Assembly: GCA_964020155.1 (NCBI GenBank)
Contig: OZ026547.1
Span: forward strand, 5,703,009-5,767,008
Length of the DNA: 64,000 bases
Reading direction: 5' to 3'
From: Chondrilla cf. caribensis
Taxonomy: Eukaryota > Porifera > Demospongiae > Chondrillida > Chondrillidae
Position numbers and translations under genes: made by a program. The notes below the pieces were generated by a model that worked only from the letters and a program-made list of their open reading frames with translations, ran no database searches and was not told the DNA's origin. The first letter of the stretch is position 1. Every line of letters begins with the position of its first letter. Below, in pieces: positions 1-64,000 of the stretch.

Positions 1-520
1 CATTCACATAAAATGGCACCTTTAAACATCCAAACTATTGTTACCATGTAGCCTAAGGCTAGTTATTTGATGGATTATTGCGTGTTTGAACAACATCAAA
101 AATGATTAACAAAAAGACAATAATTGATACTTTCTTCCAAATCTGTTGTACCATCAGTTACAGCATGCCAATTTTACACATAAAAGAAAAAAAAACTTAT
201 AGTTGTATTTACCTGATGTTATTTCTTATTATGCATTTCCTTGCTAACTGAGTCTCCTATCATTTCTATCATTTTCACAAATTGAGCTACAATAGTTGTG
301 CGAAAGTACAAAGTTTGCCCCTTTCACAATATCAGCTTAATGCATACTTTCCTGTTTGGAACAAAAATTCAATTATCGGTATTTTCGCACAACAAATGCG
401 AACATGCCCAGTCATCTCACAACATACAAACACATATATAGACATGCACAATCACCCAAATATATACAGGCATATATGTAATTATCATAAATGCAATACA
501 TGTTATGTACAAGTGTTCTG

Positions 521-770
521 ATACCTGGCGTATTACCGCTAGTCATTCTGCAATTGTTTCTCCTTCCCTATGCAATCCATTATTAATTGTCCGCTCCGTC
601 GGTTTGTCTGGAGCTGTCAAGTTCCAAATCACTCAATAAATCCACATGAACAATGGATTATTGTACACTTTTCCCTATATACTTATAGATTCACATACAC
701 AGGGTCATTAAACAGATCCAGAAAATAGCAATAAAATGGCGAGCGAATATCAAGCCCGAAAGCTTACCGC
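521..770 (-). other. Conserved short coding-like block downstream of gene A
   Basis: On the minus strand a frame reads HVDLLSDLELDSSRQ and ends at a TAA seven codons later. The block at 24831-24905 reads HVDLSSDLELDSSRQ and stops at the same place. The leucine codon change tta/cta is silent, and the last seven codons differ while the stop position is kept. This looks like a short acidic terminal exon downstream of genes A and D. No strong acceptor is visible directly in front of it (AG candidates lie inside the block). It could instead be a 3' UTR block that happens to be open. Confidence 0.35.
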
Positions 771-909
771 ATTTATAGAGCGGAGGAATAATATTAAATC
801 ATTTTTGACATGTACTAGTAGTTTCATTCTTCTTTTAAAGTTCATGTAAGAAATTGATCAAGTAGAATCTATCAAGAAGCTGTAAACACATCATATATGT
901 ACTGTACTT

Positions 910-1308
910 TCAGGTAAAAATCGCATATTCCACACCTGTGAAAGAGCGTATCATCATCAAAATATCTGCCGTGAACCATGATGTTATAAGCTCTAACACA
1001 AGAGTTATAACCAAAAATGTACTGAAATACGAATAAAATGTAGGAATAATATAATGTCTTATAACTTCAGAGTACTTGATTATAACGCTTTGGTTCATGG
1101 TCAGATTGTATACTATGTCGTTCTCTAGCTTTATAAAGCCCAATATTTCTGGAAAAAGGCCATATATAGGTGCGGCTAACACCATCTCCCAGCCTCCATT
1201 TAATGTGACATTGCTATAGTTATTAAGCAAGATGTTATGACGTGTTATAGCCGTCCGCAATAGGCACATCGAATTTTTCATGGTTCCCGAAAATCGTTCG
1301 TGACCCAA
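910..1308 (-). other. Unassigned open frame with a membrane-like segment
   Basis: A 132-codon minus-strand frame without an ATG at its start. It has NVT and NLT/NQS glycosylation sequons followed by a hydrophobic stretch of about 25 residues (YIIPTFYSYFSTFLVITLVL). It lies about 600 bp downstream of the gene A collagen exon on the same strand, so a third exon of gene A is possible. The corresponding DNA (about 700-1715) is missing from the duplicated copy near 25570, so there is no conservation test. Not recognised; it may be chance. Confidence 0.2.
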
Positions 1309-1905
1309 GTCAACTTTAAGAATTCCTAAAGGTTTGTATTTTTGATTTTGTACTGGAATGAATTGTGTGTGTCGTTTCTAAAGTTAATTCAATCGTAAAA
1401 CTTTGCAATAATTGTGATTTAGTTTCCATTATCAATGTTTCATGCACTTCCTTGCCCAATTTAGTCATTCATTTTAGCATATGCGTTTATTTTCATCTAA
1501 TACAAATGATGATAATGTTCGATCATTTGTTGATTGCATGTCAGCATTACTGCAGTTGCATAAACAGGTCTTCTAGTGTGAGTTCATCGCCTGAACGATA
1601 TCATAGCACAATTGTTTCCCATGAGTGGTGATGTAGGTGATGAATACTCAACATTCCTTTCAGTTGTCGCCTAACATGTCCAACAATGCCAGGTCCGTTA
1701 TAATCCCCCTGTGTAATATACAATGTTATCATCAACAATATATTTTATTACATTATATATCTCATGCCACCTTCAATTCGTCAACAACTTAGCAATAGTA
1801 GTGAAATATAGATAGGTGTTTTTACCACAATTTATAATTCATAACAGATGTGGAAATATTGAATATGCTTTGTTCTGCAAAGTTTCTAACTGTTGTAAAC
1901 TCTTC

Positions 1906-4900
1906 TCACGTGTAACTGGCACTCTCAAAAACCGTTGTTTTTGTAATAGTAGCAGGTGTTGGTACAATTGTTTGTCCAACAAATTTCGTTGCAGCACCTT
2001 TTTCTCCCTTTGTTCCTTTAGGTCCTTGTGGTCCTGGTGCTCCCTTTTCCCCTTGCTTTCCTTTGTTACCTTTACGACCTTGGTCTCCTCTTTGTCCTGG
2101 CTCACCTTTCTCTCCATCACTCCCTGGTTGTCCTTTTTCTCCACGTTCACCTTTTGTTCCATTGTGTCCTGGTACTCCAGTGCCTCCTTCCGGGCCTGCT
2201 TCACCTTTCTGTCCAACATTCCCTGCTTGTCCTTTTTCTCCACGTTCACCTTTTGTTCCATTGCGTCCTGGTACTCCAATGCCTCCTTCCGGGCCTGCTT
2301 CACCTTTCTGTCCAACATTCCCTGCTTGTCCTATTTCTCCTTGTTCGCCTTTTGTTCCATTAACTCCTTGTGGTCCTTGGGGTCCTGGAGATCCTGGCTG
2401 CCCTAACTCTCCTTTCTCACCCTGTATCCCATTTGGCCCTGGATCTCCCTTTTCACCCTTTGTTCCATTTATCCCAGGTGGACAATTGCAACCATTTCCT
2501 CGTCTAATTCTTTCCAGGAGTTTATCTGTTTGAAAACAATTTTTTTATTTAATCCAATCCAGCAACATGATCATAAAATTAACATATGAAATTTAATTTA
2601 GAAATACTGTGTTCAATAATGAATCGAGTTTCTACATATTCCTGAGACAATAGATACGAACAAATTCTCTTGTATGTAAAAATGAATTCCTATTTAATAT
2701 GCTCTTAAGTATCCGTTGTACTAATTCAGACATATTTGGAAGGAGGTCAATCAGGGCTTGTAAAAATGTAAGATAGAATGATTTTTGATTATTATTATAT
2801 ATTATTTGGTTGGATTATATATTATATATTATTGAGGGTGCTGAGTGTCCAGAAGGCCTGCTATACAGACTACTGTGAAGAGATTATGGGATGCAATGGG
2901 TTGAACCTCCTGGACTGGCAGTTTTTCCTCCAGCACCCCCTACCACCAACAAGAGAAGGACTGCATGCCAACAAACTGATTCTAACCAATTGACTTTCAT
3001 TGATTTGTGTTGTCTGTTTGTTTGTAAATCATGTATGAACTTAATATCAGTGGGCATCCTGAAAAGTAGCTTCATAGCTAAGTGATTCCCCACTTAAAAT
3101 AAGATGATGATAATGATGATGATTATTATTATTATTATTATTATTATTATGTGGGCATTATCAATAAATATAATATATTATATAACTATAAATAAAAATA
3201 ATACAATTGTCCATAAGGTAAATTTAGATATTTATTATGTATATTGATGTCATTTAAATCCCTTAGTAGGCAAATCATTTGTTCATCAAATGTGGTATGC
3301 TATAGGTTCCTTGGAGTAATCTATTTAGCATTTTTATTTTTTTCTGAATATTTTTGGACTCCTATCACCATAGAGTTCAGTTTATTAATTTAGAGTACAT
3401 TTCAAACCCAGAAGAGTCTACTTTTGTATTATTTTTAATGAATGGTTTGTGTTAACCTTGAAAATGGTACCCAAGGAATTTGGCTGATGGATTGAATTCC
3501 TTGTTTAAGTATCACACCAAGTACACCAGTACATTCAACTTCCAATTCACAGGGACATCCAAACTGCTTGGAATCAGTTATACATCAGTACTAGTTAAAT
3601 TCACAATTCTATAATAATGTTCTAGTGTACTTTCTTAAAGGGCCAGTAACATGAAAAACAAGTTGGTCTTGACTTACTCCTCTTCATTAGTAAACACCAA
3701 ATGGTGATGTTTGAATTTGCCCCTGTCATCTGGGTGGGGACTAATTGAGGATCTTATAGACAATTATGCCGGGTTATGTCATCTTTGTCATATTTTGTGT
3801 TGTTATAAGAGAAACGATGTCTGAATATTTTGACGAATGAATTTGGTATATCCTAATGGCCTTTCTTTCGACTGCAAAGGCAAAATGAGCATTTAAGTAG
3901 TGTTAAGTACCGTATATCTTCTAAAATTTCGTCACCTGTCGAAACCCAAAAAATTCGTCATTTGGTTGGGTTAGAAGAGTTTTAATACCTTCTAAACAAA
4001 GCGACGAAACCTTAGAAGACTCGACAAAACCTTAGAAGACTCGACGAACCTATAGAAGAAAAGAACTGCGATTATGATTTAACCGTTTCTACGTAGCTAC
4101 TTTTGAACTGACGTCGGCCTTTGAATTCACCACCGTGTCTTCTGTTCGTGGTCACCACATATACAAAGAATTGCGGAATCCCGTTATTGGAGAAGTGTTC
4201 AGCTGTGAACACGAAGCAGGAAACGAGCACGATCGGTCCGTTATACTCAAACAATAGAACCCTGTGGCAACGGAGATGACGAAACCTTAGAAGTTGTGAC
4301 GAAACCTTAGAAAAACAGAGAAACGTCGAATTATAGAAGCTTTTCCACCACATAAATCAGGATGACGAAACCTTAGAAGGACGAAATTTTAGAAGATATA
4401 CGGTAATGTCAGTGGAGTTTTATCCGTTCAAACCCATCGCGGCAAATGACCCACTGAGGTCGGAAAGTGACTGAAAATAGGACCCTGGTGAGGTAATATG
4501 CACACTGGCTAACACTACATGGTATGCACATGAATCATAAAGTGTCATTTACAACATTTCTCCAATTTTAGTAATAAACATCGAAAATCATTTCAAAATT
4601 CCCTTTGCACCAGTATGTTAGTCATTTCAACATTAATCTTGAGTTATATATTGTGATTACTGCTTTTATTGTACCAATGTATATATTTTATGTGATTTGA
4701 ATTGTAAACAGTGTCCAGCAATTGCATTTATTTTGCAAGGTTAGTTGTAAGTAGTGCACAGCGATGGAGGAGCATGGGAATCCAACAGATGAATGTTTTT
4801 CTACATCCAGACATCCATTATAACTGAAATGAAGCAAATTGTAGTATATGCATTTCAGGTATATCATGTTTGGGGCAATTACTTCGACATGGAGCTTCCA

Positions 4901-5848
4901 TATACACATATTTTAGGGGGTGACTGCAAGATAAACTATCCCTCGGCTCCCCTATTGTTGCCAGCAGCAAATAAGTATTTATTTAATTCCAAATAAGGAC
5001 AAATCTAAGAAATGCAGAGGCTAACCCTAGCAAAATCAGCAAAAATTGCCAGTAAATTGTATTACATGCGTGTGAATGGTTCCTCTTGTGGTGACACTAT
5101 GCGTCATACAAATTGGCCGAATTTTAGGAACAAATGGAGTGAATTTCTCTCATTTAAAGTAAGAATGGTGATGTTAAACATCACCATGAGGGTTTATTTA
5201 CTAAAACAGCCCATTTAAGTCCAACGTGTTATTTAGGGGCTGCTGCATATAATATGTGTTCCTACGTTTAATAGCAGCAATGAATTTATATTACAAATTA
5301 TATTTCGTGAAATGAAGATGGCCGATTTCGAACGCCGACAAGTAGAAATTGTGCTAGAATTCGTGCGCTGAAGCTTCACCGAACTTAATAACTTCAGCAA
5401 AAGTTCTTCTGAACCTAATAAAGACGCCCAAGTAATTTGAATGCGGGGGGGGGTGGCAGCTCCTAGAGTTTTTCAACACCAATTACTTGTTCATGTTACT
5501 GGTTCTTTAATACTGACCGACTTAGAGTGACATTGTGCAATAAAATATACCTGTCAAAACTATCCACCTATAAAAGGTGGATAGTTTTGACTACCAGGTA
5601 AAAATTGTAGAAGGAATTGCAGGATGTATTCGAACCTCATCAAACTCACCTTTCACTTCAAGTTGTTCTAGTCTCTTCTCCAACTGCTCTATTATCTGGT
5701 AAAGAGACTTAACTTCTTCTTGTTGCACATTCACCTTGTATTCAAGTTGTGAATATGCCTTTTGCCAATCAGTGACACCCCCCATACTGGTAGTCACCAC
5801 ACAACACAAAAGAGCCACTTGAACAAAGACCTGAATGCTTGAAGTCAT
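1906..5848 (-). CDS. Gene A: short secreted collagen-like protein
   Basis: Two exons, 5650-5848 and 1906-2525, joined across a 3.1-kb phase-1 intron (AAAG|GTGAGT donor; TTTCAAACAG|ATAAAC acceptor), give 272 residues. Exon 1 codes for a signal peptide (MTSSIQVFVQVALLCCVVTT) and a coiled coil with leucine/isoleucine heptads ending KRLEQLEVK. Exon 2 opens with DKLLER and the CNCPPG cysteine pair and continues with about 55 Gly-X-Y triplets, rich in KGE/RGE and with four NGT sequons. It ends in a Thr-rich tail (GQTIVPTPATITKT). The protein is probably an extracellular trimer. The start is the ATG at 5848, 43 nt downstream of the conserved promoter palindrome. The apparent TGA stop overlaps a GTGAGA donor-like sequence, so a further exon is possible. 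The intron holds two MITEs (3910-4403 and 5236-5489). Confidence 0.85.
3910..4403. mobile_element. TA-target MITE with perfect terminal inverted repeats
   Basis: The 494-bp element starts CCGTATATCTTCTAAAATTT and ends with the exact inverted copy (24 bp perfect), flanked by TA on both sides (3908-3909 and 4404-4405). Inside are about six direct copies of a CGAAACCTTAGAAG-like motif. No transposase is present. The TA target and ends suggest a mariner-type non-autonomous element. The perfect repeats imply recent insertion into the gene A intron. Confidence 0.85.
5236..5489 (-). mobile_element. TAA-target MITE, internally deleted copy
   Basis: Minus-strand member of the family that is complete at 15245-15548 and 40466-40799. 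It begins CAAGTAATT on the minus strand (5489) and ends in AGCCCC next to TAA (5235-5233). The segment containing the AT tract and most of the 3' terminal hairpin is missing. It lies inside the gene A intron. Confidence 0.75.
5554..5590. repeat. Perfect 16-bp hairpin, 5-nt loop
   Basis: TCAAAACTATCCACCT is followed by ATAAA and then its exact reverse complement. It lies 60 bp inside the gene A intron. Gene D has only one arm at the equivalent place, so the second arm arose in A, as expected for a template-switch event. Confidence 0.8.
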
Positions 5849-5890
5849 AACTGTAAATCCAGTCAATACTCTAAATTTCTCAGAGCTAGT

Positions 5891-5925
5891 TTGTGGTAAC
5901 CACAACAGTACAGGCAGGTTTTATA
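5891..5925 (-). promoter_or_regulatory. Gene A core promoter: TATA box and TGTGGT palindrome
   Basis: On the minus strand TATAAAA (5925-5919) is followed 13 nt later by the 15-bp palindrome TTGTGGTTACCACAA (5905-5891). Further upstream is the shared ATGAATATCATAAAAAGTG block. The arrangement is the same at the other collagen-like genes. The palindrome is two inverted TGTGGT sites, the known RUNX core; that assignment is inference. Confidence 0.7.
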
Positions 5926-6073
5926 GTCACTTGGAGAACAGACACTTTTTATGATATTCATTATGTGTTAAGTATTGATCAATGAATATCTATACCTAGC
6001 TAGCTATGCCCACACCCACACACCAGGGGATAGTGGAATCCTAAGTAATTCTGCTGTTGTGTAAACAAGTTAT

Positions 6074-6130
6074 TTGTGTGTGTGTGTGTGTGTATGTGTG
6101 GGTGTGCGTGTGTCACAGTGTGTGTGTGTG
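6074..6130. repeat. (GT)n microsatellite upstream of gene A
   Basis: Interrupted GT tract, CA on the gene A coding strand, about 230 bp upstream of its first exon. Equivalent CA tracts precede the other six first exons. Confidence 0.9.
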
Positions 6131-7524
6131 TTATACAGTCCAACTTGCTTAGTAAGTACCTTGAAGGGCACACGAAATATGTACTTCTTAACAGAGGTAC
6201 TTACTATCAGTATTGGTTGACATGGTGTACATGAGCTAGGGACTGAGTGAGGTGTACTCGCTAACCAGGAGTATGTACTAACCTAGGTACTTACTAAGTA
6301 AGCTGCACTTTATATATATGGCATACTAAAATATGAATCCATATATCATGTGACAGAAGTAGCTTCCTGTGAAGCATGCAGTGGATTCTCTTTATTTGCA
6401 ATTATTTCTCAAAGAATTTGTTAAATGTACAGATTAACTCGATATTCATTGCTGTAGACGAAGTAGGGAATGCTATCATTCATGATACTGATACTCGGAA
6501 AGTTCTATAAACATACCATAGTCTAAGTACTTGGTCAATAAACATGCTGAATTTCTAGATTGTTCATGAGTTACTACTCATAGGCATATGCAATCACAGT
6601 GACCTCTTTGCCTAATAATTCAATTGTACCTGCGTGACATGGTCATGCCCATTGTAATTGATTTAGCAAGGCATGCATAGTTGCACCACTAACGAAATTA
6701 CTATATGTCTTCCCGTTATTGAATTTGCACTTGTTAAGGCTTGACTGAATCCTCCAAAGTGCACGCACTTGTGTATCCTCAACATCTCCTTTTGCTCTTG
6801 GATGTCTAGAAGCGTCCTTTATAGTCCTAGCTCATCCAGTATCTCCAAGAACTACTTTGCTATAAAGACAAGGAGCTAGGTCTTAGTTGTAGTGGATAAA
6901 AACAGTACAATTTGTCAAAGATTGAGAAGAACATCATTAGCTTAGATGAGTTTGCCTTTGACAACATTATTAAGCCTAGGCAGGCACACCATCGTCCCAC
7001 AATTGCAGGGCTCCATAAAAATTATGTATCTACCTTGCTTTGGGTTGATACTAATGTTAAACATAAAACAGCAAAGTAGACCACAAGAGGCACCACTTAA
7101 AATTGAGTCACAGGTAGTCTGCATATATGTAGAATTACTTCTAATTTAGCATAGTTGAGTTGAAATAGTGAGTAGTTCAGTAATGGTCCCTTATACTAAG
7201 TGGTCCTCTGTATATTAGGTGGTCTTTATAGCAGGTTCCACTCTAGTTCAGAGAGGTCTGATGTGGCTCAGCTAAGACTGCAATTGTGCACAATACAGAG
7301 GTTTTTCTTACCATGTAGTGGTAATAGTATCAGCATTATTACCGTGGTATACCTGTTTGGAGAAGCTTGGCTGCTATATAATGTAAAGCAGAAAAATGTA
7401 ACATATAATGCATAAGGACTTGATTTTGTTGGAGGTGCAAACTGTATTAGATTCTCCCCGCTCTGCATTAGAGATGTGGTACATCCTAAACCGTTTAAGT
7501 GAATTGTACGCACACATGTGCACG

Positions 7525-7525
7525 T

Positions 7526-7576
<51 letters not shown>
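7525..7576. repeat. (CA)n microsatellite upstream of exon B
   Basis: About 25 CA units on the coding strand, roughly 670 bp upstream of the orphan first exon B. Confidence 0.95.
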
Positions 7577-7578
<2 letters not shown>

Positions 7579-8185
7579 TCCAATTAAAACAGGTTATTTT
7601 ATATACCTTCCAATTATTATTTAACAGTATAGGATTTTGTGTGTTTTGTTATACATTTCTATCAGCTGCTTCACACATTCACAGTAAACAAGCACGAATT
7701 CACATAGGGTTACCAAATTAGTTGACCCTACCCAGGCACAGTGAACTAATTAGTTACCCTCACGTACCCATGAAACAAACAATGAGCTTTATTGGTAACA
7801 TCTCAGGACATTGTGCAGACGTGAGTCTGAGTTGACAATAAAGTGGTCAATTGTTGACATTTCCATAATTAGATATCAGCTGGAATTTAACCTAATTTTG
7901 GGTCAACATGTTATTGGCTTCTTCAGTTTGAGCCAGTTTAAAGCCAGTAATGAGATTCATCAGTCAAGAATGGACAAGAACAAGCAATGTTTATTGTTTC
8001 TATGTGATGATGTTATAAAAACAGCTGCAAATCCAGATTATAGTTAAATAATAATTGGACAGTATATAAAATAGCCTGTTTCAACAAGCATACACACAGT
8101 TATACATTGAGCATACCTAGACATTCACAATGAATAACATTAAAAGTGGCTGTTCTCCCAGTGACCATAGTAACAACCTGTTCTG

Positions 8186-8200
8186 TTGTGGTTACCACAA
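8186..8200 (+). promoter_or_regulatory. Exon B promoter palindrome; TATA box degraded
   Basis: TTGTGGTTACCACAA is intact. The expected TATAAAA position reads CATAGTAAC, so the TATA box has decayed. Gene F, the duplicate, shows the same loss (CACAGAAAC), so the decay pre-dates the duplication. Confidence 0.65.
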
Positions 8201-8241
8201 ACTAGCACTGAGAAATTTGAGCACTGACTGGAGCTACAGTT

Positions 8242-8431
8242 ATGGCTCCAAGCATTCAGGTCTTTGTACTTTTGTGCTGTGTGGTGACTACCAGTATGGC
8301 GGGTATCTCTGATTGGAAAAAGGCATTTTCACAACTTGAAAACAAAGTCATGGTGCAACAAGAAGAAATCAAGTCACTTCACCAGATTATAGAAGGATTC
8401 AACAAGAGACTAGAACTTCTGGAAGCAAAAG
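8242..8431 (+). pseudogene. Exon B: orphan collagen-like first exon
   Basis: This 63-residue exon codes for a signal peptide (MAPSIQVFVLLCCVVTTSMA) and a coiled coil ending NKRLELLEAK, with an intact phase-1 donor (AAAAG|GTGAGT). It is nearly identical to gene F exon 1. No collagen exon follows before the next first exon (gene C, 10535). Homology with the gene F intron ends at 9842, so the matching collagen exon was lost at the duplication breakpoint. It could still serve as an alternative first exon for the gene C collagen exon, since the phases match. Otherwise it is a relic. Confidence 0.75.
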
Positions 8432-9842
8432 GTGAGTTTCGTGAGGTTAAATACAACCGCACTCCCTACGTTTCATGCTTGTTAGTCATGACTATCCTCC
8501 TATTGACTACAGAATTAATGGGTGGGTTAATGCATGATGTCAACCTATATCAGTAAATGGCAAGATGAGCCTATTATAATATCATAGTCATGTTCTTTGT
8601 TCATGAAATATACATTATGCTAGGTGTGCCCTATGTGAAGATATCTTACAACATGCCTATAGCTGGGTTTGTTGATGGCAAACTTATTCTGATATAATTG
8701 TAAATGTCTATGGAAATGGCCGCCATTTAGATATCCCCAACTACTAAATGCAGCCTAAATTGTAAAGCAAATTAAAAACTGTTTTGAAAAAAAAATTAAA
8801 ATGATGGTCTTCATTGCTTCAAGGAAACTAGGTTTCAACAACTTCTGAATTTTTATTGACCGAAGGAATTGGAAGGTATGTACTCTTTGAAAGGATTGCA
8901 TATATGCCAACCACAATAAAATAACTTATCATATTGTTGCATGCATATGCATTCTTTATTTCCCATTCACTGAAAGGAGACAATTTCATTCGTGTCAGTT
9001 TGTGTCAAAAAAAAACTTTTTCATTTACACTATGATCATGTACCCAATAGTGATGTATATAGATCTGTTATACAACTCTTGATAACAGATCAATGTCATA
9101 TTCTAGCTATAAGATTCAATGGAGCTCAAATAAGCCTTTCATGACTACCACACATTCCAAAATTTTATTGATACTAAATTTTCTGGAATGAACAACCCAG
9201 GTATGACATGTCATCATTGCTGGGGTAATCATTATACTTGTGGATTTAAGATATGTAAACAATGGAATCTTCTAATTTGGAATCACATGAAAAAGTTAAA
9301 CCGTCACAACAGCATTCCCAAAATTCACCATTCCAAATAGAATTCTTTCTTGTAAATCTCGTCAATAGCTATAGGTAAAGGATAGTGAATAACCTTGAGG
9401 ATGAAAGTTGGGCACTTATCATGAGGTTAACTGTTCCGGGTTATCATTGAGTAACAATGACATAATGCATAACTCGTGACATGCACATGAAATCGATATA
9501 TCATGGGAGAGTTTCTGGTGTGTACATTCCTTTGGCAATCCTATGGTGTGTGTGGCTGTTATCATCATGAAATGTTCTTACAAGGTAAATCAAAATTTTC
9601 ATTGATACAACAGTTGGTATCTATTACCATTTTTGAGATTTCATAATTGGAAATTAATCCAATTCTTCTTCTCCGTATACAACAAATGTGGTGACATCTC
9701 AACAACGATGATAAATAAAAACTGCTAAATAGGTGAAAATTTGGATATTATCAGTTCTTTGTCTATGCTATTCATATGTAATATTATATGCCAATATTAT
9801 ATAATATTATGTTCATAAAACTCACTGTGATAGGAACATTAT

Positions 9843-10434
9843 AGGGCAATTCAGGAGGTCACTGTGACTGCAAACATATGTACATGACCAGTACACCATG
9901 AACAGTCTAAAATTCAGGATGCTCAGTGATCAAGTACTAAGTAAGTTTTCATCTCTCTCCAAGGATCACTAAGAATATAAATTGATATATATGTAAATGC
10001 CACAGTGAATTTACCATTAGAATATACATTACACTAGAAAGATATTCGATTTCAAAATGCCAAGTATTTGGTGTGTAGTGATGGTAACCCAACCAAATTT
10101 ACTTGACAATGTACTGTAACACATGTCAAAGTGATTAGAGCCATTACATTTTGTGAATAATACAAACTCAAATCAGAAATTAGGGGAAAGGTACTACATT
10201 GAACAATATTATATACAATATAATTTCATTTTCCAGTTCCTACAGTACAAGCTTGCATGAGCAATACACACACATGCACACACGCACATACGCACACACA
10301 CATAAACACGCATGAGAATCAACTTGTTTACATTAATAAAAGCATAGTTATTGAAGATTCCATAATTACATGGTGTATGGGTATGGGCATGGCTATTCAT
10401 TGATCAAACCTCAATACACATAATGAATATCATT
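9843..10434 (+). other. Upstream region of gene C with shared block
   Basis: Contains AGGTCACTGTGACTGC (from 9856) and a CATGAACAGTCTAAAATTCA block (from 9898). Related copies occur upstream of A, E, F and G and near 22,050 and 28,090. An interrupted CA tract follows at 10264-10311. No coding sequence seen. Confidence 0.5.
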
Positions 10435-10459
10435 AAAAGTGGTCTCGTATCCCACTGAC

Positions 10460-10494
10460 TATAAAAACAGCCTGTTCTCTTGTGGTTACCACAA
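10460..10494 (+). promoter_or_regulatory. Gene C core promoter: TATA box and TGTGGT palindrome
   Basis: TATAAAA at 10460-10466 and the intact palindrome TTGTGGTTACCACAA at 10480-10494, 13 nt apart. The ATG is 40 nt further on. Transcription probably starts within or just after the palindrome. Confidence 0.75.
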
Positions 10495-10534
10495 ACTACC
10501 AGAGAAACTTAGAGTATTTACTGAAGCTACAGTT

Positions 10535-12280
10535 ATGGCTCCAAGTATTCAGGTCTTTGTACAAGTGGCTATTTTGTACTGTGTGGTGACTACTAGTATG
10601 GGGGGGGGTATCCCTGATTGGCAGAAGGCATTTTCTCAACTTGAAAACAAAGTGATGGTGCAAGAAGAAGAAATTGAGTCACTTCACCAGATTATAGAAC
10701 AGTTGGAGACGAGACTAGAGCAAATTGAAGTGAAAGGTGTGTTTGGTGACATTTGAAACAACCTGAAGTCCCTACTCTGTTGTCAGAAATGTGGTCATAT
10801 TGACTGTAGAGTGTATATGAGTTTTACTGAAATCAATGATATCACTCTTCATCTGTCAGTATTGAAAAAGTACATGAGTAATTTTACAATGGTGATTTCA
10901 ACCAGTACTTATGAATAGCTCATTTCAAGCAGTATTAAAATCCCTGTGAATTGGAAGATATACAGGCATGAATACTTGGCAGGTTAAATAAATGAGGAAC
11001 TCTTGATGTACAGCAACAAACTATCCTAACTATACCTATACCTAGATCATGTAGAGCAAGTAAATTGTGTTTAAAACTTTGGGCAAAATATTGGGCTGCC
11101 GTACCCACACTTAAAATACTTGAGCATCTCTCTTCGGGTTAGAAGAACTGCAGCTGATGATATCAATTTCAGTGAATCCAGTCTCTTGAATTCTATCCAA
11201 AATTTCTACTTCTGGACGTTTCAAAATAGATAAGCTTTCTCATGAAATGGAACTTAAAGTATAAATTCACTGTTGAAATTACGTATAGAAAAGTACATAT
11301 ATAATATTATATCTATATATTAACATATTTATATAATGTACTATATAAATCAAACTAGTGTAACATACCAAAAGTCGATATGAAGATATAAAAAATACTT
11401 TTTCTGACATAATAATTATTGTAAGCATTTTTCAAAAATGGACACAGCCTGATGCTCATTTGATGTCCCTAACAATGAATCACCAACTCTACACTATGGC
11501 ATCTGGAATCGAATTATCAGTCATAAAAATTGCACATTGTTATCTAGATTGCTTGTATCTGTCACTAGTTAAAATCTTAGATATTTATTGAAACTGAATC
11601 CATCATGTTGCTAATTTGAAAAATATAGATTCATTGTTTCTTTAACAGACAAACTCCTGGAAAGAACTAGACGAGAAAATGGTTGCAGTTGTCCACCTGG
11701 AGCAAAAGGGTTAAGAGGAAGACCGGGAGTGAATGGGATAAATGGAGGTGAGAAGGGAGACCCAGGACCACGTGGGGAGAAGGGTGATAAAGGAAAAACA
11801 GGACAGACAGGATCTCCAGGACCCCAAGGACCACAAGGAGTTAATGGAACAAAAGGTGAACGAGGAGAAACAGGACAACCAGGCAATGTTGGACAGAAAG
11901 GTGGACCAGGAGTGAAAGGGATTAATGGAACAAAAGGTGAACAAGGAGAAACAGGACAACCAGGCAATGGACAGAAAGGTGAACCAGGAGTGAAAGGAGA
12001 GCAAGGACCACAGGGAGAAGAAGGTCCAACAGGAAAAAAGGGAAAGCGGGGGGAAACGGGAAAGCCAGGATTACAAGGACCACATGGACATAATGGAACC
12101 AAGGGAGAAAGAGGAATACCAGGACCACAGGGACTTAAAAGAACAAAGGGAGAAAAGGGTGACCCAAGAAGTGGTGCAACAGAGTCGGCAGAACAAACAA
12201 TTTCAACAACACATGCTACAATTTCACAAACACATCCTACAAGCTCACCACAACCTGGACTTATTTCGGATATTCAGTGA
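10535..12280 (+). CDS. Gene C: short secreted collagen-like protein
   Basis: Exons 10535-10736 and 11649-12280 join in phase 1 (AAAG|GTGTGT; TTTAACAG|ACAAAC), giving 277 residues. Exon 1 codes for a signal peptide and a coiled coil ending TRLEQIEVK; it has one extra Gly (GGGIPDW) from a G-run. Exon 2 starts DKLLERTRREN, then the CNCPPG pair and about 52 Gly-X-Y triplets with three NGT sequons. One triplet register slip occurs near GNGQKG, where a Val present in the sister genes is missing. The tail is Thr/Ser-rich (EQTISTTHATISQTHPTSS). The stop TGA sits in CAGTGAGTGAG, a good donor sequence. The two-exon structure and promoter match the sister genes. Confidence 0.88.
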
Positions 12281-12913
12281 GTGAGTGAATAGCACTAAAC
12301 AATGAAGAACAAACTAACAATAATTGATTGGAGTGTCAAGGTTTACACATTGCATTAAAGACAGGAATGATAACTTTCCACTTATAACGGTTGAGTCATT
12401 AACATACTATTTGCTTGTTTATTGCAAAATAATGCTGAATATAATAGTGCATAGCACATGCAATTCAATATAATGGTCAAATTCAAATTTAGAACATGAG
12501 ATTGCATCAATATTATTAATTATTGACATAAGATTCATTTTCTGAATGCTGTTATTATGCTTACAAAATGATTGCACACTATGCCAAGACTCATGGTATG
12601 TATGTGATATAAATCCTAGAGGCAATGGATCAATAAGTTTATATGTTTTCTGTATAAAAGTGAATTGAGTGCATTACAAAAAGAATAAAGAGGGAATTTT
12701 TCAAATTTCATTTTGTAGAGGACAAAATAAGGGTCCAGAATAAAACATCTACTTTACCTAGGCAGTCAGTTCTGTAAGAGTAAACCCAAAAATAAAGTAC
12801 ATATTTCTAAGGAAAACATAAAAAAAGGATTTTTTATATATTTCCCTGGGCTGAAATGCTACAATGTATTAAGCAGGGTACATTGAGCAAGTGTAAAGCT
12901 GATATAATACCTA

Positions 12914-13779
12914 GTCTCGTGTAACAGAGACCCGCTTTTCGCCTCCCTTTTTATAATTATGACATCATGTGGTCGGCGAGAAGGTGTCTGGTAAACAGCC
13001 CATACCAATTTTGTTTCAAGTGTCAATGTGTTAAACCACAGGAACACAAATTATGGTGTACATAACCTATCCAAATCCATCTGCAGTCGCTGTGTAGTCG
13101 ATGTGTCATGTCAGCAACGGTTGCGATTGATTGTTGCTTCTGTAACCTGAAATCTGATATCCAATGGTAATGAAAAGGAAAGGAAAAGGTTACAGAAGAT
13201 TGCATGTATGGGAAAAGAAAAAATGTTAGAGAATCTTCTAGATTCCGTTCAAAACGTTTGCGTAATTTTGTGGAAAGATGACGCCCGGCTTTGCTACAGT
13301 TGCCAGAGTGATTTGACAAAGATAGAAAGACTCCACATTCTGTAAGACACCGTCATATTTTGTGTTGAAAAAAGGGCCATGACGGTAAATAACAGATTTC
13401 ATATTCAAATAACAAGTTTACTGTACCCAGTGGCTAACTGACGGAGGTGTCATTCCAGTTCAAAATAGACATTATGGCTTCAACTTGTTTTTTGAACTCC
13501 TTTGGGCCAAGTATACCGGCGACTTTGAAGAAAACACGCGTGGTATCGGTTTCGCCCATCTCCTATTGCTCAACTGAAGGCTTCCTTCTATTTCACGTTA
13601 CTAACGTGTTGGAGCAATGAATTTAATTATTACCATAGAAATCGCATATTGATTAGGCACACAAAATGTGAGGCTGAAACAAAATCGGTACGGGCTGTTG
13701 AGGAGACCCCTTCTTGTTGACAGCATGACGTCATAATTTTAAAAATGGAGGCGAGAAACTGATCTGTGCTATGCGAGAC
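12914..13779. mobile_element. DNA transposon with about 90-bp imperfect terminal inverted repeats
   Basis: The left end GTCTCGTGTAACAGAGACCC and the following 90 bp pair with the inverted right end (GTCTCGCATAGCACAGATCA), including a shared GGAGGCGA and TGACGTCAT/TGATGTCAT box. TA flanks both sides (12912-12913 and 13780-13781). No transposase was recognised inside; a short plus-strand frame beginning MASTCFLNSFGPS (13473) is not identified. Confidence 0.65.
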
Positions 13780-13788
13780 TAATATATA

Positions 13789-14649
13789 CCCTGTTTACAC
13801 TGGCCTAGATTAGGCGTGAAACCCACAAGAACTGGGCCAGCCAAGTTCTTGTGGATTCCTAGGACCTAGTTTACAATGGCTGAGTGATGACATGGCAGGA
13901 GCCTTCTATAATGATATTCATGAACACTATAGTTATAATAATATTATAGCCATGAATATTATAATTATCCTGCATTGCACCCAAAAGCAAAACCTGTTGC
14001 CTTATGCCTTCATTTGAAGAGAGATATACTGTGTAGACAAGACTATGACAACAGAAAAGGCTGGTATTCAATGCTAGTACAAGCAGTAGTAAACTATGAT
14101 TACACCATAGCTGATGAAAACATAGGATGGCCTGGAGTGTTCATGAGGGAAAAGTTTTTGTGCATTCTGGGTTGTATCATGGTTACAGCTGGTGAACTTT
14201 TGCTAGTCCAGGGACTTTCAGCCATAATAAAAGCTGTAGCAGAATCGCCAAGTACTGAAGGCAATCAACTGTCAACAAAAATACCTTTCACCGAAATTCA
14301 CACGTTGCATGATAACACATTTTCTTATTATTTGAATGATTTGGTGCTTATTTAAAGAAATTTCCAAGTCTATTGTAAAGATTCGGCGATAATGCGCATG
14401 ATTTTGTATCACAGACAATGGAGAATTGGGAATTTGTACGCTCCAAAGCATAATTTGTGATTGCTTTACGTGTTTACCCTTGACAAAAACAACTTGGCCA
14501 GCCAGGCTAGCCAGGTTTGCCAAGGTTGGCCACAGCCAAGTTGGCCAGCCAGGGTGTGGTTGACCGGAAACGCCGTTTACATTAGCCATTGTAATGATAC
14601 ACAACTTGGCTGATGACGATGACGTCATAACCTGGCTAGTGTAACGGGG
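13789..14649. mobile_element. Decayed Harbinger-like element
   Basis: Ends CCCTGTTTACACTGGCCTAG and, inverted, CCCCGTTACACTAGCCAGG, flanked by TA. Subterminal GGCCAGCCAAGTT repeats occur on both sides. It lies only 9 bp from the preceding element. A transposase fragment sits inside (see 13975-14355). Confidence 0.6.
13975..14355 (+). pseudogene. PIF/Harbinger-type transposase fragment
   Basis: The frame contains DYDNRKGWYSMLVQAVV followed by IADENIGWPG. This resembles the first part of the DDE_Tnp_4 domain (NRK-x-x-YS-x-x-x-QAV and the GWPG turn). The expected SVHDAR-type continuation is missing after GWPG, so the fragment is truncated or frameshifted. The C-terminal half of the frame (to 14355) shows no recognisable domain. 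Confidence 0.55.
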
Positions 14650-15244
14650 TAATTATATTATGGTGAAACCAAATTATTTCGGCTGATGGGGGTCGCACGA
14701 TTGATTTCAAAGGAGTTAGGTATGTGGATTACAAAAAAATAATGATGATCATTTGCATGTTAATATGTTTGAAGTACACAAACCAATCCTTCAATAATTC
14801 AATGAAGACCTGTATGCTCGATAAAGCTGCTCTATGCAATAATATAAAATGTTAGAAATGAGTTAACCTGGTCCAAGATTTCTAGCATTCCATACTTAGG
14901 ACAAGTCTATCGTTACACGTAGTTCAATCATAGATACTCCACAGTATCTATGGTTCAATATATCCAAGGGTGCAAATATACCAAGACAAATATTGCGTAC
15001 TATCGCATAGCGGAAAAGGTTCCAGTCCCATGTAGTTCAGACCCATGTGCATTTGTGCATTTGTGGCGTACATCAGCATTTTTTAACTGCATGTGTTCTA
15101 AACAGGAAAGTTTATCTTATTTGATTTTGATTATATCTGCGAAAAGCATCAATTCCTTTTAACAGTTACACAATCATTATAGATCAATATCATTTGTAAA
15201 AAAGGCAATTTTCTTTTTGTTTTTAATTGTAGGAGTAAAGGAAA

Positions 15245-15548
15245 CAAGTAATTCGAGTGAAAAAACTCGTGAACACTCGACAAACACTCGAATTACTTGC
15301 ACGTCTTTTGTAGGTTTGGAAGAGCCTTCGCTTATTACGTTTGTCGGAGCTTCAGCGCACAAATTCTAGCCCAATTTCAAATTGTTGGCGTTCGAAATCG
15401 GCCATCTTTATTTCGCGTAATATAAATTATATTATAAATTCTTTGTTGCTGTTACGCATAGGAATACGTATTATATATATATATCGGACGAGTGTTACAT
15501 TTCGGAAGTCGAAATGAAAACAATATAGGGGCTGCCTGTGGCAGCCCC
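15245..15548 (+). mobile_element. TAA-target MITE, full length
   Basis: Starts CAAGTAATTCGAGTG, has an internal inverted copy (ACTCGAATTACTTG) about 50 bp in, a conserved core with GTTCGAAATCGGCCATC, an AT tract, and a 3' terminal hairpin GGGGCTGCCTGTGGCAGCCC, followed by TAA. The ends are not classical terminal inverted repeats. Confidence 0.8.
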
Positions 15549-15639
15549 TAAAAAAATAATGCAAAAGAAGATAAAATTAGCAAGATAACACATATGAACA
15601 AATACCATTAATTATGCACAAACAGATGGAAATGCCAAC

Positions 15640-15672
15640 AAAAGATCTGGCCAGTTAATGGCCAGGTCTTTT
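15640..15672. repeat. Near-perfect 14-bp hairpin, 5-nt loop
   Basis: AAAAGATCTGGCCA, loop GTTAA, then the inverted copy with one mismatch. It lies 90 bp beyond the MITE at 15245-15548. Confidence 0.7.
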
Positions 15673-16883
15673 TTGTTTGAGTATAGGTTATGACGAGCTT
15701 TAAAACTGATTTTTTCAAGCACTCCCACACTTGAATATCACACAAGGAGAAGAGAGGTTAAAACCTGCATCTAAACAGAGGCTAAGAGCTCTGAGGATTC
15801 CAAGTGACTGAATCTATTCATTTTGAATACTTCAGCAATGGATACTTTTTGGAGGTTAACAAGTAGATTTCATGTTAGAAAATGCCACTTGTATGTATTT
15901 TCTCACCAAACTAAAAGAAGGGACCAGCGATATAGATCGGTATGAAATATATTATAGACACGACAGATCCTTTGATGTGGTCACACAGCAGCTTAGAATC
16001 TCAATCAGTTGAGAACCTGTATGCGAGAACTTATGCCTTCGTAGAGCCATTTTATTTTTACATGTTATTCACTACTAATCTCCATAATAGTAACAGAGTG
16101 CCACGTCACCGCTTCACTATTTGAAATTTTCTGCAATGATAAAGTTATTGAAGTAGATGTACAAGGATGGGGGTGGCTATTTGAGGAACTACATTCAATG
16201 CCAAATATTAAACATTTTCCGGTAAAATAGTAATATACTATGTTACTTATAATTGTACACTCTAGAAAACATTGATGTGCACAGTCACCCACCCAATACA
16301 AAGCCATGCAAGTACTGGCTACATTTAGTGAGTGTGTGTGTGTACATATGTGCTTGTGAGTGTAGTTGTTTCAACAATTGACAGACATTATGGATGTGCA
16401 AGAGGTACAGACAGAGCAAGCCTTTCTCTACCATGATGCATATGATATATACCCACAAGATGTGTGCCAACCTTGAGAAATGAAATACATCAATTTTGGT
16501 GGGTATACACGCCCACAACTGGTTTTACAGTGAATATTCAGTCCAGATGAATGCATGAAGCTACAATTTCTTGTTACATGTCATTTATTTCAATAAGATA
16601 AGAACAAAACTGTACATGTTCAAGTTTTTGAACATTCAGCTATTCAGGATGTACCACATCTCTCTATAAAGAATCTATTACAGTTTGCACCTCCTACAAA
16701 ATCGAATCCTGCTACATTATATTTTTGTTAGTTTATCTGCTGTTATACTTTTAAAAAGTATAGACAAGCTTGGCTAAGCAGATATACCAGGGTAAAATTG
16801 CTGATTCTGATACTGCTATCTATATCTGCCTATGTTCGGTTTCTCTGTTACAGTAGTATCAAGGCTTATATTGGCTTTACGTA

Positions 16884-16929
<46 letters not shown>

Positions 16930-18130
16930 CTTATCCTAGGTAATGTGTGGTTCACAAACATTGTGCTGCTTGGCTCTATTGCAACTAAGACCTCCACGTC
17001 TTGATAGAGTACCAGGAGCTGTTGGACATCCAGGAGCACTAGGAAATGCTGAGGTTGATGTTGAGGATACGCGTTTTTGAAAGGATTTAGTCAAGCCTTA
17101 CAAGTAGCAAATTCAATTATATGAAGATATACTGTAATTTTATTAGTGGACAACCATGCATGCACGGATAATTATAATTCAATTAGGATATCATGCAAAT
17201 ATAATTAAGTTATGGACAAAATCATGTCATGCAAGTAGAAATTAGTTATGCACCAATGCAGAGGTCGTTCAATTACATTGGACAGGACCATGTGATGCAG
17301 TTATAATTAAGTTATGTGCCAATTCTAGAGGTCAGTATAATGCATGTGTCCATTAGTAGTACCCTTTGAACAGTCTAAAAATTCATGATATTCAACGACA
17401 ACTTGTACTATGTATGTCTACAGCACTCTCCAAGAACCAAGGATATCGAAACTCTGTTCGGCTTTAACATGATAACTTCAAGGATTGAAAGCAACTCCCA
17501 ACATAAGTTATTACTGTGTGTGTTAATTGTAACAGAACTATACAATGATTTACATGTGAATTATAAAACTACTCCTGTCGCATGTCATTCGGATTCATAT
17601 ATCAGTATACCATAATATTATATGACCTATACCATATATATTATATCCTTTACTATCTTCATTTCGACTTCCAGTATATGTTACACATTATTATTATGAT
17701 ACGTAACTACAACAGTGAATTTATCATTTGAATATGCATCTCGTAAAATGGATAGTCGTAGTGCAGGGAGGCAGCCCCATAACTATCCAAATAAAAATAA
17801 TTCATTTTCACTATTCACTTCAAATTTTCAGGCTATAACACCTGCCAATGATATATACCATTACATTTTGTACTTACTACAAATTAAAATCCTGCTCTAT
17901 TGTACATATATGAGGAAGGATACTAGTACATTGTGCTATAATAAATTTAATTTCATTTTTGTGGCAGTTCCAACTTGGGCAAATGCATGACTAGTCAGAT
18001 GCCATCCTGACAGTTACTAGAGTAAATGTATATGACCAAATGTTGTCCCTACGTCATGGTAGTACATTTACAAATGAACACCATATAATGTCCTTGATTA
18101 TTTATCCAACTTAGCACACATAGATCCCAA
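15673..18130. other. Intergenic region C to E
   Basis: No gene seen. Contains an AT tract at 16879-16929, a (TGTG) patch near 16330, and a degraded copy of the shared upstream block around 17330-17400. At about 17006-17077 a short frame reads PGAVGHPGALG, which may be a fragment of a Gly-X-Y exon but is too short to call. Confidence 0.4.
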
Positions 18131-18141
18131 ATGTATAGACA

Positions 18142-18142
<1 letters not shown>

Positions 18143-18197
<55 letters not shown>
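18143..18197. repeat. (CA)n microsatellite upstream of gene E
   Basis: About 27 CA units on the coding strand, 255 bp upstream of the gene E start codon. Confidence 0.95.
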
Positions 18198-18377
18198 ACA
18201 GAAGAATGAAACACCACTACCCCAAACATAGGAATCAGCTCATTGACACCAAAGCAGAATTATTAAGGATTCCACAATCACATGGTGTGTGGGTAGGTGC
18301 ATTGGTATATTCATTGATCAAACCTCAACAAAACATGTAATGAATATCTTTAAAGGTGGTTCTGGTCTCCCTTTGAC

Positions 18378-18410
18378 TATAAAAACTGCCTGTTCTTGTG
18401 GTTACCACTA
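18378..18410 (+). promoter_or_regulatory. Gene E core promoter: TATA box and near-palindrome
   Basis: TATAAAA at 18378-18384. The palindrome at 18396-18410 reads TTGTGGTTACCACTA, with one outer base changed while both TGTGGT cores stay intact. The upstream AATGAATATCTTTAAAGGTGG block is present. Confidence 0.7.
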
Positions 18411-18451
18411 CTAGCACTGAGAAATTTTGAGCATAGACTCTAGCTACAGCT

Positions 18452-20775
18452 ATGGCTCCAAGTATTCAGGTCTTTGTACAAGTGGCTCTTTTGTGCTGTG
18501 TGGTGACTACCAGTATGGCGAGCATCCCTGATTGGCCAAAAGCATTCTCACAACTTGAAAACAAAGTGATTGTGCAACAAGAAGAAATCAAGTCACTCCA
18601 CCGGATAATAGAACAGTTGGAGAAGAGACTAGATCAACTTGAAGTGAAAGGTGAGTTTGTTGAGGATCAAGTACAACCTCAAGTCCCTACTCTTCATTTC
18701 TGTCAGCCAGGACCTTCCTCCTGTTGATCAAAGAGTATGTAGATTTGCTTCATTGTATGATGTCTTCCTTCAGTCTATATTAAGACAGTACATGAGTAAT
18801 TATAGAATGGCAATTTCCACCAGTACTGATGGAATATTCATTCCAAGCATTTCTAATATCCCTGTGGATGGGAAGTTATAGATGTACAGGAATGAATTAC
18901 TTGGTAAGGTAGTTAAAAATGAAATTTGTTCAAGATGAAAAACTTGTTGGGCTGCCCCCTTGAACCAGAATTTATTGGTTACCATTCTCCATTTCAAAAG
19001 AACCTTCACAAAATCAATTATGTAGTAGAATCTTCTGGACTCCATGGATTTTTGTCGGTTTGTGGCAAGAGGGGAACAAGTAATTTGAGTTCAAAAACTA
19101 GTGGGGCTGCCGCCCCCCGCACTCGAATTACTTGGGCGTCTTTATTAGGTTCAGAAGAACCTTCGCTGAAGTTATTACGTTCGGGGAAGCTTCAGCGCAC
19201 GAATTCTAGCCCTATTTCTAATTGTCTGCGTTCGAAATCGGCCATCTTTATTTCGCGCAATATAAATTATAATATAAATTCATTGTTGCTGTTACACGTA
19301 GGAACACATATTATATATATTTATCGAGCGTTACATACCGTAAGTCGAAAAAACAATATAGGAAACATATTGCCAAAAACATTCTGCCACATGTTGACAA
19401 CGGGAGCGAATATCAACAAGCGACACGGTGAAAATTTAGTTCCAATCTTCTTCTACAAAATGTCAAAACATATGCAACTCTGGGCTGTAGGTAAGCATTC
19501 CGCCTTTTCCCAAGAAGTTCAGCTATGCTCTAAACCTAGAAAAATCTTCCATATCACGTTACTGTCAGGAGCCTCAGATTACGTAGGCACGGATACGTAA
19601 TTCTGACACCCACAATTCATTCGTGCGACTTGTGTCTTTCTGTACATAATAAGCATAAAAATAGGCGAATCTTGTCCAAAGAAAGATTTAATAATAAACA
19701 ATCCATAAAGGGAAGAAAAAAATATGGCTGCTGTTGTTTATTCGTACATTTGAATTCGTGCATTGGAAATGTCACTGTTCATCATGCGGATTGTGTGTGA
19801 CTCGCCTACACTACTTGTGACTTAATTGTTTAGATAGGACCTCAACCACAAAATTCTAGTCAATGCCCTCGAATGTCACATGTTATACCTGCGTGGATGA
19901 CCGCTTGGATGTCCCAAACAACAAATTAATTAAACTCTACTCTACGTGACAGGTACATAACATCAAACAGATAAAAAGTGATTTCACCTCTCCATACAGG
20001 AGAATATGTGCCTACCTGTTGTCTCAGGGATAAGTGGGAACACATTTTCCATATTAAATACAGTATGTCACATCAATCATGTTGCTCATTTGAATAATAT
20101 AGACTCATTGTTCTTTCAACAGACAAACTCCCAAAAAGAACTAAACGACAAAATGTTTGTAATTGTCCACTTGGACCAAAAGGGGCTAGAGGAACACCGG
20201 GAGTGAATGGGATAAATGGAACAAAGGGTGAAAAGGGAGACCCAGGGCCACATGGGGAGAGGGGTGAAAAAGGTGAGCTAGGACAGCCGGGATCTACAGG
20301 ACCCCTAGGACCACATGGAATCAACGGAACAAAAGGTGAACGAGGAAAAATGGGACAACCAGGGAATGTTGGACAGAAAGGCAAACCAGGACTGAAAGGA
20401 GAGAGAGGAGTGCCAGGATTTAATGGAACAAAAGGTGAAAATGGAAGCATAGGGCAACAAGGAAAGAAAGGAGATCAAGGTTCAAGAGGAATGCAAGGAG
20501 AAAAGGGAAAGATAGGAATGATAGGACCACAAGGTCAGAATGGAACAAAAGGTGAACGAGGAGAAGTAGGACAACCAGGGAATGTTGGACAGAAAGGTGA
20601 ACCAGGACCGGAAGGTGAGAAAGGACTGAAAGGAGAGAAAGGACCACAGGGAATTAATGGAACAGATTGTGAACTAAGGAACGATGCATCAAAATGTCCA
20701 GGACAAACAATTTTGCCACGACCTACAATTTCATCAACGAAACCAGCAAATGTAAATGCAACATATGGTAAATAG
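18452..20775 (+). CDS. Gene E: short secreted collagen-like protein
   Basis: Exons 18452-18650 and 20123-20775 (phase-1 intron of 1472 bp containing a MITE) give 283 residues. Exon 1 codes for a signal peptide (MAPSIQVFVQVALLCCVVTT) and a coiled coil ending KRLDQLEVK. Exon 2 opens DKLPKRTKRQN; the first knot residue reads VCNCPLG, with Leu replacing the second Pro. About 55 Gly-X-Y triplets follow, with five NGT sequons, then NGTDCELRND with an extra Cys, a second Cys in KCPGQTI, and a Pro/Thr tail. The extra C-terminal cysteines are shared in part with F and G. The stop follows TATG|GTAAAT, a possible donor. Confidence 0.87.
19077..19362 (+). mobile_element. TAA-family MITE, 3' truncated, in gene E intron
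   Basis: CAAGTAATTTGAGTTC start, full core, AT tract shortened, and the terminal hairpin missing: the sequence leaves the family after ACAATATAGG. Confidence 0.75.
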
Positions 20776-21890
20776 TGGCTAATATATATACCATTAATTG
20801 ATGTGGAGGTGGAGCTCGAATACTTCATTCAATTGCTGTGCTTATGCTACCTATTATTAGTGTTTACTTGCTGCAGTTTAATTATGCAATTTTCATAGCA
20901 GTGGTGGAATGTAGTCAGTTAGCTATACATATAATTGTACTAATTTTTGTTTAATTTAATACATATTACCATTTAAAAAGGGTTGTTTTGTCCCATTATT
21001 TTTGTAACCTTGATTTAGCAAAAATAGACATTCATTGGCACAGATTATAAAGGATTCTATGGCATTCACATATAATTGTAAACATTTGAGCTTTTATGGA
21101 ATTGTGTGAAATCCATATTACAACAAGAAGCTGCTATATTTGCATATTATAATTTCCCAATAACATAATTCTATATGTTGATATAATCAGATCCATGACA
21201 GTAATAATAAACATTGAGTATTTAGCAAATTGACTGATAATAAAATGGCATGCAATAAGTGTAAATTCAATGAATCGTCTGCTGGTAACGGAGGGGATAA
21301 GGTATCTGTCTGCATTCCTGAGAGATATTCCGGATTAGAATAAATACTTACGCAATTTCTAACATTTTGAGTGGCTGTTGTAGCGATGTATCCTGTAAAT
21401 CCTGAATTGCAATGATGGTACATGAACGGGATAATATTTAGATGTGATATTTAAGAGAGAAATGCAATATAGTTAAGCAGTTGTTTACATATTTCAGTGA
21501 GAAAATATTAATTAGAAACCTATGTTACTACCTAGGGTTTACTAATTAGTAGCCTCCACCTCTACCTAGAGAGTACTAATTGATAAACTGTACCACTACC
21601 TAGGGGTTACTATTTACTAACCTTTACTTTCCACACGTAATTACTAGCTACATGTAGTTATAGTCGAACACATGCAGAGCTGACCCAGTTGCAAGCGAGT
21701 TGGAAGTGAGGTATAAATGGCAGAACAAGTAAAACAAACTCCAGAGGCAAATGGCAATTCTTTGTTCTGTAGACAATGGCTCCCTCACCACATGCTGCCT
21801 TTCGAGTAAACTTTAGTTTAGAAATTTAGTTCCCGGCAAAAAGGTTAAAAGTGGCCCTGCAAAAACAAAAATTTGTTTCCATACCCTATT
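20776..21890. other. Downstream region of gene E, no gene recognised
   Basis: AT-rich and without convincing open frames. At 21520-21630 a 'ctacctaggg.ttactaatta' type motif is repeated about three times. Confidence 0.4.
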
Positions 21891-21893
21891 GGA

Positions 21894-21896
<3 letters not shown>

Positions 21897-21961
<65 letters not shown>
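21897..21961. repeat. (GT)n microsatellite
   Basis: About 31 GT units, directly before a copy of the shared block (GTTCATGAGGTACTCATGAA, then GCAGTCACAGTGACCTC). This matches the far-upstream region of gene A, but no collagen exon accompanies it here. Confidence 0.95.
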
Positions 21962-22589
21962 GTTTGTACATTTGGTATCTATGTGACTTTGCTGAATTGT
22001 GAAGAATTATTTCTAGACTGTTCATGAGGTACTCATGAACATATTATGCAGTCACAGTGACCTCTTGAGTTACCAAGATACTAACTGATTTAGCAACACA
22101 AGCATGTTTGCACCACTAATGTAATACCTGTATGTCGTCCCATAATGAAATTTGCAATATACTTGGTAGATTTGACTGAATCTTTCAAAAACCACTCATT
22201 TGTGAATCCTCGACATCTCCTAGTGCACTGGATGTTTAGAAGATCCTTGTGGTCCTATTTGATGTAGTATGTCTTGTCCAGATGTATTGTAGTCATCACC
22301 CAGTGCTTTCATAGCTAGCTTTTAGCAGGAAAATCAGCCCCCATAAGTAGTAGAGTTGAATGATACAAAATTAAAGAGACACACTGTTAACTAAAATGGG
22401 TTACATCAAGCATGAGGAACATAATGCTATTGTCTCCAGAAGTGCAACTAGAATGGCTCCAAATAATATTTTCATTTTCACCAAATATATCACAGATTTT
22501 TGAAATTTTCTTCAAGCAACTTGAAGGAGACAAATCAATAATAATTCGTAGATCACAAAGTAAGCACAGGTAGGTAAACCATTGTCCCA

Positions 22590-23180
22590 CAAGTGCTGGA
22601 TAACCTTAGCTACATTCCGAGGTGTTTAATATTTTTTCAATTAATGTTAGGGAATAGGAGAAATGTACTCTGAGCACCCTCTTCCATAACACATGGCAGA
22701 GGTGATGCATCAATACAATAATTTACCTGACATAGATGATGGCATGAACTAAATGCCGAAACAATTTCCATCTCAATACATAGCCTGTAACCTTAGCTAT
22801 ATTCAGAGCATTTAATCTTATTTCAAATTATGTGAAATGAAGTAATGAATGAAACCCTAAGCATCTTCTGGCATAACACATGGTAGAGGTGGTGTTTCAG
22901 TACAAAAATTATATCACACATAGATGATGGCTTGATGTGCCCTGTAGCCTTAATTACATTCAGAGGTGCTTAATATTTTTTCAATGTATGTGAGAGAATA
23001 GGAGAAATACACGCTAAGCACCTTCTTTCACAACACATGGTGTTTAGAAGTCACCACCCAATGCTTTCCTAGCTAGATTTCAGCAAGAGAATCAGTACCC
23101 ATTTTTAATACATAGTAGAGTTGAATGGTACCAAATCCAAAAATCAAACTATTGGCTAAAGTGGGTCGCAAATGAAATGG
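22590..23180. repeat. Diverged relic of the 187-bp satellite
   Basis: Three degraded units with 'taaccttagctacattc.gaggtg.ttaatattttttcaa' and 'gagcacc.tcttccataacacatgg'. They correspond to 'taactccagctacattcgaaggtgcttaatatattttcaa' of the young array at 37.3-40.3 kb. Divergence is far higher than within that array. Confidence 0.7.
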
Positions 23181-23237
23181 TATTGTCTACAGAAATCCAT
23201 CTAGTTCATCTCAGAAGATGTGTTGTCACTTCCAAAT

Positions 23238-23250
23238 GATGATGATGATG

Positions 23251-23296
<46 letters not shown>

Positions 23297-23331
23297 TATT
23301 ATATAATAATAATAATAATAACAATAAATAA
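23238..23331. repeat. (ATG/AAT)n microsatellite
   Basis: GATGATGATG followed by about 25 interrupted AAT units. Confidence 0.9.
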
Positions 23332-24689
23332 ATTGAGTTTCGTCTATTCTGATCTAAGTATTCATTCTACAAAAGGGATTTATTGTGAGTAAATACTAGT
23401 AGTTTTTGTTTTGTTCATCTGCAGTTGTTAGGAATGTCATGTCAATTCTGGATGCCTTCAATATACTTTTGAACATCAAATGCGACAATCAGTTAAGTGT
23501 ATCCAAAACTTTCAAAACCTTTTCATAGATTGAGGATCAGTTTGATGACAAATTTGACCTGCAGGGCGGTTTGTGAAGAGAATTTTTTGGCAACGCTCAA
23601 AGTTGATGGAAATTATACGAAGCGTCAGGGATCAGCGGCACCTTGCCATGAATATACACAGTTTCAACTCAAGAAAATGTATGTGATTGATAATAACCCT
23701 TGAAAATGTTCATTAATGTAATGATAATTTGTGTGGTTGTGTTGCTACGATATATAATATGGTGTTTGGGGTAGCTTACAGGTCACTACAGTGCTGGTGA
23801 CCTGTTTACTGGCATTCAACACCTCTTTGACGTATGACGTCCTTGGGTGATATATATTAATAGTAATTATTATTGTGCATTTTTTATGTTGCCAATAAAT
23901 GTCACTGAAATTACATAAATATACAGTTACATGACATAATTAAATTGTGTATATTGAGTAGGCAATTATTAAGCATTTATAGGAAGTAGGCCCACATTGG
24001 AATGTTAACTTACATAAATTATTATGGACTACATGATAGATGTAATGCATTCAACCATTCGCATAAAAATGGCACCATTAAATCCCCAAAATATTATTAA
24101 CATGTGGCCTAAGGCTAGTTATTAGATGGATCATTGCATGTTTGAACATCAAAAATAATTCACAAAAAGATAATAACTGATAATTTTTCCAACTCCGTTG
24201 TACCATCAGTTGCTGCATGCCAATTTTACACATAAAAGAAAAACTTATAGTTGTACTTACCTGATGTTATTTCTTTTTATGCATTTCCTTGCTAACTCAG
24301 TCTCCTATCATTTCTATCATTTTCACAAATTGAGCTACAATAGTTGTGTAAGTGTGCAAAGTTTGCCCTTTTACAATATCAACTGAATGCATACTTTCCT
24401 GTTTAGAACAAATTAGTTACGGGTATTTTCACACAACAAATGTGAACGTGCCCGTTATCTCACAACATACAAACACATATATATGCATGCACAATCACCC
24501 AAATATATAATTATCAGAACACAGGAGGAAAGTACAAATTTCATTAAGGCTGAAACATTCTTGAAAGGCCCTGTTTCAATGCAAATTTTGTGAAGCAGTG
24601 CCTTTCAACAATGATTCAATAGTGCTTCCTACTCAATGAAAACAGGATTTCCCCCCTGTGTTAATGAAATAATGTTATGTACATTAAGT

Positions 24690-24925
24690 GTTCTGATAGC
24701 TGGTGTATTACCGCTACTCATTCTGCTATTGTTTCTCCTTCCCATGTGCGATCCATTATTAATAGTGTATCTCTGTACTAATTTTGAATGTGGAGGGCAA
24801 TAAGGGTCTTTGACTGGGGTGACAATCCCTTTAAATGTCCATTCCATAGCTTTGTCTGGAGCTGTCAAGTTCCAAATCACTTGATAGATCCACATGAACA
24901 AAGGACAGGGCCGGAGCAAGCTCTG
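24690..24925 (-). other. Conserved short coding-like block downstream of gene D
   Basis: Copy of the block at 521-770. The minus-strand frame ends HVDLSSDLELDSSRQSYGMD and then Ile-stop. Downstream sequence including MSSGNTPAIRTL is also similar to copy 1. Confidence 0.35.
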
Positions 24926-25164
24926 CGGTAGTGGTACGGCCATCAGCGTAGCATAGTGAATGGTGTTGGCATTTACATGACACGAAATTGGATGTGTCAT
25001 TATATGGTCCAGTGTTTCCCCAGGCCATTTCAGCACTGCGCTCTGCCCTGTTAAAATTTCTGACCGCCCTACTATTTTTTATGACAATAATATTATAAAT
25101 CTAAAACTATTAGGCATGTGTGTAAAAATGGATGGCGCACATTACTTTTACTGTTCCACATGGT

Positions 25165-25300
25165 AATGGCGTCTTTCTTAGGTTCAGAAGAGCCTTCACT
25201 GAAGTTATTACATTTGACTGAGCTTCAGTGCACGAATTCCAGCCCAATTTCTTAGTCTCGGTGTTCAAAATCAGCGTGTTAGAATTTGCACAATAGACAT
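25165..25300 (+). mobile_element. TAA-family MITE fragment
   Basis: Only the middle survives: GGCGTCTTTCTTAGGTTCAG through the 'gcttcagtgcacgaattc.agcccaatttc' core. Both ends are lost. Confidence 0.65.
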
Positions 25301-25798
25301 CATGGCGACTTCGAGCATAGTATCAGATTTTGAAGCTTAGCTTGATGAAAATTGTGAACAAAATTATCTGTAAGGGGGCCAATGCTACATTTACCACTGT
25401 TAAAATAATAATATTCAGTTAAGGTTATCATATCTTCGATTGATGCCATGAACTTGATTATTAGTGACATTTTAATTTTTTAAGGCCAATGTCAAAATGT
25501 GGTACGGCCATGGCCATGGTAGCCATACCAGTTGCACCAGCCCTGAAGGAGTATTCCACACGTTCCCTATATACTTATAGATTCACACAATACACAATAT
25601 TATCATCAACAATAATATTATATTACATTATGTATCTCATACCACCTTTAATTTGTCAACAACTTAGCAATAATAGTGAAATATAGATATATATATATTA
25701 TAGGTGTTTTTACCACAAATTATAATTTATAGCAGATATTTTGTGGAATTATTGAATAGGTTTTGTTCTGCAAAGTTTCCAATAGTTGTAAACTTTCC

Positions 25799-27326
25799 TC
25801 ACTTGTAACTGGATGTCGCAACAGTTGGTAATGTTGGAACCGTTGTTTTTGTTACAGTGATAGTAGCAGGCGTTGGTGCAATTGTTTGTCCTGCAACTGT
25901 CGATGCAGCACACTTTTCTCCCTTTGTTCCTTTAGGTCCTTGTGGTCCTGTTTTTCCGGTATCTCCCTTTGTTCTTTTAGGTCCTTGTTGTCCTGTTTCT
26001 CCTTGTTCACCTTTTGTTCCATTGTGTCCTGGTACTCCTGTGTCCCCTTTCAGTCCTGGTTCACCTTTCTGTCCTTTATCCCCTGGTTGCCCTATTTCTC
26101 CTCGTTCACCTTTTGTTCCATTAATGCCTTGTGGTCCTGGTATTCCTATCTCTCCCTTTTCTCCTCGCTTTCCCTTTTTTCCTCGTAGACCTTGCTCTCC
26201 TTTCAGTCCTGGTTCACCATTTGGTCCAACATTCCCTGGTTGTCCTTTTTCTCCAGGTTCACCTTTTGTTCCATTGAGTCCTGGTACTCCTATGTCTCCT
26301 TTCTGTCCTGGTTCACCTTTCTGTCCATTATTCCCTGGCTGTCCTTTTTTTCCTGGTTCACCTTTTGTTCCATTTAGTCCATGTGGTCCTTGGAGTCCTG
26401 GAGATCCTGGCAGTCCTAGCTCTCCTTTTTCACCTCTCTCCCCATGTGGCCCTGGATCTCCCTTTTCACCCTTTGTTCCATTTACCCCATTCAGTCCTGG
26501 TGTTCCTCTAACCCCTTTTGGTCCAGGTGGACAATTGCACCTATCTTGTCGTCTGGTTCTTTCCAGGAGTTCACCTGTTTAAAAACAAATAGTATATTTA
26601 ATTTAAATTAGTAACAGGGTAATAAAATTAATATAATATGGATTAGTTCATACTGCATTCAATATTGAAATTGAGTTTCTACATATTCCCGAGACACCAG
26701 CTACCAACAGATTCTTCTGTATGTAAAAATTAATTCATATTTATTATGCTCTTAAGTATCAGTTGTACTAATTCAGACATAGTTGGAAGGAGGTTAATCA
26801 GGGCTTGTAAAAGTGTTAGATAGGATAATTATTGATGTTTATATATATAAATGTGGGTAAAAAAAATATTGACATGTAAATCATTTAGTAGGCAAATCAC
26901 TTGTCCATATATGTAGTATGCTAGGTTCCTTGAAGTAATCTAGCAATTATCCATTTTTCTTAACAATCTTATGATTCCTGTCACCATAGAGTACAGTTTG
27001 TAATTCCTTGCTTAGGACATTCAAATGGACATCCATGCATCTCATACTCTATAATAGGAGGATAGTCCTGACTAACGGGTAAGAATGGTAGAGAGTGCAG
27101 GCTGTACTTGAACTTCACCAAACTCACCTTTTGTTTCAAGTTGTTCTAGTCTCTTCTCTAATTGACCTATTATCTTGTGAAGTGACTTGATTTCTTCTTG
27201 TGACATCTTCATATTGTTTTCAAGTTGTGAATATGCCTTTTGCCAATCAGTGGTACTCCCCATACTGGTAGTCATCACACAGCACAAAAAAGCCACTTGT
27301 ACAATGACCTGAATACTTGGAGCCAT
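25799..27326 (-). CDS. Gene D: short secreted collagen-like protein
   Basis: Exons 27128-27326 and 25799-26574, phase-1 intron of 553 bp, 324 residues, the longest of the cluster. Exon 1 codes for a signal peptide (MAPSIQVIVQVAFLCCVMTT) and a coiled coil ending KRLEQLETK. Exon 2 starts GELLERTRRQDRCNCPPG, then about 70 Gly-X-Y triplets with five NGT sequons. It has an internal interruption (GPKGTKGEKCAAS) and a Thr-rich tail (GQTIAPTPATITVTKTT) like that of gene A. The TGA stop lies in AAGTGAGG, a donor-like sequence. It is the duplicate partner of gene A. Confidence 0.87.
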
Positions 27327-27364
27327 TACTGTAGGTCAAGTCAATACTCTAACTTAGTGCTAGT

Positions 27365-27404
27365 TTGTGGTAACCACAACAGAACAGGCTGTTTTAAATT
27401 TATA
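27365..27404 (-). promoter_or_regulatory. Gene D core promoter: TATA box and TGTGGT palindrome
   Basis: On the minus strand TATAAAT (27404-27398), then the intact palindrome TTGTGGTTACCACAA (27379-27365), preceded by ATGAATAGCATTAAAAGTGG. Confidence 0.7.
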
Positions 27405-27618
27405 GTCAGAGGGAGTACAAGCCCACTTTTAATGCTATTCATGGTGTATTTGTAGGTATGCTCATTGAATGTGTATATATGAGTTTTCCATTGACATCAT
27501 CAGAGACTGGGAATTGATATATATGATAACCTATGCCCCTCACCACAAGATGAGGAATCCTTACTAATTCTGCTTTGATGTTAAAAATGACTTCAAATTT
27601 GAGTGGGAGGTGACATGT

Positions 27619-27656
27619 TTGTGTGCGTGCGCACGCGCGCGTGTGTGTGTGTGTGT

Positions 27657-27691
<35 letters not shown>
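27619..27691. repeat. (GT)n microsatellite upstream of gene D
   Basis: Interrupted GT tract (CA on the coding strand) about 290 bp upstream of the gene D start, beginning with a GTGCGCACGCGCGCG purine-pyrimidine stretch. Confidence 0.95.
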
Positions 27692-28099
27692 TGTGCAGAT
27701 AAGGATATAACTCACTTTTTGAGTGCTTAGTTGTAATAATGTTAATGACATTGTATTGCATTTTTAAAAGTATGTAGTGTCACCCATTGGTTGCTATATT
27801 CTTTTATAATGTCTAGAAATTATATGTCATTATAACATAAAAGTGTACTATTTTTTGCTCTGGAACTGTCAAAAAATAGATTACAATTACAAATTGTACT
27901 ATTATGCTGTACTGTTCAACTTATCCTGTAGCAGGATTTCATTGTGTAGTAGATGCGAAAGATAACAATTTACCAGCTAAAGAAAATTACCAGCTGCTAT
28001 GGGCTTACAGCTACTTAGTCTAATTACTTGGTCACTAAACACTGTAGATGCCTATACTGTTCATTCTGTATTAGTCATGGACATATGCAGTCACAGTGA

Positions 28100-29436
28100 A
28101 GACCTGAATGAGAATGGGAACTGAACCCATACCCCCACACCACATGAATGTGGAATCCTTGATAATTCTTCTTTGATGTAAAAAAATGGCTTCAAGTGTG
28201 TGTGTGTCGCATGTGGAACATGTCCGCTTGCCTCACTAAGTGTTAATATAATGCTATTAGCGCCTTAGTGCAGCCCGAGATCACATAATCACATGACCTT
28301 CTCGTGATTTGGTCAAGTGATTACGCAAGAAAAGCAATCGAACGTAATTGAAGTTTGAAAGTATGTAGCACGAATAAAATACTTTTGGCCTACTTTGACC
28401 ACTTCAATCCTTACTTTCTTTGATTTAAACCATAATCTAGAGGTTTAAATCAAAAAAAATTAAAGCTATATTTGATTGTGTATTTTGTTTCGGACCTTTT
28501 AAGGGATGGAGCTCAGCCATTGAAATAAGTTTATGTAAGCAATGGAGCAATTTTAGTTATTTAATGTATCAAAAGTGCATAACGGTTATAAAAGGAAGAT
28601 ACAATATTTCGTCATTTGTCGGTGCATACCTCGATTGTCTTCGGGTCCTTTTTTCAGCTTCCATTTATCTCTGCTCTCTCAACGATCAAAAATTCTTATC
28701 AATACTATCTTTAGAAATACTAAGAGTTTAAAAAAAACATGGATTGGACTGAAAAGGCATCAAAACAATCAAAGACGATCTCACAATGACACTTAATATC
28801 GGCGAGATAATGACATAAGCCAATTAGTCACATGATAATCATGTGATAATGCCTCTTGTAGCGGATCACATTGTGGCATATGCAAAATTATTGGGCCTTT
28901 TTGATCCAGGCTACCTAGGATTGATTTGATTGTTGTATTTCCGAGACATGAGTATGATTCAACTTTTCACCGGGGGGGGGGGGGGGGGGTTTGATTCGCA
29001 ATTCCGTTCAAGCATTATTAGCGGAAATTCTCGGTACGTTTCGACGGTTTACCATAATTTTGTTAATATCTCGTTAAATGTTCAATGCATCAAAACCCCC
29101 CTCGGTAGACTTTTAGAAAATATCATAGTGTATCTAATAATCCAAAAACTGTATCTATAGCAGCTCTCTTAAAAAAAGGCCGCCCGATTAAATGGTTTTT
29201 ATAAGCCAATTAGAATGCCGATTTTCTTCGTAACCACGAAGAAAATCGTTACCAAAAGCTCTAAGAGTGAAGATTATATACAATAATGTTATCTTGAAAC
29301 AGTTTAGTACTAGTTTCTGCTTCCTTCAGAGAAATATAAACAATTCAATTTTACCAAAATTTGGCAATCCCGAGAAGCCATAAAACTGTTAATGGACGTG
29401 TTCCACATGCGGTGTGTGTGTGCGTGTGTGCGTGTG

Positions 29437-29498
<62 letters not shown>

Positions 29499-30030
29499 CA
29501 TTATGGGATCTTGTATATGGGCTATATTGTAAAGCAAATTTCTGATAGTATTATAATGATTGTCATGTCTTATAATGGCAATTTTCTTAAGTTTGGTAAC
29601 TGCCAGGTAGAACCTGAACATTCATGTTCGCACATAAAATTGTGAAAGATGAGATTGTACAATATGGTATCTTGTGCAATGTGGCCATTTTTGATTTTGT
29701 ATTATCAATTTTTATTTTATGTAAACTGTTTTGAAAATTTACAGTAAACACATTACTCTTGGGTATGCATAAAAACCTAAATTTGGGCTATTGTTACAGA
29801 CACAAAACAAGCAACATTTATGTACTATTTTTCATGAGAGTAAATAATTTAAAAAAGAAACAATGGTAATGTAGACAATAAACAGACATAATTCAACAGT
29901 TAATCCATATAACATAAAGAATAATAATATCATGCTCACAACTATAATATTATAGTGAATAATATAATGATAACACAAACATACACTAACATGAATATCC
30001 ACAGATACATGGTTGATGTTGCACACACAT
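28100..30030. other. Intergenic D to F, no gene recognised
   Basis: Holds an 18-G run (28972-28989), a GT tract (29411-29498) and a 13-bp perfect hairpin with AACC loop at 29219-29248 (CGATTTTCTTCGT and its complement). No convincing coding frame. Confidence 0.4.
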
Positions 30031-30059
30031 AAGTATCACACACACACACACACATGGAG

Positions 30060-31030
30060 AGTGAGGGCGGTGGCTGGGAGTTACGTGGTGTGGTCAAGCT
30101 CCATGGTGCCGGTAAAGGAGATGGTGTTCCCTCGTTGTACGGCCACTGGGAGTCTCTGGAAGAGGTACTCTGTGGACCTGAGCTCCCCGGTGGTTTGGAA
30201 GATTCGATGACCCAGATCTTTGACACATTTGAAAGTCTCTGGTCCCATGGCTCCTGTAGTCTCCACCGCTACTGGTTGGAATAAATAGCAGGACCCCAGA
30301 GAGCTGTACTTGGCCTGTTTTTCATATTCAGCTCTCTCTGCCACTGCCCCAGATCATCCAGTGGCAGTGTCAATGTAGGAGGTACTAAGGGGGTGTCTAC
30401 TTGTAACATCCCGCACTAAGGGCTTCCCCCCTTTCCATGGTATAACGGTCGCTCCATCTGGGCACTTGCCATCATCCCTGGTCATTCCAATAGGTTCCAG
30501 TCATGATGGATGTTGGCCAATGTCATGGCTTTATGTATGATGTTGTTTAACCCTTAAACGTTTATAAGCCAGATATCTGGCGCGACCCCCGAACGTTCAC
30601 ATTGCGAAAGTTTCTCCGATTATATTGGTATATTATATATAAAGGTGAAAGCTACACTTCGAGTTGGTATAATAGTGCATGGATGGTGAGACAGAACAAC
30701 AGGGGGCTGAGGGGGTCTCCCTGCTGCACACCCTCAGCTGAGTCTAGCACTTTTCCCCCAGAACAGTGAGGTTGTTGAGCAATAGGTTGAGGCTACAAAT
30801 GGCAGAATGATAGGAGCTAAATCTTCTGCAGCAAAAGCATTTGAACATCTTATCCCTTCGGATGCAGTTGGAGGCATTTTTGAATCAAGTTTGAGCATCA
30901 CCTGGTCATCCACCATACTCTGGAGAAATAGACGCGTTGCGTGAACAACTGCCTCGGCCCCATTTTTTGTACCATAGCCTAGCTGATGAGGGGCTAAGAT
31001 TGTACCCATATCCTCCATGACATGATGACC
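30060..31030 (-). pseudogene. Decayed LINE reverse transcriptase fragment
   Basis: Reading from 31030 to 30060 in shifting frames: HQLGYGTKNGAEAVVHATR, then an AFAAEDLAP stretch, then EGVQQGDPLSPLLF (near 30700), then CPDGATVIPWKGGKPL (near 30450). It continues with SYIDTATG, FQPVAVETTGAMGPE and LPVAVQRGN. QGDPLSP is a reverse transcriptase motif, and the order of the others matches the C-terminal half of non-LTR reverse transcriptases of marine invertebrates as I know them. Frameshifts near 30780 and 30400 show it is dead. The start of the ORF and the endonuclease are missing. Confidence 0.75.
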
Positions 31031-31563
31031 AATGCATTTTGCTGTATACTGTAACAGCTAAACTTGTTCTTTATACTTTCTTAGGTGCTGAACCAACAGA
31101 ACACTTGCCACCACCAAGACCAATAAGAAGAATGTGAAACTGCAATTTATCAACTTTTAAACGATTTTTGACACAATTACAATGTTTCAGCGTGTTAAGT
31201 ATACTTTTGATTTTAAATAATACGTACCTGTTTCTAAGTCACTCTAAGTACAAAACAATGAAAAATCAATTCGAACGCGCTGGAAGAGGATCCATTCCAC
31301 GATTCTGGTCGGTCTTTGTCATCTGTATTTACGGGGAAGAAGATTACCGTGTATATCGAGCAAAAGGTATATTTCCCGAGTTAATCGACGGCCATATTCA
31401 CGGGACATACCGTGATACAATATGCCAATACGATAACACACGTGCTGCCCGAACATACACCATACGGGAACCCGTGTAAATCTCGTCCTATGCGTATTAA
31501 CGGGAACTGTTTCGGCGTGTAAACGGGCCCGTGCACAACGCACGTTTTTCCTGTGTGGAAAGT
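31031..31563. other. Unassigned region left of the F duplicated segment
   Basis: GC-richer than the surroundings (31300-31560). No gene recognised. Collinearity with copy 1 resumes at 31564. Confidence 0.35.
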
Positions 31564-32577
31564 TGTATAAACATACATAGTCTAAGTACTTGGTCACTAA
31601 ACATACTGAATTTCTAGATTGTTCATGAGTTACTACTTATGGACACATGCAATCACAGTGACCTCTTGCCTAATAACTCAATTGTACCTGCGTGACATGG
31701 TCGTGCCCATTGCAATTGATTTAGCAATGCATGCATAATTGCACCACAAATGAAATTACTATAATATGTCTTCCCATTATTGAATTTGCACTTGTAGGGC
31801 TAGACTGAATCCTCTACAGTGAACTGACTTGTGTATCCTCAACATCTCCTAATGCTCTTGGATGTCTAGAAGGATCCTTTATAGTCCTAGTTGATCCAGT
31901 ATTTCCAACTACTTCTACTTTCCTATGCTGACAAGGAGCTAGGTCTTAGTTGTAGTGGATAAACACAGTACAATTTATTAAAAATTGAGAAGCACATCAT
32001 TAGCTTAGATGAGTTTGCCTTCAACACCATTATTCAGCCCAGGCAGGGACACCATCGTCCCACAAGTGCAGGGCTCCATGAAAATTATGTGTCTACCTAT
32101 CTCTGGGTTAATACTAATGTTAAACATAAAACAGCAAAGAAGACCACCAGAGGCACCACTTAAAATTGAGTCACAGGTAGTCTGCATATATGCAGAATTA
32201 CTTTTAATTTAGCATAGTTGAGTTGAAATAGTGAGTAGTTCAGTAATGGTCCCTTATACTAAGTGGTCCTCTGTATAGGTGGTCTTTATAGCAGGTTCCA
32301 CTCTAGTTCAGAGAGGTCTGATGTGGCTCATCTAAGATTGCACTTATGCACAATACAGAGGTTTTTCTTACCATGTAGTGGTAATGGTATCAACATTATT
32401 ATCATGGTATATCTGCTTGGAGAAGCTTGACTGCTATTTAAATGTAAAACAGGAAAAAAAACATAACTATGCATGCATGCATAAGGATTTGATTTTGCTG
32501 AAGGTGCAAAATGTATTAAATTCTTCCTGCTCTTCATTAGAGATGCAGTACATCCTAAACAGTTGAAGTGAATTGTG

Positions 32578-32676
32578 CACACACACATGTACACACACAC
32601 ACGCACACACACTCACTCACACACACACACACACGCACGCGCACGCATACACATGCATGCACACACACATACACTC
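32578..32676. repeat. (CA)n microsatellite upstream of gene F
   Basis: Heavily interrupted CA tract on the coding strand, 185 bp upstream of the gene F start. Confidence 0.9.
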
Positions 32677-32804
32677 ATACAAAATTCCAATTTACAATGG
32701 AACAAGTATGCACACAGTTATGCATTGAGCATACTTAGAAATTCACAATGAATATCATTAAAAGTGGCTGTTCTCCCAGTGACCACAGAAACAGCCTGTT
32801 CTGT

Positions 32805-32819
32805 TGTGGTTACCACAAA
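32805..32819 (+). promoter_or_regulatory. Gene F promoter palindrome; TATA box degraded
   Basis: TTGTGGTTACCACAA is intact. The TATA position reads CACAGAAAC. The upstream AATGAATATCATTAAAAGTGG block is intact. Confidence 0.65.
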
Positions 32820-32859
32820 CTAGCACTGAGAAATTTGAGCACTGACTGGAGCTACAATT

Positions 32860-35431
32860 ATGGCTCTAAGGATTCAGGTGTTTGTACTTTTGTGCTGTAC
32901 GGTGACTACCAGTATGGCGGGTATCTCTGCTTGGAAAAAGGCATTTTCACAACTTGAAAACAAAGTGAAGGTGCAACAAGAAGAAATCAAGTCACTTCAC
33001 CAGATTATAGAAGAGTTCAACAAGAGACTAGAACTTCTGGAAGCGAAAGGTGAGTTTCACAAGGTTAAATACAACCTGCAATCCCTACTCTTCATGCCTG
33101 TTAGTCATGACAATCCTCCTATTGACTACAGAGTTTATGGGTTAATATATGACATAAACCTATATCAGTTGATGGCAAGACGTGCATAGTATAATATCAT
33201 AGTCATACTTGTTCATGAACTACACATTATGCTAGGTGTGCCCTATGTGAAGATAGCACATTACACGACTATACCTACATTTGTTAATGTCAAAATTGTT
33301 CAGGTATGACATGTCATCATTGCTGGGGTTATCATTATATTTGTGGCTTTTAAGATATGTAAACGAGGGAATCTCCTAATTTGGAGTCACATGATAAAAT
33401 TAAACCGTCACAACAGCATTCCCAAAATTCACCATTCAAAAGAGAATTCTTTCTTGTAAATCTCGCCAATAGCTATAGGTATAGGATAGTGAATCACCTT
33501 GAGGATGAAAGTTGGGCACTTATCATGAGATTAACTGTTCCGGGTTATCGTTGAGTAACAATGACATAATGCATAACCCGTGACATGCACGTGAAATTGA
33601 TATATCACGGGAGAGTTTCTGGTGTGTACATTCTTTGGCAATCATATGGTGTGTGTGGCTGTTATCATCATGAAAATGTTCTTACAAGGTAAATCTAAAT
33701 TTTCATTGATACAACAGTTGGTATCTATTACCATTTTTGAGTTTTCATAATTGGAAATTAATCCAATTCTTCTTCTCCATACATGACAAATGTGGTGACA
33801 TCTCAACAACGATGATGAATATAAACTGATATATAGGTGAAAATTTGGATATTATAAGTTATATATTGTCTATGCTATTCATATATAATATTATATGTCA
33901 GTGGGTTCATAAAACTCACTGTGATTGGAACATTATCTGATTCCATTTTTTTTCATTTAAGCTGTAATTTTACCATTACTAAAGGAAATATCGATATTTG
34001 AAATAAGAAATGCAAATTATAAACCTACATAAAGTGTTCAGGTATATGGTTGTTGAGCTTAAAACATCATCTGGAAAAAATAACATGTAGAAATCATCCT
34101 GATTGTTGCAATCATTTTGTCAACAGTAACAGGTTGGTGATATTTGCGAAAGAACCTGTATTTACTTCTGGCAAATGGACGAAGGTTATTCTTTATTAGG
34201 GTGTCCCAGTTATGATCAGTATTACATAGGAAAGAAGATGGCAACTGAATTCTTCAATTTGTTGAGTAGCATATAAGGGAATAATATAAGTATAATGTAA
34301 CTTTAGCATTCTTTTTGGCTGAGACCGATTTCGCCCTGCTTTTTCCTCCTGAAGTCTTCAGTTTTTACATTCATATTTCTTTCTTTGTAGTCAAAAAAGG
34401 TGCTTTGGTTAAAATGAATCCACTCGACAGGAATTTGCCTCAGTCCCAGGCATCTTGAAATAACAATTGATGTCTTTCACCATATATAACAGTTGTGAAA
34501 AGAGTGGAAAAACAATAAAGCAAGTTTCGTATATGACTCGAACATAACAATTCTTTTGTAGTGAATATGTCATTGAGTGCGGTGAAATCCCTGTAAATAT
34601 TTTCGCAGATTTCACTTTATTCAGATTGAATACAGTACTAGTATATGTGCAAATCCACGTAATAATCTCAATAGTAATCTGGTTTATGCACTTGTACTTC
34701 TGGTTTGATTTTAAACAGATAAACTCCTGGAAAGATCCAGACGACAAAATGGTTGCAATTGTCCACCTGGACTAAAAGGGGATAGAGGAACACCAGGACT
34801 GAATGGGATAAATGGAACAAAGGGTGAAAAGGGAGACCCAGGAACCCAAGGACAACCAGGACTCAATGGAACAAAAGGTGAACGAGGAGAAAAAGGACAA
34901 CCAGGGAATGTTGGACAGAAAGGTGAATCAGGACTAAAAGGAGACAGGGGAATGCCAGGACAAAATGGAACACAGGGGGAACAAGGGGAAAGAGGGCAAC
35001 CAGGAAGTGATGGACAAAAAGGTGAAGCAGGGGTGAAAGGAAAGCAAGGTTCAAAAGGAGACAAGGGAAAGCGAGGGGAAAAGGGAGAGTTAGGGATACC
35101 AGGACAACAAGGACTAAATGGAACAAAGGGAGAAAAGGGTGAAATAGGAGATCAAGGTGTTAATGGAACTAAAGGTGAAAAGGGGGAAAGAGGACGACCA
35201 GGAAATGTTGGACAGAAAGGTGGACCAGGACTGAAAGGAGACAGAGGAGTGCCAGGACTTAATGGAACAAAAGGTGAACAGGGAGAAAAAGGACAACCAG
35301 GGGATGTTGGACACAAAGGTGCACTAGGGCCACAGGGACATAATGGAACAGAGTGTGAATGTAGAGGTACAGTACAACCAGGAAATGATATAAATAAAGG
35401 TACAAACCCAAAGCGGAAACTACAGGGATGA
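32860..35431 (+). CDS. Gene F: short secreted collagen-like protein
   Basis: Exons 32860-33049 and 34719-35431 (phase-1 intron, 1669 bp) give 300 residues. Exon 1 codes for a signal peptide (MALRIQVFVLLCCTVTTSMA), shortened by three residues compared with A, and a coiled coil ending NKRLELLEAK. Exon 2 reads DKLLERSRRQNGCNCPPG, then about 68 Gly-X-Y triplets. It has the most NGT sequons of the family (seven), in modules of about 11 triplets. It ends NGTECECRG, a second cysteine pair, and a short basic tail without the Thr-rich segment of A and D. The stop is not in a donor context. The TATA box is lost, so expression may differ from that of its sisters. Confidence 0.87.
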
Positions 35432-37200
35432 TTAACTACCATCAATTTACAAACATTGGATCTGAAATCAATATTCCAAAAATAATACAAATATATCACT
35501 ACTATTGCTATATTCTTGTAATCAGTTAAATAATTAAACTGAGCATAACTTACCAAGATAATGATTATACTATTGTATAACATAATCTTAGGAACATTCT
35601 TTCTGGAAAATCAATAAGACTTGGTAATAAAGGCGGACCCTGCTTAAAATCTAAGTCGATCTAAATATAGTATATTTTAAGAGTAAGTGAAATCGGAATC
35701 CACACCTTTCAACAATGATTAATTGGAGTGTCAAAGATAATACATTCCATTCACACGCCAATAAACAGGTGTACATAATGACATGTAGTATAATCATATA
35801 GCTAATGAAGGTTAATAATAAATGATCCATTACGATCCTAATAAACATAGCAACTTAATGTATGCAACACTTGACCAATAGCCAAGTGTGTGAAACGTAG
35901 GTTAATGACATGTACTGTTGAATATAACTGCTTAACATCACAATATATATAATCGGCGCCAATAAATTTATCTTTCAATATTGCCCGAAACTCCATATCT
36001 TGAGTAATAAATTAATACTGATAAGTAATGTAATGTGCAAGAATCATAATAATAAGAAGTATATAAGGATAATATGTATAATAAATGGCACCATGCAGCT
36101 TTGCTTCAATATTTCATACAATGCCTTGCCTAAGAATATATATTATGGCATAGAAATATAGTTAATAGTTATAAGAAATAATAGTTTGATCTGTTCTGCT
36201 ATGTACATGAGAGCAGTAATTATGTGCGTATGAATTGCTGCATGACATATTTACATGATAATAGCTGCTAGAGTGGAAGTAAGAGTGTGGAAGATTATCA
36301 TTCAAATTACTTCAATCACTTGCATCTTACTTCATGGTTGTCTGTTAAACATCGCAAGCATGTTCTGCTATGAACAACAAGGACAAAGTTTTTCAATACT
36401 CAAATAATGAGTATTGAAAAACTTTCCTATTATGTGAGCACTGTACTGATGAGACCCCAATGGCAAAATAATACTATTGCAGTGTCTATGAGATTTTGGC
36501 AAGGCGTAATTCTTGCAAATTGCTTAACTTAGACTCTTTGTGCTTTTATTTTCGCAAATAGCAAGTTTATTTTGTTTCTAGCATTTCTAAGATCCTTTTG
36601 CCATGTAGTATGCTGCAGAAGAGAATTGGAGCTACTCAAACAACACCTTGGCAGAGATTTTGGCTATGTGGTTTTGCTTAAGAATATAACAGGCTGTGCC
36701 TGAAATATTCCTTGATATTCTGAGGTATCATGACAAGCTTTGACTACAGGTTGTTGTTAAATTTATCCTCCAATAGGTGAAAATCACCCTTTCCTACAAG
36801 GGCAGCCAAAATATGTTAAATTTTGTGAACCCAACCTCCATCACTAAATTCACAACATTTGTATCCCATAAAAGTTGGCACACTGTGATATATTACTGCA
36901 TGATTACTTAGTGTGGGTTCTCCCATTAACTGGCTATATACATCAATTGGTATGTAAACTTTATTAGGGGCTTCAATACAGGTGCACTTGCAGCAATATC
37001 ATGACAAATATTAGACGAATCGAATTGTTGCAGTAGAGAATTATACATAGAATAATGGTGAAGATATTCATAAATTTATGATATGCTTGATGCACATACA
37101 ACAACTATTATGCAACACAAAGGTGCTATTATTAACAAAATTAGTAAAATATCACTGTGATTGAAGCCACACAGTTTTGTGATGTCACCAGTGGGAGAAT
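35432..37200. other. 3' flank of gene F and intergenic DNA
   Basis: A block TTAATTGGAGTGTCAAAGAT (35718) is shared with the 3' flanks of genes C (12323) and G (48331). Otherwise AT-rich, with no gene seen. Confidence 0.4.
36385..36425. repeat. Perfect 18-bp hairpin, 5-nt loop
   Basis: AAAGTTTTTCAATACTCA, loop AATAA, then the exact reverse complement. Confidence 0.85.
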
Positions 37201-37204
37201 GCCA

Positions 37205-37285
37205 ATTATGTGCACACAGGAGAGGTCGTGGTGACAAGCACAATAATTGAAATTTTTTGGCTTGTCACCATTAGGCCCATAGCAT
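37205..37285. repeat. Left stump of a 360-bp satellite unit
   Basis: TATGTGCACACAGGAGAGGT through 'ggcttgtcacca..aggcccatagca' is a piece of the 360-bp unit. It lies directly left of the 187-bp array, while the main 360-bp array begins directly right of it. Confidence 0.75.
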
Positions 37286-40270
37286 ATGAAAACGCTAAGC
37301 ACCTTTTTGCATAGCTCAAGGGGGAGGGGGAGTGTCAACTTGATATTTTAGACAGACCTAGCTGGGGACATGAACTAACGTCTTAAACAATTCCCATCTC
37401 ATTAAATGGACCGTAACTCCAGCTACATTTGAAGGTGCTAAATATATTTTCAATGTATGGGAGAGTATAGGAGAGAAAACACTAAGCACCTTTTTGCATA
37501 GCTCATGGGGGAGGGGGAGTGTCAAATTGATCTTTTAGACAGACCTAGCTGGGGACGTGAACTAACTTCTTAAGGAATTCCCATCTCAATAGGTGGCCCA
37601 TAACTCCAGCTACATTCAAAGGTGCTTAATATATTTTCAATGTATGGGAAAGTATAGGAGAGAAAACGCTAAGCACCTTTTTGAATAGTTCATGGGGGAG
37701 GGGGAGTGTCAAATTGATAATTTAGACAGACCTAGCCGGGGACGTGAACTAACTTCTGAAACAATTCCCATCTCATTAGATGGCCCGTAACTCCAGCTAC
37801 ATTCGAAGGTGCTTAATATATTTTCAATGTATGGGAAAGTATAGGAGAGAAAACGCTAAGCACCTTGTTGCATAGCTCATGGGGGAGGGGGCGTGTCAAC
37901 TACATATTTTAGACAGACCTAGCTGGGGATGTGAACTAACTTGTGAAACAATTCCCATCTCAATAGACGGCCCGTAACCCCAGCTACATTCGAAGGTGCT
38001 TAATATATTTTCAATGTATGGGAAAGTATAGGAGAGAAAACGCTAATCACCTTTTTGCATAGCTCATGGGGGAGGGGGCGTGTCAAGTTGATATTTCAGA
38101 CAAACCTAGCTGGGGACGTGAACTAACTTTTGAAACAATTCTCATCTCATTTAATGGACCGTAACTCCAGCTACATTCGAAGGTGCTTAATATATTTTCA
38201 ATGTATGGGAGAGTATAGGAGAGAAAAAAAGTTAAGCACCTTTTTGAATAGCTCATGGAGGAGGGGGCGTGTCAAATTGATAATTTAGACAGACCTAGCC
38301 GGGGACGTGAACTAACTTCTGAAACAATTCCCATCTCATTAGATGGCCCGTAACTCCAGCTACATTCGAAGGTGCTTAATATATTTTCAATGTATGGGAG
38401 AGTATAGGAGAGAAAACGCTAAGCACCTTTTTGCATAGCTCATGGGGGAGGGGGAGTGTCAAGTTGATATTTCAGATAAACCTAGCTGGGGACGTGAACT
38501 AACTTTTGAAACAATTCCTATCTCAATAGACGGTCCGTAACCCCAGCTACATTCGAAGGTGCTTAATATATTTTCAATGTATGGGAAAGTATAGGAGAGA
38601 AAACGCTAAGCACCTTTTTGAATAGTTCATGGGGGAGGGGGAGTGTCAAATTGATAATTTAGACAGACCTAGCCGGGGACGTGAACTAACTTCTGAAGCA
38701 ATTCCCATCTCATTAGATGGCCCGTAACTCCAGCTACATTCGAAGGTGCTTAATATATTTTCAATGTATGGGAAAGTATAGGAGAGAAAACGCTAAGCAC
38801 CTTTTTGAATAGCTCATGGGGGAGGGGGCGTGTCAACTACATACTTTAGACAGACCTAGCTGGGGACGTGAACTAACTTCTGAAACAATTCCTATCTCAA
38901 TAGACGGCCCGTAACTCCAGCTACATTCGAAGGTGCTTAATATATTTTCAATGTATGGGAGAGTATAGGAGAGAAAACGCTAATCACCTTTTTGCATAGC
39001 TCATGGGGAGGGGGCGTGTCAAGTTGATATTTCAGATAAACCTAGCTGGGGACGTGAACTAACTTTTGAAACAATTCCTATCTCAATAGACGGTCCGTAA
39101 CCCCAGCTACATTCGAAGGTGCTTAATATATTTTCAATGTATGGGAAAGTATAGGAGAGAAAACGCTAATCACCTTTTTGCATAGCTCATGGGGGAGGGG
39201 GAGTGTCAACTTGATATTTCAGACAAACCTAGCTGGGGACGTGAACTAACTTTTGAAACAATTCTCATCTCATTAAATGGACCGTAACTTCTGCTACATT
39301 CGAAGGTGTTTAATATATTTTCAATGTATGGGAGAGTATAGGAGAGAAAAAAAGTTAAGCACCTTTTTGAATAGCTCATGGAGGAGGGGGCGTGTCAAGT
39401 TGTTATTTTAGACAAACCTAGCTGGGGACGTGAACATACTTCTGAAACAATTCCCATCTCAATAGGCGGCCCGTAACTCCAGCTACATTCGAAGGTACTT
39501 AATATAATTTCAATGTATGGGAAAGTATAGGAGAGAAAACGCTAAGCACCTTTTTGCATAGCTCAAGAGAGGGCGAGTGTCAAGTTGTTATTTTAGACAG
39601 ACCTAGCTGGGGACGTGAACTAACTTCTGAAACAATTCCCATCTCATTAGGTGGTCTGTAAATCCAGCTACATTCGAAGGTGATTAATATATTTTCAATG
39701 TATGGGAGAGTATAGGAGAGAAAACGCTAAGCACCTTTTTGCATAGCTCATGGGGGAGGGTGTGTGTCAATATTACATTTTAGACAGACCTAGCTGGGGA
39801 AGTGAACTAACTTCTGAAACAATTCCTATCTGAATAGGCGGCCCGTAACTCCAGCTACATTCGAAGGTGCTTAATATATTTTCAATGTATAGGAGAGTAT
39901 AGGAGAGAAAACGCTAAGCACCCTTTTGCGTAGCTCAAGGGTGAGGGGGCATGTCAAGTTGTTATTTTAGACAATCCTAGCTGGGGACATGTACTAACGT
40001 CTTAAAGAATTCCCATCTCAATAGGTGGCCCGTAACTCCAGCTACATTCGAAGGTGCTTAGTATATTTCAATGTATGGGAGAGTATAGGAGAGAAAACGC
40101 TAAGCACCTTTTGCATAGCTCATGAGGGAGGGGGCGTGTCAACTTCATATGTTAGACATCATTAGTTGGGGATGTGAACTAACTTCTGAAACAATTCCCA
40201 TCTCAATAGATGGATCATAACCACAGCTACATTCGAAGATGCTTAATATAATTTCAATGCATGGGGGAGT
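37286..40270. repeat. 187-bp satellite array, about 16 copies
   Basis: Successive 'gctaagcacctttttg' landmarks are 187 bp apart (37295, 37482, 37669, 37856). Each unit carries GGGGGAGGGGG, AGACAGACCTAGCTGGGGAC and TAACTCCAGCTACATTCGAA. Units differ by a few per cent, and several variants alternate, suggesting higher-order amplification. No coding content. Confidence 0.95.
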
Positions 40271-43200
40271 ATACGTATTGAAATGTACATACAAATGTAT
40301 AATGTTATGTGCCATATGGTCACCTGGCAGAATTTTCATCCTCAACAAAACCTATCATTTTTGGTATCAAAAGAACTGTATTAGTTCCAGGAGTGTGTCC
40401 GTGCATTCGTATTAAATCTATGATGCATTATGTGCACACAGGAGAGGTCGTGGTGACAAGCATAACAAGTAATTCGAGTTCAAAAACTCGTGGGGCTGCC
40501 GCCCCCCGCACTCGAATTACTTGCGCGTATTTCTTAGGTTCAGAAGAACCTTCGCTGAAGTTATTACGTTCGGCGAAGCTTCAGGGCACGAATTCTAGCC
40601 CAAATTCAAATTGTCGGCGTTCGAAATCGGCCATCTTTATTTCGCGCAATATAAATTCTAACATAAATTCATTGTTGCGATTACGCGTAGGAACACATAT
40701 TATATATATATATATCTATATATCTATCTATATATCGGACGAGCGTTACATACCGGAAGTCGAAATGAAAACAATATAGGGGCTGCCACAGGCAGCCCCT
40801 AAAAATTGACATTTTTGGCTTGTCACCACGAGGCCCATACCACACCCAGGACGGTTTGCATGCATTCCAAATTGTGTTGGTGAGTTGGGGACAGACACTG
40901 GGCAGCCCTTGGTGACCAGCAACTTGATGTCAAATCACCTGAGTTATCACTACAAGGCGTATTACACTTATATTGAAATGTACATACAAATGTATAATGT
41001 TATGTGCCATATGGTCACCTGGCAGAATTTTCATCCTCAACAAAACCTATCATTTTTGGTATCAAAAGAACTGTATTAGTTCCAGGAGTGTGTCCGTGCA
41101 TTCGTATTAGATCTATGATGCACTATGTGCATGCAGGATAGGTCGTGGTGACAAGGATAAAAATTGACATTTTTTGGCTTGTCACCACGAGTTCCATAGC
41201 ACACCCAGGACGGTTTGCATGCATCCCAAATTGTGTTGGTGAGTTGGGGACAGACACTGGGCAGCCCTTGGTGACCAGCAACTTGATGTCAAATCACCTG
41301 AGTTATCACCACAAGGCGTATAATTACACTTATATTGAAATGTACATACAAATGTATAATGTTATGTGCTATATGGTCACCTGGCAGAATTTTCATCCTC
41401 AACAAAACCTATCATTTTTGGTATCAAAAGGACTGTATTAGTTCCAGGAGTGTGTCCGTGCATTCGTATTAGATCTATGATGCACTATGTGCACACAGGA
41501 GAGGTCGTGGTGACAAGCATAAAAATTGACATTTTTTGGCTTGTCACCACGAGGCCCATACCACACCCAGGATGGTTTGCATGCATCCCAAATTGTGTTG
41601 GTGAGTTGGGGACAGACACTGGGCAGCCCATGGTGACCAGCAACTTGATGTCATATCACCTGAGTTATCACTACAAGGCGTATTACACTTATATTGAAAT
41701 GTACATACAAATGTATAATGTTATGTGCCATATGGTCACCTGGCAGAATTTTCATCCTCAACAAAACCTATCATTTTTGGTATCAAAAGAACTGTATTAG
41801 TTCCAGGAGTGTGTCCGTGCATTCGTATTAGATCTATGATGCACTATGTGCATGCAGGATAGGTCGTGGTGACAAGGATAAAAATTGACATTTTTTGGCT
41901 TGTCACCACGAGTTCCATAGCACACCCAGGACGGTTTGCATGCATCCCAAATTGTGTTGGTGAGTTGGGGACAGACACTGGGCAGCCCTTGGTGACCAGC
42001 AACTTGATGTCAATTCACCTGAGTTATCACCACAAGGCGTATAATTACACTTATATTGAAATGTACATACAAATGTATAATGTTATGTGCTATATGGTCA
42101 CCTGGCAGAATTTTCATCCTCAACAAAACCTATCATTTTTGGTATCAAAAGGACTGTATTAGTTCCAGGAGTGTGTCCGTGCATTCGTATTAGATCTATG
42201 ATGCACTATGTGCATGCAGGATAGGTCGTGGTGACAAGGATAAAAATTGACATTTTTTGGCTTGTCACCACGAGGCCCATACCACACCCAGGACGGTTTG
42301 CGTGCATCCCAAATTGTGTTGGTGAGTTGGGGACAGACACTGGGCAGCCCTTGGTGACCAGCAACTTGATGTCAAATCACCTGAGTTATCACCACAAGGC
42401 GTATTACACTTATATTGAAATGTACATACAAATGTATAATGCTATGTGCCATATGGTCACCTGGCAGAATTTTCATCCTCAACAAAACCTATCATTTTTG
42501 GTATCAAAAGGACTGTATTAGTTCCAGGAGTGTGTCCGTGCATTCGTATTAGATCTATGATGCACTATGTGCATGCAGGATAGGTCGTGGTGACAAGGAT
42601 AAAAATTGACATTTTTTGGCTTGTCACCACGAGTTCCATAGCACACCCAGGACGGTTTGCATGCATCCCAAATTGTGTTGGTGAGTTGGGCACAGACACT
42701 GGGCAGCCCTTGGTGACCAGCAACTTGATGTCAAATCACCTGAGTTATCACTACAAGGCGTATTACACTTATATTGAAATGTACATACAAATGTATAATG
42801 TTATGTGCTATATGGTCACCTGGCAGAATTTTCATCCTCAACAAAACCTATCATTTTTGGTATCAAAAGGACTGTATTAGTTCCAGGAGTGTGTCCGTGC
42901 ATTCGTATTAGATCTATGATGCATTATGTGCACACAGGAGAGGTCGTGGTGACAAGCATAAAAATTGACATTTTTTGGCTTGTCACCACGAGGCCCATAG
43001 CACACCCAGGACGGTTTGCGTGCATCCCAAATTGTGTTGGTGAGTTGGGGACAGACACTGGGCAGCCCTTGGTGACCAGCAACTTGATGTCAAATCACCT
43101 GAGTTATCACTACAAGGTGTATTACACTCATATTGAAATGTACATGTACTGTATTAGTTCCAGGAGTGTGTCCGTGCATTCATATTAGATCTATGATTCA

Positions 43201-43290
43201 TTATGTGCACACAGGACACCCAGGACGGTTTGCATGCATCCCAAATTGTGTTAGTGAGTTGGGGACAGACACTGGGCAGCCCTAATATTG
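40271..43290. repeat. 360-bp satellite array, about 8 copies
   Basis: Landmark 'aaaattgacattttttggcttgtcacc' recurs at about 360-bp spacing (for example 41157, 41521, 41878, 42241, 42600, 42959). Units are about 97-99% alike. Each has a 97-98 codon open frame ending in a stop, which I treat as non-coding. The last unit is truncated at 43290, and the first is interrupted by a MITE. Confidence 0.95.
40466..40799 (+). mobile_element. TAA-target MITE inserted in the satellite, with empty sites
   Basis: Full-length copy from CAAGTAATTCGAG to the hairpin GGGGCTGCCACAGGCAGCCC, flanked by TAA (40463-40465 and 40800-40802). Uninterrupted satellite units read GCATAAAAATTGAC at this spot, so the empty site has a single TAA. 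This proves the element ends and the 3-bp duplication. Confidence 0.9.
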
Positions 43291-44060
43291 AAAACCGTTT
43301 CTAATGGTAGAGATTTTGCTACCACAGAACAAATGCAGTTAAATGCAATGGTGAAATTCTGATCACTGGTATAACAACCCACACTTAGCTGACTACACTG
43401 TCAGGTAATTAGTCGCTATTTCCAGGGGGGCATGGTTGACACTTAGAAAGAAGAAAGTGTCCAACACTTATACGTTAAAGTGAATTATGAAAAGTTACCA
43501 GAATTATGTATGCCATAATCAAGTACACCCTGTAACATCATCAATCATGTGCATGCTACAATATTAATGTCTCCAGGTTAGAACAACAAGAGAGAGTGTA
43601 GACTCAGCGGCATGGGAAATTTTACAATTTATATCGTACGTCTAAATACCCAATTTCTCCCTACGCGTGCTTACATTGCCTACCCAATTTTAAGGACTTG
43701 GGAAAATTTCGAGGCTTCATAAAAAGAAAATTCCAATAAGACCAATCATTCTTCTGTCGAATGCATGCTCCTACATATACAGTGCCACCAAAGTATTTTG
43801 CCACTTAAAATGACGGTCCGGATCATCTGAAGTCATTTGATAACATTAATGAATAACTTCATCCTGTGCTACCAAACGTGGCGAGATGGTGACACCATTT
43901 ATGGTGGGAGGCCATTCCCAACAATTTGATTGTTTACACAGTCTACAAAATTGAATTATGGGAAGCCATACAGTTATTTTATTAGTGGTCCAATGCGTTC
44001 AATGCTAAATCAGTTACAACATCCTTAACAATGTCATACAATGTTAATGAAGTTAAAAGG
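43291..44060. other. Intergenic region before gene G, no gene recognised
   Basis: Unique sequence with no convincing frame. The shared upstream block of the collagen-like genes begins near 44060 (AGGTCACT, then CCATGAACAGTC). Confidence 0.4.
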
Positions 44061-44249
44061 CAAATCAGGAGGTCACTATATACCTGTAAGCAGTACTCCA
44101 TGAACAGTCAGGAAATTCAACACTGTTTAGTGACCGAATACAAAAACAAATATGTCTACAGTACTCTCGATGCAAGGTTTACTGAGAATGTATAACGTGA
44201 TATGATGAGGGTTGAAGGCAGGTAAGCAAATCCTGAAATGTTTGCACTC

Positions 44250-44318
44250 ACTCACACGCCCACATGCACACACGCACACATGCACGCATACACACACACA
44301 CACGTACACACACACAAT
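44250..44318. repeat. Interrupted (CA)n tract upstream of gene G
   Basis: CA-rich tract on the coding strand, about 275 bp upstream of the gene G start. Confidence 0.85.
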
Positions 44319-44534
44319 TGAATCAACCTGTTTACACTTAAGCAGATTTACTAAGGATTCCACCTTCATGCATGTGTGGGTATGGGGTTCTCATATCAAT
44401 ATTCATTTCCTGTTCTTTTCAAGGGAACACAGCATACACATAGCTACATATACATTGAGCATACCTAGAAATACTCAATGAATTACATTAAAAGTTGTCC
44501 TGTCCTACAGTGACTATTAGACCTGCCTGTAGTG

Positions 44535-44549
44535 TTGTGGTTACCACAA
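44535..44549 (+). promoter_or_regulatory. Gene G promoter palindrome; TATA box altered
   Basis: TTGTGGTTACCACAA is intact. The TATA position reads TATTAGAC. The upstream block is present as AATGAATTACATTAAAAGTT. Confidence 0.65.
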
Positions 44550-44591
44550 ACTTCCACTGAGACAGTCGAAGTATTGACTGGATCTACAGTT

Positions 44592-47500
44592 ATGGCTCCA
44601 AGTATTAAGGTCTTTATACAAGTGATTATTTTGTTTTGTGTGGTGCCTTCCATTATGGGGGGTGCCAGTGATTGGCAAAAAGCATTTTCACAACTTGAAA
44701 ACAAAGTGAATGTGCAACAAGTAGAAATCGAATCACTGCACTGGATGATAAAACAGTTGGAGAAGAGACTGGAACCACTTGAAGCAAATGGTGAGTTTGG
44801 TGAGGTTCAAACTCTATCCAAAACTCACACTTCATATCTGTAAGTAAGGCCACAGTATGGCTGCCCGTTTAGATGTCCCGAGCAACAAATAACGCATCCC
44901 CTTTGAAAACCAAAATTTTCTGAGAGAATTTACTTGGAAAAAAAAATGAAAATTGTGGTCTTCATTGATTCAAGGTAGCTAAGTTAACGATTTCTGTAAA
45001 GTTTTATTGAGTCAGAAGGAATTGGATTACAATTGGATTGGTCAACATTGGGGCAAGAACACTCCTCAAAACACCAGCACATAGGCAAAAGCAATAAGGT
45101 GCAATGGAGCTCATCTTGGCAAAGGCGATTATTAATCCCACCAGAAAGCGAGCGCTTCAGGAGCCTTAGTAACAGGTGATATAGTAGCCATATGCACAAT
45201 ATCGCACACTAAGCGGGCTTTAACTATTACATATATACATGGAACATTGAATGATTTCATTTTTTTCTTTTAAGCCGCTATTTCACCATTACTAAAGTGA
45301 AATATCGATATATTTGAAATAGAGACTGCAAAGTAACAAGTAATTCAAATTAAAAAACTCGTGGGGCCGCCCCCCGCACTCGAATTACTTGGGCGTCTTT
45401 ATTAGGTTCAGATGAACCTTCACTGAAGTTATTACGTTCGGGGAAGCTTCAGTGCACGAATTCTCGTGTGCGATATTGTGCATATGGCTATTTTATCACC
45501 TGTTACTATGGCTCTTCAAGCGCTCGCTTTCTGGTTGGATTAATAATTGCCTTTGCCATAGTAACAGGTGATATAATAGCCATATGCACAATATCGCACA
45601 CTAAGCGGGCTTTAACTATTACATATGTACATGGAACATTGAATGATTTAATTTTTTTTCTTTGGGGCCACTATTTTACCATCACTAAAGTGAAATATCA
45701 ATATATTTGAAATAGGAACTGCAAAGCAAAGAACTAAAAAGATCTTCAGGTGCAGTTGTTGAACGTCATCTTTAAAAATTATTGTCATATAGAAATCATC
45801 CTAAGATTTGGCAGCCATTTTGTCAACACCAGCAATGTTGACATGTCATGCTTGCAAAAGTTTATGTTATTGTTTACATGAATGGACAAATCTGGTTTTA
45901 TATTTCAGTATTTATTCAAGTTATAATCACTATTTGTGAGCGGATTTGAGAAAACGACCCACTTCGCGCAATATGTAAACAATAGCTTCAGGCCAAAACA
46001 CGCGCGCTGGTGATATTTCACGCAAATAGCGATTATTGCGTAATATGTGACCGTAGTCTATGCTCTACCTTCTGGCAAAGTTTCAAGTCCATACTCCTTT
46101 CCTAAAGCTGAAATGAGGACTTGAATTCTCTGTTACCGTGACACGCGTCCACCTGTACGGACTATACCGGAAATGTGACACGGTCAGTATACAAGAAGGT
46201 ATACGGAGTTATGGGAAACTCCCGGCCGTTGAACAACAAAACATCGTTGGCTGTTCTGCGGAGTTATGGGAAACTCCCGGCCGTTGAACAACAAAACATC
46301 GTTGGCTGTTCTGCGGAGTTATGGGAAACTCCCGGCCGTTGAACAACAAAACATCGTTGGCTGTTCTGCGCCGTATGTGCTCTCTTTCAGCGAACGCTTT
46401 TCGAAGTTGTAGCTTTCGCAGTTTTCCGTGATGAGTATAAGAGCTGTAGACACGGCAAAGGCCGTCAATTCGCTCATTGAGCTCGGTAACAATCAACAGG
46501 TCCTTCTAGAAGTTATCCAGGATTATTTTAGCTTACCTGGTGACCTATTTAGTCAGTATTTAGTGTTCTCCTTAATCTTCAGCTACAGTAACTCCCCAAG
46601 GTTCGAAGTCTTCAGCCACGCGTCGATGTCGATGTCGATTTCGATATCGATTAATCAATCTTGAATTTTGCTGCATGTGGCGCTCCATACACGTGATGGC
46701 CACTGTCAGCACCACTCTGCGTCCGCTGACTTTATTAGGAGGCCTCAATCAGCATCATATCTCGATATTTAGCCCGTCCTGTCGGCCATTTTGCGACAAG
46801 TTGAAATACGGTTAGTATGCGGAATAGTGTGGTAAACACCGGAAGTGAACATTCATTCGCCGTTTTCTCAAAACCAGTACAATCGTAATTTTGTACTTCG
46901 TGCAAACGTATCTCTAGAACGGAAGCAGCTATCGAAGCGAAATAAAGTGCAACATGAAGCTCATCAATCGCACGTTTAGAAGATAAGACTAACTCAAAAT
47001 CGCCAATCCGCGCGAAGTGGGTTGTTTTCTCAAATACGCTCACATTTAAAGGGAGGGTTTTGGGGCTGAATTCTTCGATTTCTTGAGTAGCATACACAGA
47101 AATCGCATCCAATGCAACTTCAGCAATAATAATATTATAGTATAATAGTTATAATACGTTTTCTTCCTCAAGTCTTCGGATTCTGCATTCTTATATATTT
47201 TGCATCCAAAAAGCTCCTTCCTCTCCATTTGACTGGAATTTACCTCAGTCCCAGTCTCGAAATAACCCTTAATGTCCTTTACCACACTGTTTGGAAAGGA
47301 TTTGAGAAATGATCCAGCACGTTTTAGTATATGATTTATACGTAATATTTCTATTGTAGTGAATATATCATTGATTGTGCTCAAATTCCCATTTACATTA
47401 TTACTAATCTTACATTATTCAAAATGAATACAATGTGCTAATCAATAATCAATCTTGTTAGTAATTTGGCTTTTGTAATTGTATTTAAACAAAAACAGGT

Positions 47501-48076
47501 GAACTCCTGGAAAGAACCAAGCGACAAGATAAGTGCAATTGTCCACCTGGGCCTAAAGGGGATAGAGGAACACCAGGACTGAATGGGATAAATGGAACAA
47601 AGGGTGAACAGGGAATCCCAGGGTCTCATGGAGAGAGGGGCGAAAAAGGTGAGCTAGGACTACCAGGATCTCCAGGATCCCAAGGACCACATGGACTTAA
47701 TGGAACAAAAGGAGAAATAGGACAACCAGGGAATGTTGGACAAAAAGGTGAACCAGGACTGAAAGGAGAAACAGGAATACCAGGACTTAATGGAACCAAG
47801 GGAGAAAAGGGGGGCTTAGGAAATCCAGGAGTGAATGGAACAATAGGAGAACGTGGAGAGAAAGGACAAACAGGAAGTGATGGACAGAAGGGTGAACCAG
47901 GACTAAAAGGAGAGGAAGGTCCTGGAGGAAATAAAGGAAAACGAGGGGAAAAGGGGAAGCCAGGGAATGTTGGACAGAAAGGTGAACCAGGACTGAAAGG
48001 AGACATAGGAGTGCCGGGACATAATGGAACAAACTGTGGATGTGGAGAAATGAATCAAGGAGGTGTGGGCGGTTAA
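44592..48076 (+). CDS. Gene G: short secreted collagen-like protein
   Basis: Exons 44592-44790 and 47499-48076 (phase-1 intron of 2708 bp) give 258 residues. Exon 1 codes for a signal peptide (MAPSIKVFIQVIILFCVVPS) and a coiled coil that includes a Pro (KRLEPLEAN) and a Trp (SLHWMIKQ), so it may be a weaker zipper. Exon 2 opens GELLERTKRQDKCNCPPG, then about 57 Gly-X-Y triplets with five NGT sequons. It ends NGTNCGCGEMNQ with a second cysteine pair, as in F. No Thr-rich tail. The intron shares blocks with the F intron and carries a MITE fragment, an inverted-repeat module and a 55-bp tandem repeat. Confidence 0.87.
45117..45330. repeat. First copy of an inverted-repeat module, spacer flipped
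   Basis: The spacer 45117-45165 (GGCAAAGGCGATTATTAATC and on) followed by the right arm (45166-45210) and flank matches 45467-45735. Here the spacer lies in the opposite orientation relative to the right arm, and no left arm is found. Confidence 0.7.
45337..45464 (+). mobile_element. TAA-family MITE, 5' part only
   Basis: TAA|CAAGTAATTCAAATT start through GCTTCAGTGCACGAATTCT, then cut off exactly where the second inverted-repeat module begins. Confidence 0.75.
45467..45735. repeat. 45-bp inverted repeat with 44-bp spacer and flank
   Basis: Arms 45467-45511 and 45556-45600 are reverse complements with a single mismatch. The flank to 45735 repeats 45211-45330 directly. Confidence 0.85.
46204..46370. 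repeat. 55-bp tandem repeat, three identical copies
   Basis: GAGTTATGGGAAACTCCCGG begins at 46206, 46261 and 46316. The copies show no differences, indicating recent expansion. A long minus-strand frame through it is a by-product of the repeat length plus flank. Confidence 0.9.
46428..46664 (+). other. Possible coding remnant in gene G intron
   Basis: The frame IRAVDTAKAVNSLIELGNNQ followed by QVLLEVIQDYF has normal protein composition and looks like a helical N-terminal exon. It ends in low-complexity Met-Ser-Ile. I do not recognise it. It may be a captured exon from a mobile element. Confidence 0.25.
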
Positions 48077-48861
48077 CTATTGAAAAATTTACAAACATTG
48101 GATCTGAAATTCAATACAATGAACAAATAAAACTACTATTGCTATTCTTTGAAATCAGTTTAATATCTAAATTGAGAAAATTTAATAAATTATAAACATA
48201 ATAATATTATACATTGTTTCTGGTAAATGGATAAGACAGAATAATGGGGGATACTGCATGTAATTTAAGTCGATCTAAATGAAGTAAAGTTTGGCAGTAA
48301 TTGAACTAGTAACCAACAACTTTCGACAGTGATTAATTGGAGTATCAAAGATATTACATTCCATTGCAAATAGCTTATATTGAAAAGGTGGACATGATAC
48401 AAGTAGTATAATCTACTAAAGTTTTCAAACTATAACAGGTTATTTTCCAAGCCGTCCAATTCTAAAATACCTATTATTTGCCCAGTATCAACTTCATTTA
48501 GCTGTAAATACTGTTATTCATTTTTCCTACTTGCATTTTGTTGCAATTAAGCTATGAAATGGAACATTGGCTATACAGAACATGATAAAGTTGAGTATAA
48601 GGTGAGTGTGAGTTGAAATAGAGTCAAAACATCATGGTTAATGTGAGTAGGTCTTGCTGAGCCAAGGTGAAGAATTTACAAATAACACCAAATTGAACAA
48701 ATAATAGAAGGTAAATACTTCAGCAGACAGTTATGCTTCATTAATTTGTTCTACTATGTCTTTCTCCAACACTTGCATCTGCATTTCAGCTAGGTTATCA
48801 CTTTCTGAGTACAGTGTAATGCAGTTGCGACCACAGCCCATCAAAACTCTGGCAACAGTAC

Positions 48862-49497
48862 CTGTAAAACAGCAATGGGAAAGACAAAGTCAGCTATTTG
48901 AAAGCCAAGGATGCAATTTTGGATCTGTGGTTGATGTGGAACACTACTACACACACACTAGATAATAATACACGAGACTGGGATTCAAGATTGCACCCGT
49001 GGTTGTGATTGTTTTGATAGCGTAATAATGATAGCGTGATTGCCTTATGGTAACGCTCGACGGGCGTTTATTGAGTTGCCTGTTTCCATTTCAACTCGAA
49101 CTTCCGGAGTGTAACATCAAAGCCACGTGTCCGCTATGAAACGTAGTTCTGAGCAGCTGAGCCTGATGTGAGAATCAGAAGAGCCACGTGCCCGCTAAGA
49201 AAGGTAGTTTTAAGCAGCTGAGCCTGAGAATCAGAACAACGAACGGTACGTTTAGAAGTTTCAGGTGTACTTGGATGTTTTCTTTCTTTTTCGTGCACTT
49301 TGCCTGAGCTTAGAACACTATGTTGAGGGACTCGTTTTATCCATGGGCCCTACTGATTGTGTTGTCGATCTATTGTGTAACTAAAGTTCCACTGTGTTCT
49401 CGGATCTAGTACATGTAAGCTGTCTCATAGTAGGGAAATACAGGGTAGTGAGTAGGGTCCCACGGCATGTGACTGTGTTGTGTCGCAAAAATCTAAC
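48862..49497 (-). other. Gene H last intron
   Basis: Contains a tandem duplication of about 65 bp near 49121-49225 (GCCACGTG.CCGCTA, then GCAGCTGAGCCTGA). Otherwise nothing recognised. Confidence 0.5.
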
Positions 49498-50021
49498 CTG
49501 GATCTTTTGTATCCTGGAGTACTAAGACAGTCTCAGCAAGTTGAGAACAGTTATCAATAATTGCTTTCCATAGTAAACTTTCATCTGTATAGGTGATAAA
49601 ATTTCTTCCAATGTTCGTACTTGGGAGTTCACTTCTGGCTATCAGCAACATGGAGACACATTCTTTTAGAGTACTGCCATTCTTGCCTTCTGCAACAAAA
49701 ATGCACAACGTGGAAAAGCATTTGTCATTACTTGACATAAGTATGCTATCAGGTTGTCTTATTGTGATCACCTAATAAGAATAATCGTAGTTTAAGGGGG
49801 TAATTATAGCTAAAGGCCTGTTTTTAGATTTTCTCAAACTTTCACAGATTGAAGATAAATATCACTGAAGCACTTGCAGTTTATTTTGGTACCTTTAGTT
49901 TTATTACAGAAATAAGGCAACCAGAATAGTACTTCCAAAAAAAATTTCGACCCCTTCAGCCATAATTACCCTCTTAGCTGTTTAACAGTTACCTGTATTA
50001 GCTTGCACTTTGACTCCTTCA

Positions 50022-50300
50022 CACTGTAAAAACTGATGGATTATTTCAACCATCATTGGTTAAATAAACCTCTATAAGTAATAGTTATAGTAACTTCAAC
50101 CAAGTTGAAATATCCTTATATAGTCAAAACAACTAAAGTTAGTTGAATCAACCTATAAATGGCACATCAACCAATGACAATTGTAGTCATTTCAACCAAT
50201 CAGTAGTAATAATGACTACAACACAACGCTATCAACCTTCAATGTGTTATTTTACCCATTTACATAGATTGTAACACCCGTTGATGGGTTGTTTTGACAC
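50022..50300. repeat. Left terminal and subterminal repeats of the transposon
   Basis: After CACTGTAAAAAC come TTCAACC or TCAACC motifs near 50045, 50094, 50150, 50167, 50193 and 50230, in both orientations (for example CTTCAACCAAGTTGAAA). Arrays like this are transposase-binding sites in plant CACTA elements. Confidence 0.7.
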
Positions 50301-50440
50301 AAAGAATTGGTATTTGAACCAAGAGACATTTTTATATATTCAATATTTATCATATTATTATTGAGACTTTGATCCAAGCAAATTGCATGTAGTTTTGCTT
50401 CGAAAGTGTTTGCTATTGCCTGAAAGTGTAATGCACAATG

Positions 50441-50472
<32 letters not shown>
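50441..50472. repeat. (AT)n tract
   Basis: About 15 AT units inside the transposon, downstream of the transposase stop. Confidence 0.9.
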
Positions 50473-50475
<3 letters not shown>

Positions 50476-50579
50476 TACGTTCATGCATGTAATAACTATG
50501 CACTTATATTCTATAAAACAATAGCATGCACTGCATCCACATGCAAACTATGATTTTGCAAACATCATTATTATTTCAA

Positions 50580-53500
50580 TTATTGCACAATATGCATATA
50601 CTTGGGTACAATACATAAAGTATTATTTCTAATACGATGGCAATGATAAACCGAGTAATCAGTAATACTACTATATTGCAAAACAATCTGATTGGGGAAG
50701 AGTTCAATGAAATACCCTTGATAATGTGAATCAAATAGTGCTGAACATGGAGATATAATCAATAGAACAGTTGCAGCTCCCAGCACATATATTTCGTCAA
50801 TTCTGCCGAAAGTGGGCTCGTCATTACTAGACCCAGTCACTACAAAGCAGTCTTTTACTTTTAGTGTAGTGCCATACGTTTTCATCCACCTCGGTTTGAA
50901 TACACTGGTTTCCATACTGATGTCTGGGAATAGAGTTATAATGGAGGTCTTTCGGGACTCTGATTCAGACATGAGTACATCTGGACTTGGGCCTGGACCA
51001 AATTCTGGCTCAGAAGCTACAATACCAGAGGAAGCATTTTCGTAACAGCTCCAGCGTTGCTGGCGGTAAGCTAATGTAAGGGCAATATTCTTAAAATTTC
51101 CAATGTGAGCAGCCTGTTTGAAGAAATGTAATTTGGCTTCATAACGCATTGTCCACGAACGAACCAATGGTCCTAAATTTAACATCAATTCGGGATAATG
51201 ACACATGTAGTGCATTTTAGGGGTAATTGTTTCATTGGGATATACCGCCTTGAAGAGTGTATGGTGTTCTTCAACAATAACCTGTAAAACTGCACACAAA
51301 TCTTTGCTCACGACAGGACTCAAACATATGCGAACTATTTTCAGAAGGAGCAAGTAACATTCCCAATGTGAGTCCTCTTCTTCTATATATTCACCAACAA
51401 GCAATGGTAAAATCCGACAGAGGAGAGCACACTGACTTGCATTCTGCCTCAAATGTTTGTCGTTCGTCTGAAGATTTCTATGAGTTATTGGTGTTGGCTT
51501 GTTGGCAACTTCCGAATACCCATAGTCGAAATTTAATAGCAACTGATTTAAATGCTCCAAATTTATTGCTTGTTTAAGAACTAAATGTTTGATGAGCAGC
51601 TTTAGTTCATACTGCACTACCCCTTCAAATAAATCATGCATAATATCATGTGGTAGTCCACCATTGAACATGCTGTAAGCAGCAACATCGAGCAGTATGG
51701 AGGGACGTGTGATTCCATATGCAGTAGAATAATGTTCTCGTAATGGACCATTTAACAGTGAACATTGTTGCCTATGATTACTGTCTGTTCGCAACTCGAA
51801 ATGATGCGAACGGAAGCATGTAGAAGCCTTTTCGGAAGTGGCCATACAAGTGCGGCAAATTCTGAGTGCACGAGATACAGACATTTTAAATCCACCAACC
51901 TCATGTAATGCCAGTGTGTCACCCAAGAAGGCTAAAAGAGCACCTTTGAAATTGTGATTGACACCATTTACCATTACGTCAATTCCAGAATTAGACAGAA
52001 CATTCAAATCATTGACAAATGGTCGCAGAATTTCATCTATTCCATGCTTTTGAACTACAGTGGCAGTAGCAATTGAAACTAAATTGATAGCTTGCAAACG
52101 AGAGCGATGTTTCGGGGGTAGGTTTCCAAGTACAAAAAACATTACACCAACTTTGTGCTTTTTTACATACGATCCCAATGCATTACACAGCTCCAGCTCA
52201 TCGTAATAGGCTACAATTTGAAGTGCGCATGGATGATTCTGAAATACCTCATGATTCTGGAATATTAGTCCATCACAATAGTCTTCCAAGTAGCCATTAA
52301 ACTTAATTCTATCTTTAGTATGTATCACCATTTCAACAATATTTCTTTCTGCCAGCATACGTTTCAAAGATGAAAGCAGTGAAACATACTGGAAAGTATC
52401 CTGGACCTGTACAGCTTCCCTTTTGTGTCCCGTAAACCTCTGTGAGTAGTATGGACTACCAATTTTAACCTCAACTGGTTCCTACAAGGAAAATATAAAT
52501 GTGAGCCAGTATAAAGCACCTACATAAATTAACAGTCACCACTAAATTGCAAAACTCACAATTAAGCCTAATTTTTCAACAAAGTATCGTTCTTGCTGAT
52601 AGCGGGTTGTCAATCCATCGAAAGGGTCAATCATGCTTTTAAACACTGTTTCCAAACCTTGCACTTCTACACCTTCCTCGGCCAACTTCTGCTCCAAGCC
52701 TGATTGAATGTGTTCAATGCTCTGTGCAAAAAGTACGCGAGAGCTTTCTACAATGTCATCAATAGTTGTCTGTGTTAAGCGTCTTTTCTCCTTAAGCTTT
52801 AAAAGAAATAAAGCACTTGATCTTCGTTGAGTTTCAACATCAATTCCAGTAAGCCGTTCATATACTGGATCTTTAGAATCACAAAATAAATACATGTAAA
52901 TATGTTGATCATAAAATTCTGTTGTCACTCATAATTGATTCTCACTGACAGAAGTACAATGGTTACTATACTTATTACAATTAGAACACCTCAAGCATAC
53001 CAGAGCAAGAAGTGCCTCCTTTATCGAGAGGATAAATTTAAAATGCATTTACATCGAACAGCCATCACGTCAAAGACACGTAGTATAACACAATTGTTAT
53101 TATTCAAGCTCTGTTTAGAATGGTTGCCTCTCTAGCAGTTCACATAAGAGGGAGATAAATTATGATTCACATGCATGACTACCCTTTAAATGCATACAAA
53201 TTTAGAATATTCACGTGTCAATTTGCTATCGTGATAGGTTCGAATGGACGGTTATACACACGTAAAAAGAAATTGCTTGGACGGGAGAAACTTCGTATAA
53301 AACGCATGATCTATAACAATAAACCAAACAATCGTGAAGAACCTAACAGAGGTGCTCTAAGTGGAATAAGTACGGTATAGACAGAGAAACGTTAGCTAAC
53401 TCTACCGCACGAATTATCACTATAGTATTTACTTGATATTGCTGGGGTATCCATAAATCCGTTGTCTACTACATCCATTTCTGCGTTGTCCGAATTTTCT

Positions 53501-53718
53501 TCTCCAAGCGATGACTGACCTCTTTTCCTGACAAGTTCGGGATGTTTACGATAAACGTGCGAATAAAGACCACTGTAGGATTTCTTAGTTTCACTGCATC
53601 CGTTATATCCACAAGTGACAATAAAAGATGGATCATTTCGATGAACTAGAGCCAAATGGCTTAACAACTGACGATAGTCCGCTGAGCAAAACGTTTTGCA
53701 AAGAGAACAATTATACAT
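50580..53718 (-). CDS. C2H2 plus tnp2-like transposase of the CACTA element
   Basis: Exons 53433-53718, 52560-52870 and 50580-52481, with phases 1 and 0, give 832 residues. The ATG at 53718 starts MYNCSLCKTFCSADY. Residues about 2-28 (C-x2-C, H-x4-H type) and 36-60 (CGYNGC, then HVYRKH) are C2H2 fingers. Residues about 100-150 (ALFLLKLKEKRRLTQTTIDD) are a helical linker. The catalytic region follows: YYDELELCNALG near 291, CRTC near 408, GLPHDIMHDLFEGV near 475-487, and MRYEAKLHFFKQ near 645. The Asp, Asp and Glu in these motifs are the likely DDE residues by comparison with the tnp2/EnSpm family. No stops or frameshifts. Probably nuclear; cuts and pastes the element. Confidence 0.85.
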
Positions 53719-53748
53719 TGTAAGAGAGTACTCTATACCTAGTCTCAC

Positions 53749-54000
53749 TATAGATTGATGATGTCATCGATCGAACACGTGGTTTACCACGTGGTTTACC
53801 GCGCGTGCGCAGAAATTGCATTTATTTGAATTTGTACTCAGTGTAACTACATCGGTATCCCCTTTGCGAATTGTCATTGATTGGAGACAATTGCCATTGA
53901 TTGGAGAGTCGGGTTTGAATAGGATACTTCTAGCGTGAACTCAGATCATTTCTGTCTAAGTACATCTTGCATCACCGGGATCCGCAATTGTCGAGTAGCT
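53749..54000. promoter_or_regulatory. Divergent promoter region of the transposon genes
   Basis: A stretch of about 250 bp between the two divergent genes. It holds repeated CACGTGGTTTAC (about 53779-53805), an ATGATGTCATCGAT box and a directly repeated CATTGATTGGAGA (53876 and 53896). No TATA box is obvious for either gene. Confidence 0.5.
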
Positions 54001-56037
54001 ATGGCCGTTGAAATTAAGGGAATGAGTGTGGATGATTTGATGCAATGGTTAAAGAAAGAAGGAATTCCAGAAGAATTTTGCCAAAAATTCGAAGGTTTTT
54101 AAATCGTTAACCGTTAACTGTATGCCAAATTGTGTTTATGTATTTTAGCTACATGTTTAGCTACCGATACTGTTACTTTAATTTATGGAATTCTTGGAAT
54201 ACCTTGATTTCTCTCCTCATGTATGTGTGTGCAAAGCTTTGCCTTCAATCAATTCCTTTTAAAATCTTGTGCAGATAACTACATTGATGGTAATGAATTT
54301 CTTGAACTCACTGAAAGTGAAATCAAAGATATTGTGCCACCAATTGGAATAGCCAAAAAAGTTATTCGTTTGCAGCCAAAGGTTTGTTTGCATTTTTCCT
54401 CTAGTGTGCCTAATTTGGTGTATGTGAACCTAGATTATTTGTATGAATGCCTTTTACAGCCATTTCCAGATTTTTCTGAACCTGTACTGAGCCCAACACC
54501 ATCAGTTACCTCTGTTATGGAGTCTTCAATAACTTCACTGAGTTCCACTGACAAAGGGGAGCATGCTTCACCGAAGTCACCAGATGTTGAACCCATTGAA
54601 ATCCCCTCAAAGTGGCGTGATGATACATTGGCGTGTATTAGCGAGAAGAAACTTACCCCAAGCGCAAGGAAAGAGATTGTTCAAACTCTGGTCACACTGG
54701 TGATCTCTAAATTTGGATCCAATCCAACAAAGGCACAGTTGGAAATTGTTGCAAGACGCCTGATTCTGAAGTACCCATTTATGAGGGATGACATTGGGAC
54801 TGGATATGTAAGTCACATGCATGCAGGTATGCCATTCTGGTATTGTTAATGATTATACTTGCATGGTGTCTACAGGCATCCTGGATTGATAAAATGGTTG
54901 AGAGAAAGCGCAATTTGCAAAAGAATGCAAAAAAGCGCTCTTCCTTGGGTGAGACTTCTCATCCTGCTTCAAAGAAAAGCAAGATATCAGGCTTGCAGCA
55001 AAGATATCCGCTTACCTTTACACTGCCAACTGATGAGGATGACGAAAGTATCAAACGACACACTAAGGCTCTTGATGAAGAAATGGCAAGAGACAAACCA
55101 AGAGACCATCTATTACTGCCATTAATGAAGTCCACCTTCTATGCCCGGAGAATGGTAATCCTGAATGATGAGCAACCAGTCAGTGATCTTCTAAAGGAAT
55201 TTGGTGCCTTAAAGCGTATTTCTGTGGTGAGTGTACTGTAATAGTTAGTTCATTTTATGTATATTATATTCATGTTGCTGTATGTTATATCTATTATGTG
55301 TCTATAGATTGAGCAGGAGATGGCTCTCATTGTTGATTTGAAAGAAGTCAAAGCTAGCTTTTTGAAAAAATGGAATTTGTCATGTGTGCCTGCCATAATA
55401 GAATATATGAGGAATTCCAGGAAATTTTTACCCCTTCTGTCGAAGATGGAAGAGGCAGGTGAGAAATGGTGTGCCACCTACTTTTATGTACATGTGCCAT
55501 GATTTTTATATACTGTTTTTTTTGGCACCGTTGAATTGAAGATGAGACATCGCGTCAAGTTATAGCTTTTAAAGGACTTGTTGAGGCTATGAATACAACC
55601 AAACAGTTGAACCTTAATTACCTTTATGAGGAGTACAAGGTACGTACTGATGCAGTGCGTGATGCTTGTTTTATTGCATGGTGGCCATTTTGTTTTGTGG
55701 TTCATTGTAGGTGTCAACACCCATGGATGATGTTTGTACCGAAAGCCCTACCAGAAATTCCCCCCGCATTGCAGCATTGGTAGGAGAAGAGGCTGTGCAG
55801 TATTTTATCATCATAGAGCAGGCTGTCTACATTCAGGTGCCAACCTTCCAGCTTGCACTTTTTGTTGCTTTTAGTTCTTACTACATTTTCAATCTGGCCT
55901 ACCCCAAGCAGATGCAGAAAGTACTGTTCTTTCTACAAGACTATGTTTTGGGTATGCCAGATTCATCTCGCAGACCAGGGGCATATTTGGCTATTGCCTC
56001 GGACATTAGTAAATTTCTTTCTAAAATGAGCAGTTAG
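54001..56037 (+). CDS. SAM-domain protein encoded by the CACTA element
   Basis: Seven exons (54001-54094, 54275-54381, 54460-54807, 54876-55226, 55308-55458, 55542-55639, 55711-56037) join in frame to 491 residues. Residues 7-67 form a SAM domain (MSVDDLMQWLKKEGIPEEF, then YIDGNEFLELTESEIKDI and PPIGIAKKVIRLQ). A Ser/Thr/Pro linker follows, then a helical region (LTPSARKEIVQTLVTLVISK, then ARRLILKYPFMRDDIGTGY). Next comes a Lys-rich likely nuclear segment (KKRSSLGETSHPASKKSK), and the C-terminal half is helical, ending KFLSKMSS. Proteins of this build are annotated in fish, cnidarians and sponges as SAMD3-like, often in many copies. SAM domains make head-to-tail polymers, so it may organise the transposase on the element ends, as TnpA does in maize En/Spm; that role is inference. 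Confidence 0.85.
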
Positions 56038-56135
56038 TAACTTGTCCAGCTTTAACAGATTGAACATTTTTCATATTTTAATTTTGTTAACACCTTATAC
56101 TTAATTTCAATCTCTATACTTCAGATTGTATTGAC

Positions 56136-56141
56136 AATAAA
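56136..56141 (+). terminator. Poly(A) signal of the SAM gene
   Basis: AATAAA 99 nt after the stop codon of the SAM-domain gene. Confidence 0.6.
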
Positions 56142-56269
56142 GATTAGTATTCTGGACATACATATGATTATAATGTAATGCTGCATTGTCTTTGGTTATT
56201 GCTATATATAATGCATCAGTCATTGTTTATGTTTATATACGTATCAATTGCAAACTGTTACTTTAACAG

Positions 56270-56790
56270 TATACGGCATGTGGGACTTCAACAGTGATGG
56301 TCGAAAGTAGTACTTTGTCTTTATTGTAATTATAACTCCTATTTGAGTCATTGCAATTTAAGTACTACTTTACAGTGGTTATAACAACCAGCTTGAAAAG
56401 TTCAAACTGGTAGTTATACTGTCCTGTATGGACCGATATAGTCATTATAAGCTAATAGTATTACTCGCAGTAGTGGTTGAATCATATAATATATGAATCA
56501 TTGTAAGGTTGAAACAACATACTCAGGAGGTTAAATCGAGTAGTTTTCAGTTGTTGTATTGACTCATACTTGAGTCATAAAAAACTTGGTTTTACCTGCA
56601 AAAGTGGTTAAAACAAACAACTTGGATATGTTATAATAACCAGTAATTTAGTTTGATATGACATTGTAAATTAATGGTCAATTTAATCACTTCTTGTGTA
56701 AGTTATCTTAACCACATAGTTGGGTTGCCTGAGTTGCAGAATTTTTAACCCACTTTTTTGGGTTGAAATAACTAAACTGTTTTTACAGTG
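56270..56790. repeat. Right terminal and subterminal repeats of the transposon
   Basis: GGTTGAA or GGTTAAA motifs near 56475, 56503, 56530, 56604 and 56762, AACCA/AACCC motifs between them, then TTTTTACAGTG. Denser and longer than on the left. Confidence 0.65.
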
Positions 56791-57108
56791 CATTGCATGC
56801 ATACAGTAAATCGACATATTGAAAGTGCCTTCTCAATTTCTGCATGGCTTTCTCCAAAAACAGTAGATCTGGGCTGCATCTTACCACAAAGGTGAATCTG
56901 TCAACCATCAATGAATTGATCTCTTTAGATGTAAGAACCATTGTCTGCAATATGTCCTCTGTCATTGCTTCCTGTGAGGATGTAATCAGGAGTTTAACTT
57001 GTGGCATGAAGATTGCTGCATACACATGGTAGCTGTCTACAAAAACAATGTCATATGAAGCTTGTGGCAGTTCATTTTCTGAATTTGTACATGATGAGTA
57101 TATTTACA

Positions 57109-57621
57109 GTCCATACTCAGGAAAAGGGGTCTTTTGGTGGGTTTTGCCGAATTTGCATTTTTGGTATCACTGGAATGCGCTTCCAACGCTTTATATAATG
57201 GTGCAAATAGCGTGTTGATAGCTTCTTCCATTCCAACGTGACACGTGAATTAGTCCCGATATCGCCCGTCCTCGAATTTTAGTAAACGCACATTTTCAGC
57301 TTCACTTCCGGAAAGTAGTATATTATTTATATACGGATTTCAGTCGTGTGTTTATGACGTCATCAATACTTATATATGCAGCACCGTAATGAGAATACGG
57401 ATAAAATGGCATGTTACACGGATCGCGAAGTGGCATGAAAGCCCTCATAACTCAACAAAGGCTGGTCGGGTTGGGCTCATACTTTATAGAATCATAGAAT
57501 ATGAGATACTAAGTACGTTTATGTGAAAAAACAAAATCAGTCATTTTGATGAATTTTTGTTGATTTGTTCAGTACGCCACAATTTGTCAGCCCACCAAAA
57601 GACCCCTTTTCTTAAGTACGG
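57109..57621. mobile_element. Small inverted-repeat element in gene H intron 9
   Basis: Ends CCATACTCAGGAAAAGGGGT and inverted CCGTACTTAAGAAAAGGGGT, both continuing CTTTTGGTGGG (about 31 bp, three mismatches). It holds a minus-strand frame MEEAINTLFAPLYKALEAHS from 57231 that looks coding but is unidentified. The target duplication is unclear. It ends about 30 bp from the exon 10 acceptor. Confidence 0.6.
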
Positions 57622-60357
57622 CCACATATGGTACTTTTCATAGTAAATGTTTTTTGTTTGTTTTTTTAAATTGTTAAAGTCTCACCATATTGCTGCCATC
57701 AGCAAGAACCAGACTTGCTCCTTCAAATGTTGATATTTGTTTCTTGATTGCAGATTTCGTGATGTTGTCATAGAGGCTCAATATGAAAGTGCATTGTGTC
57801 CCTTCTTTCATGATGGTGTTGGATGGCAGCTCTCCAGTTTGGGCCTCTGCTTGCCTGATTGCTGCTTGGCAGTACTCTCTGAAGGGCAAGGGTGTCTGGA
57901 ATCTGCTGCTCTTCAATGCCATGAATGCCTCCAACTTGTCCTCTTTTGCAAAGTTGGGGTAGGCCTTTTGCGCCTCATCCCAGCTGCTGGTATTTGTAGC
58001 CCTGAAAGACCAATAAACTTTATGCTACAGTAGATGTACGTACATAACTATGTAGCAAGCAGTGACATTGTTTTTACTTAGTTCAGTGGGTACACAAGAA
58101 CCGACTCTAACAGTTTGTACCTGAGAAACATTTCCTTAAGGTTGTTTACACTTCGTATATTCTTGGCCTTGTTCATCATTTCAACCATTGATAGGAGCCT
58201 CTGAATAACCTGTAGCAGCAGGGTTTTTTGCTGTTGAAGCTCCAGTCCACCCAAAGGCTCCAAGTAGTGGCTCTTGAATTCAATTCTCTTTTGCATGGTG
58301 TTGACAGAGCCTGCAAGTTCATTTTGGCAGGATGGACATTCAAGACATGTCTGACTCTGTTCTATATTATTATTTGCAGATTGATCATCAAGAAGGATAG
58401 TCTAAAGCTTATGGCCGAAATAAGAATTTTGATTACAACGTTACTGTCTGATACTACTGGAACTGCATCACCTAGAAGACCAGTAAGTGTGTGTGTGTGT
58501 AAGGTTTGTTGCTTACTGGGTGGCTTTTGGCCCTTGGTGTCTCCATTGACAAACATCTGTACCACAGTTTTTGCCAGGTTGTATACATCCTTGTTCAGTA
58601 TAGCTTGTTTGAAGATGTATTCGGCCTTTGTGTTGCTGAATGTCTTGATAATGGAATGTAAGCACTTAGATTAATGGATCGCTACTGATGTGAAGACATG
58701 CAGAGGTAGTTGATAATCTGGAAATTGGTATTTATTTCAAGACACACATGTACTGTGCCAGTGTAGGCCATGTTTGTTTCAAATGGTTTGTTGTGCGTGT
58801 GTACCTGTCTTCATGTTATGCACTTATTACTTTCAAATAGTGTTTGTATGGCTTGATCATACTGCCTAGATACATACCGGTGGCAGAATGTAGCATTTGC
58901 AGGCCTTCTTCCACTCAACTGTTGGTGCTGGTGTTGGTTCTGTTGTCTCCAGGTTGTGCTTTGTGTAGAGCAGTGTCCTGCAAGCATCCACCTAAGAGTA
59001 TATAAATTCAAAAACAAATTAAAGAAGGTCAAACCTCTCAGTGACAATACTTGTACTGTCAGTATGAAGATAGTTGTATGAAACTTACGTAATCCCAAAA
59101 GGTCATGCAGTGAGTGAAGTGGCTGTTTGAATTATGACGTGTGGCTAGCCTGAGGCATTCCTCATTTGTTAGACCACAGTACACTTCCGCAAGGGATTCT
59201 TTGTAGTGCACTTGGTCTGTATACAGTAAACATAGAACAAAAGTGAAGCCTTTACTTTCAGTACATATGTAATCTCATTGATGCTCTTCATTTTTGCTAC
59301 TGCTAAACAAACCTGGCATCTCATCCATCAGCTGCTTTTTGGCGGTGATGGAGTGAAGCCCCCCTAAAACTTCGTAGCTGTACTGATTTTTGAGATGTAG
59401 CTTATAATGTGCAACATCCTGCACGTCAACACAGAGGAGTGCCAATGGAGAGACTCCAGGTGCTGCGGGGTCATGTATCATGTGTTTTTTGAGTGTTTTG
59501 ACGAAGTGTTCATCAATCTGCCTGAGTTGGCGAGCTACATTCACAGGTGCATTGCAGGTTGCCACCTTGATCATGATTGGCTCTCCTGAATTTGAGGGAT
59601 GTATGGAGGAATATAACGATTACCACTTTTTCTAGACTAGTACTATGATTTGTCATGTATAGATCAAGGCTCCTCCTTAATCTATACATGGCTGACTTTA
59701 ACTAGCATACATCGCTGCAAATTTTATAATGGTACGTACATGAATCATGGCATTGATGCAGAAATCTGAATAGTATCTCACCACATGTACATATGTATTG
59801 TTACATATTGATGCATCTTTAGCCAGATTTTATTTTTCAATGTAAAAAAGTGTTGATTGTCTGCTGTGCTTGTATTTGATTCTTGTGTGTACCAGGAAAT
59901 CTTAAGTGCATCTTGATATTGTGGAGTAGTTGCTTCTTGTATGCTCACCTAACTTCTTTTTCTCAATTGCCTCATCAATAGGGTGGAGTAATTTCTGCGA
60001 CACCAGTTTCTTTGCTGCTGGCTCGGCTGTTTCAATGACACTGTTAGGAGAAGCACTGCTGCTAGGTCTCTTTCTGGCAGTACCAGCCAAGATAGGTGGT
60101 GGTGATGATGGAGTGGGATCCAGTAGCTCTACATCATCCTGGTCTTCCTCATTTTCAATGAAGCTGTTTCGCACTTCTTTGATGGTGCAATACAGTAACC
60201 CTATACAACGAGGATAACATCAAAATGGTTAGTTAAATGTTTAGGATTAGTTGCTCGTAGTTTTTGGCCCGGCCCATGTTTTGGGTAATTTCATTTGGTC
60301 ACGTTCCTGTCCATTATGCTCTGTGTTACCGTTGTATGTGTGAGTGTGTGCATGTAT

Positions 60358-60956
60358 GGTACTAATCATACAAAACTGAACGTTCTACAGGTGTACCCGT
60401 TGTGTGAAGACACCCGTGAAATGGGTACGGATAAGGGTGTACCCGTACCCATACTCGTACCCATTCTCTTGTTTACATTATACCGTAATTGACACCTCAT
60501 GTTATCATAGATATTGTTACGTACGCGTTAATTTTTATAATGAAGTGTTATTTTGAAACGATCTTTCTATGTATGTATGTACGTTCTTCTCCCCTCATGA
60601 GTGTTCCTCGGAGTATCGTGGATAGCGAGGCGTCATATAATTCACTCTTAAGTAGTCGTTGGAGTTCGACTGCAGTCATTTCATCGTCTTCTGCGTAACT
60701 TGTTCCTGAACGACGACAAAAGAGAATTTGCTGCTTTACGTAACTCGAATAAACCATCTTCTAACGAACTGTAAAACGATGAAAAGGAGATACGTAGGTG
60801 TCACTCTAGGTATTACTACATAGGTGTACATTTTTTGCAATCGTCAAGTTCGGTGACTCGCCTACTAAACGGTCGTTCCCATTTAGTAGGTATGGAACGG
60901 GTATGGGTATGCCCGTTCCGTACCTGTAGAACGTTCAGTTTTATATGATTAGTACC
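60358..60956. mobile_element. Inverted-repeat DNA element in gene H intron 2
   Basis: Ends GGTACTAATCATACAAAACT and an inverted copy, together about 35 bp with one or two mismatches (both continue GAACGTTCTACAGGT). GTAT flanks both sides, a possible 4-bp duplication. Inside, a minus-strand frame from an ATG at 60757 (MVYSSYVKQQILFCRRSG, then VELQRLLKSELYDASLSTIL) resembles an N-terminal helix-turn-helix of Tc1-like transposases. The catalytic part is absent. Confidence 0.65.
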
Positions 60957-61593
60957 GTATGTATGCATAAGTGTGAATATGTGACATTACTCTTCAGCTG
61001 ACATACAAATGTTGTTTCACTCACCTGTATGAAATCCTGTTTTCTTTTCCCAAACATCCAGGAAGTCATCAGCGGTAATCAGGTTGGTGAAGGACTGACT
61101 GAATGTACTTCCATGGCTATACAGATGCCTTAAATCCAGGATACTGCACATATCTGTGTCCCTGTACTGTACCTGATTTGTAAGTGAAATTTTCGGTAAC
61201 TTATACTTTCAGGAACTTCAAGTTACGTTTCCATCTATTTGTGTCTCATTGAAAGGTATATTATGCATTTTACTGTTTACCTTGTACAAATATATTTTAT
61301 TTGGTTCTGCTTTAATATTTCTCTTTATAGACGAAGACCTATATTTTGCATGCTACAGTTAATAATGCTTTAAGTATGATTTCGAAGATACTCACTGATA
61401 TGAGGCCAACTTTAATGTTGGCAGCCGTTCCCGCTTTGGCCAGTTCCGCACCGGAACCAATGCTGGTGATAGGGCCTCGAGGTTTTCCGCCCCCACTCTT
61501 CGCTTCAGTAGGCTGCTTGCCGCCATTCGAATACATAATTCGAATGGAATTGTCCTCGCGAAGCTCAAAGAACCACGGCTTAAGAGCAGGCAT

Positions 61594-62520
61594 CTTGTTA
61601 TACGCTATATAGCAACTGTTTATATTTCGCGCTCGAGCTATATAGCTAGCAATATGGCGCGTAGTAGTAGGCAATACGCACCGTACGAGCTGCTATGCAT
61701 GCTGCAGCTATTAGCTAGCTAGATATAGTGAGCTGCATGGCCTAAGAAGTGTGTACATCTAGGACTGCAGTGGTTATGAGCAGTCGTGATCATGAACGGC
61801 CTCATAAGCACCAGAAGTACGACAACGAGTACTCAAGGTAAGGAAGGTAAGGATCATGTTCGTGCGCGCCTGTTATATACATGCACTATGGTTCATGCAA
61901 AAGGTAACGGTGAACCGTTAAGCGATAAAGGTTAAAGGATAAAATTTATCTGCTCTCCCTCAAAGGATTAATGGTGAAACTGGATTAACGGTTAACCCGT
62001 TTTTCATACACGTAGCTAGTGTCTACCTAAGAAGTGGCACTTGGTACTTTTAGAATAAATAGTTTGTTGGAGTGATTTTCGACGAGTGTTTTAGACGACT
62101 GCGTGTGTATCGTGCAGAGAAGCTAAAGTTTAGCGCTAAAGAAACTACGATCGAAAACTCGAGTACGTTTCCACTCGTTCTAGACTGATAGACACTAAAC
62201 TACGTAGTCCCGGTTACGTAGTCAAGTGACGTCATACAATGAACTATTACGGATATTGCGTTACTTCTAACCGATATTCGGTCCGGTTCCGGTATACTTA
62301 TGCTCAAATTGACCAAAAATGAACATTAATTTTAAAAATACGAATTACTATACTATGCTACTAAACTACACAGTTGACTGTCACTGGCTTCCTTTCTTGC
62401 TTGGTTTAGTCCTTTCTTGTTTGCTTGCTCACTTACTGTATAAAATGAAAATTAACATACAATGTCTACAAATTCTTGTGTGTATAACATACACAACCAA
62501 CTACAGTACTTGAACCTAAC
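61594..62520. other. Upstream region of gene H
   Basis: Relatively GC-rich at 61600-61870, consistent with a promoter region. No TATA box assigned. No other gene recognised. Confidence 0.35.
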
Positions 62521-62524
62521 ACAG

Positions 62525-62753
62525 ATGGATGCCATATAACCGGCAAGGAAGTAGTGGTACATGAGTATCATTGGGATGAACTTCAAGACAAAGATGAATA
62601 CATTATGGAGATTGAACCTGAGTATGAATGGTGTGAGGATGAGGATCCAAGTGGCAACATAGTACATGAATATGGAATTGAAGATGAGCAGACAATGCTG
62701 CAGAAGACATCAAAAGAAAAGATCCAAGTGAGCTTTGTCACAATAGCCTACAA
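62525..62753 (+). other. Possible exon of an unknown plus-strand gene
   Basis: After TAACACAG the frame reads GCHITGKEVVVHEYHWDELQ and continues acidic (EPEYEWCEDEDPSGN) to QVSFVTIAYK before a donor-like AA|GTACGT. The protein-like composition over 75 codons and the splice sites suggest an exon. Family unknown. Confidence 0.35.
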
Positions 62754-62959
62754 GTACGTAATGACAGGAATGGCACTGATTAGATTACTCCCTATTTGTC
62801 TCATGGCTTACTAAGACCCAAACTGAATAATGTGCATTCATCGTGCAAATCATGCATTTACATGCACAAGCTAACATAGTGTAATATACACATTGTGCGA
62901 CTGTATGTCAACCTGTAGTGAGGGGGTGATTGCAGTGTGCTAACATGCTATTATATATA

Positions 62960-63176
62960 CCGTATATCCGAAAATATTGGCAGTCATAGACTTTGGCGAT
63001 TTACCTGAAATCTGGCCCAATGCATTATTGGCGGAATTTAAATTTGGCAGTTTGACAGAATGAGTGTTGATAACGTAAAAATGCAAATGTTGACTGACGA
63101 ATATTAATTTGACGGTTTCGTCCATGACTGCCAAATTGCCAAATTTAAATCACCACAAATATTTCTGGATATACGA
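62960..63176. mobile_element. TA-target MITE related by its ends to 3910-4403
   Basis: Starts CCGTATATCCGAAAATATT and ends with the inverted copy (AATATTTCTGGATATACGA), with TA at both flanks. Inside, ATTTAAATTTGGCAG occurs inverted near both ends. About 217 bp. Confidence 0.7.
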
Positions 63177-63221
63177 TATATATATATATATATATATAAT
63201 ACATATAGTGTAAATTATTAC

Positions 63222-63354
63222 CTGTATGGAATCCTGTTCTCATTTCCCATACTTCCATTAACTCTTCAGCAGTTGCAGTGCCCTTGAAGTCACGGCTGAA
63301 GTTGTTTCCAATGGGATAGAAATTCTTCATGTCCAGAATGAAGGAAGTGTCTAG
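63222..63354 (-). other. Paralogous exon of gene H (second H-like gene)
   Basis: From AACACAG|CTAGACACT to CATACAG|GTAAT on the minus strand it codes LDTSFILDMKNFYPIGNNFS and on to EVWEMRTGFHTG. Gene H exon 2 reads DTDMCSILDLRHLYSHGSTF and on to DVWEKKTGFHTG, with identical splice phases (0 in, 1 out). Its first exon would lie to the right, beyond or near the window edge. No exon 3 equivalent was found between 61.7 and 63.2 kb. Confidence 0.7.
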
Positions 63355-63790
63355 CTGTGTTAAAAAAAAGATTATGACCTGTTGTGTGTAGGATGAACAT
63401 TTAAGCTTGTACATACAATGTACCCTGCTTGTGTTATTATAGTTATATTATTGTTGCTACTGCTTGCTGTTTGTTCCCAAATTTTATAGCTGCAATTAAT
63501 GTTCTTTGATTTAATGATTGGTGCTTTCTATATATATATATGGCACATTGCAAATTGCACATATACATATACATACATAATATGTGGGATAACCATGCGA
63601 AAGTATATCCCATAACTGGGGTATAACTAGAATTGTATCCCGAAGACGTCATACTTCAATAAATGTCCCTAAGCGCCCCTTTAGAATAACAATTGATACA
63701 CACTTCGCGCCCTCGGAACTCGTGACAAATCGGATTCACCCCAAGTAGACATGATACATTGTCAAATAAAACTAAGAGTCCCTTTGGCTA

Positions 63791-63828
63791 CTTATTCTAG
63801 TTATACATGGATGTATAACTAGAATAAG
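63791..63828. repeat. Perfect 18-bp palindrome with 2-nt spacer
   Basis: CTTATTCTAGTTATACAT, GG, then the exact reverse complement. A related GGTATAACTAGAATTG lies at 63621. Confidence 0.85.
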
Positions 63829-64000
63829 AGGCATATTCCTTACCAGATATGTTACGGTTCAATTATATTCATAAGCAGCTTGCAATAACATGGTATAGTT
63901 CAAATGTACCTATAGCATCTATCAAAACTAAGATAACACAACAGAACAACAAAAGAGTGCTTAGTACTAGTCTAAGACTAGCGTGTCTACGGTAGTACTG

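Follow-up and report, generated by a model that had tools for sequence, protein, structure and literature searches.

Structure of the element

Positions 50022 to 56790 of the window (the whole 64,000-nucleotide stretch of DNA that was analyzed) form one element of 6,769 bp with inverted ends CACTGTAAAAAC. The terminal inverted repeats (TIRs) pair at 25 of 30 positions, exactly over the first 12, and the element is flanked on either side by CA, a 2-bp target-site duplication (TSD); no TSD of 3-6 or 8 bp was found at this element. By its ends, its tnp2 transposase and its 2-bp TSD it is a CACTA (En/Spm, CMC) DNA transposon. An earlier note on this DNA had described a complete CACTA-type element with matching CACTG termini, subterminal repeats and two divergent spliced genes, and its coordinates proved exact. 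The two genes have open frames, and their start codons lie 282 bp apart; both gene models are predictions from sequence rather than from transcripts. The features are as follows.

50020-50021: left TSD, CA, the same as at 56791-56792
50022-50051, plus strand: left TIR CACTGTAAAAACTGATGG..., 25 of 30 positions pairing with the right end
50052-50579: left subterminal region with TTNAACC/GGTTNAA-type repeats
50580-52481, minus strand: transposase exon 3 including the stop, with the catalytic core and the C-terminal BAH-like domain
51138-51140, minus strand: codon of E647, putative third catalytic acid, invariant in 42 sequences, proposed from its spacing compared with RAG1
51918-51920, minus strand: codon of D387, putative second catalytic acid, invariant, right after a core strand
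52200-52202, minus strand: codon of D293, putative first catalytic acid, invariant, within a core strand
52560-52870, minus strand: transposase exon 2
53433-53718, minus strand: transposase exon 1, with the start codon and two C2H2-like zinc-finger motifs
53719-54000: spacer of 282 bp that separates the start codons of the divergent genes and is presumed to be a two-way promoter, with two CACGTG boxes
54001-54094, plus strand: SAM gene exon 1, with the N-terminal portion of the SAM domain
54275-54381, plus strand: SAM gene exon 2, with the C-terminal portion of the SAM domain
54460-54807, plus strand: SAM gene exon 3, which encodes the linker and a helical region that is conserved
54876-55226, plus strand: SAM gene exon 4
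55308-55458, plus strand: SAM gene exon 5
55542-55639, plus strand: SAM gene exon 6
55711-56037, plus strand: SAM gene exon 7 including the stop, conserved C-terminal region
56038-56760: right subterminal region with the same TTNAACC/GGTTNAA-type repeats
56761-56790, minus strand: right TIR, pairing with the left end
56791-56792: right TSD, CA, the same as at 50020-50021

The transposase gene is predicted to encode 832 aa in three exons, with GT/AG boundaries at all introns and no internal stop (exon 3 codons 52481-50583, stop to 50580). The spliced protein matches Pfam Transposase_21 (tnp2) with 27.4 bits (E 2.3e-6), slightly below the cut-off of 28.6 bits, which the same locus exceeds in a six-frame genome search (30.8 bits); at E<=1, PF02992 was matched by all four transposases of set A2 (best 2.3e-6). 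These scores bear out the tnp2-like assignment of the earlier note. Its mention of C2H2 fingers fared less evenly: the motifs are plain by eye, but Pfam scores them weakly (E 5.7 for the window protein, E 0.005-0.05 in single members of four transposases). The fold of the transposase matches RAG1 (RAG1 or Transib core fold), and a BAH-like fold is found at its C-terminus. D293, D387 and E647 are invariant and are assigned as putative catalytic acids by spacing alone, compared with RAG1 in the case of E647.

The SAM gene is predicted to have seven exons with an open frame of 491 aa and introns that are all GT/AG (coding 54001-56034, stop to 56037). The SAM domain named in the note was recovered by SAM_1 at 26.3 bits against a 23-bit cut-off, and only SAM families match the protein above the Pfam cut-offs. 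In a structure comparison the nearest solved SAM domains include those of Scm, Sfmbt, L3MBTL3 and SAMD1; scores close to those of Sfmbt/Scm, L3MBTL3 and SAMD1 are also reached by DGK delta, Shank and SARM1, and the Foldseek matches reach E 0.16 at best. The protein model is poor beyond the first half (pLDDT 62), and no DNA-binding fold was found in its usable parts, residues 10-80 and about 131-225.

In the two noncoding ends of the element, TIRs excluded, TTNAACC/GGTTNAA occurs in nine copies against 0.73 expected, and none of 500 shuffles contained nine or more; this enrichment is descriptive, since the motif was chosen on the same data. A 184-bp MITE-like stretch with 24-nt inverted ends (88%) lies just outside the left end of the element, at 49793-49976.

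Members of the SAM family in the genome

A six-frame search of the genome with the SAM protein gave at least 30 matches at no fewer than 10 distinct loci; this search scores best candidates only, so that locus counts are lower bounds. Regions beyond the SAM domain were matched at eight loci (the window, C3, C22a, C22b, C13, C14, C2x and C11), and a ninth, C16, was recovered via pairs of CACTGTAAAAAC ends rather than via the SAM gene. At all of these loci, at least nine in number, the SAM family lies between CACTG/CACAG inverted repeats. The ends start with CACT at seven of the nine (the window, C3, C22a, C14, C16, C2x and C11) and with CACAG at C13 and C22b. Transposase sequence was found in eight of the nine, near full length in seven and as the zinc-finger exon only in one, and among these eight the two genes are head to head in seven and in tandem on the same strand in C16. 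The test that the earlier note had set, whether both genes recur together within the termini of other copies, comes out in its favor for these loci, eight of which were collected through the SAM gene, and no SAM gene of the family was found at a host locus without the transposase in this genome (at least nine family loci). Every copy of the family that was found sits inside such an element, so that the SAM protein very likely belongs to the machinery of transposition and is not the product of an ordinary host gene. The reading as a host gene is rejected for this genome, since all nine loci found to have the non-SAM regions lie within inverted repeats.

The SAM gene is head to head with the transposase in the window, C3, C22a, C22b, C13 and C14, and transposase identity is 38-53% among five of these, C3 being a near copy of C22a. 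The 14.7-kb element at C16 carries a more distant pair (SAM 21-24%, transposase 33-34% identity), and its SAM gene is a weak match (best E 8.9e-8). C11 is an element of 2,766 bp in which a divergent SAM gene, again a weak match (best E 4.5e-5; spliced score 139, where 20 shuffles reach no more than 80), is paired, head to head, with no more of the transposase than its zinc-finger exon. C2x is a 3,168-bp deletion derivative whose 30-bp ends are perfect and whose SAM gene is reduced to its C-terminal half (E 1.6e-8); weak transposase matches near it (best E 0.009) fall outside its ends. C14 is decayed: exon 1 of its SAM gene has an in-frame stop, and its transposase is frameshifted. The predicted SAM frames are open in the window, C13, C22a, C22b and C3. 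In a whole-element DNA search of the genome the window's own family had no second copy; apart from a simple-repeat match in the window itself, the search returned a 138-bp stretch at C14 and nothing else.

A 2-bp TSD is present in 14 of 16 elements, C11 included, and was not found at C14 and C10; the TG duplication of C2x is ambiguous, because C2x is located in a TG repeat. No 3-bp TSD was matched among the 15 elements checked, a set to which C11 does not belong. The subterminal motif is not the same from copy to copy, and no TTNAACC/GGTTNAA enrichment was found in the copies C13 and C14. The two CACGTG boxes of the window lie at 53772-53809 within the intergenic spacer; the spacers of C14, C3 and C22a have one box each, and those of C13 and C22b none.

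Two matches on contig C7 (L033 and L037), outside the nine, cover the SAM domain only (residues about 10-73) and are apparently ordinary SAM genes. L037 (G000:C7:4302979-4306170) has two SAM-like frames and no other regions of the family, and no end motif was found within its 3.2 kb. PF02992 has nine matches genome-wide, of which the window and C22b account for two. Seven more are spread over six contigs, mostly score higher and had no SAM match nearby among the best candidates of the genome search with the SAM protein; they look like another tnp2 type, and they indicate that tnp2 genes in general need no SAM protein. The PF02992 list is no census of the lineage, since C3, C22a, C13, C14 and the C16 pair are missing from it.

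Movement and divergence of the gene pair

The alignment of C3 with C22a spans 7,327 bp and has eleven differing columns (99.8% identity); the flanks of the two are unlike, and each has TA on both sides. Near-identity, different flanks and TA duplications together mean that the 7.3-kb unit with its two genes transposed as one; the SAM gene is thus mobile with the element, as the earlier note had supposed. The analysis shows the pair inside the ends of the element and again in divergent copies, and in one case as a unit that moved. Distances between SAM proteins and between transposases rise together (Mantel r 0.92 for six copies, with 2 of 720 permutations as high; r 0.87 without C16, 2 of 120), which indicates that the pair has stayed together. 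SAM protein identity between pair-bearing copies is 21-50%.

Constraint was compared among four copies (the window, C13, C22a and C22b; the C13 alignment overran the transposase's own stop). In the six comparisons, nonsynonymous differences per site are 0.33-0.46 for the SAM gene and 0.32-0.43 for the transposase, with synonymous sites near saturation (0.71-0.84). By these similar values the SAM gene is held about as tightly as the transposase, which points to a job in the life of the element rather than to mere cargo, without naming that job.

Possible roles of the SAM protein

We consider it likely that the window holds an autonomous-looking animal CACTA element from a lineage with two genes, one for a RAG1-fold DDE transposase (C2H2, tnp2 core and BAH-like tail) and one for a SAM-domain partner protein. 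The transposase would recognize and bind the ends, cut and paste the element and leave the 2-bp duplications, and the SAM protein would be needed for, or regulate, the cut-and-paste step. Among possible mechanisms a role like that of TnpA is the likeliest, and we propose it tentatively, at somewhat less than an even chance: the protein may oligomerize through its SAM domain while bound to the subterminal repeats or to the transposase, and may help to assemble the transposase or bring the ends together, as TnpA does for En/Spm. The SAM domains of Scm, Ph, Shank and DGK delta form polymers. They have the SAM fold in common with the protein described here and are among its nearest solved structures; only the domain matches, and polymer formation here is an analogy.

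The next likeliest mechanism, which we regard as rather unlikely, is a role in chromatin or transcription, with the SAM protein acting outside the cutting complex as a regulator encoded by the element or as an adaptor to host chromatin (for escape from silencing, for targeting or for copy control). It is suggested by the presence of Sfmbt/Scm, L3MBTL3 and SAMD1 among the nearest solved SAM domains and by the BAH-like tail of the transposase, and maize TnpA acts also on its own methylated promoter (PMC1636069). The link to chromatin is not specific, however, since similar scores are reached by the SAM domains of DGK delta, Shank and SARM1.

The earlier note had left open whether the SAM gene is cargo or an accessory factor; similar constraint and parallel divergence favor the accessory factor. 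That the gene is a passenger, which a CACTA element once took up from the host and has since carried along with no role in transposition, is improbable. CACTA elements are known to capture pieces of host genes, the seven other PF02992 matches have no SAM match nearby, and two elements without most or all of the transposase still keep SAM sequence. Yet the pair is retained in copies with SAM protein identities of just 21-50%, frames are open in five copies with transposase-like constraint in the four compared, and the best-candidate search of this genome turned up no host gene with the non-SAM regions that could have been the source. Nothing of weight speaks for a transposon that landed beside a host SAM gene, with a coincidental second end; the 12-base end motif is common in the genome (100 matches against 40 for a reversed control pattern), but nine of nine loci lie within ends. 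We give this chance neighborhood next to no credence, and the C3/C22a pair, nearly identical from end to end in different flanks, refutes it.

Comparison with known systems

Plant CACTA elements have a 3-bp TSD, unlike the 2 bp found here. The element resembles maize En/Spm in its CACT ends, its subterminal repeats and its tnp2-type transposase with a second element protein, which is likewise kept with the transposase, as the eight of nine SAM-family loci with transposase sequence attest. The products of tnpA and tnpD are essential for En/Spm transposition and derive from one alternatively spliced unit (PMC1636069). In contrast, there are two separate genes here, mostly head to head and in tandem at C16, and the second protein has above-cut-off Pfam matches to SAM families only. 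SmTRC1, also an animal CACTA element with Transposase_21, has 2-bp direct repeats at its ends in 7 of 14 copies, and for its additional proteins SmTRC-PrA/PrB no relatives could be detected among the other elements of animals or fungi (PMC1636069). The element described here shares with SmTRC1 and other animal TRC elements the 2-bp end duplications and the possession of additional proteins; it differs in its ends (CACTG, against CCC in SmTRC1) and in that its SAM partner recurs across divergent copies. At least one animal CACTA lineage now has a conserved second protein.

RAG1/RAG2, ProtoRAG (BbRAGL) and Transib are close as well; the transposase of the element has the RAG1 or Transib core fold. 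The standard TSD of RAG and Transib is 5 bp, so the element, with its 2 bp, would work like them without being a member of their group. The question whether a RAG1-fold transposase needs a partner becomes testable outside the RAG system. It is conceivable, and we suggest it with reserve, that an ancient animal CACTA lineage comprises two components, the BAH-tailed RAG1-fold transposase and an obligate SAM assembly partner, in parallel to RAG1/RAG2, with scattered annotated SAM or 'uncharacterized' genes as transposon genes or domesticated remnants.

Among the matches listed in the protein database, relatives of the SAM protein are two from Dysidea avara, annotated 'uncharacterized protein' (P0001, 42%, and P0002, 36%), and two unnamed; none of the named ones comes from fish or cnidarians, to which the earlier note would extend the reading with SAMD3-like genes. 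Were the two-component reading true, animal SAM or 'uncharacterized' genes of this build, the two in Dysidea avara included, would be transposon genes or their domesticated remnants; a family of annotated animal SAM genes may, as a warning, be mobile DNA. The transposase has 203 protein relatives at E<=0.001, many of them unnamed among the best 120 of the 203 that were listed. No relatives were confirmed in viral contigs (queries A2, A1 and P0001) or in genome contigs (query A2). By eye, database protein P0005 reads like the last exon of the C13 transposase (L043) without a difference, which implies that proteins of Chondrilla cf. caribensis or a near species have been predicted before, from an assembly open to the public. 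Among the papers listed in the literature search, none joined a CACTA transposase with a SAM protein in its title or the opening of its abstract, which makes absence from print a weak claim.

Related elements and other end types

Long elements of 6.8-14.7 kb at C10, C12 and C16 (L049, L050, L051 and L052+L053) have CACTGTAAAAACAG and G/C-rich ends in common. In C10 and C12b, of 8-9 kb with C16-like ends, neither transposase nor SAM sequence was matched at E<=1, and the long frames consist of simple repeats; both elements look like non-autonomous relatives of the pair-bearing C16 element. Four short elements of 177-1,108 bp (L055, L056, L057 and L054), with CACTGTAAAAACAC... ends and 2-bp duplications, are MITE-like CACTA derivatives of another end type.
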